This document shows positions 1 to 64,000 of a stretch of DNA of 64,000 nt, piece by piece (the first letter of the stretch is position 1; every line of letters starts with the position of its first letter). The notes under the pieces are model-generated. The model saw only the letters and a program-made list of their open reading frames with translations. It did not search any database and was not told the origin of the DNA. The stretch comes from Stutzerimonas xanthomarina DSM 18231 (GTDB lineage: Bacteria > Pseudomonadota > Gammaproteobacteria > Pseudomonadales > Pseudomonadaceae), in assembly GCF_900129835.1 (NCBI RefSeq), contig NZ_FQXA01000002.1, forward strand, positions 620,001-684,000, read 5' to 3'. The position numbers and the translations under genes are program-made.

Positions 1-2
1 GG

Positions 3-869
3 CAAGGTCTGGACCCCGATTTAATTGCTGAAATCGAACGTCTGTACGGCTTCGACAAACCGGCGCCGGAACGCTTCTGGATCATGCTCAGCAACTACCT
101 GCGGCTGGATTTCGGCGAAAGCTTTTTCCGCGATGCCAGCGTGACTGATCTGATTATCGAAAAGATGCCGGTGTCGATCTCGCTGGGGTTATGGAGCACG
201 CTCATCATGTACCTGGCGTCGATTCCTTTGGGGATCGCCAAGGCAACCCGGCATGGCAGTGCGTTCGACGTCTGGACCAGTTCGGCGATCATCATCGGCT
301 ATGCGATTCCGGCGTTTCTGTTCGCCATTCTGCTGATCGTGCTGTTCGCGGGTGGCAGTTACTGGAACTGGTTTCCGCTGCGGGGACTCACTTCGGGAAA
401 CTTCGATGAATTGTCGCTCACGGGCAAGATCATCGATTATTTCTGGCACCTTGCGCTTCCCGTTACTGCATTGGTGATCGGCAATTTCGCGACGCTCACT
501 CTGCTGACGAAAAACAGTTTTCTCGACGAGATCAACAAGCAGTACGTGATCACAGCGCGCGCCAAAGGCCTGAGCAAAAATCGCGTGCTGTACGGGCATG
601 TGTTCCGCAACGCAATGCTGATCATCATAGCCGGCTTCCCATCGGCCTTCATCGGCATGTTTTTTACAGGTTCGTTGCTGATCGAAGTGATTTTCTCGCT
701 CGACGGCCTTGGCCTGCTCAGTTTCGAGGCTGCCATCAATCGTGACTATCCCGTCGTGTTCGGCACCCTCTTTCTCTTCACCTTGCTTGGACTGGTGGTC
801 AAGCTGATCGGCGACCTGACCTACACGTTTGTCGACCCGCGAATCGACTTCGAAAGCAGGGAGGCCTGA
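3..869 (+). CDS. yejB: Oligopeptide ABC transporter permease YejB (5' end outside window)
   Basis: Inner-membrane permease of a YejABEF-type oligopeptide importer. The frame is open from base 3, so the ATG at 84 is internal and the start lies upstream of the window. The 288 visible residues are roughly four fifths of a typical YejB. Several hydrophobic segments are followed by the binding-protein-dependent permease loop ([17 protein letters not shown]), which docks on the ATPase, and a conserved tail (YTFVDPRID). The stop is 3 bases before yejE, so the two are cotranscribed and probably translationally coupled. A yejA binding-protein gene is expected upstream but is not visible. The transporter assignment is secure; the substrate (peptides, microcin C-like compounds) is inferred from the family. 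Confidence 0.9.
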
Positions 870-872
870 CAT

Positions 873-1892
873 ATGAAGCTGTCGCCGCTGAACCAGCGCC
901 GCTTCGCCCTGTTCAAGGCTCACAAGCGCGGCTGGTGGTCGCTGTGGGTGTTTCTGGCCTTGTTCATCCTTAGCCTCGGCGCCGAACTGATTGCCAACGA
1001 CAAGCCAATCCTGGTCCGTTTCGATGGCGACTGGTATGTCCCGGTGTTCAAACGTTATCCAGAGACTGTCTTCGGCGGCGAGTTTCCCCTGCAGGCAAAC
1101 TACAAAGGTCCCTACATTCAGGAACTGATCGAGAAGAAGGACGGCTGGATGATCTGGCCACCGATTCCTTTTCATCACTCCAGTATCAACTACGACCTGC
1201 AGGTACCTGCGCCCGCTCCGCCATCCTGGGAAAACTGGCTGGGTACCGATGACCAAGGGCGCGACGTGCTTGCGAGAGTCATCTACGGGTTCCGGATTTC
1301 GGTGTTGTTTGCGTTGACCCTGACCTTGATCAGCTCGGTTATCGGTGTAATTGCCGGCGCTCTGCAAGGATTCTACGGCGGTTGGGTCGACCTTGTTGGT
1401 CAGCGCGTGCTGGAAATATGGTCCGGCCTGCCGGTGCTCTATCTGCTGATTATTCTCGCCAGCTTTGTGCAGCCCAACTTCTGGTGGCTGCTCGGCATCA
1501 TGCTGCTATTTTCCTGGATGAGCCTGGTCGATGTCGTTCGGGCGGAGTTCCTGCGCGGCCGTAACCTCGAGTACGTGCGAGCTGCGCGCGCATTGGGCAT
1601 GCGCAACGGCGCGATTATGTTCCGCCACATCCTACCCAACGCCATGGTGTCGACCATGACCTTCATGCCATTCATCCTCACCGGAGCGATAGGCACATTG
1701 ACGGCCTTGGACTTTCTCGGCTTTGGCCTACCGCCCGGCGCACCTTCGCTGGGCGAACTTGTGGCACAAGGCAAGGCGAACCTGCAGGCGCCGTGGCTGG
1801 GAATCAGCGCATTCATGGTCCTGGCGATCATGCTGACCCTGCTGGTATTTATCGGCGAGGCTGCTCGCGACGCTTTCGACCCAAGGAAATAG
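873..1892 (+). CDS. yejE: Oligopeptide ABC transporter permease YejE
   Basis: Second inner-membrane permease of the Yej importer, 339 aa. It has the OppC layout: a first membrane helix (about 22-40), a large periplasmic stretch (about 41-125), then the conserved NWLGTDDQGRDVLARVIYG block and five further hydrophobic segments. The EAA docking loop (EYVRAARALGMRNGAIMF) is at about residues 233-250. The gene starts 3 bases after yejB and ends one base before yejF, typical of a tight transport operon. The long insert between the first helix and the permease core fits YejE rather than DppC or OppC. High confidence. Confidence 0.93.
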   Translation: MKLSPLNQRRFALFKAHKRGWWSLWVFLALFILSLGAELIANDKPILVRFDGDWYVPVFKRYPETVFGGEFPLQANYKGPYIQELIEKKDGWMIWPPIPFHHSSINYDLQVPAPAPPSWENWLGTDDQGRDVLARVIYGFRISVLFALTLTLISSVIGVIAGALQGFYGGWVDLVGQRVLEIWSGLPVLYLLIILASFVQPNFWWLLGIMLLFSWMSLVDVVRAEFLRGRNLEYVRAARALGMRNGAIMFRHILPNAMVSTMTFMPFILTGAIGTLTALDFLGFGLPPGAPSLGELVAQGKANLQAPWLGISAFMVLAIMLTLLVFIGEAARDAFDPRK

Positions 1893-1893
1893 C

Positions 1894-3543
1894 ATGTCCG
1901 AGAACCTTATCGAGGTCCGCGATCTGGCGGTCGAGTTCGTCACCAATGGCCAGACCCAGCGCGTAGTAACGGGCGTGAGCTTCGATATCCGCAAGGGCCA
2001 GACGTTGGCACTGGTTGGTGAGAGCGGTTCGGGCAAGTCCGTCACAGCGCACTCAATCCTGCGTCTGCTGCCCTACCCCCTCGCGCAGCACCCGGCGGGC
2101 GAAATTCGCTATGCAGGCGAGGATTTACTCCAGGCGTCCGAGAAACGCATGCGCGGTATACGCGGAGACCGGATAGCCATGGTGTTTCAGGAGCCGATGA
2201 CCTCGCTCAACCCGCTGCATACCATCGGCAAGCAGATCAACGAAGTGCTGCAGATCCACAAGGGCCTCAACGGTAAGGCCGCCACCGCGCGCACCCTCGA
2301 ATTGCTTGAGCTGGTTGGGATACCCGAGCCCACCAAGCGGATCCGGGCCTATCCTCATGAACTCTCCGGCGGTCAGCGCCAGCGGGTGGTAATCGCCATG
2401 GCGCTGGCGAACGAACCCGAGCTGCTGATTGCCGACGAACCGACAACGGCGCTGGACGTAACAGTGCAGTTGAAAATACTCGAGCTGCTCAAGGAGCTCC
2501 AAGCCCGCCTGGGCATGGCCCTGCTGCTGATCAGCCACGACCTGAACCTCGTCCGCCGAATCGCTCACCATGTATGTGTCATGAAGAGTGGTTCTGTCGT
2601 CGAACAAGCACCTTGCGAGGAATTGTTCCGATCACCGCAGCATCCCTATACACGGGAACTGCTTGGGGCAGAGCCTAGCGGCGGGCCGGTACCGGTTGAG
2701 GCGTCTTCGCCGACACTGCTAGAAGTGAATGATCTGCGGGTCTGGTTTCCTATCAAGAAGGGACTTTTCAGACACACCGTCGACCATATCAAGGCAGTCG
2801 ACGGCGTCACGTTCAACCTGCCAAAAGGTCAGACGCTGGGCATTGTCGGTGAAAGCGGCTCGGGAAAATCGACGCTGGGTTTGGCCATTCTGCGTCTGAT
2901 TTCGAGCAGCGGCGGAATCCGTTTTCACAACCAGGCGCTTGAGACCATGTCGCAACGGGCGGTGCGTCCATTGCGTCGGCAAATGCAAGTCGTTTTTCAG
3001 GATCCTTTCGGCAGCCTGAGCCCCCGTATGTCGGTGGGGCAGATCATCGGAGAAGGGCTTAGTATCCATGGCATGGGCTCCGCGAAGGAACAAGCACAAG
3101 CAATCATCGATGCGCTGGTCGAGGTTGGGCTCGACCCGGATAGCCGGCACCGCTATCCCCACGAGTTTTCCGGAGGCCAGCGGCAGCGAATCGCCATAGC
3201 CCGGGCGCTGGTCCTCAAGCCTGATCTGATTCTGCTTGATGAACCGACCTCGGCACTGGATCGAACTGTACAGCGGCAAGTAGTGGAGCTACTGCGCTCA
3301 CTCCAGGCCAAGTACAACCTGACCTACCTGTTCATCAGCCATGACCTGGCGGTGGTTCGGGCGTTGAGCCATCAGATGATGGTGGTCAAGCAAGGCAAAG
3401 TCGTAGAACAAGGAATGGCGGAGGCTATCTTCGCCGCTCCGCAACATCCATACACACAGCAGTTGCTGGAATCGGCCTTCATGATCCCAGCCACTGATGA
3501 ACAACCAGAAGAGGGAAAAGCACATGGGTTTTCTTACCGGTAA
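1894..3543 (+). CDS. yejF: Oligopeptide ABC transporter ATP-binding protein YejF (two fused ATPase domains)
   Basis: Energising subunit of the Yej importer, 549 aa, with two complete ABC domains in one chain. The first (about 5-255) has Walker A GESGSGKS at 42-49, signature LSGGQRQR and Walker [14 protein letters not shown]. The second (about 273-525) repeats [16 protein letters not shown] and [13 protein letters not shown]. Each domain ends with the oligopeptide-transporter motif HPYTREL or HPYTQQL. This double-domain form distinguishes YejF from separate OppD/OppF or DppD/DppF. The start is one base after the yejE stop. The last 20 bases overlap fabI in another frame. High confidence. Confidence 0.94.
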
Positions 3544-4318
3544 GCGCATATTGATCGTCGGCGTCGCCAGCAAATTGTCGATTGCCTCCGGGATCGCCGC
3601 GGCCATGCACCGTGAAGGCGCCGAACTGGCTTTCACCTATCAGAACGAGAAGCTCAAGGGCCGCGTCGAGGAGTTCGCCGCAGGTTGGGGCTCGGGCCCT
3701 GAGCTGTGCTTCCCCTGCGACGTCGCCAGCGACGACGAGATCGTCAAGGTTTTCGAGGCGCTCGGCAAGAAGTGGGACGGTTTGGACGGTATCGTCCACT
3801 CGGTAGGTTTCGCCCCGGGTGATCAACTCGACGGCGACTTCACTGAAGTTACCACCCGTGAAGGCTTCCGCATCGCTCATGACATCAGCGCATACAGCCT
3901 CGTTGCGCTGGCCAAGGCCGGGCGCCCGATGATGAAGGGCCGTAATGGAAGCATCCTGACGCTTTCCTATCTCGGTGCTGAGCGCACCATGCCCAACTAC
4001 AACGTTATGGGTATGGCCAAGGCCAGTCTCGAGGCAGGCGTTCGCTATCTCGCCGGCAGCCTGGGCGCTGAGGGTACTCGCGTCAACGCGGTGTCTGCTG
4101 GCCCTATCCGTACGCTGGCAGCCTCCGGGATCAAGAGCTTCCGCAAGATGCTGGCGGCCAACGAGAAGCAAACGCCGCTGCGCCGCAATGTGACCATTGA
4201 CGAGGTCGGCAATGCTGGCGCCTTCCTTTGCTCAGATCTGGCATCCGGTATCAGCGGCGAGATTCTCTACGTCGATGGCGGCTTTAACACTACCGCGATG
4301 GGTGCGATAGAAGACTGA
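3524..4318 (+). CDS. fabI: Enoyl-[acyl-carrier-protein] reductase FabI
   Basis: NADH-dependent enoyl-ACP reductase for the last step of each fatty-acid elongation cycle; cytosolic. The 264-aa protein starting MGFLTGKR matches the remembered Pseudomonas FabI along its length. The nucleotide site is [13 protein letters not shown], and the catalytic residues are Tyr149, Tyr159 and Lys166 (YNVMGMAK). I chose the ATG at 3524 because GAGGGA lies just upstream and FabI begins there; an in-frame start 27 bases earlier would add a foreign tail. The gene overlaps the yejF end by 20 bp and is followed by a strong bidirectional terminator. FabI is the target of triclosan-type inhibitors. Confidence 0.96.
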
Positions 4319-4332
4319 TTCGCCAGTAAAGA

Positions 4333-4359
4333 AAAAACCCGCACATGAGGCGGGTTTTT
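4333..4359. terminator. Bidirectional intrinsic terminator between fabI and ppiD
   Basis: Perfect 10-bp stem AAAAACCCGC / GCGGGTTTTT with a 7-base loop, flanked by A- and T-tracts on both sides. It lies between the convergent fabI and ppiD and can terminate both. Confidence 0.9.
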
Positions 4360-4379
4360 TTTGCGCTAGAGCAGATCGG

Positions 4380-6230
4380 TCAAAAGGTCTCGATCTCAGC
4401 GTTTTCATGCAGCATCTGGCGGTAGGCAGCAAAATCCTGCTGACCACTGCGTGAAGCCAGGAAGCGACGATAGTTCTGCTTATCTTCCGCCGATAGATCG
4501 GCTTTTGGCTCACTTACGCCGCTTAGGCGAACCACGACGAAATCGCCGTCGGCCAGACGAACACTGCCGTAACTCGGCTTGTCACTAGTCTCCGGCTTCG
4601 GCATCCGAAACACTTGTTGTAGCACCGCCGGTTCAACCCCTTCCTGATTGCGCGAGGCGGCCTCGATCGGCTGCCACTGCTGTTCGATCTGCCCGCCATC
4701 ACGCAGCGTAGCGATCAGCTGCGTGCCTGCTTCCAGCGCTTGCTCTGCCGCTTTGCTGCCCTTGAGCTGAGCAACGATGTCGCCCTTCACCGTATCGAAA
4801 GGCAACACTTCAGGTTGTAGGTGCTCTTTCACGCGTACCGCAACGACGGTGTCCGGATCCAGTTCGATTACGCTGCTATTAGCGCCATCGACCAGAACCT
4901 CGTCACTGAACGCAGCCTGGATAACCTGCCGATTCGATGCGACGCCAGCCCCACCCTCACGTCCGAATGCCTCGGTCGTTTGCACTGACAGACCCAGCTC
5001 CTGTGCCGGCTGAAGAAGGTCGGATGACTCGAATGCGGTGTCCTCAAGCTGCTTGCTGGCTTCGACAAAACGCTGCTCGACCTGTTGCGCCTTGAGTTCG
5101 CGCACCAGCTCCGGTTTCAGGCTCTCCATGGTCGGGATCTCTGGCGACTGCACGTCGAGCAGCTTGATCAGATGCCAGCCGAAGTCGGAGCGAACCGGTG
5201 CAGAGACCTGACCCTCGTCCAGGGCGTACAGCGCCTCCTCAAATGCCGGGTCATAAACGCCCGGACCGGCAAAGCCGAGATCGCCGCCTTCGTTCGCCGA
5301 ACCTGGATCTTGGGAAAGCTCCTTGGCCAACGCCGAGAAATCCTCGCCAGAGGCCAAACGCTTGGCGACCTCGTCGATCTTTTCCTTGGCAGCTGCATCG
5401 TCGCTACCGTCGGTTTCGATCAGAATATGCGCCGCACGACGTTGCTCTGCCAGAGCAGCGATGCGCTGCTGATACAAGTCCTGCAGCTCCTCCTCCGAGA
5501 CCTCGACCTGATCAAAGAAGGACTCCTTTTTCAGCTCGACATACTCGACGATAACTTGCTCGGGCGAACGAAAGCGGTCCGTATTTTTTTCGTAATATTC
5601 GCGCGCCTCGTCATCGCTCACGTCAACCGCGGCCGTTTCAGCCGGCACGGTAACAGTTGCGAAATCACGCGTCTGCTGTTCCAACCGAGCAAATGCTTCG
5701 ATCTGCTCATCCGTGACGAAACCTGAACCGGATATGCCTGCACGGAGTTGGCCGATCAACATTTCCTGTTTCAACAGCTCGCGGAACTGCAGCCGGGTAT
5801 AGCCCATTTGCTGAATTACCTGATCGAACCGCGCAGCATTAAACGCACCGTCCACTGCAAATTCAGGCGTCTGCAGGATCAGTTGATCAAGCGCTGCTTC
5901 GGAAAACGCGAAATCTGCAGCACGGGCCCCTTGCAGCAACAGCGCTCGGTCAATGAGCGCACGCAGCGATGATTCACGTACCAGCTTGTCGTCCAGCATT
6001 GATGGGTCGAAGTTTCCTCCGAGCTGCTGAGCCAGTTGCCGACGTTGCATGTTCATAGCCTGGTTGAGCTCATCCAGTGATATCTCTTCACCGTTGACCT
6101 CTGCGGCATTGCGGCTGCTGCTGGCATTGAAGATGGCGTCGAAGCCAGTCAACGCCAACAGCACCACGATGATGCCGATGATGGTTTTGGCAATCCAGCC
6201 TTGTGAATTGTCCCTGATATTCTGAAGCAT
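4380..6230 (-). CDS. ppiD: Periplasmic folding chaperone PpiD (parvulin domain)
   Basis: Membrane-anchored periplasmic chaperone that helps outer-membrane and secreted proteins leave the Sec translocon; 616 aa. The order is a short cytoplasmic N-terminus (MLQNIRDNSQGW), one membrane helix (about 13-35), a SurA-like N-terminal region, one parvulin domain (about 270-360, HILIETDGS to FGWHLIKLLDV) and a second, degenerate C-terminal part. I start at 6230 because CTCCTGGGGGA sits just upstream and the anchor then begins properly; the longer reading to 6299 runs through the hupB terminator. It lies downstream of hupB, the usual Pseudomonas order. High confidence. Confidence 0.94.
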   Translation of the reverse strand: MLQNIRDNSQGWIAKTIIGIIVVLLALTGFDAIFNASSSRNAAEVNGEEISLDELNQAMNMQRRQLAQQLGGNFDPSMLDDKLVRESSLRALIDRALLLQGARAADFAFSEAALDQLILQTPEFAVDGAFNAARFDQVIQQMGYTRLQFRELLKQEMLIGQLRAGISGSGFVTDEQIEAFARLEQQTRDFATVTVPAETAAVDVSDDEAREYYEKNTDRFRSPEQVIVEYVELKKESFFDQVEVSEEELQDLYQQRIAALAEQRRAAHILIETDGSDDAAAKEKIDEVAKRLASGEDFSALAKELSQDPGSANEGGDLGFAGPGVYDPAFEEALYALDEGQVSAPVRSDFGWHLIKLLDVQSPEIPTMESLKPELVRELKAQQVEQRFVEASKQLEDTAFESSDLLQPAQELGLSVQTTEAFGREGGAGVASNRQVIQAAFSDEVLVDGANSSVIELDPDTVVAVRVKEHLQPEVLPFDTVKGDIVAQLKGSKAAEQALEAGTQLIATLRDGGQIEQQWQPIEAASRNQEGVEPAVLQQVFRMPKPETSDKPSYGSVRLADGDFVVVRLSGVSEPKADLSAEDKQNYRRFLASRSGQQDFAAYRQMLHENAEIETF

Positions 6231-6290
6231 GCGTCCCCCAGGAGTCAGCTGCGCAGTCAACGCTGCAGCGCGGGAATCCGGATAAAAAGA

Positions 6291-6314
6291 AAGGCGCATC
6301 CAGGGATGCGCCTT
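6291..6314 (-). terminator. Intrinsic terminator after hupB
   Basis: Perfect 11-bp stem AAGGCGCATCC / GGATGCGCCTT with a 2-base spacer. On the minus strand it is followed by TCTTTTTAT. It separates hupB from ppiD, which should therefore have its own promoter or be reached by read-through. Confidence 0.8.
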
Positions 6315-6437
6315 CTCGGAGCTTTTGGAGCAGCTGGGCCTAATCCCCCAAGCCCGAACGCAACAAGCAATGCCTGTTCGAATAACCGCCCCAAGCTAGG
6401 GCCAGCGGTAGCTGACAGCCGGCCGGATCGAAGACGC

Positions 6438-6710
6438 TTAGTTAACGGCGTCTTTCAGGGCCTTGCCGGCCTTGAAGCCAGGGATCTTGGCTGCCGCGAT
6501 GTCGATCGGCTTGCCAGTCTGAGGATTGCGGCCAGTGCGCGCAGCACGTTCCTTGACAGCGAAAGTACCGAAACCAACCAGCACCACGGAATCACCAGCC
6601 TTCAGAGCACCTGTGACGGATTCAATAACTGCATCCAGCGCGCGGCCGGCAACAGCTTTCGGGATATCAGCAGATGCGGCGATAGCATCGATCAGTTCCG
6701 ACTTGTTCAC
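6438..6710 (-). CDS. hupB: DNA-binding protein HU-beta
   Basis: Histone-like nucleoid protein HU, beta subunit, 90 aa. It binds DNA as a dimer and bends it. The whole HU fold is visible: N-terminal helices ([17 protein letters not shown]), the DNA-arm block VGFGTF and the signature [13 protein letters not shown], ending KALKDAVN. The start is the GTG at 6710 with AGGGGA seven bases upstream; the in-frame extension to 6788 has no homology to HU. It lies between lon and ppiD, the conserved Pseudomonas position, and carries its own terminator. Confidence 0.95.
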
Positions 6711-6793
6711 TCTAAGTCCCCTTATTTCTGTTGAGTCGTATCTATAATTTTTAGGTGTAAGCAAAGCGGTGCCGAAACAGCAATGCACAAAAA

Positions 6794-6816
6794 GGCCGGC
6801 TTATATCAAGGCCGCC
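6794..6816 (-). terminator. Possible terminator after lon
   Basis: Imperfect 9-bp stem (GGCGGCCTT / AAGCCGGCC, two internal mismatches) with a TTTTT tract following on the minus strand, between lon and hupB. Weaker than the other hairpins in the block. Confidence 0.45.
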
Positions 6817-6843
6817 GAAAATGTGTCAACAAAGCCTCTCGGA

Positions 6844-9240
6844 CTAATGCGTGCTGATTCGCTCCTTGGAATCAGACTCGCGCTTGTCATCCTTTGCAAC
6901 GATATCGGGAGCCGCATCAGGCAAGGGCTCCGGCGCGTATTGCAGCGCAATTTGGAGGACTTCGTCAATCCACTTGACCGGTTTAATCTGCAGGTCCTGC
7001 TTAATATTGTCAGGAATCTCTTTCAGATCACGCTGATTCTCTTCAGGAATGATCACCGTTTTGATACCGCCCCGGTGTGCCGCGAGCAATTTCTCTTTTA
7101 AGCCACCAATAGCGAGGACCTGGCCGCGTAGGGTGATCTCCCCGGTCATGGCGACTTCGGCCCGAACCGGAATCTGTGTCAGCGCCGAGACCAACGCGGT
7201 ACACATACCGATACCTGCGCTAGGCCCATCTTTCGGTGTAGCACCTTCAGGGACATGGATATGAATGTCCTGTTTTTCGTGGAAATCGACAGCAATACCA
7301 AGGCTCTTCGCACGACTACGCACTACCGTGAGCGCTGCTGTAATGGACTCACCCATCACATCACCCAGCGACCCGGTCTTGGTCAACCGTCCCTTGCCGG
7401 GCACCACTGCCGCTTCGATGGTAAGGAGTTCACCGCCCACCTGAGTCCATGCCAAGCCAGTGACCTGGCCAACCTGGTCTTGCTGTTCGGCAAGCCCGTA
7501 GCGGAACTTGCGAACGCCCAAGAAATGTTCGAGCGATTCGGCTGTCACACTGACTTCGAAACGCTTTTCTGCCGCATGCTCCTTCACCACCTTGCGGCAT
7601 ACCTTGGCTATCTGACGCTCCAGTCCGCGAACGCCGGCTTCCCTGGTGTAATAACGAATGATGTCGCGAATGGCTTCATCATCGAACAGCAATTCGGTCT
7701 TTTTCAGACCATTGGCCTGAACCTGCTTCGGGACCAGATAGCGGATGGCGATATTGATTTTCTCGTCTTCCGTATAACCCGGGAGACGAATGATCTCCAT
7801 GCGGTCGAGCAGCGGCGCTGGAATATTCATGGAGTTGGCAGTGCATAGGAACATTACGTCAGACAGGTCGTAGTCAACCTCAAGATAGTGATCGTTGAAG
7901 TTGTGGTTCTGCTCAGGATCAAGCACTTCCAACAGAGCTGACGCAGGATCTCCACGCATGTCGTTGCCCATCTTGTCGATCTCGTCGAGCAAGAACAGCG
8001 GATTGCGCACACCGACTTTGCTCATCTTCTGGATCAACCGACCGGGCATGGAACCGATGTAGGTACGACGATGCCCTCGGATCTCGGCCTCGTCCCGCAC
8101 GCCACCCAGCGCCATGCGTACGAACTTGCGATTCGTCGAGCGTGCGATTGACTCGGCGAGCGACGTCTTGCCCACGCCTGGCGGGCCGACCAGGCACAAG
8201 ACTGGACCTTTCAACTTCTTTACTCGTTTTTGCACAGCGAGGTATTCAAGAATCCGATCCTTGACCTCTTCGAGGCCGTAGTGATCGGTGTCCAGCACCT
8301 CCTCAGCCTTGGCGAGATCGAGGCGAACCTTGCTAGCCGCTTTCCACGGCACGTTGACCAGCCAATCGATGTAGGTCCGCACCACGGTCGCTTCCGCCGA
8401 CATAGGCGACATCTGCTTGAGCTTGTTCAGCTCGGTGGTCGCTTTGGTATAGGCGTCTTTGCTCAGCCCAGCATTCTCGATGCGCTTCTTGAGGTCATCG
8501 ATTTCGTTATGGCCTTCATCGATGTCGCCCAGCTCTTTCTGAATGGCCTTCATCTGCTCATTCAAATAGTACTCGCGCTGGCTGCGCTCCATCTGCTTCT
8601 TGACCCGGCCACGGATACGCTTCTCGACCTGCAAAAGATCGATTTCGGCATCAAGCAACGACAACACATGTTCGACGCGAGCCGGCAGATCGGTGATTTC
8701 GAGAATTGCCTGCTTTTGCTCGATCTTGAGCGCCATATGCGCGGCCATGGTGTCAACCAGACGCGCCGGCTCGTCGATGCTTGCAAGCGAGGAAAGCACC
8801 TCGGAAGGCACCTTTTTACCCAATTGAACATACTGCTCGAACTGGCTCAGAAGACTACGGGTAAAGACCTCCGCTTCACGCTCTTCGATCTCCGATTCGT
8901 CGATCAGCGCGACCTCGGCTCGACAATGGTCCTCGACGTCAAAGAAACGGTCGATAACCCCGCGCTGCTCTCCCTCGACAAGCACCTTGACGGTGCCATC
9001 CGGCAGCTTCAGCAGTTGCAGCACTGTCGCGACCGTCCCCACACGATACAGACCGTCTTCGCTCGGGTCGTCATCGGCTGGGTTCTTCTGGGCCAAAAGC
9101 AATATCTGCTTATCGCCGGCCATTGCGGATTCTAGGGCCTCGATGGATTTTTCCCGCCCAACGAACAGCGGAATCACCATGTGCGGGTAGACCACTACGT
9201 CGCGCAGCGGCAAAAGGGGCAATTCGATGGTTGTCTTCAT
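6844..9240 (-). CDS. lon: ATP-dependent protease Lon
   Basis: Cytosolic AAA+ serine protease that degrades misfolded and regulatory proteins; 798 aa, the normal length. The order is the N-terminal substrate domain (1 to about 210), a coiled-coil helical region (about 210-300), the AAA+ module with Walker A GPPGVGKT at 352-359 and Walker B LFLLDEID, and the C-terminal protease with catalytic Ser674 (GPSAGIGM) and Lys717 (GGLKEKLLA). The start MKTTIELPLLPLRD is the family start. It lies downstream of clpX, separated by the clpX terminator and a possible heat-shock promoter. High confidence. Confidence 0.97.
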   Translation of the reverse strand: MKTTIELPLLPLRDVVVYPHMVIPLFVGREKSIEALESAMAGDKQILLLAQKNPADDDPSEDGLYRVGTVATVLQLLKLPDGTVKVLVEGEQRGVIDRFFDVEDHCRAEVALIDESEIEEREAEVFTRSLLSQFEQYVQLGKKVPSEVLSSLASIDEPARLVDTMAAHMALKIEQKQAILEITDLPARVEHVLSLLDAEIDLLQVEKRIRGRVKKQMERSQREYYLNEQMKAIQKELGDIDEGHNEIDDLKKRIENAGLSKDAYTKATTELNKLKQMSPMSAEATVVRTYIDWLVNVPWKAASKVRLDLAKAEEVLDTDHYGLEEVKDRILEYLAVQKRVKKLKGPVLCLVGPPGVGKTSLAESIARSTNRKFVRMALGGVRDEAEIRGHRRTYIGSMPGRLIQKMSKVGVRNPLFLLDEIDKMGNDMRGDPASALLEVLDPEQNHNFNDHYLEVDYDLSDVMFLCTANSMNIPAPLLDRMEIIRLPGYTEDEKINIAIRYLVPKQVQANGLKKTELLFDDEAIRDIIRYYTREAGVRGLERQIAKVCRKVVKEHAAEKRFEVSVTAESLEHFLGVRKFRYGLAEQQDQVGQVTGLAWTQVGGELLTIEAAVVPGKGRLTKTGSLGDVMGESITAALTVVRSRAKSLGIAVDFHEKQDIHIHVPEGATPKDGPSAGIGMCTALVSALTQIPVRAEVAMTGEITLRGQVLAIGGLKEKLLAAHRGGIKTVIIPEENQRDLKEIPDNIKQDLQIKPVKWIDEVLQIALQYAPEPLPDAAPDIVAKDDKRESDSKERISTH

Positions 9241-9300
9241 AAATTCAGCTCTACGACGGCCATACGGCGGTAAACGGGAAATTCATACCCTTGGCAATCA

Positions 9301-9329
9301 AGATGAGGGCGCGCGATGTAAAAAACAAG
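9301..9329 (-). promoter_or_regulatory. Possible sigma-32 (heat-shock) promoter of lon
   Basis: On the minus strand CTTGTTT is followed after 13 bases by CCCTCATCT, close to the sigma-32 pattern CTTGAAA-N13-15-CCCCATNT. It lies about 60 bases upstream of lon and just past the clpX terminator. Read by eye; no transcription start is known here. Confidence 0.4.
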
Positions 9330-9345
9330 GAGATGAAGAAAAGCA

Positions 9346-9365
9346 AAGGGGCCCGGAGGCCCCTT
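9346..9365 (-). terminator. Intrinsic terminator after clpX
   Basis: Perfect 8-bp GC-rich stem AAGGGGCC / GGCCCCTT with a 4-base loop. On the minus strand it is followed by TGCTTTTCTTC. It separates the clpX transcript from lon. Confidence 0.75.
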
Positions 9366-9371
9366 GTTCTG

Positions 9372-10652
9372 TCACGCGTCAGGCGCGGCCCTGGCAGGCG
9401 GTTCGCTGTTCTCGTAAATAAGCAGCGGCTGAGAAGTACCTTCGATAACGCTCTCGTCGATGACTACCTTGCTGACGTCCTTCTGGGAAGGTATCTCATA
9501 CATGGTGTCCAACAATACGCCTTCGAGAATCGAACGCAGCCCTCGAGCACCGGTCTTGCGCTCCAGCGCGCGAGTTGCGACTGCTTTCAATGCATCGGTA
9601 CGGAACTCCAGATCGACACCTTCCAGTTCGAAAAGCTTGCTGTATTGCTTGGTCAGCGCGTTCTTCGGCTCAGTGAGGATCTGGATGAGCGCCGCTTCGT
9701 CGAGCTCATCAAGGGTTGCGATTACAGGCAAACGACCGACGAATTCGGGGATTAGACCGAATTTGACAAGATCATCCGGCTCAACCGAACGCAGCGACTC
9801 GCCAATCTTCTTGCCTGGCTCGGTGCTGCGAACCTCGGCGCTGAAGCCTATCCCACCTTTGGTTGCGCGACCCTGAATGACTTTTTCAAGCCCGGCAAAC
9901 GCACCACCGCAAATAAACAGAATGTTCCGCGTATCTACCTGGAGGAATTCCTGTTGAGGATGCTTACGCCCGCCTTGCGGTGGCACAGAGGCAACCGTGC
10001 CTTCGATGAGTTTCAACAACGCCTGCTGCACACCTTCACCGGACACGTCACGCGTGATCGACGGATTGTCAGACTTTCGCGAAATCTTATCGATCTCGTC
10101 GATATAGACGATGCCCATCTGGGCTTTTTCTACATCGTAATCGCACTTCTGCAGTAGCTTCTGAATGATGTTCTCAACGTCCTCGCCCACATAGCCGGCT
10201 TCTGTCAGCGTGGTCGCGTCAGCGATGGTGAAAGGAACATTCAGCAGCCTGGCCAGCGTCTCAGCAAGCAACGTCTTGCCTGAACCGGTCGGTCCGATAA
10301 GCAGTATGTTGCTCTTGCCCAGCTCGACTTCTTCCTTCTTGTCGCGCTGATTGAGTCGCTTGTAATGGTTGTACACAGCCACAGCCAAGATCTTCTTTGC
10401 GCGCTCCTGACCGATCACGTACTGGTCGAGGATGCCGCTGATTTCCTTGGGAGCAGGCAGCTTTTGCGAGGTGCTCTCGGCCTGTGCCTCTTGCACCTCC
10501 TCGCGGATGATGTCATTGCACAGGTCGACGCACTCGTCGCAGATAAAAACCGAGGGCCCGGCAATCAACTTGCGTACTTCATGCTGGCTTTTGCCGCAGA
10601 AAGAGCAATAGAGCAGCTTGCCGGAATCCTCGCCGTTGCGGGTGTCAGTCAT
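9372..10652 (-). CDS. clpX: ATP-dependent Clp protease ATP-binding subunit ClpX
   Basis: AAA+ unfoldase that feeds substrates such as ssrA-tagged proteins into ClpP; 426 aa, the family length. An N-terminal zinc-binding domain has Cys16, Cys19, Cys38 and Cys41 (CSFC, CDEC). Walker A is GPTGSGKT, Walker B is VYIDEIDK, and the IGF loop that docks on ClpP is present (KGGIGFSAE). I start at 10652 ([12 protein letters not shown]), the conserved N-terminus; the frame extends to 10733 without homology. It follows clpP with a gap of 117 bases and ends in a terminator. Confidence 0.97.
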
Positions 10653-10769
10653 TCGATCGATCCAATCGGGGAAGGCTTGTAATACAAGATGAAGGCAAAT
10701 GCAGGCATTTTCAAGGGCGCGCAAAGCGCACATGACGGATGCCCGCTAATTGCGCCCTCCAGACCAGCG

Positions 10770-11408
10770 TTAGACCGGCAGCTGCCGCTTTTCGTGAACT
10801 GCATCGACAACCCCGTACTCCAGCGCTCGCGTGGCACTCATGAAGTAGTCACGGTTGGTGTCGCGTTCAATCGTTTCCAGATCCTGCCCGGTATGGTGGG
10901 CCAGCAACTGGTTCAGCCGCTCACGGATGAAGAGGATTTCGCGAGCATGGATATCGATATCCGATGCCTGCCCCTGAAACCCCCCCAATGGCTGATGGAT
11001 CATTACGCGGGCATTCGGAAGGCAGAAACGCTTGCCTTTAGCTCCGCCAGCGAGCAGGAACGCGCCCATGCTGCACGCTTGACCGATGCAGGTGGTAGAA
11101 ACGTCTGCCTTGATGAACTGCATGGTGTCGTAGATAGCCATACCGGCAGTCACCGACCCGCCCGGGGAATTGATGTACAGGTGAATATCTTTCTCGGGGT
11201 TTTCCGCCTCGAGGAACAGCATCTGCGCGACAATCAGATTGGCCATGTAGTCTTCAACCTGGCCAACCATGAAAATCACCCGCTCCTTAAGGAGTCGGGA
11301 ATAGATATCATACGCCCGCTCGCCACGGGCGGATTGCTCGATGACCATCGGCACAAGGCCGCCTGCGGCCTGAATGTCTGGTGCTTGCATAAACGGATTG
11401 CCGGACAT
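10770..11408 (-). CDS. clpP: ATP-dependent Clp protease proteolytic subunit ClpP
   Basis: Serine protease that forms the tetradecameric chamber of ClpXP and ClpAP; 212 aa. The catalytic triad reads as Ser113 (GQACSMGA), His138 (MIHQPLGG) and Asp187. The conserved substrate-strand motif [10 protein letters not shown] is intact. I chose the ATG at 11408 (MSGNPF), which has AGGGAG about 12 bases upstream, over a TTG two codons earlier. It lies between tig and clpX, the standard gammaproteobacterial order. High confidence. Confidence 0.96.
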
Positions 11409-11443
11409 GTCCAACGATACTCCCTATGTAACGCCGCAAAGAC

Positions 11444-11468
11444 ATAAGCCAGCTCGAGGCTGGCTTAT
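11444..11468 (-). terminator. Hairpin between tig and clpP
   Basis: Perfect 10-bp stem ATAAGCCAGC / GCTGGCTTAT with a 5-base loop (TCGAG). The T-tract on the minus strand is weak (GTCTTTG), so it may attenuate rather than fully terminate. Confidence 0.6.
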
Positions 11469-11495
11469 GAAAGTGCATTAAACGGTTGAAGAGAC

Positions 11496-12806
11496 TCAGG
11501 CAGCTTGCGGGGCTTCCGCAGGCTTCACTGCTTCTTCGTAGGAGACCGATTTGTCGGTCACTTTAGCCTGCTGCAGGACAGTATCTACAACTTGTTCTTC
11601 GAGCACAACCGAGCGAACTTCGTTCAACTGCTCGTCGTTCTTGTAGTACCAGGACACGACCTGTTCCGGCTCTTGGTAAGCGGAAGCCATTTCCTCGATC
11701 AGCTCGCGAACGCGCGCATCATCTGGCTTGAGCTCGTATTGCTTGACCACTTCGGCAACGATCAGACCCAGCACGACGCGACGGTTGGCCTGCTCTTCGA
11801 ACAACTCAGCCGGCAGCTGATCAGGCTTGATATTGCCGCCAAACTGCTGAACGGCCTGAACGCGCAGGCGGTTCACTTCGTTGTCAATCAGAGCCTTTGG
11901 TACGTCGATCGGGTTGGCGCTAACCAGACCTTCCATGACCTGGTTCTTGACCTTGGTCTTGATAGCCTGGCGCAGCTCGCGCTCCATGTTCTTTTTGACT
12001 TCAGCACGGAAGCCTTCGAGGCCGCCTTCCTGCACGCCGAACTGAGCAAAGAACTCATCGTTCAGTTCTGGCAGTTGTGGAGCCTCTACAGCGTTTACAG
12101 TAACGGTGAACTCGGCAGTTTTGCCTGCCAGATCGAGGTTCTGGTAGTCCTCGGGGAATGTCGGGTTGATGACCCGCTCTTCACCAGCCTTGGCGCCAAC
12201 CAGTGCGGACTCGAAGCCAGGAATCATGCGACCGGAACCCAGAACCAGTTGCGTACCCTGCGCGGATCCGCCAGGGAAGGCTTCACCGTCTATCTTACCG
12301 ACGAAATCGATGTTCAGCTGATCGCCGTCTTCAGCGACACGATCAACTTTTTCAAAACGAGTGTTCTGCTTGCGCAGGATTTCCAGCATGTTGTCGACGT
12401 CAGCATCGGCCACGTCAGCCTGCAGGCGCTCAACTTCGATGCCGTCCAAACCGGCTACTTTGAATTCCGGAAATACCTCGAACGTCGCGATGTACTCCAG
12501 ATCCTTGCCCTTTTCGAATACCTTCGGCTCGACCGCCGGCGCGCCGGCCGGGTTCAGCTTCTCGGCAACGACGGCTTCATAGAAGGTAGCCTGAATCAGG
12601 TCGCCCAATGCTTCCTGGCGTGCAGCCGCCTCATAACGCTGACGAATGACGCTCATCGGCACCTTACCGGGACGGAAGCCTGCGATTTTTGCACGGCTGG
12701 CGGTCTGTTGCAGACGCTTGTTGACTTCGGTCTCGATGCGCTCGACCGGCACGCCAATGGTCATGCGGCGCTCAAGAGCGGAGGTGCTTTCAACAGAAAC
12801 TTGCAT
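11496..12806 (-). CDS. tig: Trigger factor, ribosome-bound chaperone and prolyl isomerase
   Basis: Chaperone that binds nascent chains at the ribosome exit tunnel; 436 aa, the Pseudomonas length. The N-terminal ribosome-binding domain carries the docking motif region ([11 protein letters not shown]). A central FKBP-type isomerase domain follows (about 150-245, [20 protein letters not shown]), then a helical C-terminal chaperone domain. The start at 12806 ([14 protein letters not shown]) has GAGGAAAA upstream; the frame runs 18 codons further without homology. It is the first gene of the minus-strand tig-clpP-clpX-lon-hupB-ppiD block. Confidence 0.96.
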
Positions 12807-13160
12807 GGATTTTCCTCGTTGCACAGACATAAGCCGGCATTCCGGCCCCAGAATGGGCAAGCATTCTAGTGGCTCGTATCGGAGAAGTCACCCTACCTAT
12901 CAGGCCGCAACCAAACAGAACGGCGTGAGTTCGTTTTGTTTACCTGCGTCTGCCGATGTTCGCAAAGCCGTTGCTGATGGTTCACCAACGGGCTATGCAT
13001 CACATGGCTACACGGCCGAGATGACCAAGCGAGTACGTGGCATCGATGCAGCACGCCTACTGAACCTTATACGCGGCGCTTGTCGGTGCAGCTCTCACTT
13101 GAGTGGTCTATGTTTTGAATAGCAGTGTGACCGATCCCGAGCATGAGGATGAGACGAACC
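12807..13160. other. Intergenic region between divergent tig and the DoxX gene
   Basis: 354 bases that must hold the divergent promoters of tig and the DoxX gene. I see no tRNA, convincing hairpin, repeat or additional small gene. The DoxX gene has GAGGATGAG about 10 bases before its ATG. Confidence 0.5.
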
Positions 13161-13561
13161 ATGACTGATGATCTGGGAAAACTGGTGTTAAGGGTTTCGT
13201 TGGGTGTGCTGATTCTTTTGCATGGGCTCTTCAAGCTGCAGAACGGCATCGACGGGATTATCGGCATGCTAGCTAGCCATGGTCTGCCCGCTCTTTTGGC
13301 TTACGGCGTATATATATAGGCGAAGTGGTCGGGCCGGCATTGGTCATTGTTGGCGTGTTTACTCGGGTTGGCGCATTACTCATCGCAGTCAACATGCTCG
13401 CCGCCTTTGGACTGGTCCACCTGCAAGAGCTGTTCTCGCTCGGCCAGATGGGTGGCTGGGCGCTTGAGCTGCAAGGCATGTTTCTGTTTGGCTCAATTGC
13501 GGTCGCTCTGCTGGGTGCTGGCAGATTCAGTGTCGGCGGGACCGGGGGACGATATAACTGA
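13161..13561 (+). pseudogene. DoxX-family membrane protein, frameshifted in a (TA)5 tract
   Basis: Small four-helix membrane protein of the DoxX family (quinone or redox-associated; function not settled). Translation from the ATG at 13161 reads MTDDLGKLVLRVSLGVLILL up to GVYI and then hits TAG at 13317-13319. The rest of the family sequence (GEVVGPALVIVGVFTR to GAGRFSVGG) continues in another frame to the stop at 13561. The break is exactly in five TA dinucleotides at 13309-13318. Four would restore one 132-aa frame reading GVYIGEVVGP. Both halves look undamaged otherwise, so this is a recent pseudogene, a slippage-controlled switch or a sequencing error. Confidence 0.8.
13309..13318. repeat. 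(TA)5 dinucleotide tract at the DoxX frameshift
   Basis: Five tandem TA units in a GC-rich coding context. Removing one unit joins the two halves of the DoxX gene in frame. Confidence 0.95.
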
Positions 13562-13755
13562 TAAGTGTGCTTCGCAAACCGCCCCCTCGGCGACCGGAGC
13601 TAGAATGCCCAGTACTTACGCACGATAGAGCCCGCGACTGAGGGATCGCTGCGCAACGATGTTCGCTTTTGCTCGATAACAATCAATCGCATTGAATCCG
13701 GCCACATCGGCGGCGCTTTATTCAACATGCCATAAACAATGCCCGTGATAATCCG

Positions 13756-14160
13756 ATGACCGCCTCTGTTTCGATACGTCAGCCCTGCCCTCCTGCCGCC
13801 TGCATCTGTGGGCGCGAGCAGTTGCTTGAGGCGCCCGATAACAATGATCTGCGTATTCTCCGGCTGACGCGCCAGGAGGAAAACCGGCTGATTTCCCGCC
13901 TGGAAAACCTGGAAGACATGGAAGACCTTGAGCGCATGCAGCGACGCATCTACGAGCAGCTGGGGATTCGCCTTCATATCGCACCGGGTTTCAGCGAAGT
14001 GCGCAGCATGCGGGGCATTCGCATCGACATAGAGGACTTGCCAGGATTGTGCCGCAAGACCCGGCAGTCGATTCCGGCGGCGATCCGCCGCGGCTTGGAA
14101 AAGCGCCCGGAAATCGCGTTCAGCCTGCTCAATGCACACGACCTGTTGCGCGATGCGTGA
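13756..14160 (+). CDS. Conserved hypothetical protein with an N-terminal CPxxxCxCG motif
   Basis: Predicted soluble protein of 134 aa with no signal peptide or membrane segment. Cys-rich start CPPAACICGRE (Cys11, Cys16, Cys18) is followed by a charged helical stretch with a predicted coiled-coil look (EENRLISRLENLEDMEDLERMQ, about 41-62), then a compact C-terminal part with GIRIDIEDLPGLCRKTRQ. I recall similar proteins in other Pseudomonas genomes, none with a known function. The cysteines could bind a metal, but this is a guess. The ATG at 13756 is the first good start. It is separated from the DoxX gene by 194 bases and from the TRAP operon by 288 bases. Confidence 0.7.
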   Translation: MTASVSIRQPCPPAACICGREQLLEAPDNNDLRILRLTRQEENRLISRLENLEDMEDLERMQRRIYEQLGIRLHIAPGFSEVRSMRGIRIDIEDLPGLCRKTRQSIPAAIRRGLEKRPEIAFSLLNAHDLLRDA

Positions 14161-14448
14161 GAATCGAGCCGAACTACGACCGAAAGCGCGCCGTTGGCAC
14201 TCACGGTTGCCATCTGCGATAGTTGCCCGGCCGGCCTATCGCGCTGGTCTGCTGCTAGCCCACAAGGCTGGCAGTGCTTGTGACGCCTTGCGAGTCCTGC
14301 TGCTTGCTACCCGCCCGCAGCCTGTCGCGTCCTTCGCGCAACCCGCGCGTTTCGATGGCTCACCCGCCATCGCTAAGCCGATCGCTGCTGCCAGTGCTCG
14401 GCCGTTCGCCCATAACAACCAAAACACCAATCCGAACAAGGACGCCCC
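14161..14448. other. Leader region of the first TRAP operon
   Basis: 288 bases without a convincing gene. Its 3' end carries an A/C-rich stretch (AACAACCAAAACACCAATCC) and the dctP ribosome site AAGGA. The A/C-rich stretch resembles a Crc/Hfq target but does not match AANAANAA exactly. Confidence 0.35.
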
Positions 14449-15444
14449 ATGAAACTGACCCGTTGCTTGACCGCACTGGCTGCCGCTGCTGCGCTCTCCG
14501 CCACCTTTGCCGCTTCGGCCCGTGAATACTCCGTTTCCACTGTGCTTTCCGATGCCTTCCCCTGGGGTCAGGCCGCGCAGAAGTGGGCAGACCTGGTTGA
14601 GGAGCGTTCGAATGGCGAAATTACTTTACGCGTGTACCCCAACGCTCAACTGGTCGCTGGCGACCAGACCAAGGAATTCTCTGCGATGCGGTCCGGATTG
14701 ATCGACATGGCCGTCGGATCGACTATCAACTGGTCGCCACAAGTTCCGGAGCTCAACCTCTTTTCCCTGCCCTTCCTGATGGCAAACAGCGCCGACCTCG
14801 ACGCCATCACGCAGGGGCAGGCGGGCGAGCAAGCATTCGCCGCTATCGAAAAACGCGGCATTGTCCCGCTGGCCTGGGGTGAAAACGGTTTCCGTGAGAT
14901 ATCCAACTCGGTCAAGCCTGTGAAGACGCCTGCCGACCTGAAAGGTCTGAAGATCCGTGTAGTCGGTTCGCCCCTGTTTCAGGACACCTTCACCGCACTG
15001 GGCGCCAACCCGACCCAAATGAGCTGGGCCGACGCCAAACCGGCGTTAACTACCGGTGCAGTTGATGGCCAGGAGAACCCGCTGTCGGTGTTCGACGTGG
15101 CACGAGTCGATCAGGTCGGGCAGAAATACCTGACGCTCTGGCATTACATGGCTGACCCGCTGATTTTCGCGGTCAACCAGCGGATCTGGAAAGAGCTGCC
15201 AGAAGCCGACCGCGAGCTACTGCGCCAGGCCGCCATCGACGCGGGCAAATGGGAGATCGAGTTGTCGCGCAACGGCGAGGCCAAACGCCTGGAAGACATC
15301 CGCGCTCGCGGCGTCGAGGTCACTGAACTGAGCGAGGCCGAGCAGCAGGCGTTCGCCGATGCGACTCGCAGCGTGCAGGAGAAGTGGACGTCGAAGATCG
15401 GCGTCGATCTGGTCGAGGCAGCCCGCGCGGCCGTAGCAAAGTAA
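14449..15444 (+). CDS. dctP: TRAP transporter substrate-binding protein (DctP family)
   Basis: Periplasmic binding protein of a tripartite ATP-independent transporter for an organic acid or related anion; 331 aa. A Sec signal peptide (MKLTRCLTALAAAAALSATFAASA) is cleaved after about residue 24. The DctP fold is recognisable in LRVYPNAQLVAGDQTKEF, ENGFREISNSVKPVKTPADL, LKGLKIRV and the signature DGQENPLS. The substrate cannot be read from sequence. It leads the operon dctP-dctQ-dctM; an intercistronic hairpin follows, which would keep its mRNA more abundant than the permease message. Confidence 0.88.
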   Translation: MKLTRCLTALAAAAALSATFAASAREYSVSTVLSDAFPWGQAAQKWADLVEERSNGEITLRVYPNAQLVAGDQTKEFSAMRSGLIDMAVGSTINWSPQVPELNLFSLPFLMANSADLDAITQGQAGEQAFAAIEKRGIVPLAWGENGFREISNSVKPVKTPADLKGLKIRVVGSPLFQDTFTALGANPTQMSWADAKPALTTGAVDGQENPLSVFDVARVDQVGQKYLTLWHYMADPLIFAVNQRIWKELPEADRELLRQAAIDAGKWEIELSRNGEAKRLEDIRARGVEVTELSEAEQQAFADATRSVQEKWTSKIGVDLVEAARAAVAK

Positions 15445-15455
15445 AAACCGTTTTA

Positions 15456-15478
15456 CCCGGCGGCGCGATGCCGTCGGG
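15456..15478 (+). terminator. Intercistronic hairpin between dctP and dctQ
   Basis: Nine-base stem CCCGGCGGC / GCCGTCGGG with one G-T pair and a 5-base loop, directly after the dctP stop and without a T-tract. Such hairpins after binding-protein genes commonly stabilise the upstream message. Confidence 0.55.
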
Positions 15479-15492
15479 ATTCGAGGAAACCC

Positions 15493-15969
15493 ATGAACAA
15501 TCGACAGGACGCGCGCCTTGAGCGCGTGTTGGCTACCCTGGCGCTGGTAATCATCAGCCTGATCAGCCTGGCCAATGTGATGGTGCGCTACTTCACCGAT
15601 GCATCATTCGCCTTTACCGAAGAAATCTCCGTTTTTCTCCTTGTGATTCTCACCTTCGCCGGCGCATCGGTGGCCATGCGCAGCAACCGTCACATCCGCA
15701 TCGGATTTGCCGAGCGGATGTTTCCGCGCCTGCGTACACCGCTGATCCTGCTGCAGTGGCTGGCCAGCGTATTAGTGCTCGGCATGGTCATCTGGTACGG
15801 CGGGCAATTTGCGCTGGAGGAACGCCAATGGGAGTCCGAATCTCCCGGCCTGGGACTGCCGAACTGGTGGTATGTGGTCTGGCTGCCATTGCTGGCGTTG
15901 TTGATGGGCATACGCCTGACTCAGATGACGATCGACCGGCTGCGCGGGAGGCTCACCGATGAGCCCTGA
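15493..15969 (+). CDS. dctQ: TRAP transporter small permease (DctQ family)
   Basis: Small membrane subunit of the TRAP transporter, 158 aa, with four hydrophobic segments (about 14-32, 45-62, 83-103, 120-140). Family landmarks are NVMVRYFTDASFAFTEEISVFL and AMRSNRHIRIG. GAGGAA precedes the ATG. The end overlaps dctM by 11 bases, so translation of the two is probably coupled. Confidence 0.88.
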   Translation: MNNRQDARLERVLATLALVIISLISLANVMVRYFTDASFAFTEEISVFLLVILTFAGASVAMRSNRHIRIGFAERMFPRLRTPLILLQWLASVLVLGMVIWYGGQFALEERQWESESPGLGLPNWWYVVWLPLLALLMGIRLTQMTIDRLRGRLTDEP

Positions 15970-17254
15970 TCTATGGATGCTTGCCAGCTTCCTACTGTTG
16001 TTGCTGATCGGTGTACCAGTGGCATTTTCGCTGGCGCTGTCAGGCGCCATCGGCATCCTTGCCGGCCTATCACCGGACATGCTCGCCACGCTCGGCACCA
16101 ATACCTACAACGGCGTCGCCAAATATCCCTTGATTGCCATTCCGCTGTTCATCCTCACGGGGCTGGTGTTCGAGAAATCTGGCGTGGCGCTACGCCTGGT
16201 GCGCTTCGCCCAAGCCTTGATCGGTCCGCGTCACGGCGGCCTGGCGATGGTCGCTATCCTGGTTTGTCTGATCATGGGAGGCATGAGCGGCTCCGGTCCG
16301 GCCGATGCGGCCGCAGTTGCCATGGTGATGTTGCCGAGCATGACCCGCGCCGGCTACCCCAAGCCGTTTTCGGCAACGCTGATCGCCGCATCCGCCTCGA
16401 CGGCGATTCTGATCCCGCCGTCCATTGCACTGATCCTTTATTCCATCGTGGTTCCAGGCGTCGACTTGCGGGCCTTGTTTGCAGCTGGCCTGTTCCCCGG
16501 AATCATTGCCGGTCTTGTGCTGCTACTACCGGCCTGGCTGTTGGCTCGCCGCTACGGTTGGGAGAATCCGGAAGGTGCTGAGCGCCCACCGCTTGGCGAA
16601 AGCTTCCGTCAAGCATTGCCGGCACTCTTTGCTCCCGTACTGATTCTCGGCGGCCTGCGCAGCGGCCTGTTTACACCGACCGAAGCCGCGGTGGCTGGCG
16701 TGACCTATGGCGTGGTCATCGGCTTGTTCGTTACGCGCGAACTGGACTGGCGCAACCTCTGGCGACTCTGTGGCGAGGCAGCGGTCATCTCCGGCGTAGT
16801 GATGCTGATTATTGCGTTGGCCGGCATCTTCGCCTGGGCCGGCACCATGCTTGGCACCTTCCGTCACCTCGCCGAATGGCTGATCTCGTTGTCTGATAAC
16901 GGCACGGTGCTGCTGATCCTGGTGATGGTTGCGGTGCTGCTGGCCGGCATGCTGCTGGACGCAATTTCCATTTATCTGATCCTGATGCCAATCCTGATTC
17001 CAGTGATGCAGCACTTCGGCTGGAACCCGGTGTGGTTCGGTATTTTGCTGGCAATGAACATTGCGATCGGCCAGTTCACCCCTCCCGTCGCGATAAACCT
17101 GATGGTTACCGCTGAGGTCGCCAAGATCCGCCTGGAGCAGACAGTTGGCTGGGCCATGCTATTCGTTCTGGTGATGGGCAGCGCGCTCATCCTGGTGGCG
17201 ATTTTTCCGGAAATTGCGTTGTGGTTGCCTAGAATGCTGGGCTATGCGGTCTAG
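15959..17254 (+). CDS. dctM: TRAP transporter large permease (DctM family)
   Basis: Large membrane subunit carrying the sodium-coupled transport path; 431 aa with about twelve hydrophobic segments. Typical DctM motifs are GGMSGSGPADAAAVAMVMLPSM, ASASTAILIPPSIALILYS, GLFTPTEAAV and FTPPVAINLMV. It overlaps the end of dctQ by 11 bases. It is followed by a long perfect hairpin at 17307-17343 and faces the oxidoreductase gene on the other strand. Confidence 0.92.
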   Translation: MSPDLWMLASFLLLLLIGVPVAFSLALSGAIGILAGLSPDMLATLGTNTYNGVAKYPLIAIPLFILTGLVFEKSGVALRLVRFAQALIGPRHGGLAMVAILVCLIMGGMSGSGPADAAAVAMVMLPSMTRAGYPKPFSATLIAASASTAILIPPSIALILYSIVVPGVDLRALFAAGLFPGIIAGLVLLLPAWLLARRYGWENPEGAERPPLGESFRQALPALFAPVLILGGLRSGLFTPTEAAVAGVTYGVVIGLFVTRELDWRNLWRLCGEAAVISGVVMLIIALAGIFAWAGTMLGTFRHLAEWLISLSDNGTVLLILVMVAVLLAGMLLDAISIYLILMPILIPVMQHFGWNPVWFGILLAMNIAIGQFTPPVAINLMVTAEVAKIRLEQTVGWAMLFVLVMGSALILVAIFPEIALWLPRMLGYAV

Positions 17255-17306
17255 CTTCACCCGAGCTCCTGCTGGAGCTTACGGGTCAGCCGACGGAACG
17301 GCTGCG

Positions 17307-17343
17307 AGGACGGGCGATGTCGGCTACCGACATCGCCCGTCCT
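17307..17343. terminator. 17-bp perfect hairpin between dctM and the oxidoreductase gene
   Basis: AGGACGGGCGATGTCGG pairs over 17 bp with its exact complement at 17327-17343 around a 3-base loop (CTA). There is no T-tract on either side. It lies between convergent genes, so transcription termination or mRNA end protection is likely; a repeat element is the alternative. Confidence 0.65.
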
Positions 17344-17435
17344 GCACGCGTGAAATAGAGCAAGTCGAGCCCTGCCCCGAAGCTTGAACTGACAGAGCAA
17401 GCAGCTTGCTGACGTTCCTCAGTATGGACCCGTTG

Positions 17436-18668
17436 TCAGCTGCTCATCGCCGCCATCGGCACGCGCCCATGGTCCGCAGACACCTTACTCGGAACGGTTG
17501 CAGGTGCGGCGCGCTGCTGCATGACGATGTCCAGAACGCGGCTGGGCAGAATGTCGATGTCATCGAAGGTAATCAGCTGGCCCGGCTCAACCGCACGCCG
17601 CAGCGCGGTCTTGCGTAGCAGGCCGATCGGGACGTGATCCGGATGCTGATCGAGCTTCAGTGCCTCACCGCGAAACTGGAATCCGCCAATGCCTCGCTCG
17701 ATCAGCTCACCTGGGCGCATGGCTCGCTTGGCAATCGCTCCCACGCCCAGGGTCGGTGCGGTGGAGTTATTCAGCAATACATCACCACCATCGAGCACGC
17801 GGCGCACGGTTTTGCCGACCTCCAGCGAACAGAGATGGAACGGGCGCACCAGCGTGTAATAAGGTCCAGGGCCAAGCTTGAAATACTCGATCGCAGCACG
17901 CTGATCATCATCGTGGCGGCAGACCAGGAACACACCACCGGCTGGATAGCCGGAGGGAACCACGTAATCGACGATGGGCTGTCCCAGCCGGTCGGCCATC
18001 ATACCCAGCAGGTTGCCCGATTCGGTCAAGTTGGTCGAAGCCAGACCTTCCAGCCCCTGCTTGGAAATAGTCGCGCCCAGGCCGTTGCCGACAATGGCTT
18101 GTTCGATCTGCACCTTGGTGCCGTCGGTGAACGAAGTGGTCTGGTCTACGCTTATGCCCTGTCGCTTTGCCCAGTACCTCATGTCTTCAACCGAGGGATC
18201 ATGGTTCAGATAGCCCTTCATATTGCCGTAGACCAAGGGTTTGAAACCCATCATCAAGGCTTCTTCATGAAGTGCCGCCAATGAACCCGGCTGGTCGCCC
18301 TCGGCCTCGGTAATGAAGCCTTTTGCCGCCAGGTAAGACCCCGTGGTGACCTGCAGTTCGGCGTTGATTGTCACGACTGGTAAGCCAGCCTCGAACGCGC
18401 GTTCAATAACCTCGGTGCCATGAAACACATCGCCGCTGCACTCCACAATCAAGCCCGCACCATCAATAAGATGGTCGACGGAGTTGGTGAGCCGCTCAGG
18501 CAGCGGAAAGTCAGTAAAGGAATTCAACGGGCGACGGGTCAAGACGCGCGAAACTTCAATATCCTGGTAGTGCTGCTTGATCAGCCGAATAAAGCAGTGG
18601 GCGATCATCCCTGTGCCGGATACACCGATCTTCTTCTTGATGTGCGAGGTAGACATGAGCGAATCCAT
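17436..18668 (-). CDS. Predicted homoserine dehydrogenase-like oxidoreductase with C-terminal SAF domain
   Basis: NAD(P)-binding oxidoreductase of the COG4091 type, 410 aa, probably cytosolic. A Rossmann motif GVSGTGMIAHCF is near the N-terminus (about 15-26), followed by VECSGDVFHGTEV and a central substrate domain with YGNMKGYLNHDPS. The C-terminal third (about 310-385) reads as a SAF domain (AKRAMRPGELIERGIGGF, GLLRKTALRRAVEPGQLI). The reaction is not known for most members. The ATG at 18668 and one at 18656 both lack a clear ribosome site; I took the longer. It is convergent with a TRAP operon, so a role with the imported substrate is possible but unproven. Confidence 0.75.
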   Translation of the reverse strand: MDSLMSTSHIKKKIGVSGTGMIAHCFIRLIKQHYQDIEVSRVLTRRPLNSFTDFPLPERLTNSVDHLIDGAGLIVECSGDVFHGTEVIERAFEAGLPVVTINAELQVTTGSYLAAKGFITEAEGDQPGSLAALHEEALMMGFKPLVYGNMKGYLNHDPSVEDMRYWAKRQGISVDQTTSFTDGTKVQIEQAIVGNGLGATISKQGLEGLASTNLTESGNLLGMMADRLGQPIVDYVVPSGYPAGGVFLVCRHDDDQRAAIEYFKLGPGPYYTLVRPFHLCSLEVGKTVRRVLDGGDVLLNNSTAPTLGVGAIAKRAMRPGELIERGIGGFQFRGEALKLDQHPDHVPIGLLRKTALRRAVEPGQLITFDDIDILPSRVLDIVMQQRAAPATVPSKVSADHGRVPMAAMSS

Positions 18669-18875
18669 TCAAAAGGCAACGACGTTCTGACCGCAGCGGC
18701 AGGAAAAAATTTTAGGGCAGGGTAAATCAGGCCTGTCGCGGTAGGCTGACGCGGTTGCGTTTGCAAAAACCACGTACTGGAAGCTAAGCGTTAGCAGCGC
18801 GATCCGGCCAATTGATTAACGGCTCTGGAGACGAGCGATCTAGCGGTATTTTTGTCGCCAGACATCAGAAGCAAA

Positions 18876-18898
18876 GGAAGCGGCGTTGCACCGCTCCC
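18876..18898 (-). terminator. Intrinsic terminator after tpx
   Basis: Eight-base stem (GGGAGCGG / CCGCTTCC, one G-T pair) with a 7-base loop. On the minus strand it is followed by TTTGCTTCTG, 13 bases after the tpx stop. Confidence 0.6.
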
Positions 18899-18910
18899 TA
18901 TTGGCCGAAC

Positions 18911-19411
18911 TTAGTTGAGCACCGCTATCGCTGCGTCATAGTTCGGTTCGGTACCGATCTCGGCGACCAGCTCGCTGTGAAGCACCTGGTCCTGCTCATC
19001 CAGAACGACAACTGCGCGAGCCGATACGCCTGCAAGCGGACCGGTTGCGATCAGTACGCCGTATTGCTCGAGAAACTCGCGCCCACGCATGGTGGAGAGA
19101 TTAACGACGTTCTCCAGCCCTTCGGCGCCGCAGAAGCGCTTCTGCGCGAACGGCAGATCGGCGGAGATACACAGGACCACAGTATTGGCCAGTTCGTTGG
19201 CCTGCGCATTGAATTTGCGTACGGAGGTCGCACAGGTCGGCGTATCGATGCTCGGGAAGATGTTCAGGATCTTGCGCTTGCCCGCAAAGCTGGCGAGCGT
19301 CACATCGGACAAGTCGCCGCCTACCAGGCTGAACGCCGCAGCCTTCTGGCCGGTCTGCGGAAAGTTACCGGCAACCTGGATGGGGTTGCCTTTCAGGGTT
19401 ACTTCAGTCAT
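18911..19411 (-). CDS. tpx: Thiol peroxidase Tpx (atypical 2-Cys peroxiredoxin)
   Basis: Thioredoxin-dependent lipid and hydrogen peroxide reductase, 166 aa. The peroxidatic cysteine is Cys60 in [13 protein letters not shown] and the resolving cysteine is Cys94 in KRFCGAEG, the Tpx arrangement. The conserved N-terminus ([12 protein letters not shown]) and the strand [12 protein letters not shown] are intact. A gap of 49 bases separates it from agcS upstream, so it could share that transcript. It ends in a hairpin. High confidence. Confidence 0.95.
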
Positions 19412-19460
19412 GTGAATTCCTCTCGGTAATGGGCCGCGTGCATAGCCGCGGCCCGGGTTT

Positions 19461-20813
19461 TCAAGCGGCCTTCGTACGGGCGAAGTATTCCTTGGTCAAC
19501 TTGACCACCACTGGGCTCAGCAGCAACAGTGCAACGAGGTTGGGAATAGCCATCAGACCATTAAGGGTGTCCGCCAACAGCCAGGCGAAATCGAGCTGGG
19601 CAATCGCACCGAACGGAACAGCCAGCACCCAAATGACGCGGAACGGCCAAATCGCCTTGGTGCCAACCAGAAACTCCCAGCATTTCTCGCCAAAATAGCT
19701 CCAGCCTAGGATCGTAGTGAAAGCGAACACTACCAGTGCGATGGTCAGCAGCGCGGCACCAACGCCAGGCATGGCCGATTCGAAGGCTGCAGCAGACAGT
19801 GCCGCACCGCTTTCGCCACCGGTCCAGACTCCCGAGCAGATGATCGCCAGGCCGGTGATCGAGCAGATGATGATGGTGTCGATAAACGTACCCATCATCC
19901 CGATCAGACCTGAGCGTACCGAGCTCTTAGTGGTACCGGCAGCCTGTGCGATACCGGCAGTACCGAGGCCCGCTTCGTTCGAGAAGATACCGCGCGCGAC
20001 ACCGAAGCGAATGGCCGCCATAACAGCTGCACCGGCAAAGCCGCCAGTGGCCGCGATTGGCGAGAAGGCATGCGTGAAGATCAGATCGAAGGCCCTGGGA
20101 AGCTCAGCGGCGTGGACCACCAGCACGACGATGCCCGCGATGACGTACGCAACGCACATGAACGGAACCAGCGCCGCCGCAACTGCGCCGATACGCTTGA
20201 TGCCGCCAAGAATGACCATGCCGACAAACAGCATAGTGACCAGACCGGTTACCCACAGCGGTACGGCGAAGGTAGCTTCCAGCGCGAGTGCCATGCTGTT
20301 GACCTGCACCATGTTGCCGATGCCGAACCCAGCCAGCCCGCCAAAGATGGCAAAGGCGCCGCCCAGCCATAGCCAGCGCTTGTGCAAGCCATTCTTGATG
20401 GCGTACATCGGTCCGCCGACGTGTTCGCCGCGATCATCCTTTTCACGGTAATGCACTGCCAGCACGACTTCGCAGTACTTGGTCGCCATGCCTACCAGCG
20501 CCGTGCACCACATCCAGAACAGCGCACCCGGACCGCCAAGAAAAATCGCTGTGGCGACGCCAGCAATGTTGCCAGTACCTACGGTAGCTGCCAGGCAGGT
20601 CATCAGCGCCTGAAAGGGGCTGATTTCACCTGTTTCCTCATCGCCCTTAACACGACCACGCCAGATCAGCGCGAAGCCTGTGCCGATATGTGACAACGGC
20701 ATGAACTTGAGCATGACCATGAGGAAGAAACCGGTACCGAGGATCAGTACCAGCATGGGTGGTCCCCAGACGAGACCGTTGACGCTATTGACCAGGTTTT
20801 GCAGGAATTCCAT
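19461..20813 (-). CDS. Sodium:alanine/glycine symporter family protein (AgcS)
   Basis: Inner-membrane sodium-coupled amino-acid importer of the AGCS (alanine or glycine:cation symporter) family; 450 aa with about ten to eleven hydrophobic helices. Landmarks are the N-terminal [18 protein letters not shown], the core [28 protein letters not shown], and [17 protein letters not shown] with the sodium-site residues. The exact substrate (alanine, glycine or both) cannot be read. No glycine-riboswitch signature was found upstream, but an AACAATAA motif overlaps the ribosome site. High confidence for the family. Confidence 0.92.
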
Positions 20814-21225
20814 TCAAGGCACCCTTATTGTTTGTGTTAGACATCCTTGCCCGAGCGGGCCGAGCGGTACGGACAATTGAGTGGCGACATTGAGTACACC
20901 GGTTCAACTGCTGTCCGAACGACCCGGTAATACCCCGACTTCAATGTCCGGAGCGTTACCGACAACCTGCAAGACTCACGCTAGAGCCTCGCATCAGCCG
21001 CCATGCAAGGAGCGACCGAGCGATCCTACCACCACCTTCTGCGCTTGGCGCCACACGCTTTATGCGTGATCTACGGAAGATGATCTGCGCAAACAAGCGA
21101 CCAACTGGTCAGCCCGTGAACCCACGCCAGGTTGCCGCATACGGAAGCCTGTGAGCGTAGCTCAGGGCAGCGCCAATGCCAGTCGATCAGGAGGGATTTT
21201 TTTGCCTGCTTTTGCCTGAAAGTGA
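20814..21225. other. Intergenic region between agcS and tamB
   Basis: 412 bases between two minus-strand genes. It must hold the agcS promoter. I see no open frame with real coding character, no riboswitch consensus and no strong terminator after tamB. The only legible signal is the A/C-rich motif at 20825-20832. Confidence 0.5.
20825..20832 (-). promoter_or_regulatory. Candidate Crc/Hfq (CA) motif before agcS
   Basis: AACAATAA on the minus strand fits the AANAANAA pattern, 12 bases upstream of the agcS ATG and touching its ribosome site AAGGG. Confidence 0.5.
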
Positions 21226-24200
21226 TCAGAAATCGCGCCGGTAAAAGATATCCAGCGAACTGGCCAGCCCGCTGGCCGCCTCGAGGAAGATCCGCTTGGT
21301 TAGCTGATAGCGCAACGCCACCGTATTGGCAGGCTCGAATACCCCAACGCCGTAACGCAACGTCAACCGATCCGTAAGCTTCCCGCTTGCAACCACGCTG
21401 GTGTCCGCGCCGCTACCCTCGGTGTCCAGTTGAAACTCCTCGATACCCAGCCGTTGCGCAACGTTACCGGTGATCGACGCGCTGCCAGCCAGGCCAAGCC
21501 CAAGCGCTGCCTGGGCCAGAAGATTGCTGTCTCCGGTCTCGGCACCAAGCGGCCGACCAAGCACCAGATAGGACAATGCCTGCTCCTGACTCATGGCGGG
21601 TTCGGCGAATACGTCGACGCGCGGCTGCTCGGCGCTCCCAGTGATACGCAGCCCCGCGATCACGTTTTCGTCTTCAATCCGTCGAATAGCTTCGATATCC
21701 AGATAGGGCTGCGACAGCACGCCCGTGAACAACAACCGGGCGCGACGGATCGTCAGGCGCTGGCCGTACGCGCGGTAACGACCCTTGTTAAGACTAAGCT
21801 CGCCGCGCGCGTCGAAGTCATCACCGATGTGCAAATAACCAGCAAGGTCGGCGGTCAGCCCGAAGCCCGAGAAGCGCAGCCTGTCCTGCCCGACTTCAAC
21901 ATCCACATCCATACGAATCGCCAGCGGCGATTTTGTCTCCTGCGCTTCGGCGCCAACAATGATCGCATCCTCGGATATCTTGACGGTCGAAGGGGGCAGT
22001 TCGCGGACGGTAATTTCCCCGCGGGGTACACGTAGTTTGCCGCTAACCGCTAATTGCTCGTCAGCCAGCTGGATACGCAAGTCAGGTGCAATTTCGAGTT
22101 CAGCGTAAGGTTCGACGATAACCGGCAGCTGGCTACCGCTGATCCTGAGATCAAGATCCAGCGCCTGTTCCCAATCGACTATGCCTGCGATCTGCCCCTG
22201 GCCCTGCTCCCCGCTGCGCCAGTCACCCTCAATGCGAACCCGCTCGCCATCGATGACAGCGGTGATCTCCAATTGCTCGAAGCTGACCGGTAGCTCAGCA
22301 CCCGCAATCTCGCCTTCGGTGAGCGTTAACTCGCCGTTAATCTGCGGCTGGTGCAGCGTGCCTGAGATCTGGCCATTGCCGTTCAGTTGCCCGTCGAGTC
22401 GTTCAACCTGCGCGACAAAAGGTTTGATTACAGACAGATCGAAATGGCTGAGCTGGAAATTGCCAGAGACGGGCTTGACCTCGCCACTGGGATCCACCTG
22501 CAGTTGGACATCCAGATTGCCAAGGTCACCTCCGTCGAACAGCAGCCTGCCATCAACCTGTTTCGGCGTCAGCTGACTGTTTAGCGACAAGGTCTGGTAG
22601 GGAAAATCCAACCACTGCTCGCCATCCCGCATGCGCAAGACGCCTGGTCCGGCGTCGACGCGGATGGTCCCGTTTGGACCCGCGCTCGGCAGATCCAGCG
22701 CCAGGTCAGCGTTCACTTCGCCTTGCCAGATCAGATTCTCCGGCAGGTATTCGGCAAGCGACTCAAGCGGAAAGTCCCGCAGGCGATAGCGCAACTGTGG
22801 ATCGGCTTGCAGCCGCTGGTCGTCGGCACACAGCGTCGCCTGGCCAGAGGCCCAGCAGTGCGCGCCAAAGGTGATCTGGCCGTTCTCCAATCGCTGCAGC
22901 GTCGCGGGGTCGCGCAACGCCCATTGCTGCCCCTGAACATCCAGTTCGGCTTCCATCAAGCGACCCCGCCAATCGCCACCTTCAAGCCCACCAGTCAACG
23001 CCAGCGAGAGGTCGAGCAACGGACCTTGCAGCTGAAATCTGACCTGATGCGCCGTCTGTGTGCCTTCGGCGCTCAGCTGCAGCTCGCCGATCTCGGTCGC
23101 TCCGACCTGTAAGCCGCCGGCGTCGAGGCTCAACTGGCCACGCTCGCCCTCGGACAGGCTCGCCGCCACCTGCAGCTGGTCGACTCGATTGTCCTGAAAC
23201 GCCATCCCGCTACTGCTCAGTGCAAGCTTCCCCTGCGGCGCGTCCGGCGTGCCCGACAGATCAATGTTGCCCATCAATCGCCCGCTCAAATCAGGCCAGA
23301 GCTGGCCCAGGCGTGAGAGATCAATCGCCAGGTTCGCCTCAAGCGTTTCGGCCCAGCGCCCTTTGCCCTGGATGTGGTTGTCGCCCAACTGCAAATCGAC
23401 CGTCGGCAGGCTCCAGGTCGTGTTCTCACCCCTCCCCTGCAGCTGAAGTTTGAGCGGCTGTTTGCGCAGCGTTCCGTTCAAGTCGAGGGCGGCCTCGGCC
23501 TGCACGTCTTCGTTTCGCAAGGCGCCGCTGCTGCTAAGTGTGCCGCCGATCATTCCTGGCAGCTCCGCTACCCAGTAAGACGGGTCGAATTCACTGAGTT
23601 CAAGTCGAGTTGTCCAATCGATTCCGTCTGCGAACCCAACGCTGAGGTTGCCCTCGGCCCTGCCCTGTCCAGCCTGCAGTTCCAGCTGCGGCAGGTGCAC
23701 TACTTCAAGGTTGCCGCTGACCGGGCTTTGCAGCGTGAAATCACCGGAGGGGCCGCTCAGCGCCGCGTTGAAATTGCCCAGGTAGTTGCCGTCGTCGTAC
23801 TGGATCTGCGCATCGAGGGTTCGCAGCGAAACAGGCGGCTCCTCGATATCGGGATAGAGGCGGCGCCATGGAAAATCGCGCCAGGCCAATTGGGCTTCCG
23901 CGTCGAGGCCATCCTGCCAGCTAACGCCACCGTTCAAGTCGACGCGCTGCTGCTCGCCCGCATCCAGGCTAAGTGCCGCAATCTCGGCATGGGTCGTATC
24001 GACCAGGCCGTTCAGCGCAACAGCCACCGCGCCGCCCTCGCCTTGCAGATTGCCGTCACCCATCAGGTGATAGCCCTGCTCCATGTCGCCTTTGGCGGTC
24101 AGCTCCAGCGCTTTCAGACGCAAGGCATCAGGCAACTCCGGGGTCGCTTTGAAACCGTTCACCGTCAGCAGCAGATTCGCTGGGAGCTCCGGTTCCAGAG

Positions 24201-24918
24201 GCCGCACCCAGCCGCTCAGTTTGGCTTCTAGATAGCCCTGGCTTTGCACGGCGATCACCAGATGTTCACGCAGCTCGCCGTCCACCTCGAACTTTACCGC
24301 CCAAGGCTGCGCGTTTGGCGAGCGGATCGCCGCACTACCATGCAGCGTCAACGGCCAGTCGGCTTTGGTTTGCAGGTGGCCCGAGAGATCCAGCACGACA
24401 TCTTCACGTCGAACCTCCAGCGCCCTGATGACCAGCCCCTGATCATCCCAGCCTGCCCGCAGCTCGGCGCTCTGCAATTGCTGCACGCCGTTGAAGTTGA
24501 CCGCACCGATATCAACGCGATCGACGCGCAGCTCGATCGGTAGATCAAGATCGCGCAGATTGAAGGGCTCGCTTGCTGCTTCATCCTCCGGAGCAGGAGG
24601 AAACGTAAGATCAATATCGCCCGTGATCAGCTCTTCGATACAAAGGGCCTTGCGCAGCAAGCAAACAGGCGACCAGCTCATCTGCGGCGACGCCACCTCG
24701 GCACGACGACCGTCCTGTTCCCATACCAAACGATCCGCCTGCCAACGCCCAGCTAGCTGGCCCGTGAATTGCTCGATCTGCAGCCCAGGCACCTTGCTCA
24801 GTGTCCAACGGCTACCGGCGTTCGTGCCGAGCATCAGGCCGATCGACACAATAATCAGCAACAGCAGCGCCAGAACGGCCAACAACGCCCAGCCGACGAT
24901 CTTTCCGCTGCGCCTCAA
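21226..24918 (-). CDS. tamB: Translocation and assembly module subunit TamB
   Basis: Very long inner-membrane-anchored periplasmic protein that spans to the outer membrane and works with TamA in envelope assembly and lipid transport; 1230 aa. It has an N-terminal signal anchor (about 9-31, VGWALLAVLALLLLIIVSIG), hundreds of residues of beta-rich repetitive sequence (beta-taco/groove type), and the conserved C-terminal DUF490 domain with LRITGSAEQPRVDVFAEP, LSYLVLGRPLGA and LRYGVGVFEPANTV. Its start overlaps the tamA stop by 4 bases. High confidence. Confidence 0.93.
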   Translation of the reverse strand: MRRSGKIVGWALLAVLALLLLIIVSIGLMLGTNAGSRWTLSKVPGLQIEQFTGQLAGRWQADRLVWEQDGRRAEVASPQMSWSPVCLLRKALCIEELITGDIDLTFPPAPEDEAASEPFNLRDLDLPIELRVDRVDIGAVNFNGVQQLQSAELRAGWDDQGLVIRALEVRREDVVLDLSGHLQTKADWPLTLHGSAAIRSPNAQPWAVKFEVDGELREHLVIAVQSQGYLEAKLSGWVRPLEPELPANLLLTVNGFKATPELPDALRLKALELTAKGDMEQGYHLMGDGNLQGEGGAVAVALNGLVDTTHAEIAALSLDAGEQQRVDLNGGVSWQDGLDAEAQLAWRDFPWRRLYPDIEEPPVSLRTLDAQIQYDDGNYLGNFNAALSGPSGDFTLQSPVSGNLEVVHLPQLELQAGQGRAEGNLSVGFADGIDWTTRLELSEFDPSYWVAELPGMIGGTLSSSGALRNEDVQAEAALDLNGTLRKQPLKLQLQGRGENTTWSLPTVDLQLGDNHIQGKGRWAETLEANLAIDLSRLGQLWPDLSGRLMGNIDLSGTPDAPQGKLALSSSGMAFQDNRVDQLQVAASLSEGERGQLSLDAGGLQVGATEIGELQLSAEGTQTAHQVRFQLQGPLLDLSLALTGGLEGGDWRGRLMEAELDVQGQQWALRDPATLQRLENGQITFGAHCWASGQATLCADDQRLQADPQLRYRLRDFPLESLAEYLPENLIWQGEVNADLALDLPSAGPNGTIRVDAGPGVLRMRDGEQWLDFPYQTLSLNSQLTPKQVDGRLLFDGGDLGNLDVQLQVDPSGEVKPVSGNFQLSHFDLSVIKPFVAQVERLDGQLNGNGQISGTLHQPQINGELTLTEGEIAGAELPVSFEQLEITAVIDGERVRIEGDWRSGEQGQGQIAGIVDWEQALDLDLRISGSQLPVIVEPYAELEIAPDLRIQLADEQLAVSGKLRVPRGEITVRELPPSTVKISEDAIIVGAEAQETKSPLAIRMDVDVEVGQDRLRFSGFGLTADLAGYLHIGDDFDARGELSLNKGRYRAYGQRLTIRRARLLFTGVLSQPYLDIEAIRRIEDENVIAGLRITGSAEQPRVDVFAEPAMSQEQALSYLVLGRPLGAETGDSNLLAQAALGLGLAGSASITGNVAQRLGIEEFQLDTEGSGADTSVVASGKLTDRLTLRYGVGVFEPANTVALRYQLTKRIFLEAASGLASSLDIFYRRDF

Positions 24919-26642
24919 AGCTCCGGCCCCATGGAAAAGTGCAGGCGAACCCCGCCCTCGCCGTCCAGCGGATGAGCCAGATCCACGCGAATCGGCCCAA
25001 CTGGCGAGACCCAGCGAACGCCAACACCCACGCTGCTCTTGAGGCTCGGCAGTTCAAGTGAGTTGAACGAGTTACCCTGATCGACGAAGGTCGCCACGCG
25101 CCATTTTTCGCTCAGCGAGTACTGATACTCGGCGCTGACCGCGAGTTGGTAACGCCCGCCGATTCGGTCGCCATCCGAGTTGGTCGGCGACAGGCTCTGG
25201 TAATCGTAACCACGCACGCTTTGATCACCACCGGCGAAATAGCGCAGCGATGGCGGCACGTTGGTGTATTCGTCCGTCCAGTTACCACCTACCTCCACGC
25301 GCCCGAGAAAGCGATGCCGAGCGCCAAGGGTGGTCAGGCCCTTAACCGTCGCGTTGGCGTGGATCAAATCAGCATCCGAAAAAACGCCTTCCTTCGCTGC
25401 GCCCAGCTCGAACCTCAGGCGATAGCCATGACTTGGATCGAGACGGTTGTCGCTGCGCAGAAAACTGTACGCCACGCCAGGCATCAGAATGCTACTGACC
25501 CCGGAATCATCGCCCAGCTCGTACTGCTCATGACGCCACTTCAACGACCAGACCCGCTGCCATCCGCTGGGCAGCCCGCGGTGCCATTCGGGGCCAACCG
25601 TCAGCAGGCGACTCAGGCTGTCTTTATCGCTCAGCTCTTCGTACTGATAGCCAGCCGCATAGCGCAGCTTGTCGGTCAGGGGCGGGTCCAGCGGCACGTC
25701 ATAGAAAAGACCAACATTCTGCCGCGGCGCAGACAGTTCGGACTCGATGCCGTAGCTGTGGCCCTGCGGATTGACCCAATGACGGGTGAAATCGAAGCGT
25801 ATACGCGGCCCGACATCGGTCGAATAGCCCAAGCCGAGCCCGAGCGTGCGCGGCTCCCGCGTGGTCAACTGCACCGCAACGGGAATGCGTTGCTGGTCGG
25901 CATTGGCCGGATTGGCATCGACCCGCACCCCCTCGAAGTAGCCGCTGGACTGCATCGCCTGGTTGAGTTCGGCGATCAGCTCCGAGTCATAAGGTGTACC
26001 GGGTTCGAACGGCACCATGCGCTCCAGCAGATCCGGGTCAAACGGCGAGTCACCCTCGAAGCCGACATCGCCAAGCAGATAGCGCGGCCCGCTGTTGAAC
26101 ACCAACTCGACGTCGGCGACGTTCGTGTCGGGGTTGATTTGCAGACGTTGGCGCTCGAAGCGCCCATCGAAAAACCCGTAGCGCGAGACTTGGTTGAGGA
26201 TCCGTTGTTTAACCGCTTCGTACTGCCCGTGATTGAGCACAGCGCCTGGCTTCAAGGTGTTACGCGGCACCCGAAACGCCTGCAGTTGCGCGGCTGGCCC
26301 GTTGACTTGGACCCTGATATCGCGCAGCCGAACCGGATCGCCGGGTTTGATTTGCAGCGCCAACCGCGGATTCTCGCCATCGGCAACGCTGGTTTCGATT
26401 TCAGCCTGGTAATAACCCAACGCTTGCAGCGCTTTGTTCGCCTGTTCCCGGGCGATACGGCTGTAGCGCAGCAGTTCTTCTTCGTTACGATCGCCAAGTT
26501 CGCCAATGTAGTTCTCGACGTTCTCGCGCAGCGCATCGTTTGATGGCGTGAGTTTGACGTCGAGTTCAGCCGCGTACACCACTGATGCACAGCACAACAT
26601 GAGGCCAGTCGGAACGATACAGCGAAGGAGACGGATAAGCAT
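24915..26642 (-). CDS. tamA: Translocation and assembly module outer-membrane protein TamA
   Basis: Omp85-family outer-membrane barrel that pairs with TamB; 575 aa. A signal peptide (MLIRLLRCIVPTGLMLCCASVVYAA) is followed by three POTRA domains (about 25-265) and a 16-stranded barrel ending in FSMGPEL. The Omp85 motif region VRGYDYQSLSP (VRGY box) is present. I chose the ATG at 26642 because a proper signal peptide begins there; the open frame continues to 26957 without homology. The stop overlaps the tamB start (ATGA). High confidence. Confidence 0.92.
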   Translation of the reverse strand: MLIRLLRCIVPTGLMLCCASVVYAAELDVKLTPSNDALRENVENYIGELGDRNEEELLRYSRIAREQANKALQALGYYQAEIETSVADGENPRLALQIKPGDPVRLRDIRVQVNGPAAQLQAFRVPRNTLKPGAVLNHGQYEAVKQRILNQVSRYGFFDGRFERQRLQINPDTNVADVELVFNSGPRYLLGDVGFEGDSPFDPDLLERMVPFEPGTPYDSELIAELNQAMQSSGYFEGVRVDANPANADQQRIPVAVQLTTREPRTLGLGLGYSTDVGPRIRFDFTRHWVNPQGHSYGIESELSAPRQNVGLFYDVPLDPPLTDKLRYAAGYQYEELSDKDSLSRLLTVGPEWHRGLPSGWQRVWSLKWRHEQYELGDDSGVSSILMPGVAYSFLRSDNRLDPSHGYRLRFELGAAKEGVFSDADLIHANATVKGLTTLGARHRFLGRVEVGGNWTDEYTNVPPSLRYFAGGDQSVRGYDYQSLSPTNSDGDRIGGRYQLAVSAEYQYSLSEKWRVATFVDQGNSFNSLELPSLKSSVGVGVRWVSPVGPIRVDLAHPLDGEGGVRLHFSMGPEL

Positions 26643-26782
26643 GGCCACGGATGCTAGCACGCTGCGCACCGGGCTTCGGCAAAGTGTCGATGCGTGTAGC
26701 ACGGCATATACAGCGTCAAACAGATACATGGGGACACTTCTTTGGACACCATCAATACGACTGTCCCCCCTGCGCATTCGTT

Positions 26783-27421
26783 CTAACGACTGGACGCCTC
26801 GACCTGTCGCGGCGCCGGATGGAAGAACACATGCTCGATCACCGGCCCGATGGCTACCTGGCCGATGTCTTCGTAACCCTGGCGCGCGTAGAACTGAAGG
26901 TAGCGAGGGTTTCCGGTGTCGATCACCAGGCCCTCCGATGCGACATCCGCGGCACACCAGTTATGCAACGCTTCAAGCAGCTGTTCGCCATAGCGCTGTC
27001 CCTGACACTTGGGATGGACCGCCATCAACGGCAAGACATGAAAAGCCCCCGGCGGCAGGCAGCCCAGTACCGCAGCATGGTAATCAAGGTAGCGCCGGGT
27101 ACAGCGAAAGCCCGCGGTGAGCAGCATGCGCAATCGCCAGGCCCAACTTTCGGTGATCTCCAGCCGACGTTGTGGTGGCGCAATTAACGCGACCGCTATC
27201 AGTCGATCGTCAAGCAGCAACCCCAACGCCGGTTGCTCCTGCAGCAAGTGTTGATTGACGAGCTCGCGCACGGTTGCGCGGACCCGTTGCTCGTAGCCCG
27301 GGCGGTCGGCTTCGAACAGATAAGCGAAGGTCGGTTCGTGTCGGTAAGCGTTGTACAGAAGCGAGCGTATTTCTCTGGCGTAACCACTGTCGAGCATTCG
27401 TACGTCTGCAGTCATCGGCAT
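26783..27421 (-). CDS. GNAT-family N-acetyltransferase
   Basis: Acyl-CoA dependent N-acetyltransferase of unknown substrate, 212 aa. The acetyl-CoA-binding motif A reads MAVHPKCQGQRYGEQLLEAL, followed by DTGNPRYLQFYARQGYEDIG, the usual motif B. The start at 27421 (MPMTADVRML) has AAGAGAA just upstream; the open frame extends into the region divergent to xthA without homology. An AACAACAA motif overlaps its ribosome site. It is divergent from xthA and downstream genes tamA-tamB point the same way after a gap of 140 bases. Confidence 0.85.
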   Translation of the reverse strand: MPMTADVRMLDSGYAREIRSLLYNAYRHEPTFAYLFEADRPGYEQRVRATVRELVNQHLLQEQPALGLLLDDRLIAVALIAPPQRRLEITESWAWRLRMLLTAGFRCTRRYLDYHAAVLGCLPPGAFHVLPLMAVHPKCQGQRYGEQLLEALHNWCAADVASEGLVIDTGNPRYLQFYARQGYEDIGQVAIGPVIEHVFFHPAPRQVEASSR

Positions 27422-27431
27422 GGCGGTTCTC

Positions 27432-27439
27432 TTGTTGTT
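27432..27439 (-). promoter_or_regulatory. Candidate Crc/Hfq (CA) motif before the GNAT gene
   Basis: AACAACAA on the minus strand, 11 bases before the ATG at 27421 and overlapping the AAGAGAA ribosome site. Confidence 0.4.
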
Positions 27440-27570
27440 ATGGTCTGTCGCTGATTTCACGTTAGCAGCCGCATCGGGGTCCTGCCGAGCTGGAACCGGG
27501 CTGACGATTACGACTCGCCGCGGCGCCGCTATAGCCCGTAGAATCCCGGTTTTTGCCGGAGCCGTCTTCG

Positions 27571-28383
27571 ATGAAGCTTGTCTCATTTAATATCAACGGC
27601 TTAAGAGCCAGACCTCACCAACTTTCTGCCATTATCGACAAGCATCAGCCTGACGTGATCGGCCTGCAGGAAACCAAAGTTGCGGACGAGCAGTTTCCTC
27701 AAGCCGAAATCGAAGCCCTTGGCTATCACGTTCATTTTCACGGCCAGAAAGGTCATTACGGTGTCGCACTGCTGTCACGGCAAGCCCCATTGGAGATTCA
27801 CAAAGGCTTTCCAGGTGATGGCGAGGAGTCGCAGAAGCGCTTCATCTGGGGCCGTTTTGCCGATGCCAACGGCGAGCCGGTTACCGTGATGAACGGTTAC
27901 TTTCCTCAGGGCGAGAGCCGTATCCACCCGACCAAATTTCCTGCCAAGACCAAGTTCTATGCTGATCTCCAGGCGCTGCTGGAAGAACGCTTTACCCCGG
28001 AGCAATCCGTAGCTGTGATGGGGGATTTCAATATTTCGCCCGAGGACTGCGACATCGGCATTGGCGAGGTCAACGCCAAACGCTGGCTGCGTACGGGCAA
28101 GTGCAGCTTCCTGCCGGAGGAGCGCGAGTGGCTGACGCGACTGAAGAACTGGGGTCTGCAGGACAGCTTTCGCACACTCAACCCCGAAGTGGTTGATCGC
28201 TTCAGCTGGTTCGACTACCGCAGCCGCGGTTTTGAAGACGATCCACGTCGAGGCCTGCGCATCGATTTGATCCTTACAACAGCGGGGCTACACAACCGTG
28301 TAACCAACTGCGGTGTCGACTATGACATTCGCAGCATGGAAAAGCCGTCGGACCACTGCCCGGTCTGGATCGAGCTGACCTGA
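27571..28383 (+). CDS. xthA: Exodeoxyribonuclease III
   Basis: Apurinic/apyrimidinic endonuclease and 3'-5' exonuclease of base-excision repair, 270 aa. The ExoIII motifs are all present: [16 protein letters not shown] (metal Glu), [19 protein letters not shown] (catalytic Asp/Asn), RIDLILTT and SDHCPVW (catalytic His). I start at 27571 ([10 protein letters not shown]), the family start; an upstream in-frame codon at 27553 would add six unrelated residues. The gene ends in a terminator-like hairpin. Confidence 0.95.
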
Positions 28384-28404
28384 CTGTTCAGCGCAGCGAT
28401 ACGA

Positions 28405-28431
28405 GCCGCGCGCTCAGCGCAGTCGCGCGGC
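28405..28431 (+). terminator. Intrinsic terminator after xthA
   Basis: Perfect 8-bp stem GCCGCGCG / CGCGCGGC with an 11-base loop followed by CGATTTTGCG, 22 bases after the xthA stop. Confidence 0.6.
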
Positions 28432-28539
28432 CGATTTTGCGAAGTAGTGCTCAACCTGAGCCGGCCCCAACCTAGCGTCATATAACGGTAAACAAGCCTT
28501 CTTAATCTCCCCGCTTCTTTGGAAAGGGAGACTCATTGC

Positions 28540-29907
28540 ATGGCACGCCTAGCATCCGCACGCATCACGGGGAAACGGGCGCTCAGCCTGGTCATTGCGG
28601 GGCTGCTTTGCATGAGTCCGCTTGTGATGAGCGCGCCATTGCAAGCCCTCCCGGTTGACGGTCCGGTTCTGCGGATTCAGGGGTCCAACACTGTTGGCGC
28701 CAAGCTCGCGCCGATGCTTATCGCCGGAATGTTCGAAGCCCAGGGCCTCAGCTCCCGGATCAGCTCTGCTGGCAAGAAAAACGAGCAGCGCATCAGCGCG
28801 GTCGATAGCGCTGGCCGAACCTTTCATGCACGGGTTGCAGCACACGGCACCGGCACCGGGTTTGCCGGCCTCAAGGATGGCTCCTCTGATCTCGCCGCCG
28901 CATCGCGCCCTATCAAGGACAGCGAGTACGCAAGTTTGGCCAACCTTGGTGATCTGCGCAGCGCGGATGCCGAACAGGTGATCGCCATCGACGGCCTGGC
29001 AATCATCGTCAGCCCGGACAACCCCGTCTCATCACTTAGCGTTGAACAGGTCGCACGCCTGTTTGCCGGTGAAATCCGCAACTGGAAAGTGCTCGGCGGC
29101 AAAGACGTTCCGGTGGAACTGCATGCGCGGGATGATCAGTCGGGCACCTACGACACCTTCAAGGAGCTGGTCCTGGGTGTACAGAACAAGACGCTGGCGG
29201 CGGATGCAACCCGCTACGAATCCAATGATCAGCTTTCGCAGATCGTCAGTAACCGTCCCGGCGCGATTGGTTTTGTTGGCCTCGCATCGGTGGGCAAATC
29301 CCGCGCGTTGGCGATAGCCGACGGCGATTCGCAGCCTATGTTGCCCAGCACCGCGCTGGTAGCGACGGAAGATTACCCGCTGTCGCGGCGGCTGTTTTTC
29401 TATGCGAACCCGACGCAGCAGTCGCAGTGGACTCAAACCTTTCTGGCCTTTGTGCACAGCGCGGCTGGCCAGGCCATCGTTGCCAAGTCTGGCTACATCG
29501 GACAAGCCATCAACGCGATAACCCTCTCCCCGTCGCCCGACATGCCGCAGGCTTACCAGAGCCTCGCCACACAGGCGCAGCGTTTGACAGTGAACTTTCG
29601 CTTCGACGAAGGCAGCGCGCGTCTGGACAACAAGGCGCAACGTGACGTGGAGCGCCTGATCAAGTATCTGCAAAGCACGAACAAGACCATGAGCGCGGCA
29701 GTCCTGGTTGGATTCGGCGACGCTCGCGGCGACCCGGCGCGTACCGCTTTGCTGTCCAAACTTCGCGCCATGGCCGTGCGTAGAGAACTTGCCCGTGGCG
29801 GCATACTCGCCAAGAACATCAATGGCTTAGGTGATTTACTTCCAGTAGCGTCGAACACCCCGAGCGGCCGAATCAAGAACCGGCGCGTCGAGGTATGGGT
29901 GTATTGA
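28540..29907 (+). CDS. PstS-like phosphate-binding domain fused to an OmpA C-terminal domain
   Basis: Exported 455-aa protein. A signal peptide (about 1-32) is followed by a PstS-type binding domain (about 40-310) with IQGSNTVGAKLAPML, the DGSSDLAAASRPIKDSE block, FAGEIRNW and RDDQSGTYDTFKELVL. The C-terminal 110 residues are an OmpA-like peptidoglycan-binding domain (NFRFDEGSARLD, VLVGFGDARGDPARTALLSKLRA, NRRVEVWVY). It would therefore be a periplasmic phosphate sensor or scavenger tied to the cell wall. The start at 28540 has GGAAAGGGAG nine bases upstream. No pst transport genes are nearby. Phosphate as ligand is inferred from the family. Confidence 0.85.
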   Translation: MARLASARITGKRALSLVIAGLLCMSPLVMSAPLQALPVDGPVLRIQGSNTVGAKLAPMLIAGMFEAQGLSSRISSAGKKNEQRISAVDSAGRTFHARVAAHGTGTGFAGLKDGSSDLAAASRPIKDSEYASLANLGDLRSADAEQVIAIDGLAIIVSPDNPVSSLSVEQVARLFAGEIRNWKVLGGKDVPVELHARDDQSGTYDTFKELVLGVQNKTLAADATRYESNDQLSQIVSNRPGAIGFVGLASVGKSRALAIADGDSQPMLPSTALVATEDYPLSRRLFFYANPTQQSQWTQTFLAFVHSAAGQAIVAKSGYIGQAINAITLSPSPDMPQAYQSLATQAQRLTVNFRFDEGSARLDNKAQRDVERLIKYLQSTNKTMSAAVLVGFGDARGDPARTALLSKLRAMAVRRELARGGILAKNINGLGDLLPVASNTPSGRIKNRRVEVWVY

Positions 29908-30015
29908 GCGAGATTGAACCAGTGCAGGATCGTATCGGTCGCTAGCTCGCTGCGTACTGTCACCTCGAGGCTGGCGCGACTAAGCTCAGGCGACTTCCAG
30001 CAGCGGAAATGAATC

Positions 30016-30951
30016 ATGTATCTGGTTTGTGGCGAGGCTTTGTTCGATGTTTTTGCAGCCCCAGCGGGAGCCCGACGCAATCACCTGACCCTCGAGGCGG
30101 TGGCTGGCGGCTCCCCTTTCAATGTGGCGGTCGGCCTATCCCGGCTGGGAACGCCGGCCGCTCTGTTCACTGGCATGTCGCAAGATCACTTCGGTCAGCA
30201 GCTGCGGCAGGTGCTTGAGGATGAGCGGGTCGATACGCGCTATCTGATCGACTTCGATGCCCCCACTACGCTGGCGATGGTGGCGGTGGGTGCCAACGGC
30301 TCGCCCATCTACAGCTTTCGCGGCGAGGGCTGTGCTGATCGGCTGCCACGCGACGAGCATCTCGCCCCGCTCGGCGATGAGGTTCGCGGCATCCACGTCG
30401 GCTCCTATTCCATCGTGACCGCCCCGATCGCTGACACGCTGCTTTCGGTGGTTCGCCGCGAAAGCGGGCGCCGGCTGATCTCGCTGGATCCTAACATCCG
30501 CCTCAACGTCGAACCGGACCTCGCCCGCTGGCGAGAGCGTGTCGAGGCAATCGCCGCGCTTGCGCACCTCATCAAGGTCAGCGACGAGGATCTCGCTCTG
30601 CTGTATCCCGGCGAAGCCCCGGAAGCCATTGCCCATCGCTGGCTGCAGGGGAGTTGCGAGCTGGCCCTGCTGACACGCGGCGACCAGGGTGCTCAGCTGT
30701 TCAGTGCTCACCACGGTGAACTCTACGAAGCCGCCGTCGCAGTGAATATCCGAGATACCGTAGGCGCTGGCGATACCTTCCAGGCGGCGCTGCTCAGTTA
30801 CTTGCACGCCCATCGGTTGGATTCGCCCGCAGCACTGGCACAGATCGAACGCGACCAGCTTCAAGCACTGCTCTCATTCGCCGTTCGAGCGGCGGCCATC
30901 ACCTGCTCCCGTCGCGGTCCAGACCTGCCGTATCGATACGAAATCGCTTGA
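30016..30951 (+). CDS. mtlZ: Fructokinase, PfkB family (mtlZ-like)
   Basis: Cytosolic carbohydrate kinase expected to phosphorylate the fructose made by mannitol 2-dehydrogenase; 311 aa. PfkB motifs are GGSPFNVAVGLSRLG near the N-terminus and DTVGAGDTFQAALL (catalytic Asp) near residue 245-258. In the Pseudomonas mannitol cluster the fructokinase is usually the last gene; here it lies directly upstream of mtlR, with 68 bases between. Function is assigned from family and context, so fructose as substrate is likely but not proven. Confidence 0.82.
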   Translation: MYLVCGEALFDVFAAPAGARRNHLTLEAVAGGSPFNVAVGLSRLGTPAALFTGMSQDHFGQQLRQVLEDERVDTRYLIDFDAPTTLAMVAVGANGSPIYSFRGEGCADRLPRDEHLAPLGDEVRGIHVGSYSIVTAPIADTLLSVVRRESGRRLISLDPNIRLNVEPDLARWRERVEAIAALAHLIKVSDEDLALLYPGEAPEAIAHRWLQGSCELALLTRGDQGAQLFSAHHGELYEAAVAVNIRDTVGAGDTFQAALLSYLHAHRLDSPAALAQIERDQLQALLSFAVRAAAITCSRRGPDLPYRYEIA

Positions 30952-31004
30952 TCGGTTGGCCACAGCGCTGTGAGCGTCTATAACCCCAGGGGACAAGAAT
31001 AAGG

Positions 31005-31012
31005 ACGACGGA
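31005..31012 (+). promoter_or_regulatory. Candidate Crc/Hfq (CA-like) motif before mtlR
   Basis: AAGAATAA fits AANAANAA and is followed at once by GGACGACGGA, the mtlR ribosome region. A nearly identical string (GACAAGAATAAAAGGA) precedes mtlK. Confidence 0.4.
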
Positions 31013-31019
31013 ACCGGGC

Positions 31020-31925
31020 ATGAAAGCGCTGAAGATCTCCGACCCATCCTACGAGTTGATGGACGATCACCACGGCAACTCCCTGATTTACCGGGAGCAT
31101 GGTTTTCCGTGCCCGCTGGTGCGCTGGCACAACCACAAGGAGTACGAGCTGCACCTGATCGTCGCGAGCTCGGGCAAGGTCTTCGTCGGTGACTATGTGG
31201 GTAACTTCGGGCCGGAGAGCCTGTTTCTCACAGGCCCACACCTGCCTCACAACTGGATCAGCCAGGTCGATGACGGCGAAGTCGTGGCCAAGCGCGACAT
31301 GCTGGTGAATTTCACCGATGAGCTGTTCGAAGCAGGCAATAGCGTGTTCTCCGAACTGCGTAGCCTCACTCCAATGCTTGAGCGTTCGCGTTACGGCATC
31401 GAGTTCCGTTGCCCGCGCACCATTTCCGAAGCCAGTCGGCTGATGCACCGCGTCGCGGACAGCCGTGGCGCAACCCGACTCGGTTATTTCCTGATCATGC
31501 TTGAACTGCTCGCCAGTTGTGACGACTACCAGCTGCTTTCCGGGGCCACCTCGGCACAGCTCGGCGATGAGCATCACGCAGACCGCACCAACATGGCGGT
31601 CAACTACATCTTCGACAATTACATGCGTGAGTTGCCGCTCGAAGAGGTCGCCTGCCACCTGGGCATGAAACCGACCTACTTTTCGCGCTTTTTCAAACGT
31701 GCCACCGGCCGGTGCTACGTCGAATTCGTCAACAGCCTGCGCATCAGCAAATCCTGCGAATTGCTGCTGGACACCGAAAAGTCTGTCACCGATGTGTGTT
31801 TCGAGTCGGGCTTCAACAATCTGTCCAATTTCAATCGCCGCTTCCAGCAGCTCAAGGGCATGACACCTTCCTGCTATCGCCGCCTGGTCGAGCAACGGCT
31901 GACCGAGCAGAACCTCGCAAGCTGA
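31020..31925 (+). CDS. mtlR: AraC-family transcriptional activator of the mannitol operon (MtlR)
   Basis: Polyol-responsive activator, 301 aa. The N-terminal cupin-like sensor domain (about 20-150, with WHNHKEYELHLI) is followed by a C-terminal AraC DNA-binding domain (about 195-293) with two helix-turn-helices: LPLEEVACHLGMKPTYFSRF and VTDVCFESGFNNLSNFNRRF. It is transcribed in the same direction as the adjacent mtlE operon, 306 bases away from mtlE. The role follows from its position and from the known MtlR of Pseudomonas; the inducer cannot be read. Confidence 0.9.
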   Translation: MKALKISDPSYELMDDHHGNSLIYREHGFPCPLVRWHNHKEYELHLIVASSGKVFVGDYVGNFGPESLFLTGPHLPHNWISQVDDGEVVAKRDMLVNFTDELFEAGNSVFSELRSLTPMLERSRYGIEFRCPRTISEASRLMHRVADSRGATRLGYFLIMLELLASCDDYQLLSGATSAQLGDEHHADRTNMAVNYIFDNYMRELPLEEVACHLGMKPTYFSRFFKRATGRCYVEFVNSLRISKSCELLLDTEKSVTDVCFESGFNNLSNFNRRFQQLKGMTPSCYRRLVEQRLTEQNLAS

Positions 31926-32231
31926 TACGCATCCTCGCATCCCGCTGCATCAAATGACGTCCGCCGTGCCACTCTTTGCTCACGCCTATTGGTTTCAGAC
32001 CGCAGCTCTAGCCTGTAGACACGGCGCTTTGTTGCGCTTCGATGTGCTCTACCCCGCTCTTTTAACCCATCCCCAAGGAGTGCAAAAAAGTACCAGACAA
32101 TGTGCTGTCAGGGCTTTGTGACCCGACGCCCCGGGCGTTGTAATGCTCGCGAACCGCTCGTACCGCAGTACGCGAGCAACAACAAAAACAATAAGCACTT
32201 CCGCCCCCTGGCCGCGGAAGAGGAGTTCCAG
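31926..32231 (+). promoter_or_regulatory. mtlE promoter and leader region
   Basis: 306 bases that must hold the mtlEFGKDY promoter and the MtlR sites. A candidate operator is the pair of similar strings around 32076-32107 (GTGCAAAAAAGTACC and CAATGTGCTGTC). The leader can fold through TGCTCGCG / CGCGAGCA and contains a long AAN-repeat motif at 32178-32194. The operator guess is low confidence. Confidence 0.45.
32178..32194 (+). promoter_or_regulatory. Candidate Crc/Hfq (CA) motif before mtlE
   Basis: AACAACAAAAACAATAA satisfies the AANAANAA pattern in overlapping registers, 38 bases upstream of the mtlE ATG. It is the best such motif in the window. Confidence 0.6.
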
Positions 32232-33542
32232 ATGAAATTGACCCATTTGCTGCTCGGTTCCACCTGTATTGCGATGATCGGTGTGACGCATGCTGCCGCC
32301 GAAACCATTACGGTTGCCACCGTCAACAACGCTGACATGATCCGCATGCAGCGCCTTTCGAAGACCTTTGAAGAACAGCATCCTGACGTGGACCTCAACT
32401 GGGTCGTACTCGAAGAGAACGTCCTGCGCCAGCGCCTGACCACCGACATCGCCACCCAAGGCGGTCAATTCGACGTACTCACCATCGGCATGTACGAAGC
32501 GTCACTCTGGGGCGATAAAGGCTGGCTCGCCCCCATGACCAATTTGCCTGATGACTACAACCTTGATGACGTCTTCCCCTCGGTGCGTGAAGGCTTGTCG
32601 GTCGATGGCACCTTGTATGCGCTGCCGTTCTATGCAGAAAGCTCGATGACCTACTACCGCACCGACCTGTTCGAACAGGCCGGGCTGGACATGCCAGAGC
32701 ACCCGACCTGGACCCAAATGGCCGAGTTCGCCGAAAAGCTGCACAAACCAGGTGAAGAGCAGTACGGCATGTGCCTGCGCGGCAAGGCCGGTTGGGGCGA
32801 AAACATGGCGCTGGTCACCACCGTTGCCAACTCGTTCGGTGCGCGCTGGTTCGATGAAAAATGGCAGCCGGAATTCAACGGACCGGAGTGGACTAAAGCC
32901 GCCAATTTCTACGTGGACCTGCTGGGCAAGTACGGCCCGCCAGGCGCGTCCAGCAACGGCTTCAACGAAAACCTGGCGTTGTTCAATAGCGGTAAGTGCG
33001 CCATGTGGGTCGATGCCACCGTGGCGGGCTCCTTCGTCACTGATACCTCCCAGAGCAAAGTCGCAGACAAAGTCGGCTTCACCTTTTCCCCGCAGCAAAC
33101 CACTGACAAAGGCTCCGCTTGGCTCTACTCCTGGGCCCTTGCCATCCCGGCCAGCTCCAAGAAGCAGGAAGCAGCCAAAACCTTCGCGGCCTGGGCGACC
33201 TCTCAGGATTACGCCGAACTGGTTGCAGAGACCGATGGCGTGACCAACGTACCGCCGGGTACTCGCGAGTCCACTTACAGCGATGAATACATGGCCGCCG
33301 CGCCGTTCGCGAAGATCACCCTCGAGTCGCTGAAACAGGCTGATCCCGCCTCGCCGTCCGCCAAACCAGTGCCCTATGTCGGCATCCAGCTGGTGACTAT
33401 TCCGGAGTTCCAGGCCATCGGTACTCAGGTCGGCAAGATGTTCTCCGCCGCGCTCACCGGGCAGATGCCGGTCGAGCAGATGCTCACGGCTGTGCAGCAA
33501 ACAACCACGCGTGAAATGAAGCGCGCCGGCTACCCCAAGTAG
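32232..33542 (+). CDS. mtlE: Mannitol/polyol ABC transporter substrate-binding protein MtlE
   Basis: Periplasmic polyol-binding protein, 436 aa, of the family-1 solute-binding type. A signal peptide (MKLTHLLLGSTCIAMIGVTHAAA) is cleaved near residue 24. Family landmarks are DLNWVVLEENVLRQRLTTDI, YALPFYAESSMTYYR and MCLRGKAGWGENMA. The start at 32232 has GAGGAG upstream and gives an intact signal peptide; an ATG at 32100 would bury it. First gene of mtlEFGKDY, separated from mtlF by a hairpin and a C10 tract. High confidence for the role in polyol uptake. Confidence 0.93.
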   Translation: MKLTHLLLGSTCIAMIGVTHAAAETITVATVNNADMIRMQRLSKTFEEQHPDVDLNWVVLEENVLRQRLTTDIATQGGQFDVLTIGMYEASLWGDKGWLAPMTNLPDDYNLDDVFPSVREGLSVDGTLYALPFYAESSMTYYRTDLFEQAGLDMPEHPTWTQMAEFAEKLHKPGEEQYGMCLRGKAGWGENMALVTTVANSFGARWFDEKWQPEFNGPEWTKAANFYVDLLGKYGPPGASSNGFNENLALFNSGKCAMWVDATVAGSFVTDTSQSKVADKVGFTFSPQQTTDKGSAWLYSWALAIPASSKKQEAAKTFAAWATSQDYAELVAETDGVTNVPPGTRESTYSDEYMAAAPFAKITLESLKQADPASPSAKPVPYVGIQLVTIPEFQAIGTQVGKMFSAALTGQMPVEQMLTAVQQTTTREMKRAGYPK

Positions 33543-33553
33543 GTCGCACCAGG

Positions 33554-33563
33554 CCCCCCCCCC
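33554..33563. repeat. C10 homopolymer between mtlE and mtlF
   Basis: Ten consecutive C bases 11 bases after the mtlE stop, the longest homopolymer seen in the window. Non-coding. Confidence 0.95.
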
Positions 33564-33570
33564 ACCGGAC

Positions 33571-33588
33571 AGGGCTCGCCCGAGCCCT
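33571..33588 (+). terminator. Intercistronic hairpin between mtlE and mtlF
   Basis: Perfect 8-bp stem AGGGCTCG / CGAGCCCT around two bases, without a T-tract. Likely stabilises the mtlE message and reduces read-through into the permease genes. Confidence 0.6.
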
Positions 33589-33617
33589 TATGGCCTTCTT
33601 TCTGTCGGAGCACGCCC

Positions 33618-34562
33618 ATGGCAACTACGACCACAGCCTTGCCCAAGGCGCCCATTACCGATGCGGCAAGCGAGCCGAGCGAGCGCAAGCCCCGCCGGTT
33701 CGGTCCCAGCTGGTTCCTCGTCAGCCCTTCCGTTGCGCTGTTGCTGCTGTGGATGCTGGTTCCGCTGTCGATGACCGTCTACTTTTCGGTGATTCGCTAC
33801 AACCTGCTCTACCCCGGCGAGAATGATTTCGTCGGATTGGAGAATTTCCACTACTTCCTGACCGACGCCGGCTTCATGCCGGGCATGACCAACACCTTGC
33901 TGCTGGTTGGCAGCGTGCTGCTGATCAGCGTCGTGCTCGGTGTTTTGATCTCGGCTTTGTTAGAGGCGGCGGACTTCGCCGGGCGCGGCATCGTTCGGGT
34001 CATGCTGATCTCGCCGTTTTTCATCATGCCGACCGTTAGCGCGCTGGTCTGGAAGAACCTGATCTACCACCCCGTCTCGGGAATCCTTGCCGCTGTCTGG
34101 AAGTTCTTCGGTGCACAGCCAGTGGACTGGCTGGCGCAGCATCCGCTGTTCTCGATCATCATCATCGTGTCCTGGCAATGGCTGCCCTTCGCGATCCTGA
34201 TCCTGATGACCGCCATGCAGTCCCTCGATCAGGAGCAGAAGGAAGCCGCCCGCCTCGATGGCGCCGGCCCCATCGCGATCTTCTGGCACCTGACCTTGCC
34301 GCACCTGGCACGTCCCATTGCCGTGGTGGTGATGATCGAGACCATCTTCCTCCTCTCGGTCTTTGCCGAAATCTTCACCACCACCAGCGGTGGTCCCGGC
34401 TACGCATCGACCAACCTTGCCTACCTGATCTACAACCAGGCGCTGCTGCAGTTCGACGTCGGCATGGCCTCAGCCGGCGGCCTGATCGCGGTGGTCATCG
34501 CCAATATCGCGGCGATCATCCTGGTGCGGATGCTCGGCAAGAATCTCACCGAAAAATACTGA
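33618..34562 (+). CDS. mtlF: Polyol ABC transporter permease MtlF
   Basis: Inner-membrane permease of the MalF type, 314 aa, with six hydrophobic helices after a polar N-terminal tail of about 35 residues. The EAA docking loop reads EQKEAARLDGAGPIAIFWHL (about 211-230). CGGAG precedes the ATG. The stop is 10 bases before mtlG. It forms the channel with MtlG and is energised by MtlK. High confidence by family and operon context. Confidence 0.92.
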   Translation: MATTTTALPKAPITDAASEPSERKPRRFGPSWFLVSPSVALLLLWMLVPLSMTVYFSVIRYNLLYPGENDFVGLENFHYFLTDAGFMPGMTNTLLLVGSVLLISVVLGVLISALLEAADFAGRGIVRVMLISPFFIMPTVSALVWKNLIYHPVSGILAAVWKFFGAQPVDWLAQHPLFSIIIIVSWQWLPFAILILMTAMQSLDQEQKEAARLDGAGPIAIFWHLTLPHLARPIAVVVMIETIFLLSVFAEIFTTTSGGPGYASTNLAYLIYNQALLQFDVGMASAGGLIAVVIANIAAIILVRMLGKNLTEKY

Positions 34563-34572
34563 GGACAGACCG

Positions 34573-35406
34573 ATGCTGACGCTCAAACAAAGTCGCCGCC
34601 TCAATACGCTAGTGGTCGGGCTGTTTGCCTGGGCCGTGGCCCTGCTGCTGTTCTTCCCGATCTTCTGGATGCTGATGACCAGCCTGAAGACCGAGATCGA
34701 CGCGTTCGCCACGCCGCCGCAGTTCATCTTCACGCCGACGCTGGAGAACTACCTGCAGATCCAGGATCGCAGCGGCTACTTCAAGTACGCCTGGAACTCG
34801 GTGACCATCTCGTTTGGCGCGACCGCGCTGGGCATGCTGATCGCCATTCCGGCGGCCTATTCGATGGCGTTCTACGAGACCAAGCGGACCAAGGGCACAC
34901 TGCTCTGGATGCTCTCCACCAAAATGCTGCCGCCGGTGGGTGTGCTGGTGCCGATCTACCTACTGGCCAAGCAGTTCGGCATGCTCGACAGCCGCACGGT
35001 GCTGATCATCATCTACACCCTCATCAACCTGCCGATCCTGGTGTGGATGATCTACACCTACTTCAAGGACATTCCCCGCGACATCCTCGAAGCGGCCCGG
35101 ATGGACGGCGCCACCCTGATGCAAGAGATGGTTCGCGTGTTGCTTCCGATCAGCAAAGGCGGCCTCGCCTCGACCATGCTGCTGTCGTTGATCCTGTGCT
35201 GGAACGAGGCGTTCTGGTCATTGAACCTTACGTCCTCCAATGCCGCCCCGCTGACCGCGCTGATCGCCTCGTACTCCAGTCCTGAAGGGCTGTTCTGGGC
35301 CAAGCTTTCGGCCGTATCCACCCTCGCCTGCGCACCCATCCTGATCTTCGGCTGGATCAGCCAGAAGCAGCTGGTCCGTGGCCTGTCGTTCGGCGCCGTG
35401 AAGTAA
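34573..35406 (+). CDS. mtlG: Polyol ABC transporter permease MtlG
   Basis: Second inner-membrane permease, MalG type, 277 aa with six hydrophobic segments. The EAA loop reads DILEAARMDGATLMQEMVRV (about 173-192), and the typical C-terminus LVRGLSFGAVK is present. GAGG lies 10 bases before the ATG. Partner of MtlF. Confidence 0.92.
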   Translation: MLTLKQSRRLNTLVVGLFAWAVALLLFFPIFWMLMTSLKTEIDAFATPPQFIFTPTLENYLQIQDRSGYFKYAWNSVTISFGATALGMLIAIPAAYSMAFYETKRTKGTLLWMLSTKMLPPVGVLVPIYLLAKQFGMLDSRTVLIIIYTLINLPILVWMIYTYFKDIPRDILEAARMDGATLMQEMVRVLLPISKGGLASTMLLSLILCWNEAFWSLNLTSSNAAPLTALIASYSSPEGLFWAKLSAVSTLACAPILIFGWISQKQLVRGLSFGAVK

Positions 35407-35434
35407 CCGTCGCCGCGGTATTAACAAGATCGAC

Positions 35435-35442
35435 AAGAATAA
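35435..35442 (+). promoter_or_regulatory. Candidate Crc/Hfq (CA-like) motif before mtlK
   Basis: AAGAATAA fits AANAANAA and runs straight into the ribosome site AAAAGGA, 13 bases before the mtlK ATG. Confidence 0.4.
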
Positions 35443-35454
35443 AAGGATTCGAAC

Positions 35455-36558
<1,104 letters not shown>

Positions 36559-36655
36559 CGGGTAACCCGTCCCGATTCAATCCCGGCGAATCGCTGCTAC
36601 CTATGGCGGCGATGACGCCGTCGGCTTTTCGAAACTTAGCCCAGCGAGGCCTGAC

Positions 36656-38134
36656 ATGAAGTTGAAGCAACAGAATCTGCCACAACTGCCGGCCCACATT
36701 TCCCGCCCGGCCTACGCGATAAACGAGGTTACGGCGGGCATAGCGCACATAGGGGTTGGCGGATTTCATCGCGCTCACCAAGCAGCGTATACCGATGCCC
36801 TGATGAACACCGGCGAGGGACTCGACTGGGGCATCTGTGGTGTCGGCACACGCGCCGATGAAGTGGCCATGCGTGACGCGCTCGCCTCCCAAGACTACCT
36901 GTATACGCTGATAGAACTGGACGATAGACCGGACACCGAAGTGCGCGTTCTTGCCAGCATTCGGGACATGATGCTGGTTGGTGAAGACGGTTCTGAAACG
37001 GTCGTCGCCCGACTGGCCGATCCGGCGATCCGCATTGTCTCGCTGACCATCACCGAGGGCGGCTATTGCATGGATGACAGCACCGGCCAGTTCAACGCCG
37101 CGCTGCCGCAAATCCAGCATGACCTGGAGAATCCAAGCGCTCCCATCAGCGTGTTCGGCCTGCTATGCGCGGCGCTTGCCAAGCGCCGCGGCGAAGGTAT
37201 CGGCCCATTCACCATCATGTCCTGCGATAACTTGCCCCATAACGGCGACGTTACCCGCACGGCAACCCTGGCGTTCGCCAATCTGGTCGATGCGGACCTG
37301 GCAAACTGGATCGCCCAGAACGTCAGCTTCCCCAACGCGATGGTCGACCGCATTACACCGATGACCAGCGCCGCGCACCGCAAGGCCCTCAAGCAGGAAC
37401 ATGGCGTGGATGACGCTTGGCCCGTGGTTTGCGAACCCTTCGTGCAGTGGGTGCTGGAGGACAAGTTCGTCGCGGGACGCCCCGCCTGGGAGAAGGTTGG
37501 CGTGCAGTTCACCGATGACGTATCGCCCTACGAGGAGATGAAGATCAAACTCCTCAACGGCAGCCACCTCGCGCTGACCTATCTGGGATTCCTGCGCGGC
37601 TATCGGTTCGTGCACGAAACCATGGCCGATCCGCTGTTCGTCGAGTACATCCGCCAGTACATGGATAAGGATGTCACGCCGCAGCTGGCCGCCGTGCCCG
37701 GCATCGACTTGACGCTCTACAAGCAGACATTGATCGACCGCTTCTCCAATTGCGCTATCGCCGATCAACTGGAGCGCGTTTGCTCCGATGGCTCCTCGAA
37801 ATTCCCGAAGTTCACGGTGCCAACCATCAACCGCCTCATCGCGGACAACGCCGAGTTGGATCGAGCCGCACTGGTCGTCGCTGCCTGGGCGATGTATCTC
37901 AAAGGCATCGACGAGAACGGCACCCGGTACAGCATTCCCGACCCACGCGCCGAGTTCTGCCAATCTCTGGTCGAGGAAGATGAAGGACTCGCCGAGCGGT
38001 TGCTAGGTCGTGAAGAAATCTTCGGCACCCACATCCCACGCTCGTCGGCATTCCGCGATGCGTTCGAGCGCAACCTCCTTCGGCTGCGGACGCTGGGCGT
38101 GAGCGGCACGCTTGATCTCCTGCTGACCCGCTAA
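36656..38134 (+). CDS. mtlD: Mannitol 2-dehydrogenase MtlD
   Basis: NAD-dependent polyol dehydrogenase oxidising D-mannitol to D-fructose (and usually D-arabinitol to D-xylulose); cytosolic, 492 aa. The N-terminal nucleotide-binding part has HIGVGGFHRAHQAAY. The catalytic set of the long-chain mannitol dehydrogenases reads as Lys296, Asn301 and His304 in KIKLLNGSHLALTYLG. The C-terminal helical domain is complete. It lies between the transporter ATPase and the xylulokinase, matching dual use on mannitol and arabinitol. High confidence. Confidence 0.95.
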   Translation: MKLKQQNLPQLPAHISRPAYAINEVTAGIAHIGVGGFHRAHQAAYTDALMNTGEGLDWGICGVGTRADEVAMRDALASQDYLYTLIELDDRPDTEVRVLASIRDMMLVGEDGSETVVARLADPAIRIVSLTITEGGYCMDDSTGQFNAALPQIQHDLENPSAPISVFGLLCAALAKRRGEGIGPFTIMSCDNLPHNGDVTRTATLAFANLVDADLANWIAQNVSFPNAMVDRITPMTSAAHRKALKQEHGVDDAWPVVCEPFVQWVLEDKFVAGRPAWEKVGVQFTDDVSPYEEMKIKLLNGSHLALTYLGFLRGYRFVHETMADPLFVEYIRQYMDKDVTPQLAAVPGIDLTLYKQTLIDRFSNCAIADQLERVCSDGSSKFPKFTVPTINRLIADNAELDRAALVVAAWAMYLKGIDENGTRYSIPDPRAEFCQSLVEEDEGLAERLLGREEIFGTHIPRSSAFRDAFERNLLRLRTLGVSGTLDLLLTR

Positions 38135-38145
38135 CGGAGGCGGTC

Positions 38146-39669
38146 ATGTTTCTTGGTATCGATTGCGGCACCCAGGGCACCAAAGCATTGCTACTCGACG
38201 CCTCTAGCGGGCGTGTCCTGGGCCAGGGTGCGGCGAGCCATACGCTGATAAGCGGCCCAAACGGACGCCGCGAGCAGGATACCGAGCAGTGGACCGCCGC
38301 TTTCGTCGCCGCGACTGCAGCCGCGCTGAATGCCGCCGGTGTCGATGGCAGCGGCGTGCTGGGCATCGGTGTTTCAGGGCAACAGCATGGCCTCGTGACA
38401 CTCGACGACAAAGGACAGGTGCTTCGTCCGGCCAAACTGTGGTGCGACACGGAATCCGCCGCTGAAAATCAACGGCTGCTCGATTGGTTGGGCGGCGAAC
38501 AGGGCTCGCTGCAACGCCTCGGCGTGGTCATTGCCCCTGGCTACACGGTGTCAAAACTGCTGTGGATGAAGGAGCAGCATGCTGAGCGCTTCGAGCGCAT
38601 CGCTCACATCTTGTTGCCCCATGACTACCTCAACTACTGGCTGACCGGACGCTGTGCAAGTGAGTATGGCGATGCCGCAGGGACGGGCTATTTCAACGTC
38701 CGCTCCCGCCAATGGGACAACGCCATACTGCGCTATATCGATCCCACGGGCCGGCTCGAAGCGGCGCTGCCCGAGCTGATCGAGCCTCATCAGCCGGTCG
38801 GGCGGATCCGTCCTGAACTGGCCGCCACGTTAGGGCTGAATCCCCATGCACTCGTCGCGAGCGGTGGCGGCGACAACATGATGGGCGCGATCGGCACAGG
38901 CAATATTTCCCCCGGCGCGATCACGATGAGCCTCGGGACATCCGGAACTCTCTATGCGTTTGCTAACGAAGCCCGTATCAGCCCGCAGCCCTCAGTCGCG
39001 ACCTTCTGTTCATCCAGCGGCGGCTGGCTGCCGCTGATCTGCACGATGAACCTGACCAATGCGAACGGTGCTATCCGCGATCTGCTACAGCTCGATCTCG
39101 ATCAGTTCAATGCATTGGTGGCGCAATCTCCGATCGGGGCCGAAGGCGTAACCATGCTGCCATTTCTGAATGGCGAACGCGTCCCCGCCCTGCCCCAGGC
39201 CACGGCCAGCCTGCACGGCCTGACCGCCGACAACCTGACCCGAGCCAACCTCTGCCGCGCCGTCGTCGAGGGCGTGACCTTCGGCCTACGTTACGGATTG
39301 GATTTGCTGCGTGAGAGTGGGATACGTAGCGAGCGGATACAGCTGATCGGCGGCGGTGCGAACAATCCGCTGTGGCGGCAAATCGTCGCCGACATGATGG
39401 CCACGCCCGTGGTCTGCACGTCTCATAGCGAGGCTGCGGCGCTTGGGGGTGCGATCCAGGCGGCGTGGTGTCACGCCAGAGAAAGCGATTCTCAAGCCAG
39501 CCTTATCGAGCTTTGCGACCGTTGCGTCAGTCTTGACGAAACAACCGCGGTCGACCCTGCCCCCAACGCCGTTCACGCCTATGAACAGGCCTACCGGCGC
39601 TACCGGGACCTGGTCGGCACCACCTACGGTCAACGCACGCCGCCGGATCTGACAACAGTCGCGCCGTGA
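38146..39669 (+). CDS. mtlY: Xylulokinase MtlY
   Basis: FGGY-family sugar kinase, 507 aa, expected to phosphorylate D-xylulose formed from D-arabinitol. The N-terminal phosphate motif is DCGTQGTKALLLD, with SGQQHGLV (substrate contact) and the C-terminal ATP-binding block IGGGANNPLWRQIVADMM. ACGGAGG precedes the ATG, 11 bases after mtlD. Last gene of this operon, followed by a REP pair and a terminator. The fructokinase expected here in other Pseudomonas is instead upstream of mtlR. Confidence 0.92.
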   Translation: MFLGIDCGTQGTKALLLDASSGRVLGQGAASHTLISGPNGRREQDTEQWTAAFVAATAAALNAAGVDGSGVLGIGVSGQQHGLVTLDDKGQVLRPAKLWCDTESAAENQRLLDWLGGEQGSLQRLGVVIAPGYTVSKLLWMKEQHAERFERIAHILLPHDYLNYWLTGRCASEYGDAAGTGYFNVRSRQWDNAILRYIDPTGRLEAALPELIEPHQPVGRIRPELAATLGLNPHALVASGGGDNMMGAIGTGNISPGAITMSLGTSGTLYAFANEARISPQPSVATFCSSSGGWLPLICTMNLTNANGAIRDLLQLDLDQFNALVAQSPIGAEGVTMLPFLNGERVPALPQATASLHGLTADNLTRANLCRAVVEGVTFGLRYGLDLLRESGIRSERIQLIGGGANNPLWRQIVADMMATPVVCTSHSEAAALGGAIQAAWCHARESDSQASLIELCDRCVSLDETTAVDPAPNAVHAYEQAYRRYRDLVGTTYGQRTPPDLTTVAP

Positions 39670-39795
39670 TGAACCGGCTCTGCTGTCGAGCCGGGCGTTG
39701 AGCAAGCCCAGGGCGCGGAATCACTTGTGATAAGGGCCCAGCTTGCTCTCCGTGATTGCGGCAGCACGCTCATACCTACAGGCAACGCGCCGTAT

Positions 39796-39851
39796 GTAGG
39801 GTGGGCTTCAGCCCACCAATCACCTCGCTGGTGGGCTGAAGCCCACCCTAC
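39796..39851. repeat. REP pair (REPIN-like), inverted copies
   Basis: Two 22-bp elements in opposite orientation, at 39796-39817 and 39830-39851, with 12 bases between. Each begins or ends in GTAGGGTGGGC and contains the palindrome GGTGGGCTGAAGCCCACC or its complement form. The whole can fold into one long hairpin. Confidence 0.9.
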
Positions 39852-39930
39852 GGTTACTCTGAGGCTTTAAGGGGACTGGCGCAGTCACCTTCACCAGCTC
39901 GCAGCTCATTCCCAACTGTCGGTGCATAAA

Positions 39931-39962
39931 AAAAGCAAAGCCATTTGAGTGGCTTTGCTTTT
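39931..39962. terminator. Bidirectional terminator between mtlY and the acyl-CoA dehydrogenase
   Basis: Perfect 13-bp stem AAAAGCAAAGCCA / TGGCTTTGCTTTT with a 6-base loop and A/T tracts on both sides. Confidence 0.85.
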
Positions 39963-39987
39963 ACCTTTTGCCCGGAGCTACCGCTGC

Positions 39988-41214
39988 TTAGCGGCTGCGC
40001 AGCATTTCCCGCGGGAAGTACTTGCCCAACTCATGCTTGGCGATCGACGCGCGGTGCACCTCGTCTGGGCCGTCCGCCAGGCGCAGCGTGCGCTGCATGG
40101 CCCACCAGTGGGCCAGCGGGAAGTCTTCGGAAACACCGGCACCACCGTGGATCTGAATGGCGCGGTCGATAACCTTCAGCGCAACGTTTGGCGCCACAAC
40201 CTTGATCTGCGCGATTTCACTCGCTGCAATCTTGTTGCCCACGGTATCCATCATGTACGCGGCATTAAGCGTCAGCAGCCGCGCCATGTTGATTTCGATC
40301 CGGCATTCAGCGATGTGATCGAGGTTGGCGCCCAGGCGCGCCAGCGGCTTGCCGAATGCTGTGCGGTTCACGGAGCGCTCACACATCAGCTTCAGCGCGC
40401 GCTCGGCCACACCCACGGAGCGCATGCAATGGTGAATGCGGCCTGGGCCCAAGCGGCCCTGAGCGATTTCAAAGCCACGGCCTTCACCCAGCAGAACGTT
40501 CTCATACGGGACCCGAACGTTCTCAAGCAGAACTTCGGCGTGCCCGTGCGGCGCATCGTCATAGCCAAACACGGGCAGCGGACGCAGGACTTTAAGACCC
40601 GGCGCATCCATCGGCACGAGGATCATCGAATGCTGTTGGTGGCGTGGCGCATCGGGGTTGGTGAGGCCCATGAAGATCATCACCTTGCAGCGCGGATCGC
40701 AGGCGCCGGAGGTCCACCACTTGCGACCATTGATGACCCATTCGTCACCCTCCCGCACAGCCCGGGCTTCCATGTTGGTGGCGTCGGACGAAGCCACGCC
40801 AGGTTCGGTCATGCCGAAGGCGGAACGGATCTCGCCGCGCAGCAACGGCTCCAACCACTGCTTCTTGTGCGTTTCGCTACCGTAGCGAACCAGCACTTCC
40901 ATGTTGCCGGTGTCCGGCGCCGAGCAGTTGAACGCCTCCGGGCCAAGCCCCGAGCTGCCCATGATTTCAGCCAGCGGTGCGTATTCGGTGTTGGTCAGGC
41001 CAGCGCCCAGCTCGGAATCCGGTAGAAACAGGTTCCACAGTCCCTCGGCTTTTGCCTTGGCCTTGAGCTCCTCGACGATAGCGGTCGGCTGCCAGCGGTC
41101 ACCCTCTGCGACCTGCTGGTAAAAGACCTTTTCGGCGGGATAGACGTGAGCATCCATGAACGCTTGCACGCGCTCTCTCAGCTCTTGAACCTTCGGGGAG
41201 TAGGCGAAATCCAT
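39988..41214 (-). CDS. Acyl-CoA dehydrogenase family protein
   Basis: FAD-dependent acyl-CoA dehydrogenase, 408 aa, closest in style to the ACAD10/11-like group. Visible are the N-terminal helical domain, [18 protein letters not shown] (flavin site), [18 protein letters not shown], and the C-terminal helices with [24 protein letters not shown] and [16 protein letters not shown]. The substrate cannot be read. It is divergent from a LysR-type regulator whose start is 147 bases away, so that regulator probably controls it. Confidence 0.9.
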
Positions 41215-41314
41215 GGGCGATGACCTTCTGGCAGGTAATGTTTTGTAATTTTGAATGCTAGAGGACCCCTGTTGATTTATCTAAGCTATTTTCCTCGTGT
41301 ATAAACATTCATCA

Positions 41315-41329
41315 CCGATATATGATCGG
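41315..41329. promoter_or_regulatory. Dyad in the acyl-CoA dehydrogenase/LysR divergent promoter
   Basis: CCGAT-N5-ATCGG, 33 bases before the LysR start. A possible operator of the LysR regulator; single site seen by eye only. Confidence 0.3.
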
Positions 41330-41361
41330 CGAATTCCGATACACGCCCAGAGAGCACAACA

Positions 41362-42276
41362 ATGAACCTGAACAAGGTCGATCTGAATCTATTCATTGTC
41401 TTCGACGCCATATATACCGAGGCGAACCTCACCCGCGCCGGGCAGATCGTCGGCATTACCCAGCCAGCCGTTTCCAACGCCCTGGCACGCCTGCGGGAAA
41501 CCTTCAACGATCCGCTGTTCGTGCGAACCGCACAGGGCATGGTGCCGACGCCGATGGCGCAGAACATCATCGGCCCTGTGCGCAATGCGCTGCAATTGTT
41601 GCGCGTCTCGGTGCAGGAAAGCCGCACCTTCAATCCGCTGCAGGCAAACAAGACCTTTCGCATCAGCATGACCGACCTGACCGAGGCCGTGGTGCTGCCG
41701 CCGCTGTTCCAGCGCCTGCGTCGACTGGCGCCGAACGTGAAGATCGAAAGCATGCTCGCCAAGCGCCGCGAAACGACCAAGGAATTGGCGGCCGGACGCC
41801 TGGATTTCGCCATGGACGCACCGCTGAACACCGATCCGCAGGTGCGCCACGTCAAACTGCTGGAAGATCGCTACGTCTGCGCCATGCGCCGTGGGCATCC
41901 GCTGGCCAAGGACAAGCTGAGCGTCGAGGAATACCTGTCGCTTTCGCATATCCATATTTCCAGCCGGCGCAGCGGGCTGGGCATGGTCGACCTGGCGCTC
42001 GGCAAGATGGGCCAACAGCGCAAGATCGCCTTACGCTCGCAGCACTACATGATGGCCACTCAGGTGATTCAGCAAACCGACATGGCCGTCACCGTTCCCG
42101 AGCGTTTCGCCCGTCGTCATGATTTGCATCAGGTGCCCTTGCCGGTGGATATCCCACCACTGGAGACGCACATCTACTGGCATGAGAGCACCGATCAGGA
42201 CCCGGCCAACCGCTGGATGCGTGAACAGATGATCGAAATCGCTCAGCAGGTAACGGCGGCGCAGCAGGTCGACTGA
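41362..42276 (+). CDS. LysR-family transcriptional regulator
   Basis: Regulator of 304 aa. The N-terminal winged helix-turn-helix (about 5-65) reads DLNLFIVFDAIYTEANLTRA then ITQPAVSNALARLRETFNDPLF. The C-terminal ligand-binding domain covers about 95-295. It is divergent from the acyl-CoA dehydrogenase gene and most likely regulates it; the effector is unknown. AGAGAG lies 10 bases before the ATG. Confidence 0.9.
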   Translation: MNLNKVDLNLFIVFDAIYTEANLTRAGQIVGITQPAVSNALARLRETFNDPLFVRTAQGMVPTPMAQNIIGPVRNALQLLRVSVQESRTFNPLQANKTFRISMTDLTEAVVLPPLFQRLRRLAPNVKIESMLAKRRETTKELAAGRLDFAMDAPLNTDPQVRHVKLLEDRYVCAMRRGHPLAKDKLSVEEYLSLSHIHISSRRSGLGMVDLALGKMGQQRKIALRSQHYMMATQVIQQTDMAVTVPERFARRHDLHQVPLPVDIPPLETHIYWHESTDQDPANRWMREQMIEIAQQVTAAQQVD

Positions 42277-42300
42277 TTATCCAGTGGAAAATCCGAAAAC

Positions 42301-42327
42301 AACCGGCACGTGCAAGGCGTGCCGGTT
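42301..42327. terminator. Hairpin between the LysR gene and gntR
   Basis: Perfect 10-bp stem AACCGGCACG / CGTGCCGGTT with a 7-base loop between convergent genes. An A-rich run precedes it, so it should end gntR transcripts on the minus strand. Confidence 0.65.
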
Positions 42328-42331
42328 TACC

Positions 42332-43351
42332 TCATGCGCTTTCGCGCATCACCACTTCAAACCCCACATCAATGCGCCGTTGCGGTGGCGACTCGCCGCG
42401 CATCAGGCTCAGCAGCATCTGTCCAGCCAGCTTGCCAATCTCACCACGGGTGGTGCGCACAGTGGTCAGTGCCGGGTGCATCCAGGCGGCCGCTGGCAGG
42501 TCGTTGAACCCGGCGACCGCCAGCCGTTCGGGCACAGCCAAATTCAGCTGGCGAGCACGAAATAGCGCACCCAACGCCAGGTCGTCGTTGTTGAAGAAGA
42601 TCGCATCGATCTCTGGATGCTGCGCCAGTAACCGGTCGAGCAACTCAGCGCCCAGCCCGATGGATGACACCTGCGGTGTGAGCAACTCAAGCGCAGCATC
42701 GTATCGCGAGGCGCCGCGCATGACCTGGCGATAACCTTCAGCACGTTGCAGCGTCCGTGGATCGAGCTGCGCGGCCGCAAACGCGATGTTGCGGTAGCCG
42801 CGTTCGAGTAGCTTGCGGGTCATGGCCGCGCCGGCTTCCAACTGGGAAAAACCGACGCAATACTCCTCGTCGGCATCGCTCAGCTCCATCAGCGTCACGA
42901 TCGGACTGGTGTAGCTGCCCAGCACTTCGCGCGCGGCATCGCTGCGCTCGAAGCCGGTGACCAGCAGTCCCGCCGGCTGATGCGCCAGGTAGGCGCGCAA
43001 AAGGCGCTCGTCCTCTTCGGGATGGTAATGGCTGACGCCGATCATCAGCTCGTAGCCCGCCGGCATCAGCACGCGCTGAATGGCTTCGACGGTGTCGACG
43101 AACACCGCGTTCGATAACGAGGGGATAATTACTGCGATCAGGTTCGAGCGTGCGCTCGCCAGATTCCGCGCCGCCGTATGCGGGACGTAACCCAAGGCCT
43201 TGACCGCCGCCATCACCCGCTCGCGCAGGGCGTCCGATACCCGCTCGGGTTGCGACAGCGCACGCGAGGCGGACATCAGTGAACAACCGGCACTGCGAGC
43301 CACATCGGACAACGTGGCCCGCTCAAGCGAACGGCGACGGCGAGAGCTCAT
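42332..43351 (-). CDS. gntR: LacI-family regulator of gluconate use (GntR-like)
   Basis: Repressor of 339 aa. The N-terminal LacI helix-turn-helix reads TLSDVARSAGCSLMSASRAL, and a periplasmic-binding-protein-like effector domain fills about 70-335 (NLIAVIIPSLSNAVF, DAIFFNNDDLALGALF, GFNDLPAA). I start at 43351 (MSSRRRRSLERATL); the frame reaches 43414 without homology. It is downstream of the gluconate TRAP genes on the same strand, and a TAGCGCT operator lies before the first gene of that set. The role as gluconate repressor is inferred from family and context. Confidence 0.85.
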   Translation of the reverse strand: MSSRRRRSLERATLSDVARSAGCSLMSASRALSQPERVSDALRERVMAAVKALGYVPHTAARNLASARSNLIAVIIPSLSNAVFVDTVEAIQRVLMPAGYELMIGVSHYHPEEDERLLRAYLAHQPAGLLVTGFERSDAAREVLGSYTSPIVTLMELSDADEEYCVGFSQLEAGAAMTRKLLERGYRNIAFAAAQLDPRTLQRAEGYRQVMRGASRYDAALELLTPQVSSIGLGAELLDRLLAQHPEIDAIFFNNDDLALGALFRARQLNLAVPERLAVAGFNDLPAAAWMHPALTTVRTTRGEIGKLAGQMLLSLMRGESPPQRRIDVGFEVVMRESA

Positions 43352-43417
43352 GGCGGGATCCAGCGGCGAAGGGGGCGGAGATTCTATACGGGAAGACGCC
43401 CCGAAGCAGGCCACGTA

Positions 43418-43439
43418 AGCGCTGACACGCGTCAGCGCT
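43418..43439. promoter_or_regulatory. 22-bp palindrome with two AGCGCT half-sites between dctP and gntR
   Basis: AGCGCTGAC and GTCAGCGCT flank a 4-base centre. It may be a hairpin ending the dctP message, or a GntR autoregulatory operator, since AGCGCT is also the core of the site upstream of the gluconokinase fusion. Confidence 0.45.
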
Positions 43440-43465
43440 CGGTGACATGAATGGGGCGCATCCGA

Positions 43466-44482
43466 TTACTTCGGCGCTTTCTCGATCGCTGCCTGCACTT
43501 CGTTGAACAGCGGCTCGCCAACCGTATCGATCACGGTCTGGATGGCGGGTTTGGCCTGCTCACGCATGCGCTGGATTTCCTCAGGGCTGACCTTGTTCAC
43601 TTCCATGCCGTGCTCCTTGATCTTGGCCAGGGCTTCGCGCGCTTCGGCGCGGGTGTCCTCACGCTCGGCATCACGCGCTGTCTCCGCCGCCTTTCTGATG
43701 ATTTCCTGCTCGGTTTTCGACAGGCCATCCCACCAGCGCTTGGAGGCCGTGACGATCCATGGGCTGTATACGTGGTTGGTCACGCTCAGGTACTTCTGCA
43801 CCTCGTAGAACTTGGACGAGAGGATGGTGTTATAGGGGTTTTCCTGACCGTCGACTGCCTTGGTTTCCAGTGCGGTGAACAGCTCGGAGAACGGCAGCGG
43901 CACGGCATTTGCGCCCATCTGCTTGAAGGTATCGATAAACACTGGATTCGGCATGACCCGCAGTTTGATGCCGTCGAAGTCTTCCATCTTCTCGACCGGG
44001 CGCACGTTGTTGGTCAGGTTGCGGAAGCCGTTCTCCCAATACGCCAGGCCAACGAGACCCTTTTCCTCCAGCGCGTCCATGACCTTCTGGCCGACCGGAC
44101 CATCCAGCACGTAGTCTGCCTGTTTTTCGCTTTCAAACAGGAACGGCGTGTCCCAGACCGCCATCTCTTCAGCCACGCCGACCAGGGTTGCGGTCGAGCC
44201 GACCATCATTTCCTGAGCGCCGCCCATCAGTGCGTTCTGCATCTGATCGTCGGAACCCAGGCTGGCAGAACCAAAGGTGCGAACCTTGAGCTTGCCGTCA
44301 GACGCCTTTTTTATTTCCTCGGCCAGCAACTTCGCGGCACGCCCCTGGTTGCTGTCTTCGTTGAGTCCGTAACCGAAGCGAATCATTCGCGGCCGAATGT
44401 CGTCAGCCGCCTGAGCGGTGACTGCAGTGATAGCGCTGCCAAGGGTGGTGGCGGCCAGCGCCGCGATGAGAAATCTTTTCAT
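43466..44482 (-). CDS. dctP: TRAP transporter substrate-binding protein, probably for gluconate (DctP family)
   Basis: Periplasmic binding protein, 338 aa. A signal peptide (about 1-26, ending TAQAA) precedes the DctP fold: FGYGLNEDSNQGRAAKLLAE, ENGFRNLTNNVRPVEKMEDF and the signature DGQENPYN. It is third in the minus-strand set gntK-dctQ fusion, dctM, dctP, gntR. Gluconate as substrate is inferred from the fused gluconokinase and the GntR-type regulator. An AACAACAA motif overlaps its ribosome region. Confidence 0.88.
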   Translation of the reverse strand: MKRFLIAALAATTLGSAITAVTAQAADDIRPRMIRFGYGLNEDSNQGRAAKLLAEEIKKASDGKLKVRTFGSASLGSDDQMQNALMGGAQEMMVGSTATLVGVAEEMAVWDTPFLFESEKQADYVLDGPVGQKVMDALEEKGLVGLAYWENGFRNLTNNVRPVEKMEDFDGIKLRVMPNPVFIDTFKQMGANAVPLPFSELFTALETKAVDGQENPYNTILSSKFYEVQKYLSVTNHVYSPWIVTASKRWWDGLSKTEQEIIRKAAETARDAEREDTRAEAREALAKIKEHGMEVNKVSPEEIQRMREQAKPAIQTVIDTVGEPLFNEVQAAIEKAPK

Positions 44483-44495
44483 GCTCTCTTACCTT

Positions 44496-44503
44496 TTGTT
44501 GTT
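44496..44503 (-). promoter_or_regulatory. Candidate Crc/Hfq (CA) motif before the gluconate dctP
   Basis: AACAACAA on the minus strand, followed by AAGGTAAGAGAGC and the dctP ATG 14 bases away. Confidence 0.5.
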
Positions 44504-44546
44504 GTGGATGAAGGGATGAAGGGATGAAGCTCAAGCCTCGCGTCGG

Positions 44547-45824
44547 TCATCGCAACCACGCCAATGGCACGGTGATGATTGACGGCACTGCAATCAGCAG
44601 AATGACGATGGCCAGATAGATGGCGAAGAACGGGACGACACCGCGCACCAGTGTTTCCATGCGCAGCCGCCCTATCCCGCCGACAACGTTGAGTACGGTA
44701 CCGACGGGCGGCGTGATCAGACCGATCGAGCCGATCAGCACGAACATCACGCCGAAGTACACCGGATCGATGCCGGCCTTCACCGCAATTGGCGCCAGTA
44801 CCGGCCCGAGGATCAGAATGGTCGGAGTCAGATCGAGCACCATACCGATGGCAATCATCAGCACCATGATGGCGACCATCAGCAGCTTGGGATCTTCAGC
44901 CAGTGGGCCGAGCATCGAGGCGATTTCATCCGGCAGCTGAGCCAGGGTGATCATGTAGGCGGAGACGATCGCCGCTGCGCACAGGAACATGACCGAAGCC
45001 GTGGTGCGGCTGGCGCGGGTCAGCACCTCGACGACACCGCCCCAGCTCAGTTCGCGATACAGCAGCGTCGACACCAGCAGCGCATAGACCGCCGCTACCA
45101 CAGCCGCCTCGGTCGGCGTGAACAGGCCGAAACGCAAGCCGCCGACAATAATCACCGGCAGCATCAACGCAGCCGCGCCATCGACCAGTGCCTTGCGGCG
45201 TTCGGCGCCGCTGGCCTTCGCCTGGGGGGGCTCTTTGATCTTGCGGGCGATCAGCGTCCAGGCCACAACCAGCCCGGCGCCCATGATCAGCCCCGGAACC
45301 ATGCCGGCGAGAAACAGCTGGCTGATGGAGGTGTTGGTGACAACTCCGTAGATCACGAATGGCATCGAAGGTGGAATGATCGGCGCGATGATGCCACCCG
45401 CCGCAACCAACCCGGAAGACGAGCTCAGCGGATAGCCGCGCTCCCGCATCATTGGCAGCAGTAGCGTCGCGAGTGCTGCGGTGTCGGCCAGCGCCGAGCC
45501 GGACATGCTTGCCAGCAGGACCGACGCTGCAATCGCGACGTAGCCGAGGCCACCACGCTTATGGCCGAAATAAGCCTGCGCCATGTTGATGATCCGGCGC
45601 GAGATGCCGCCGGCATTCATCAGCTCGCCGGCGAGGATGAAGAACGGCACCGCCAACAACGGAAAGCTGTCGGCACCGGCCTGAAGGTTCTGCGCCAGCA
45701 GTTGCACATCCCAGAAATCGAGATACCACATCAGCACCGCGCCAGTGAGAATCAGCGCGAAGGCGATCGGCATACCGAAGGCCATGAAGCCAAACAATGA
45801 CGATAAGAAGACGACGACAGTCAT
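44547..45824 (-). CDS. dctM: TRAP transporter large permease, probably for gluconate (DctM family)
   Basis: Large membrane subunit, 425 aa, with about twelve hydrophobic segments. DctM motifs include FFILAGELMNAGGISRRIIN, ASMSGSALADTAALATLLLPMM, GGIIAPIIPPSMPFVIYG and GLITPPVGTVLNVV. GAGG lies ahead of the ATG. It is 43 bases after the gluconokinase-DctQ fusion, which supplies its small-subunit partner. High confidence for family; substrate inferred. Confidence 0.92.
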   Translation of the reverse strand: MTVVVFLSSLFGFMAFGMPIAFALILTGAVLMWYLDFWDVQLLAQNLQAGADSFPLLAVPFFILAGELMNAGGISRRIINMAQAYFGHKRGGLGYVAIAASVLLASMSGSALADTAALATLLLPMMRERGYPLSSSSGLVAAGGIIAPIIPPSMPFVIYGVVTNTSISQLFLAGMVPGLIMGAGLVVAWTLIARKIKEPPQAKASGAERRKALVDGAAALMLPVIIVGGLRFGLFTPTEAAVVAAVYALLVSTLLYRELSWGGVVEVLTRASRTTASVMFLCAAAIVSAYMITLAQLPDEIASMLGPLAEDPKLLMVAIMVLMIAIGMVLDLTPTILILGPVLAPIAVKAGIDPVYFGVMFVLIGSIGLITPPVGTVLNVVGGIGRLRMETLVRGVVPFFAIYLAIVILLIAVPSIITVPLAWLR

Positions 45825-45851
45825 GTACGGACCTCGGGTGGGCGTATGCCC

Positions 45852-45859
45852 TTGTTGTT
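45852..45859 (-). promoter_or_regulatory. Candidate Crc/Hfq (CA) motif before the gluconate dctM
   Basis: AACAACAA on the minus strand in the 43-base gap between the fusion gene and dctM, 28 bases from the dctM ATG. Confidence 0.4.
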
Positions 45860-45867
45860 ATCAGGAA

Positions 45868-47085
45868 TCAATCGGCCGTTACGTTGGCTTCGGCGATGGG
45901 TAACGGCGGATGTCGACGCCATACATTGACCAGCTGGATCAACGCCAGAACCGCAAGCGCAACCATGCTGGCGGCGACCGGAACCATCGCCACGGCCAGC
46001 GGATAACCCACCACAGGGCTGTTGATGGTCCAGCCGAATTGCATCTGATTCCATCCGCCCATTGCGGCCAATGCACTGGCTACCGCGACCATGATCCAAC
46101 TGACCGAATCCACCAGCCGACGAAACAGACGCGGAAAGCGGTCGCGGATCATGCTGAACGCCATCAGCTCGCCTCGGCGCATGCTCGAAGCCACACCAAC
46201 GAACACCAGCCAGACGAAGGCCAGCCTCGAAAGCTCTTCTGCGCCGGTCCAACCCGTACCGAACGCATAACGCAGGACCACGCTGCTGAACACCACGATG
46301 ACCATGGAGGCCAGCAGCGCTGCCATCAGCCAATCGGTAATCCGGTCGAAGCCCTGGGCGAACTTACCGCCATAGATCGGCTGGGTGGTCAGCTCGGCGC
46401 CCGTCAGCTCGACGTGCTCGACGCCTGCCGCAGTGTCGGCCTGGGTAGCGCGCTGAACGCCGGGCTTGCCGTCGCGCTGGCCGCCGCCCTTGTTAGCGCT
46501 ATCAAGCGGCGCCGCGGAAAGGTCCTCCTTGGCGTTGATCGCCAGACCGCCATCCTGATTCATCCAGGTGACGATCTCATCCAGCACCTGCTCGCGCGGC
46601 TGGCTGGCGTCAACCACCAGTACATGTGGCTCGCCTGCCGGCGATTCGAGCGTTGCGAACTGGCTGTCCACCAGCGAAATCGGCATGAAATGACCGGCCC
46701 GCCCGCCAACGCGCTGGATCGCCGTGTCGTAATCAATGGAAAGATGCGCAAAGCACAAACCAGGCACGGCATCGCGTAGCAGCTCGCGGTAACGGCGCTT
46801 CAGGGCAGAACAGGCGAGAACGAAGCTGACGTCTTCATCGATAGCGCGCTGCATTTCAACGACGAGTTTCTGCAGCCACTCGACGCGGTCGGCATCCGAT
46901 AACGGCGTGCCGGCACGCATGCGCGCAACATTTTCTTCAGGGTGGAAATGATCGGCTTCGATGTGTCGAAAGCCCAGCGCATCGGCTACGGCATGGCTGG
47001 TTTCGGTCTTGCCCGAACCACTGACGCCCATGACCACCAATGCGCGGCGATTTGCGGGAAATTCGCTGTGGGAGTGGTAATCCAC
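45868..47085 (-). CDS. Gluconokinase fused to a TRAP small permease (GntK-DctQ)
   Basis: Single open frame of 405 aa joining two proteins. Residues about 14-177 are a GntK-type gluconokinase: P-loop GVSGSGKT at 20-27, EADHFHPEENVARMRAGTPL, ACSALKRRYRELLR and HFMPISLVDSQFATLE. Residues about 178-240 are a polar linker. Residues about 245-395 are a DctQ small TRAP permease with four hydrophobic helices (RITDWLMAALLASMVIVVF, VVLRYAFGTGWTGAEELSR). The protein would phosphorylate gluconate at the membrane next to its own importer. I start at the GTG at 47085, with GGAG seven bases upstream. No stop separates the halves; an internal start making free DctQ cannot be excluded. Confidence 0.88.
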   Translation of the reverse strand: MDYHSHSEFPANRRALVVMGVSGSGKTETSHAVADALGFRHIEADHFHPEENVARMRAGTPLSDADRVEWLQKLVVEMQRAIDEDVSFVLACSALKRRYRELLRDAVPGLCFAHLSIDYDTAIQRVGGRAGHFMPISLVDSQFATLESPAGEPHVLVVDASQPREQVLDEIVTWMNQDGGLAINAKEDLSAAPLDSANKGGGQRDGKPGVQRATQADTAAGVEHVELTGAELTTQPIYGGKFAQGFDRITDWLMAALLASMVIVVFSSVVLRYAFGTGWTGAEELSRLAFVWLVFVGVASSMRRGELMAFSMIRDRFPRLFRRLVDSVSWIMVAVASALAAMGGWNQMQFGWTINSPVVGYPLAVAMVPVAASMVALAVLALIQLVNVWRRHPPLPIAEANVTAD

Positions 47086-47133
47086 TGTCGGTCTCCGGCG
47101 GCATCGTTGTGCCACATTATGTTTGTGGACCGG

Positions 47134-47149
47134 ATGGTAGCGCTAACAT
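47134..47149. promoter_or_regulatory. GntR-type operator upstream of the gluconokinase fusion
   Basis: ATGGTAGCGCTAACAT is a near-perfect 16-bp palindrome (one mismatched pair) centred on TAGCGCT, the core I remember for Pseudomonas GntR operators. It lies 49 bases upstream of the fusion gene start and also upstream of the divergent ppiC. Confidence 0.7.
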
Positions 47150-47273
47150 ACGACCAACTATAACTACCGTTCGTCGGCTTTGCTTGCAGCCGAACGGTCG
47201 ACTTCGCTGTTTTTCCGCTTCGGTTTGCAGAACTGTCTGACTACAATCGCCGCCGCATCCAAGGAGACCCGCA

Positions 47274-47552
47274 ATGCCCAAAGCCATGGCCCGCCACATC
47301 CTGGTGAAGACCGAAGCCGAAGCCGCGCAGCTGAAAAAGCGCATTGCCAACGGCGAAGCCTTCGACGTGTTGGCAAGGAAATACTCGATCTGCCCGTCGG
47401 GCAAGAAAGGTGGCGATCTGGGAGAGGTGCGCCCCGGGCAAATGGTGCGCAGTATCGATCAGGTGATATTCAAGAAACCGCTACGCGAAGTGCATGGCCC
47501 GATCAAAAGCCAGTTCGGCTATCACCTGGTGCAGGTGTTCTACCGCGATTGA
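47274..47552 (+). CDS. ppiC: Peptidyl-prolyl cis-trans isomerase, parvulin type (PpiC)
   Basis: Single-domain cytosolic parvulin of 92 aa. The entire fold is visible: ARHILVKTEAEA, FDVLARKYSICPSGKKGGDLG, and the C-terminal FGYHLVQVFYRD. It catalyses proline isomerisation in protein folding. AAGGAGA precedes the ATG. It is divergent from the gluconate set and convergent with zapE, whose stop is 6 bases away. High confidence. Confidence 0.94.
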   Translation: MPKAMARHILVKTEAEAAQLKKRIANGEAFDVLARKYSICPSGKKGGDLGEVRPGQMVRSIDQVIFKKPLREVHGPIKSQFGYHLVQVFYRD

Positions 47553-47558
47553 GGCATC

Positions 47559-48686
47559 TCAGTCGCCCTTACCGAAACGCTGTAGCTGCATCTCGCGCAA
47601 CCGACTCAGTGTTCGGCGAAACGCGAAGGACAGATAACCCTGGGTATAGAGCTCATCCATGGCAACCCGGGCTTCGAGATACAGCGGCACGCCCCGGTCA
47701 TAGCACTCATCCACCAGAGCGATGAATCGCCTGACACTATCATCGTGAGCAGCCAACTTAGGTAGCTCACGATCCCCCGCCTCCACCCGCGCCGCACCAT
47801 CCTCGGTTCCACGAGCGATGCGTCCTTCCCGCTGTTCGCTGCCCAACCGCGGCACGTCGCCAATCAGGATCGCCTGGTAGCGATCGCATAGCTCGATGAA
47901 ATCCAGCGCCGAGAATGGCTGTGCGCACAGGTCTGCAAAGCGACACCAAAGTACGGAGTTGCTACTGCAGACAACTTGAAGCGGCCGGCGTCCGACGAGA
48001 ACCGGCTCGGTCGTAGTGGTCACCCCGCCGTTCAACCTGTCGAAGACCGAACGTAGCACCCCGTCTTCGTGGGGATCACGGACCCAATAACGCTGCTCGC
48101 CCGCGCCTGGACGCAAGCGATGATCAGCACCACCGTCCACGTTCACTACATGCATGTGGCGCTCAATCGCATCGATGGCAGGCAGGAAGCGCTCTCGGTT
48201 GAAACCGTCAGAATAGAGCTGATGAGGTGGCTGGTTGGACGTCGCAACGATGACCACGCCCTGCTCGAACATGACCTGAAACAGACGGCCCAAGATAATC
48301 GCATCGCCGATATCCGCGACGAACAGCTCGTCGAAACACAGCACCCGCACGTCCTCGCTGAGCTCCCTCGCTAACGCCTGTAGCGGATCTGACGTGCCGT
48401 TGAGCTGGAACAGACGAATGTGCACCCAGCGCATGAAGTGGTGAAAATGCTGGCGCCTCGCCGGGACCTTGAGGCTGCGATGGAACATGTCCATCAGCCA
48501 GGTCTTGCCGCGCCCGACCGGGCCCCATAAGTAAACGCCGCTTGGCGATTCGCCGGCGGCATCTCCATGCAACGCGTCATGGCAGCACTGCAGCCGCTCG
48601 ACCGCGCGCAGCTGAGCTGCGTCACTGACGTAACCGTCACGAGCGATAGCTTGCTTATACAGGGCAAGCGGAGTGCTGGATTCCAT
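47559..48686 (-). CDS. zapE: Cell division protein ZapE (AFG1-like ATPase)
   Basis: AAA+-related P-loop ATPase that associates with the Z-ring, 375 aa. Walker A is GPVGRGKT, Walker B LCFDELFVADIGDA, followed by TSNQPPHQLYSDGFNRERFLP, a hallmark of the AFG1/ZapE family. The C-terminal region ends SFAFRRTLSRLREM. I start at 48686 (MESSTPLALYKQAI); the open frame extends to 48896 across the phoX promoter without homology. The ribosome site is weak. It is divergent from phoX. Confidence 0.9.
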   Translation of the reverse strand: MESSTPLALYKQAIARDGYVSDAAQLRAVERLQCCHDALHGDAAGESPSGVYLWGPVGRGKTWLMDMFHRSLKVPARRQHFHHFMRWVHIRLFQLNGTSDPLQALARELSEDVRVLCFDELFVADIGDAIILGRLFQVMFEQGVVIVATSNQPPHQLYSDGFNRERFLPAIDAIERHMHVVNVDGGADHRLRPGAGEQRYWVRDPHEDGVLRSVFDRLNGGVTTTTEPVLVGRRPLQVVCSSNSVLWCRFADLCAQPFSALDFIELCDRYQAILIGDVPRLGSEQREGRIARGTEDGAARVEAGDRELPKLAAHDDSVRRFIALVDECYDRGVPLYLEARVAMDELYTQGYLSFAFRRTLSRLREMQLQRFGKGD

Positions 48687-48777
48687 CGTGGCCGACCGAT
48701 CTGAACAAGGGCCGCGATGGTAGCGCAGACAGGTCCGATGGGTAGAACGAGCGAGCCGCTCGTCTACCGCCGAAGCG

Positions 48778-48795
48778 GTGTCATAAAGCTGTCGC
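48778..48795 (+). promoter_or_regulatory. PHO box (PhoB site) upstream of phoX
   Basis: GTGTCATAAAGCTGTCGC holds two TGTC-type half-sites 11 bases apart separated by a 4-base A/T-rich spacer, close to the CTGTCAT-N4-CTGTCAT consensus. A possible -10 (CATAAC, 48804-48809) follows. phoX starts 50 bases downstream. Confidence 0.65.
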
Positions 48796-48844
48796 ACGCC
48801 ACACATAACGTCACAGTCCCGTCGATTACCTATGGAGCTGCACC

Positions 48845-50833
48845 GTGACTGACGATAGTCAAAACATACTGTTCGGCAACGGCGATGAACTGCCAAGTAA
48901 CCATTCCGCCAACCCTCACATCCAGGACGTTATCAACCAAGGCCGTCGCAAGGTCGTGGCGAGCGGAGCAGCCTTCGGTGCGCTTGCCTTTCTCGGCGGC
49001 CTGCCTTCGATAGCAGGAGCAGCCGAGCCGGCCAAGATCGGCAGTGGTCAGCCCTTTCAGCTTCGTAATCGCCTCCCCTTTGCTGCAGTGCCGGTAACCC
49101 GCGCCGACACCATCACCGTGCCCGCTGGTTTTTCCGCCAAGACGTTCATTCCGTGGGGCACGCCGATCTGCGGTAGCTACCCCGCCTTTCTGGAAGACGC
49201 CAGCAACAGTGCGGAAGACCAGGCTCAGCAGACCGGCATGCACCACGATGGCATGCACTTCTTCCCAATGGACGCGCGGTTCAAGGGCCGCAAAAGCGAC
49301 CACGGTCTGCTCGTACTGAATCACGAGTACATTGATGCCCCGCTGCTGCATCCCAGCGGCCCAACGGTGGTCAATGGCAAACGCGTGGATGCCGATGAAG
49401 TGCGCAAGGAGATCAACGCGCACGGTGTTTCGGTCGTTGAGGTACGCCGTGGTCCTCAGGGAGACTGGTCGGTATTGCCATCCGCTCGCAACCGCCGCAT
49501 AACCGGCGCGACACCGATGCATATCGAAGGTCCGGCTCGTGGCCATGAGCTGATGCAAACTCGCTACAGCCCGAGCGGTACGTCGACCCGCGGTACGCTG
49601 AACAACTGCTCGAATGGCTACACGCCATGGGGCACCTACCTGACATGCGAAGAAAACTGGGCGGGCTATTTCGCTGCGGACGACGCTGAATTGCCTCGCC
49701 ATCTGGAGCGCTACGGCCTTCGTTCAAGCGGGCGTTACGGCTGGGAGACCGTTCGCGGCGACGAATTCGAGCGTTTCGATGCGACCGCGACAGCCGCAGA
49801 CGCGCGAGCCGACTATCGTAACGAACCGAATACGTTTGGCTGGATTGTCGAAATCGACCCCTTCGACCCGGACTCCACTCCGGTCAAGCACACGGCCCTG
49901 GGCCGCTTTGGCCACGAAGGCCTGGTATTTGCGCCGACCAAACCGGGCTGGCCGCTCGTCTGCTACTCCGGCGACGATTCGCAGAACGAGTACATCTACA
50001 AATACATCAGCCGCGACAAGTACCGCCCACAGCGCAGCGATGGTCGGCTACTCGATGATGGCACCCTGTACGTTGCGCGTTTCAACCCGGACGGCAGTGG
50101 CGACTGGCTGGCGCTGGATATCGAAGACGCGGCCTTCCAGCAGGCATGCGCTGCAGCAAACGTCAGCTTTGCCGATCAGGGCGAAGTACTGATCAACACG
50201 CGTCTGGCAGCGGACGTCGTTGGCGCGACCAAAATGGACCGCCCTGAATGGGGCGCCGTCCATCCCGACACCGGCGAGGTGTATTTCACGCTCACCAACA
50301 ACAGCTCACGGCAAGAAGCCGACGCAGCCAACCCTCGCGCGCCAAACCCCACCGGACACATCATCCGTTGGCGTGAGGAAGGCAAGAATCAGGTTGGCAC
50401 TCGGTTTCAGTGGGACCTGTATCTGCTCGCCGGGCCGCAGAGCGATAGCCGAGACCCACGCGGTCGGCCGCTGACCGACGAAAACATCATGGCGAGCCCC
50501 GACGGACTCTGGTTCGACGAGGAAGGACGACTCTGGATCCAGACCGACATGAGCGGAAGCCAGCTCAGAAGTGGGCCGTTCGGCAACAATCAGATGCTGG
50601 TGTCGGACCCGAAGAGCGGTGAAACCAAGCGTTTCCTGGTCGGACCCAAGGGAGCCGAAGTGACCGGTATTACGGCGACTCCCGACTTCCGCACGCTGTT
50701 CGTGAATATCCAGCACCCAGGGGAAGGGTCCACGCCGACTGAGTACACCAGCACCTGGCCCGACGGCCCGGGTCGCAGGCCACGCTCGGCGACGGTGATC
50801 ATCACGCGTGATGACGGCAAGCGTATTCTCTAG
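48845..50833 (+). CDS. phoX: PhoX-family alkaline phosphatase (Tat-exported)
   Basis: Calcium/iron-dependent phosphatase releasing phosphate from organic esters, 662 aa. The N-terminus has a twin-arginine motif (RRKVVASG, Arg34-Arg35) and a hydrophobic stretch to about residue 60, consistent with Tat export to the periplasm. Family blocks include GMHHDGMHFFPMDARF, LVLNHEYIDAP, NNCSNGYTPWGTYLTCEENW (the Cys and Glu metal region) and SPDGLWFDEEGRLWIQTDM. The GTG start at 48845 has GGAG upstream. A PHO box 50 bases upstream predicts induction by phosphate starvation. High confidence. Confidence 0.93.
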   Translation: MTDDSQNILFGNGDELPSNHSANPHIQDVINQGRRKVVASGAAFGALAFLGGLPSIAGAAEPAKIGSGQPFQLRNRLPFAAVPVTRADTITVPAGFSAKTFIPWGTPICGSYPAFLEDASNSAEDQAQQTGMHHDGMHFFPMDARFKGRKSDHGLLVLNHEYIDAPLLHPSGPTVVNGKRVDADEVRKEINAHGVSVVEVRRGPQGDWSVLPSARNRRITGATPMHIEGPARGHELMQTRYSPSGTSTRGTLNNCSNGYTPWGTYLTCEENWAGYFAADDAELPRHLERYGLRSSGRYGWETVRGDEFERFDATATAADARADYRNEPNTFGWIVEIDPFDPDSTPVKHTALGRFGHEGLVFAPTKPGWPLVCYSGDDSQNEYIYKYISRDKYRPQRSDGRLLDDGTLYVARFNPDGSGDWLALDIEDAAFQQACAAANVSFADQGEVLINTRLAADVVGATKMDRPEWGAVHPDTGEVYFTLTNNSSRQEADAANPRAPNPTGHIIRWREEGKNQVGTRFQWDLYLLAGPQSDSRDPRGRPLTDENIMASPDGLWFDEEGRLWIQTDMSGSQLRSGPFGNNQMLVSDPKSGETKRFLVGPKGAEVTGITATPDFRTLFVNIQHPGEGSTPTEYTSTWPDGPGRRPRSATVIITRDDGKRIL

Positions 50834-50862
50834 CCCAAACGGCGTCCGGCTCGCCCGGACGC

Positions 50863-51921
50863 CTACTGAGATGAAGGTTTGGTGTCGGGGGAGATGAACA
50901 AGGCCCAAGACGACATGAACAAGGCAGCAATCAGCGGCCCTATTACGAAGCCGTTCAAGCCAAACAGCGCGAGCCCACCCAGCGTCGAAATCAGCACCAG
51001 ATAGTCAGGCATCTTGGTGTCCTTACCTACCAGAATCGGCCGCAGGAGATTGTCCACCAGGCCAATCACCAGAATGCCGTAGAGCGTCAGGATCACGCCC
51101 TGGACAATCATGCCCTGGAGCAGAAAGTAGATGGCGACCGGTGTCCAGATCAGCCCGGCACCAATTGCGGGCAGCAAGGACAGAAACGCCATCAGCACGC
51201 CCCAGAGTAGCGAGCCGGGGATCCCCAGGATTGCAAAGATCACCCCGCCGAGAAATCCCTGGGTAATCGCCACCACGATGTTGCCTTTGACCGTAGCCCT
51301 CACCACGCGGGTGAACTTGCTGAACAGCCTGCGCTTCTGGTTATCGGTCAGGGGCAGCGCGCGACGGATTTTCGCAACCAGCTCGCGTCCGTCTCGAATA
51401 AGAAAGAACAGCAGGTAGATCATCACGAAAAAGCTGACCAGAAACTGAAAGGTGCCCTGGCCAAAACTGAACGCTTTGGTGGCAAGAAACTGACTGCCTT
51501 GCAAAGCGCCGCTCGCGAGTCGCTCGCGCATCTGATCAAGATCGCCAAGGCCGAAGCGCTGCAGCTGCTGTTGCAGCGAGTCAGGCAGCATTTCCCTCGC
51601 ACCAACGACGAACTGGCCGACGTCAAGCTCCCCACTTTCTATCTGCTTATAGAGTGACGAGCCTTCCTGAACCAGCAGACCGGTAATCAAGATCACCGGA
51701 AGTACTGCCACGATCAGGCACACCATCAGCGTGATAAGCGCCGTCAAGTTTGGCCTGTTACCAATACGCCGCTGCAGACGACGCTGCAGCGGCGAAAAGA
51801 TGATGGCGAGAATGACGGCCCAGAACACGGCCCCGTAGAAGGGAAAAAGTATCCAGCCGAACGCAATGCTCACGGTCAGCAACAGAGCGAGAAAGACTTT
51901 CTGCTCAAGGGTTGTGGTCAC
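50863..51921 (-). CDS. AI-2E/YhhT-family membrane protein
   Basis: Inner-membrane protein of the AI-2 exporter-like family (PF01594), 352 aa with about seven to eight hydrophobic segments. Family landmarks are FPFYGAVFWAVILAIIFSPL near the N-terminus, VKGNIVVAITQGFLGGVIFAILGIPG in the middle and GLVDNLLRPILVGKDTKMPDYLVL near the end. Functions proposed for relatives vary (signal export, ion transport), so none is assigned. Start is a GTG with AGGAT upstream. It is convergent with phoX. Confidence 0.88.
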   Translation of the reverse strand: MTTTLEQKVFLALLLTVSIAFGWILFPFYGAVFWAVILAIIFSPLQRRLQRRIGNRPNLTALITLMVCLIVAVLPVILITGLLVQEGSSLYKQIESGELDVGQFVVGAREMLPDSLQQQLQRFGLGDLDQMRERLASGALQGSQFLATKAFSFGQGTFQFLVSFFVMIYLLFFLIRDGRELVAKIRRALPLTDNQKRRLFSKFTRVVRATVKGNIVVAITQGFLGGVIFAILGIPGSLLWGVLMAFLSLLPAIGAGLIWTPVAIYFLLQGMIVQGVILTLYGILVIGLVDNLLRPILVGKDTKMPDYLVLISTLGGLALFGLNGFVIGPLIAALFMSSWALFISPDTKPSSQ

Positions 51922-52062
51922 GGGTGCATCCTATCGCTGCGGTTGTATCTGTTAGTCAGCGATTGTCGTCAGGAGTGCTGACTGGCCATCCCCCCAACGA
52001 AAGTGCGGAAGCGCCGCCGTGGTGGCGACGCGTTTCGTGCGCGCGAACCGGGCCAACGGTGG

Positions 52063-53379
52063 TTACAGCGTCATCGCGGCAATCCAGCCGAATGCCAGGA
52101 GTGGCAGGTTGTAATGCAGGAAGGTCGGCACGACGGTGTCCCAGATATGGTTGTGCTGGCCGTCGGCGTTCAACCCAGCGGTCGGACCGAGCGTCGAGTC
52201 TGAGGCAGGCGAGCCCGCATCACCCAGCGCTCCGGCCGTGCCCACCAGACTGACAATTGCCAGCGGACTGAAACCGAGCTCCAGGCCAAGCGGGACAAAG
52301 ATCGCGGCGATGATCGGCACTGTCGAGAACGAGGAGCCTATGCCGATGGTAACCAGCAAACCCACCAGCAGCATCAGCAGCGCACCAATGGCTTTGCTGT
52401 TACCGATCCAGTCTGCGGAGGCATCAACCAGCGTTTTCACCTCGCCGGTTTCTCGCATCACCTCGGCGAACCCCGCGGCGGCAATCATGATGAAGCCGAT
52501 CATGGCCATCATCTTCATACCCTCGGTGAACAGATCGTCAGCCTCTTTCCAACGCACCACGCCGGATACGGAGAAAATCACGAAACCGACCAGCGCGCCG
52601 ATGATCATCGAGTCCAGCCACAACTGGACGACGAATGCAGCCGCGATCGCCAGTGCTGCAACCAGCAAGGTCAATGGGCTGTAGCTGACACTGATCGCCT
52701 TCGACTCGTCGACTTTGGTCAGGTCATAAGTGCGCGGCCTGCGATAGCTGAACATGGCGATCAGCAGTCCCGTCAGCATGCCGATGGCTGGAATCAGCAT
52801 GGCTTGGCTTACATTGATCCCAGCGATATCGGCGCCGCTTTTGGCCACGTTTGCCAGCAGGATCTCATGCAGGAAGATGCTACCGAAGCCCACTGGCAGG
52901 AACATGTAGGGTGTCACCAGACCGAAGGCAAGTACGCAGGCGATCAAGCGCCTGTCGATCCGCAGCTTGCTCAGCACATAGAGCAACGGCGGCACCAGCA
53001 ACGGAATGAAGGCTATATGGATCGGCAGGATGTTCTGCGACGACACAGCGACCGCCAGCAGTAGCCCGATCATCAACCACTTCACGGTCCCGGCGGAGTC
53101 CGATTCGTGCCGCCCCACCATGGCCAATGCACGATCAGCCAGCGCATGGGCCAACCCGCTCTTGCCTATCGCAACAGCGAAAGCACCCAGCAAGGCGTAG
53201 GAAAGCGCTACCGTCGCGCCGCCACCCAGTCCCTTGTTGAACGCAGCGAGGCTCCCGTCCAGCCCCAACCCACCCAAAACGCCGCCAGCAAGAGCGCCGG
53301 CAATCAATGCCACCACCACATGAACCCTGCACAGGCTAAGAATCAGCATGATGCCGACTGCCGCTACCACTGCATTCAT
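52063..53379 (-). CDS. Na+/H+ antiporter family transporter (YuiF/NhaC type)
   Basis: Inner-membrane transporter of the COG2056 type, 438 aa with about eleven to twelve hydrophobic segments. Blocks that identify it are [57 protein letters not shown] and the C-terminal [35 protein letters not shown]. Relatives are called Na+/H+ antiporters or amino-acid (histidine) transporters; the substrate cannot be decided here. GGGGAG lies before the ATG. It is divergent from queD. Confidence 0.85.
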
Positions 53380-53560
53380 TTCAACTCCCCGAAAGCGGCC
53401 CTAGCCGATAAAACGCGGGGCACTTTGCCCCAAGCCCGAGAGAGTGTCAAAAGAGCCGCGCAAGCAGTGGCGAGACCGCGTCTGGCAGGTGGCAGTCCAA
53501 CGGCGACAGTTGATTACAAATCGGTAGAATGCGGGCCTTTTCGCCTTACCGGATCGACCC

Positions 53561-53917
53561 GTGGAAATATTCAAAGAGTTTACTTTCGAGTCCGCGCACC
53601 GTTTGCCGCACGTACCCGAAGGGCACAAGTGCGGCCGTCTACACGGGCACTCGTTCCGAGTCGCGATTTATCTTGAGGGCGAGGTTAACGCCCATACAGG
53701 CTGGATTCGGGATTTCAGCGAGATCAAGCAGATCTTCAAGCCTGTCTACGAACGCCTCGACCATAACTATTTGAACGATCTGCCCGGCCTCGACAATCCA
53801 ACCAGCGAAAACCTCGCCATATGGATCTGGAATGAGCTAAAGCCCCTATTGCCGGAGCTGTCGCGGGTACGCGTCCATGAAACCTGCACCAGTGGCTGTG
53901 AGTACCGCGGGCAGTGA
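53561..53917 (+). CDS. queD: 6-carboxy-5,6,7,8-tetrahydropterin synthase QueD
   Basis: Enzyme of queuosine (7-deazaguanine) biosynthesis making 6-carboxytetrahydropterin from dihydroneopterin triphosphate; cytosolic, 118 aa. Zinc ligands His13, His28 and His30 ([14 protein letters not shown]) and the catalytic Cys24 are all present. The second half holds LDHNYLND and [11 protein letters not shown], conserved in the family. The start is a GTG at 53561 giving the family N-terminus. Divergent from the antiporter gene and convergent with ligA. Confidence 0.92.
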
Positions 53918-53952
53918 TGGTGCAGGCGCTGATCAGCGCTGTTTGCACACCA
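53918..53952. terminator. Possible hairpin after queD
   Basis: A perfect GCGCTGATCAGCGC palindrome (53926-53939) inside outer arms TGGTGCA / TGCACACCA. It sits directly after the queD stop; no T-tract. Confidence 0.35.
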
Positions 53953-54068
53953 GCGGGCGCGTGGATCAGCCAACGAAGGCGCCCCGTTGGCAAGCCAGGG
54001 CGACCTTCGCCGTTATGGGCACACCGTGGGGCCTGCCGTGCAAGACCCAGGTGCGAAGCGATCTTTGC

Positions 54069-56588
<2,520 letters not shown>

Positions 56589-56679
56589 TCAGTGTGTCTT
56601 CGAAGAGTTGGAGGCGAAATCAGAGTCATCGTTGACCGGGATGGCTTCGGCCACCATCAGAGCTAAGCGAAAAGGCTTC

Positions 56680-56701
56680 GGTGGGCTGAAGCCCACCCTA
56701 C
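56680..56701. repeat. Single REP element
   Basis: One 22-bp copy of the same element as at 39.8 and 61.4 kb, containing GGTGGGCTGAAGCCCACC and ending CTAC. No inverted partner nearby. Confidence 0.9.
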
Positions 56702-56737
56702 GGGGCTCGATGAGGCCAGACGGTTCACTGCCCTAAA

Positions 56738-56761
56738 AAAACCGCTCCTGGGAGCGGTTTT
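56738..56761 (-). terminator. Intrinsic terminator after zipA
   Basis: Perfect 11-bp stem AAAACCGCTCC / GGAGCGGTTTT, with a T-run (TTTTTTAGGG) next on the minus strand, 5 bases beyond the zipA stop. Confidence 0.85.
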
Positions 56762-56766
56762 CTGGA

Positions 56767-57588
56767 TCAACGCTTGGTTGTCATCTGCCGACGTTCATAA
56801 TCGACGATGCGCTGGCGGTAATGCTCGATGGTCTGAGCCGTAAGCACACTGCGCTGATCATCCTTGAGTTCGCCGTTCAGCTCCTGCGACAACTTCCGAG
56901 CGGCGGCAACCATGACATCGAACGCCTGTTTTGGGTGGCGCGGGCCGGGCAACCCCAGAAAGAAGCTCACTGCGGGCGTGGTGAAATGGTCGATATCGTC
57001 CAGATCGAACGTCCCAGGCTTGACCGCATTGGCCATGGAAAACAGAACTTCGCCATTGCCCGCCATGCTTTCGTGGCGGTGGAAGATGTCCATCTCGCCG
57101 AAGCGCAAACCACTTTCCAGAATATTCTGCAGCAGTGCGGGGCCACGGAAACCATGGGGGTCACGGGAAATAACGTTGATGACCAGTACTTCCTCGACGG
57201 GAGGCAGATCCTGATTAAAGTCACCGGTTGATTCCGCATCTTCATCCATTACCGGATCAAGCAGCGTGGGAACGGGCGCATCGTCGCTCGAGAAGTGCAG
57301 GTCACCCTGGCGCGGTTCGGCGGTGCGACGCTTACCGGTTTCGCGTGCGCTCATCGAAGGGAGATCGGATTCGTCCAGCGAAGGCTCGTTGTTTCGACTC
57401 ACGACACGCGGCGGGCCCAGCAACTCGTTCGACTCGTCTTCTTCGGGAAGATTAGTCGCGATGTTGCGGTCCAGCTTGAATTTCAACTTGCCCTTGCTAC
57501 CGCGCATCCGCCGCCAGCCATCGAAAAGAATCCCGGCGATGACAATGATGCCGATGACGATCAGCCACTCGCGCAGACCGATATCCAT
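56767..57588 (-). CDS. zipA: Cell division protein ZipA
   Basis: Membrane-anchored FtsZ-binding protein of the division ring, 273 aa. One N-terminal helix (about 6-24, [20 protein letters not shown]) leads into the charged FtsZ-tail-binding-free linker (about 30-125) and the C-terminal FtsZ-binding domain (about 130-262, [21 protein letters not shown] to [17 protein letters not shown]). It follows smc on the same strand with 180 bases between, and ends in a terminator. High confidence. Confidence 0.94.
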
Positions 57589-57768
57589 TAATGCTTAAAC
57601 CCCTGAAATCGATGATAAAGACGCAGATTCAAAGCCGCTGAACAGGCTCATCTGCGCATCGTAAAAATTGCGCTCTAAACTAGCACGACGAACGGCAGCT
57701 TTGCACCGCCCGACGCGGCTCTTTTATTAGTCGTTCAACAGCTTCCACTGCGTTTGAAACAGCGTCAC

Positions 57769-60700
57769 TCAAGCCTCTACGAGCGCCACCGCCGCCTCCA
57801 CATCTACCGCAACCAGCCTTGAACATCCCGGCTCGTGCATGGTCACGCCCATCAGTTGGTCGGCCATTTCCATCGCGATCTTGTTGTGCGTGATGTAAAT
57901 GAACTGCACCTTCTCCGACATCTCCTTGACCAGACGCGCATAGCGCCCGACGTTGGCGTCATCCAAAGGTGCATCCACTTCATCCAGCATGCAGAACGGC
58001 GCCGGGTTGAGTTGAAAGATCGCAAAGACCAACGCCAGCGCGGTCAGTGCCTTCTCACCGCCTGACAGCAGGTGAATCGTGCTGTTCTTCTTCCCCGGTG
58101 GACGCGCCATGATCGCCACCCCGGTATCGAGTAAATCTTCCCCGGTAAGTTCCAGATAAGCGTTGCCGCCACCGAAAACCTTTGGAAAAAGCGCCTGCAA
58201 ACCACTATTTATCTGGTCGAAGGTTTCCTTGAAGCGATTGCGCGTTTCCTTGTCGATCTTGCGGATGACGTTCTCCAGCGTATCGAGTGCTTCGGCAAGG
58301 TCGTCGTTCTGCGCATCGAGGTAGCGTTTGCGCTCCGATTGCTGCTGATATTCGTCGATCGCAGCCAGGTTGATCGGGCCAAGACGCTGGATGCGCGCTG
58401 CCAGACGCTCGAGTTCGACCTCCCACGCGGCCTCACCAGCCCCGGCAGGCAACGTGGCCAGTACGCCGTGCAGATCGAAGCCATCCTCGTGCAACTGATC
58501 CTGTAGCGTCTTGCGCCTGACGCTGAGGGCCTGCCAGTCCATCCGCTGCTGCTCCAGCTGGCCACGCAGCAATTGTGCTTGCTGCTCGGCCTGAGTCCGG
58601 CGTTTCTCGGCATCGCGCAATTCGCGGTCAGAATCTTCGAGTGCCAAGCGTGCCAGCTTGAGCTCATCTTCGACGCCCATGCGCCGTTCCAGCAGTTCTT
58701 CGAGCTTCATGCGCAGTTCTTCGAGCGGCGCCTCGCCCTCTTCCAGATTCAGGCTCAGCTGTTCACGTCGCTCTACTGCGCGCTCGAACTGCTGCTCGAG
58801 GCGCTCAAGTGCGTGACGAATCGAATCATGCTGAGCCGTCAGCGAGCCGATACGGACAGCCAGCTGATGCGCATGATCCTTGTGCTGGCGCGCGTCCTGG
58901 CGAACCCGGTCCAGCTGCTCGCGGATGCCGTCTCGGCTCGCCAGCAGCGACTCGCGCTGCTCGGTATCGACGGCCATCGCGTCCAGCGCATCCTGCAACT
59001 GCAGACGCGACTCGCCCAGTTGCTCGGTTTCCAATGCGCGCTGCTCGGAGAGTTCGCCGAGTTCTTCGTCCAACCGGCGGCGGCGCAAGCTCAACTGTTC
59101 CAGCTTGGCGTGGCTGGCAGACAGGCGAGCATTCAGTTCGCTCTGCTGACGAGACAGCTCCTGGTGCTGACGGCGCTGCTGTTCACGACGTTCCTCTTGT
59201 TCGCGTTGTGCGTCGCGCAGTTGGCCGAGTTGCTCCGCCAACTGCTCAAGACCCGCCTCGCATTCATCGCGTTCGGCCTGCAAGCGCGCCAATTCCTGGC
59301 TGCGTGCGAGCAATCCGGACTCGGCCCCACCGGCCCTTCTGACCCGCAGAAAATGTCGGCCAACCCAGTAACCGTCACGGCTGATCAGGCTGTCGCCATC
59401 ACCGAGCGAGCCACGTGCCGCCAATGCCTGTTCGAGGTCGTCCACTGGACGCACCCGACCCAGCCAGGGCGACAGATCTGTCGCCGAATCGACCTTGTCC
59501 AGCAGGCTTCCGCCGATCACGCCGTGTCCCTGTGCCGCACTGACCAGTCGGAGGTCGCCCTGCTCGAAGCCGCTCATGTCCAGGCCGTCGAAATCGTCCA
59601 GTAGCACCGCCTGCAGATCCGCGCCCAGCACGGTTTCGACGGCCAGTTCCCAGCCCGCCTCCACGCGCAACCCTTCGGCCAGGCGCGGCCGCTGGTCGAG
59701 CCCTCGCTCATGCAGCCAGTCAGAAACACCTTTCCCTGGATCCATGGCGGCTTGCTGCAGGGCATCCAACGAAGCAATACGGCCATCCATACGCTGCAAC
59801 TGGCCCAGCGCCTCCTGCTCAGCGCGACTCGCCTGCTGCAGCTGCTCACGGAGCCCCTCGAGCTGTTGGTCGGTCAGTTCCTGTGCCGCAGACACCTCCT
59901 CGAGATTCATCTCGCCGACAGCCAACTGTTCGCTCATTTCAGCAACCACGGCATCTTCCGGATCGCCGGCGAGCAAGCTGAGCTCATCCTCGAGACGTCG
60001 CCGACGCTCGGCCAGCCTCTCCAGGCTCTGTTCAAGCTGCTGGATACGCGACTGCTCGACCTCCGCCGTCCGGCGCGGCTCCGCGCTCTGCTGGTTGAAC
60101 CGTTCCCACTGCTCTTGCCACTGCTGCATCGTCGTTTCGGCTTCTTCGAGCTGGGCGGCAGTTTCCTCGGCTGCGGCGCCTGCGATCTCCTGCTCCGGTT
60201 CGAGCACGGCCAGCTCTTCGCCAAGGCTGGCGAGCGCGGTGCGGTCGTGAGCCAGATGAGATTCGGTCTCAAGTCGGGCTCGCTCGGCTTCGCGCAGATC
60301 GTCCTGCAGCTGACGCAAACGCTGTTGGCCGTGCTGAATGCTTTGCTCGACGCGAGCGATATCGCCGCCGACGGAATAGAAGCGGCCCTGCACGAGATTG
60401 AAGCGCTCCGACAGCTCGTGGTGACCGTCGCGTAGACGCTCGATGCTGGCGTCGGCATTGCGTTGCTCAGCCATCAATGCTTCGAAGCTGACCTCTTGGT
60501 CGCCGATCACCTGTTCACGTTGACCGACCTGCTCATTCAACGCCTGCCAGCGCAACGCCGACAGTTGGGCCTTCAGCTGCCGCTCCTCGGCTTTGTACTC
60601 CTGATATTTTTCCGCCGACTGCGCCTGACGATGCAGGCGCTCCAGCTGACGCTCGAGTTCCTCGCGCAGGTCGGTCAGACGGGCCAGGTTTTCATGGGTG

Positions 60701-61257
60701 CGGCGGATACGATTTTCCGTTTCCCGGCGGCGCTCCTTGTACTTGGAGATGCCGGCTGCCTCTTCGATGAAGTTGCGCAGGTCTTCCGGCTTGGCCTCGA
60801 TCAGCTTGGAGATCATGCCTTGCTCGATGATCGAATAGCTGCGCGGCCCCAGGCCGGTGCCCAGGAAAATGTCGGTGATGTCACGCCGACGACATTTCAC
60901 ACCATTGAGAAAGTAGGTGTTCTGTGCATCGCGGGTCACCCGACGGCGGATCGAAATCTCGGCAAACGCCGCGTATTCGCCCAGCAGAGTGCCGTCCGAG
61001 TTATCGAAAATCAGCTCGATGCTGGCCTGGGTCACCGGTTTTCGGGTGTTGGAGCCGTTGAAGATGACATCCGTCATCAACTCGCCCCGCAAGTTCTTGG
61101 CCGAACTCTCGCCCATCACCCAGCGCACCGCGTCGATGATGTTGGACTTACCGCAACCGTTCGGACCGACCACAGCCGCCATGTTGCTGGGAAAGCTCAC
61201 CGTGGTGGGGTCGACGAAGGATTTGAAACCGGCGAGCTTGATGCTTTTCAGACGCAT
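57769..61257 (-). CDS. smc: Chromosome segregation ATPase Smc
   Basis: Structural-maintenance-of-chromosomes ATPase for chromosome condensation and segregation, 1162 aa, exactly the Pseudomonas length. Walker A GPNGCGKS is at 31-38. Two very long coiled coils (about 170-500 and 670-990) flank the hinge (about 505-670). The C-terminal head has signature LLSGGEKALTALALVFAIF and Walker B FCMLDEVDAPLDDANV. The start MRLKSIKLAGFKSF is the family start. It is the upstream neighbour of zipA. High confidence. Confidence 0.97.
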   Translation of the reverse strand: MRLKSIKLAGFKSFVDPTTVSFPSNMAAVVGPNGCGKSNIIDAVRWVMGESSAKNLRGELMTDVIFNGSNTRKPVTQASIELIFDNSDGTLLGEYAAFAEISIRRRVTRDAQNTYFLNGVKCRRRDITDIFLGTGLGPRSYSIIEQGMISKLIEAKPEDLRNFIEEAAGISKYKERRRETENRIRRTHENLARLTDLREELERQLERLHRQAQSAEKYQEYKAEERQLKAQLSALRWQALNEQVGQREQVIGDQEVSFEALMAEQRNADASIERLRDGHHELSERFNLVQGRFYSVGGDIARVEQSIQHGQQRLRQLQDDLREAERARLETESHLAHDRTALASLGEELAVLEPEQEIAGAAAEETAAQLEEAETTMQQWQEQWERFNQQSAEPRRTAEVEQSRIQQLEQSLERLAERRRRLEDELSLLAGDPEDAVVAEMSEQLAVGEMNLEEVSAAQELTDQQLEGLREQLQQASRAEQEALGQLQRMDGRIASLDALQQAAMDPGKGVSDWLHERGLDQRPRLAEGLRVEAGWELAVETVLGADLQAVLLDDFDGLDMSGFEQGDLRLVSAAQGHGVIGGSLLDKVDSATDLSPWLGRVRPVDDLEQALAARGSLGDGDSLISRDGYWVGRHFLRVRRAGGAESGLLARSQELARLQAERDECEAGLEQLAEQLGQLRDAQREQEERREQQRRQHQELSRQQSELNARLSASHAKLEQLSLRRRRLDEELGELSEQRALETEQLGESRLQLQDALDAMAVDTEQRESLLASRDGIREQLDRVRQDARQHKDHAHQLAVRIGSLTAQHDSIRHALERLEQQFERAVERREQLSLNLEEGEAPLEELRMKLEELLERRMGVEDELKLARLALEDSDRELRDAEKRRTQAEQQAQLLRGQLEQQRMDWQALSVRRKTLQDQLHEDGFDLHGVLATLPAGAGEAAWEVELERLAARIQRLGPINLAAIDEYQQQSERKRYLDAQNDDLAEALDTLENVIRKIDKETRNRFKETFDQINSGLQALFPKVFGGGNAYLELTGEDLLDTGVAIMARPPGKKNSTIHLLSGGEKALTALALVFAIFQLNPAPFCMLDEVDAPLDDANVGRYARLVKEMSEKVQFIYITHNKIAMEMADQLMGVTMHEPGCSRLVAVDVEAAVALVEA

Positions 61258-61423
61258 GGAGGCCTATCCGTGGCAGTCAGCGTAGGGACGAACAAGCAGA
61301 GTCGCCATGAACATCGGAAGTCCTGGAGTCGGGTGGGTGCTGGCATAAAGCCGCGGAGTCTATCACGCCGCTTTTACCGCATCCTGCGCAGCAGTACAGC
61401 TATCTGGACCCTGCAGGCTGGAC

Positions 61424-61527
61424 GTAGGGTGGGCTTCAGCCCACCGACAACGATGTACCACGTGGACTGAAGCAGAGCGTCCTCGGGCCCATGCTGGCCC
61501 TGTCAGGTGGGCTGAAGCCCACCCTAC
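61424..61527. repeat. REP pair (REPIN-like) with a degenerate third copy
   Basis: Inverted 22-bp copies at 61424-61445 and 61506-61527, 60 bases apart. Between them 61461-61477 (CGTGGACTGAAGCAGAGC-like) resembles a decayed copy. The pair lies between smc and the end of moaA. Confidence 0.88.
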
Positions 61528-61554
61528 TTGTCGATCTGCGCTAAGCCGGCTGCC

Positions 61555-62550
61555 TCAACCGCCCGTCATGCTCATGAACCGCACCACCTGCACCTGCTCA
61601 TCGGTGCGGAATTCGTGTTTCTCAGGCTTGAGCTGCAGCGCATCGACCAATGCCTGGCGCAGCCGCTCACGGTCGCCGGGGTAGCGACGCATCAGCGTCT
61701 TAAGATCCAGTGCGCCTTCGTGCCCGAGGCAGAGCACCAGCTTGCCTTCGGCGGTGACGCGCACCCGGTTGCAACTGCCGCAGAAATTATTGCTGTGGGG
61801 TGAAATGAAACCCACCTGAGTGTCGCTTCCGGCGACTTGCCAATAGCGCGACGGACCACCGGTGGTGTGGCTGCTGCGTATCAGTTGATGGCCGACTTCG
61901 ATACGCTCGCGGACCTCGTCACTGGAGCAAAATGTAATCTCACGCTCATGGCTGGAGACGTTGCCGAGCGGCATTTCCTCGATAAAGCTGATATCCAGCC
62001 CGCGCTCGACGGCGAAATTCACCAGATCCAGGACTTCATCGTCGTTACGGCCTTTCTGGATCACGCTGTTGAGCTTGATTCGATCAAACCCGGCACTGCG
62101 CGCAGCATCGATACCGGCAACGACCTGGTCGAGCATGTCGCGGCGCGTAAGTTCGGCGAAACGCTCACGCTTGAGCGAATCGAGACTGATATTCAGGCGC
62201 TTGACCCCAGCCTCGCGAAGTACCGGCGCCAGTGTTGGCAGCTGTGAGCCGTTGGTCGTGATCGCCAGATCGTCCAATTCTTCACGCGCGCCCAGTCGAC
62301 TCAGCAAGCTCGGCAAGCCCTTGCGCACCAGCGGCTCGCCACCGGTCACACGGATACGCTTTACGCCCAGGCTGATAAAGGCATCAGCCACGGCATAGAG
62401 TTCTTCCAAGGTGAGGATCTGTGCACGCGGAGCGAAAACCATGTCTTCGCTCATGCAGTAGGTGCAGCGGAAATCGCATCGATCAGTGACCGACAACCTC
62501 AGGTAGGTGATGCGTCGGCCGAATGGGTCGACCAACTTCGAATCTGGCAT
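61555..62550 (-). CDS. moaA: GTP 3',8-cyclase MoaA (molybdenum cofactor biosynthesis)
   Basis: Radical-SAM enzyme for the first step of molybdopterin synthesis, 331 aa. The SAM [4Fe-4S] cluster motif CxxxCxxC is Cys25, Cys29 and Cys32 (DRCDFRCTYCMS). The second cluster motif is in the C-terminal part (NFCGSCNRVRVTAEGKLVLC), and the chain ends MTGG, the required C-terminal diglycine. I start at 62550 (MPDSKLVDPFGRR) because GGAG lies six bases upstream; the frame extends to 62670. Only one mo-cofactor gene is visible here. Confidence 0.94.
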   Translation of the reverse strand: MPDSKLVDPFGRRITYLRLSVTDRCDFRCTYCMSEDMVFAPRAQILTLEELYAVADAFISLGVKRIRVTGGEPLVRKGLPSLLSRLGAREELDDLAITTNGSQLPTLAPVLREAGVKRLNISLDSLKRERFAELTRRDMLDQVVAGIDAARSAGFDRIKLNSVIQKGRNDDEVLDLVNFAVERGLDISFIEEMPLGNVSSHEREITFCSSDEVRERIEVGHQLIRSSHTTGGPSRYWQVAGSDTQVGFISPHSNNFCGSCNRVRVTAEGKLVLCLGHEGALDLKTLMRRYPGDRERLRQALVDALQLKPEKHEFRTDEQVQVVRFMSMTGG

Positions 62551-62800
62551 GTCGCTCTCCAACGGCTTGATGCGCATGTCTAAGACTATTCCTCCACGCC
62601 AAGTGTGGCAAAGGCTCCCGGCCTGAGTGGTTGACCGAAGACCGGCGCGAATGATCCATGCGATCCGCATCAGGCCCTAGGCGCTCCGATTCGCTTCGCA
62701 CTGATACGGCGCGCCCACGGGTGGCTGCAAGGTTTTTTTTTGGACTACCGGCTGAACTCGGAGATACTTCGCCTTCGTGTTTTGCCGGGAGCCACCGCAG

Positions 62801-63682
62801 ATGGACAACGACGCCCTCCGAACGATGAGCTGGCGCGAGCGAATCTACGTCATCATCTTTTTCACAAACACCCCGGCTGGAAAGCTTTTCGACACCACCC
62901 TCTTGTTTTTCATCTTCGCCAGCCTAGTGGTGGTGATGCTCGATAGCGTCGCAATTTACAACGACCAGTACGGCGGCGTGCTGGATGGGCTTGAGTGGTT
63001 GTTCACCGGCGTCTTTCTGATCGAGTATCTGGTGCGCATCTATTGCCACCCCGAACCACGTAAATATGTCGTCAGCTTCTACGGAGCTATCGATGTGCTA
63101 TCGGTGGTCCCGGCGTTCATAGCCTTGCTCTATCCAGACGCTGAATACTTGTTGGTGGTCCGTGCAATCCGCATGTTGCGTGTATTTCGCGTGCTCAAGC
63201 TGACGCAGTACCTAAGCCAGGCCAACTTCCTGCTGGTCGCTCTGCGCGGTAGCAAGCAGAAGATCGTTGTGTTCCTGCTCAGCGTCACGACGCTGGTACT
63301 GATCTACGGCACGCTGATGTACGTGATCGAAGGTCCGTCTAACGGGTTCACCAGCATCCCGATGAGCATCTACTGGGCGGTAGTGACCATCACCACGGTC
63401 GGCTTCGGCGACATCGTTCCGCATACACCGCTGGGCAAGGCGGTAGCGACCCTGGTGATGATCACCGGTTACTCGATCATCGCCGTGCCCACCGGCATTT
63501 TCACAGCGGAGTTGGCGACTGCGATGCGCGCCGACAGCTTGCAGCACCGCTGTCCGAGCTGCGAAAAACTCAGCCATGAACCCAACGCGTCGTTCTGTAG
63601 CCGCTGCGGGACTCAGCTATTCAAGCGCAAGGCGCTGCACGACGAAGACGCTCAGATCGCGCACGATCCACAAACCGACTGA
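62801..63682 (+). CDS. Voltage-gated-type potassium channel with C-terminal zinc ribbon
   Basis: Inner-membrane cation channel of the Kv/ion_trans family, 293 aa. Six membrane helices are visible, with arginines in the fourth (RAIRMLRVFRVLKLTQYL), the voltage-sensor pattern. The pore filter is TTVGFGD. A cytoplasmic tail ends in a zinc-ribbon-like CPSC-x10-CSRCG motif at about 250-270, which is less usual for channels. I start at the ATG at 62801 with GGGAG upstream; a GTG 24 bases earlier is the alternative. Potassium selectivity is inferred from the filter. Confidence 0.88.
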   Translation: MDNDALRTMSWRERIYVIIFFTNTPAGKLFDTTLLFFIFASLVVVMLDSVAIYNDQYGGVLDGLEWLFTGVFLIEYLVRIYCHPEPRKYVVSFYGAIDVLSVVPAFIALLYPDAEYLLVVRAIRMLRVFRVLKLTQYLSQANFLLVALRGSKQKIVVFLLSVTTLVLIYGTLMYVIEGPSNGFTSIPMSIYWAVVTITTVGFGDIVPHTPLGKAVATLVMITGYSIIAVPTGIFTAELATAMRADSLQHRCPSCEKLSHEPNASFCSRCGTQLFKRKALHDEDAQIAHDPQTD

Positions 63683-63799
63683 GCTGCGCAGTACGGGCTG
63701 AAAGTCGCCCCACTCCCGGGCGCTGCGCATCCGCTCCGAACCCCCCTGATATGAGGCTGTCACAACCTCTGACTTGCCGCTGGCTGGACGGAGACATGC

Positions 63800-64000
63800 A
63801 TGCCCTTGCTCAAACTGGTGCACTTTGCCGGGCTGCTCTGCTGGTGCGGCACCCTGCTCTACCTACCGGCGCTGATCGCGGCAGGCACTCGGCGCAGTGA
63901 CCCGCTCTTCTACCGTGACCATGCGCATCTGACGCGCATGGTGTTCAACCTGATCGGCACGCCAGCCGCGCTGGTCGCCATCGGCTCGGGTACGGCGCTT
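63800..64000 (+). CDS. CopD-family membrane protein (3' end outside window)
   Basis: First 67 codons of a gene that runs off the window. Translation gives MPLLKLVHFAGLLCWCGTLL and continues with two hydrophobic segments and a DHAHLTRMVF motif. The GTLLYLPAL and histidine pattern fit the CopD/HemJ-like family seen near copper or cytochrome genes. The start has GGAG seven bases upstream. Product assignment is tentative because only a fragment is visible. Confidence 0.6.
   Translation, partial: MPLLKLVHFAGLLCWCGTLLYLPALIAAGTRRSDPLFYRDHAHLTRMVFNLIGTPAALVAIGSGTAL

Follow-up and report, generated by a model that had tools for sequence, protein, structure and literature searches.

In TRAP transporters such as DctPQM and SiaPQM, and in the CxaP system of Advenella, the genes for DctP, the four-helix DctQ and DctM lie in a row. 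The TRAP fusion mentioned in PMC9971032 joins Q with M. Gluconokinases of the GntK/IdnK type, for example the E. coli enzyme (1knq), share a P-loop, conserved motifs and a fold. Intragenic auxiliary operators of LacI-family repressors are known from lac O2 in lacZ, the gal internal operator and E. coli gntT; in these, the first gene itself contains the second operator, which is at most a few hundred bp away from the first. The gntR/gntK-gntP systems of P. aeruginosa and P. plecoglossicida combine a LacI-type GntR with the core AGCGCT upstream of gntK and before the transporter gene. The GntR operator of P. aeruginosa is given as AC-N-AAG-N-TAGCGCT and its effectors as gluconate and 6-phosphogluconate (PMC5902321), and a DNase I footprint of P. 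plecoglossicida GntR is reported in the gntP promoter region, with gntP 100 bp downstream of gntK (PMC12195362).

Here we analysed a locus in a 64,000-nucleotide stretch of Stutzerimonas xanthomarina DSM 18231 (the window) that resembles all of these systems in part. Unlike the DctQ of DctPQM or SiaPQM, its DctQ carries an N-terminal enzyme domain, and unlike other GntK/IdnK-type kinases, its kinase is predicted to be tied to the membrane by its DctQ part. Other gluconokinase fusions that we saw have soluble enzyme partners (6-phosphogluconate dehydrogenase, 6-phosphogluconolactonase). The two Pseudomonas systems differ from the locus in using a GntP permease rather than a TRAP importer, in keeping the genes separate and in having the second operator between genes rather than in coding sequence. 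In contrast to lac O2, gal and gntT, the putative second operator of the window lies in the linker of a fusion protein, matching the position of an intergenic operator in relatives. The fusion is real and widespread in the family, and its parts are of known kind; the striking point is the putative GntR operator in the linker, which is new and which the preliminary description of this DNA had overlooked.

The kinase-DctQ fusion and its operon

The frame of the fusion gene is open without interruption through 405 codons to its stop, with GGAG 7 nt 5' of the GTG start; a second GTG at 47115 would be a possible upstream extension. The preliminary description had read this frame as a complete GntK-type kinase, a polar linker of about 60 residues and a four-helix DctQ, and had named a stop or frameshift in the linker as what would overturn it. 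We found neither, and both domains score above curated cut-offs. The kinase half contains the P-loop GVSGSGKT and the motif HFMPISLVDSQ and matches the gluconokinases 4eun, 3t61 and 1knq by sequence and fold, which places it in the GntK/IdnK type; ATP-dependent phosphorylation of D-gluconate is its predicted activity.

Table 1. Features of the fusion operon (window positions).
Feature	Position	Strand	Evidence or remark
Gluconokinase-DctQ fusion gene	45868..47085	-	405 aa from GTG 47085
GntK-type gluconokinase domain, residues 16-175	46561..47040	-	TIGR01313 177.7 bits, cut-off 113.75
Linker, residues 179-240, predicted disordered	46366..46551	-	pLDDT about 30
DctQ domain, residues 261-391, four membrane helices	45913..46305	-	PF04290 83.3 bits, cut-off 28.3
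dctM, TRAP large permease, 425 aa	44547..45824	-	PF06808 402.1 bits; TIGR00786 439.8 bits
dctP, TRAP solute-binding protein, 338 aa	43466..44482	-	PF03480 324.4 bits
gntR, LacI-family gluconate repressor	42332..43414	-	NF052440 476.7 bits, cut-off 400
O1, putative promoter GntR operator, TGTTAGCGCTACCA (gene-sense)	47135..47148		centre about 56 nt 5' of GTG 47085
O2, putative intragenic GntR operator, TGATAGCGCTAACA (gene-sense)	46491..46504		in linker

An AlphaFold2 model was computed for the single chain without DctM, from an alignment of the window protein and 77 relatives taken from the best 120 of the 393 proteins described below. The kinase was modelled with confidence (block means 77-94, residues 11-180) and DctQ as four long helices at medium confidence (mean pLDDT 70.6, pTM 0.46); the best solved matches of the model were again the three gluconokinases named above. 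The loop between TM2 and TM3 of the DctQ half contains 7 Lys/Arg and that between TM3 and TM4 none, which places the N-terminus, and hence the kinase, in the cytoplasm.

To count independent cases, frames with identical last 380 residues were taken once, which reduced 70 frames to 44 distinct fused genes. From 348 pairs with 80-98.5% identity (192 pairs in the case of the middle linker), pN/pS was 0.116 for the kinase and 0.097 for DctQ, indicating strong purifying selection on both halves, and 0.928 for the middle linker, indicating nearly neutral evolution. Between fixed reference points the linker spans 32-60 residues in the 44 genes. A frameshift, an assembly artefact or a sequencing error is ruled out by the 44 distinct genes and by the selection on both halves. 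At the linker end, L-T-x-x-P-I-Y (residues 232-238, window 46372-46392) is invariant in 44/44 fused genes and nearly invariant in 78 proteins, though it lies outside both domains; neither start codons nor the operator account for its conservation.

As the preliminary description had stated, dctM, dctP and a repressor gene follow on the same strand. DctQ, DctM and DctP are encoded together with Pfam matches above cut-off for all three, and the predicted function of this DctPQM set is binding-protein-dependent, ion-driven uptake. By NF052440 the repressor is a LacI-family gluconate repressor rather than an HTH protein of the GntR family. Since the model begins at residue 28, the true gntR start is probably downstream of 43414. 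A GntR homologue was detected by tblastn in 28/29 named loci, the exception being a contig of just 4.4 kb. Elsewhere the window contains a second TRAP DctQ (15556-15945; eight DctQ matches genome-wide), a xylulokinase (38149-39468; TIGR01312, 575.4 bits) and, next to zapE, a 662-aa open frame (48845-50833) with no NCBIfam match at 1e-20.

The preliminary description had proposed a search for the same two-domain architecture in other genomes, and the architecture proved common. Among 56 genomes of the genus, 45 carry the fusion, one has it split (G048) and 10 are without it, one of these (G022) being only 71% complete. A survey of 198 genomes of the family added at least 13 fused genomes in three other genera, among matches listed down to E about 5e-41, below which weaker fusions may have gone unseen. 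A protein search scored 8000 candidates and gave 393 proteins at E<=1e-3. The best 120 of the 393 each have a query coverage of 93% or more, and all carry DctQ. Their database labels are gluconokinase, 'Multifunctional fusion protein' and, once, TRAP transporter small permease subunit, so the fusion is already present in databases under such labels. Our full-text searches of the literature, in which open-access papers were covered and subscription papers mostly missing, found no paper describing a kinase-DctQ fusion.

In 293 genomes of the order and 369 of the class, no fusion outside the family was present among DctQ-half matches at E 1e-22, a threshold that would miss weaker or more distant fusions; the matches from outside the family numbered five in the order set (frames of 187-206 aa) and two in the class set. 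A 388-codon frame in G607 was rejected as a fusion, as it runs open upstream of dctQ with the kinase in another frame. The viral contigs searched held no relative. One metagenome contig of 5245 bases encodes a second kinase-DctQ fusion with a short linker (P0122, 342 aa), known from this single contig. In trees it falls outside the Pseudomonadaceae clade, yet the tests do not reject one clade for all (p-AU 0.247 for DctQ, 0.058 for the kinase); its independence of the Pseudomonadaceae fusion is not proven. Gluconokinase domains are elsewhere fused to 6-phosphogluconate dehydrogenase, 6-phosphogluconolactonase or ribose-5-phosphate isomerase (for example P0128, P0157, P0149), partners that were named from Pfam accessions and source names.

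Operator-like sites at the promoter and in the linker

The 8-mer TAGCGCTA occurs twice in the window, just upstream of the fusion gene (O1) and inside the linker (O2), 644 bp apart in this genome. O1 presents the core TAGCGCT at the promoter, and together with the GntR equivalog in the operon this matches the LacI-type GntR regulon of Pseudomonas. O2 begins with the third base of codon 194, spans D195-S196-A197-N198 and ends with the first base of codon 199; the conserved linker motif D-S-A(N/T) coincides with it. Without mismatch, the 14-mer TGWTAGCGCTAMCA is found at exactly two places in the 4.31-Mb genome, namely O1 and O2; this pattern was written after both sites had been seen, and the evidential weight therefore lies on the conservation tests. 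The reversed pattern, used as a control, gave four hits in the genome at up to 1 mismatch.

The core is kept at O1 in 44/44 distinct fused genes and at O2 in 41/44, or 41/45 if one counts L132, a fused gene outside the 44 that has O1 and lacks O2. In 29 loci, mostly of 13 kb each and partly with the same genes as the 44, TAGCGCTA occurs only as O1 (29/29) or O2 (28/29). A third operator that we had considered at the start of dctP (1 mismatch) was dropped on this ground and in view of the reversed-pattern hits. The spacing of O1 and O2 in the 29 loci is 629-651 bp, with no helical phase kept, which speaks neither for nor against looping or a roadblock. Exact TAGCGCTA is absent from three loci (7-8 kb each) that lack gntR and the importer genes. 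In L073 the O2 core has one changed base, in a form allowed by the P. plecoglossicida consensus. Three fused lineages without O2 (L130, L131, L132) retain gntR, which indicates that O2 is not essential; L130 has only the weaker CAGCGCTG, nearer the kinase, in its place. A promoter scan found nothing at O1 or at O2. In L133 (G206, reverse complement, 1475-1501 and 2103-2118), extra AGCGCT cores lie beside O1 and O2 in a doubled arrangement.

We then compared constraint on bases with constraint on residues, using for synonymous conservation, base bias and TTG excess a set thinned to 25 rows at 92% nucleotide identity. D-S-A showed the highest synonymous conservation among 105 three-codon windows (33.2 vs 18.6 for the next); the thinned rows are still related, and the p-values of this test are rankings within the gene, not probabilities. 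Ala197 is encoded by GCT in 23/24 thinned rows, against a GCT share of 12.7% among Ala codons, and this position tops 227 columns. Codon 194 encodes seven residue types, yet its third base is T in 42/44 genes, and codon 199 encodes six, yet its first base is A in 42/44. O2 thus lies in coding sequence and shows a constraint on DNA beyond that on protein, as expected of an intragenic LacI-family operator. Codon 50 (window 46936-46938) encodes at least five residue types, yet its third base is A in 36/44, a bias equal in strength to that of codon 194.

The conservation of O2 fits a constraint on DNA better than one on protein. The other reading, that D-S-A(N/T) is a protein motif and its likeness to a GntR operator is due to chance, could draw on the retention of each of D195, S196 and A197 in 90% or more of the 78 fusion proteins aligned and on codon 50, where base bias is strong without a known operator. 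We regard it as extremely improbable, as bases are fixed where residues are free, Ala197 uses an uncommon codon, the only two zero-mismatch sites of the genome both fall in the fusion gene unit, and no exact core remains where gntR is gone. GntR, the operon's own repressor, would bind at both O1 and O2.

Loci with separate genes and the origin of the fusion

We inspected 21 Pseudomonadaceae loci with a separate kinase and counted the 18 that had gntP in the fetched stretch. In 11 of the 18 gntK-gntP loci a core lies between the genes at no more than 1 mismatch, 5-32 nt after the gntK stop, and in 4 of these it is exact; 7/18 have no intergenic site within 1 mismatch. Shuffled sequences reached exact sites in 0-1/200 and one-mismatch sites in 5-11/200, and single one-mismatch sites are therefore weak evidence. 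In a twelfth locus, L128, the site departs from the core at two positions, yet it is similar to the gntP site of P. plecoglossicida. By this comparison, O2 is at the position where relatives with separate genes often carry a candidate GntR operator between gntK and gntP, which suggests that the fusion formed by translation through such a gap. The linker is probably a translated regulatory region.

The same TRAP operon also exists with gntK and dctQ as separate genes, which overlap by 4-7 nt in 4/5 cases measured. On Azospirillum plasmids, unfused gntK, dctQ, dctM and dctP follow a divergent LacI-type regulator with a gntK/dctQ overlap of 4 nt; on a third such plasmid the kinase was detected by tblastn, though missing from the gene table. 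G321, of the same order, and G607, of the same class, have gntK, dctQ and dctM with a divergent regulator and overlaps of 7 nt and 4 nt, respectively. G869 has the three genes in tandem and unfused, and a Comamonas plasmid has the same unfused operon with a 15-nt gap between gntK and dctQ and edd further downstream. In these unfused operons we found no exact core between both genes, exact cores being present only at or upstream of the kinase start, and G607 had no exact core within the 3.4 kb examined. An origin from a translated gap consequently needs an ancestor of the type gntK-gap-transporter.

Trees were built with 20/44 genes and six database fusions. The fused Pseudomonadaceae kinases form one clade that includes two free kinases and excludes P0122 (99/99 with 42 kinases; 100/98 with 56), and their DctQ halves likewise form one clade (100/99). 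The trees place the fused kinases clearly next to neither unfused type (GntP-type or TRAP-type), so that a sister group is not shown. Free kinases are found in three genomes, G007 (L087), G045 (L088) and G016 (L089), between zapE-like and LysR-like neighbours that look like those of the fused gene, so apparently at the same site, and dctQ, dctM, dctP and gntR were not found in the 7-8 kb around them. Two of the three nest inside the fused clade, with the alternative not rejected (p-AU 0.296); such free kinases within the clade show that the kinase can do without the tether. In the split locus L086 (G048:C1:266000-274000, positions 2639-3768) the halves are in different frames, and the kinase stop overlaps a TTG that opens the dctQ frame. 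This locus keeps both O1 and O2 and is either a natural split or a sequence error.

Cargo, tether and control

Gluconate is probably the cargo of the importer, since the fused kinase is the only GntK-type kinase in the whole genome, no GntP-family permease was found there, edd is clearly present (1035.5 bits) and DctP is near a sugar-acid binder. No FGGY gluconokinase above cut-off was found in the genome, the FGGY protein of the window scoring as xylulokinase. A GntP-family permease (E<=1e-40) is present in 13/45 and absent in 32/45 fused genomes of the genus, and is also missing from 5/10 fusion-less ones. The closest solved relative of DctP is 7bbr (E 1.3e-102), which we take to be CxaP. 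CxaP binds several sugars with KD of 1.9-8.0 uM (PMC11668362), and its reported ligands are xylonic, fuconic, galactonic and gluconic acid (PMC12076931).

That the nearest solved binder accepts several sugar acids (PMC12076931), and that 7bbr was solved with 2-keto-3-deoxygluconate (PMC11668362), would also suit another aldonate or keto-acid as cargo, such as galactonate, xylonate or 2-keto-3-deoxygluconate, with a shifted kinase specificity. This is unlikely, though to be taken seriously, given that the kinase scores above the gluconokinase model and the repressor above the P. aeruginosa GntR model, and that edd is in the genome and also close downstream of the sister operon in Comamonas. Whether the halves are made together is a second question. 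They could be produced separately by an internal promoter at O2, an internal start or both, or by a protease that cuts the linker, and the preliminary description had thought an internal start for free DctQ possible. This genome offers no ordinary start codon for it: Met254, already within membrane helix 1, is the first in-frame ATG, GTG or TTG after residue 181. Codon 181 itself is a CTG preceded at 7 nt by AGGA, and codon 232 is CTG without a Shine-Dalgarno match. For some relatives it holds up better: codon 232 is TTG in 20/44 genes, one of which (L061) has GAGG 8 nt upstream, and in L042, L043 and L044 the position corresponding to codon 181 is TTG, again with AGGA 7 nt before it. Separate production is also in line with O2 occupying the place of the gntP operator in Pseudomonas and with G048, where the dctQ frame is open from the TTG at codon 232. 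A conserved internal start at codon 232 was not found, however, the 44 genes having CTG (22), TTG (20), TTA (1) and CTC (1), of which the last two cannot start; the TTG excess after thinning is weak (8/25, p 0.052), and the promoter scan was negative at O2, though at O1 too. We consider separate halves quite improbable, a little more so than another cargo.

The preliminary description had further proposed that the fusion couples TRAP import to phosphorylation in a form of vectorial metabolism, in which the kinase would take gluconate directly from the DctQM exit. A cargo kinase fused to a transporter subunit, conserved over four genera and placed on the cytoplasmic side by loop charges, could be read in favour of such coupling. 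Our analysis gives it no support, as no feature of the sequence would oblige import to proceed with phosphorylation in the manner of PTS-like group translocation, and we judge it very unlikely: a linker of 32-60 residues, nearly neutral in its middle and predicted to be disordered in the single-chain model without DctM, keeps no fixed geometry, free kinases of the same type persist in three genomes, and the operon exists unfused in other proteobacteria. The variable, nearly neutral linker is more easily reconciled with a loose tether than with channelling, and a tether that gives one kinase per importer is the modest reading of the fusion.

We therefore favour, as likely though not certain, the reading in which the operon encodes a TRAP importer with a kinase tethered to DctQ, repressed by GntR at O1 and O2, with O2 a former operator of a gene gap that has been kept. 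In this arrangement, periplasmic gluconate would be captured by DctP and imported by DctQM. The small membrane subunit would carry the only GntK-type gluconokinase of the cell on a flexible tether at its cytoplasmic N-terminus, and the kinase, with ATP, would convert gluconate to 6-phosphogluconate for Edd. The fusion would provide one kinase per importer and hold it at the entry point, but would impose no dependence of transport on phosphorylation. The operon's own GntR would repress at the promoter and in the linker, sites proposed from their conservation, and gluconate or 6-phosphogluconate would release it, as reported for P. aeruginosa GntR. When the kinase stop was lost, the regulatory gap would have become coding sequence with the operator retained, leaving a linker that is both tether and operator.

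A more specific version goes further, and we offer it tentatively, at somewhat less than an even chance. The same 14-bp stretch would be part of the kinase tether and an auxiliary GntR operator that acts by looping to O1 or by blocking elongation, so that importer and kinase are dosed together, and the fusion would have arisen when a repressor-controlled gap was translated.

If this version is true, a regulatory site became a protein linker and is still regulatory. The locus would be a natural example of one DNA stretch under both protein and operator constraint, and a concrete case in which neighbouring genes may have fused through a regulatory region and remained under its control. For a direct test of what tethering the first catabolic enzyme to its TRAP importer is worth, nature provides controls: the unfused operon elsewhere, a relative whose two halves are read in separate frames, and others that retain the kinase alone.
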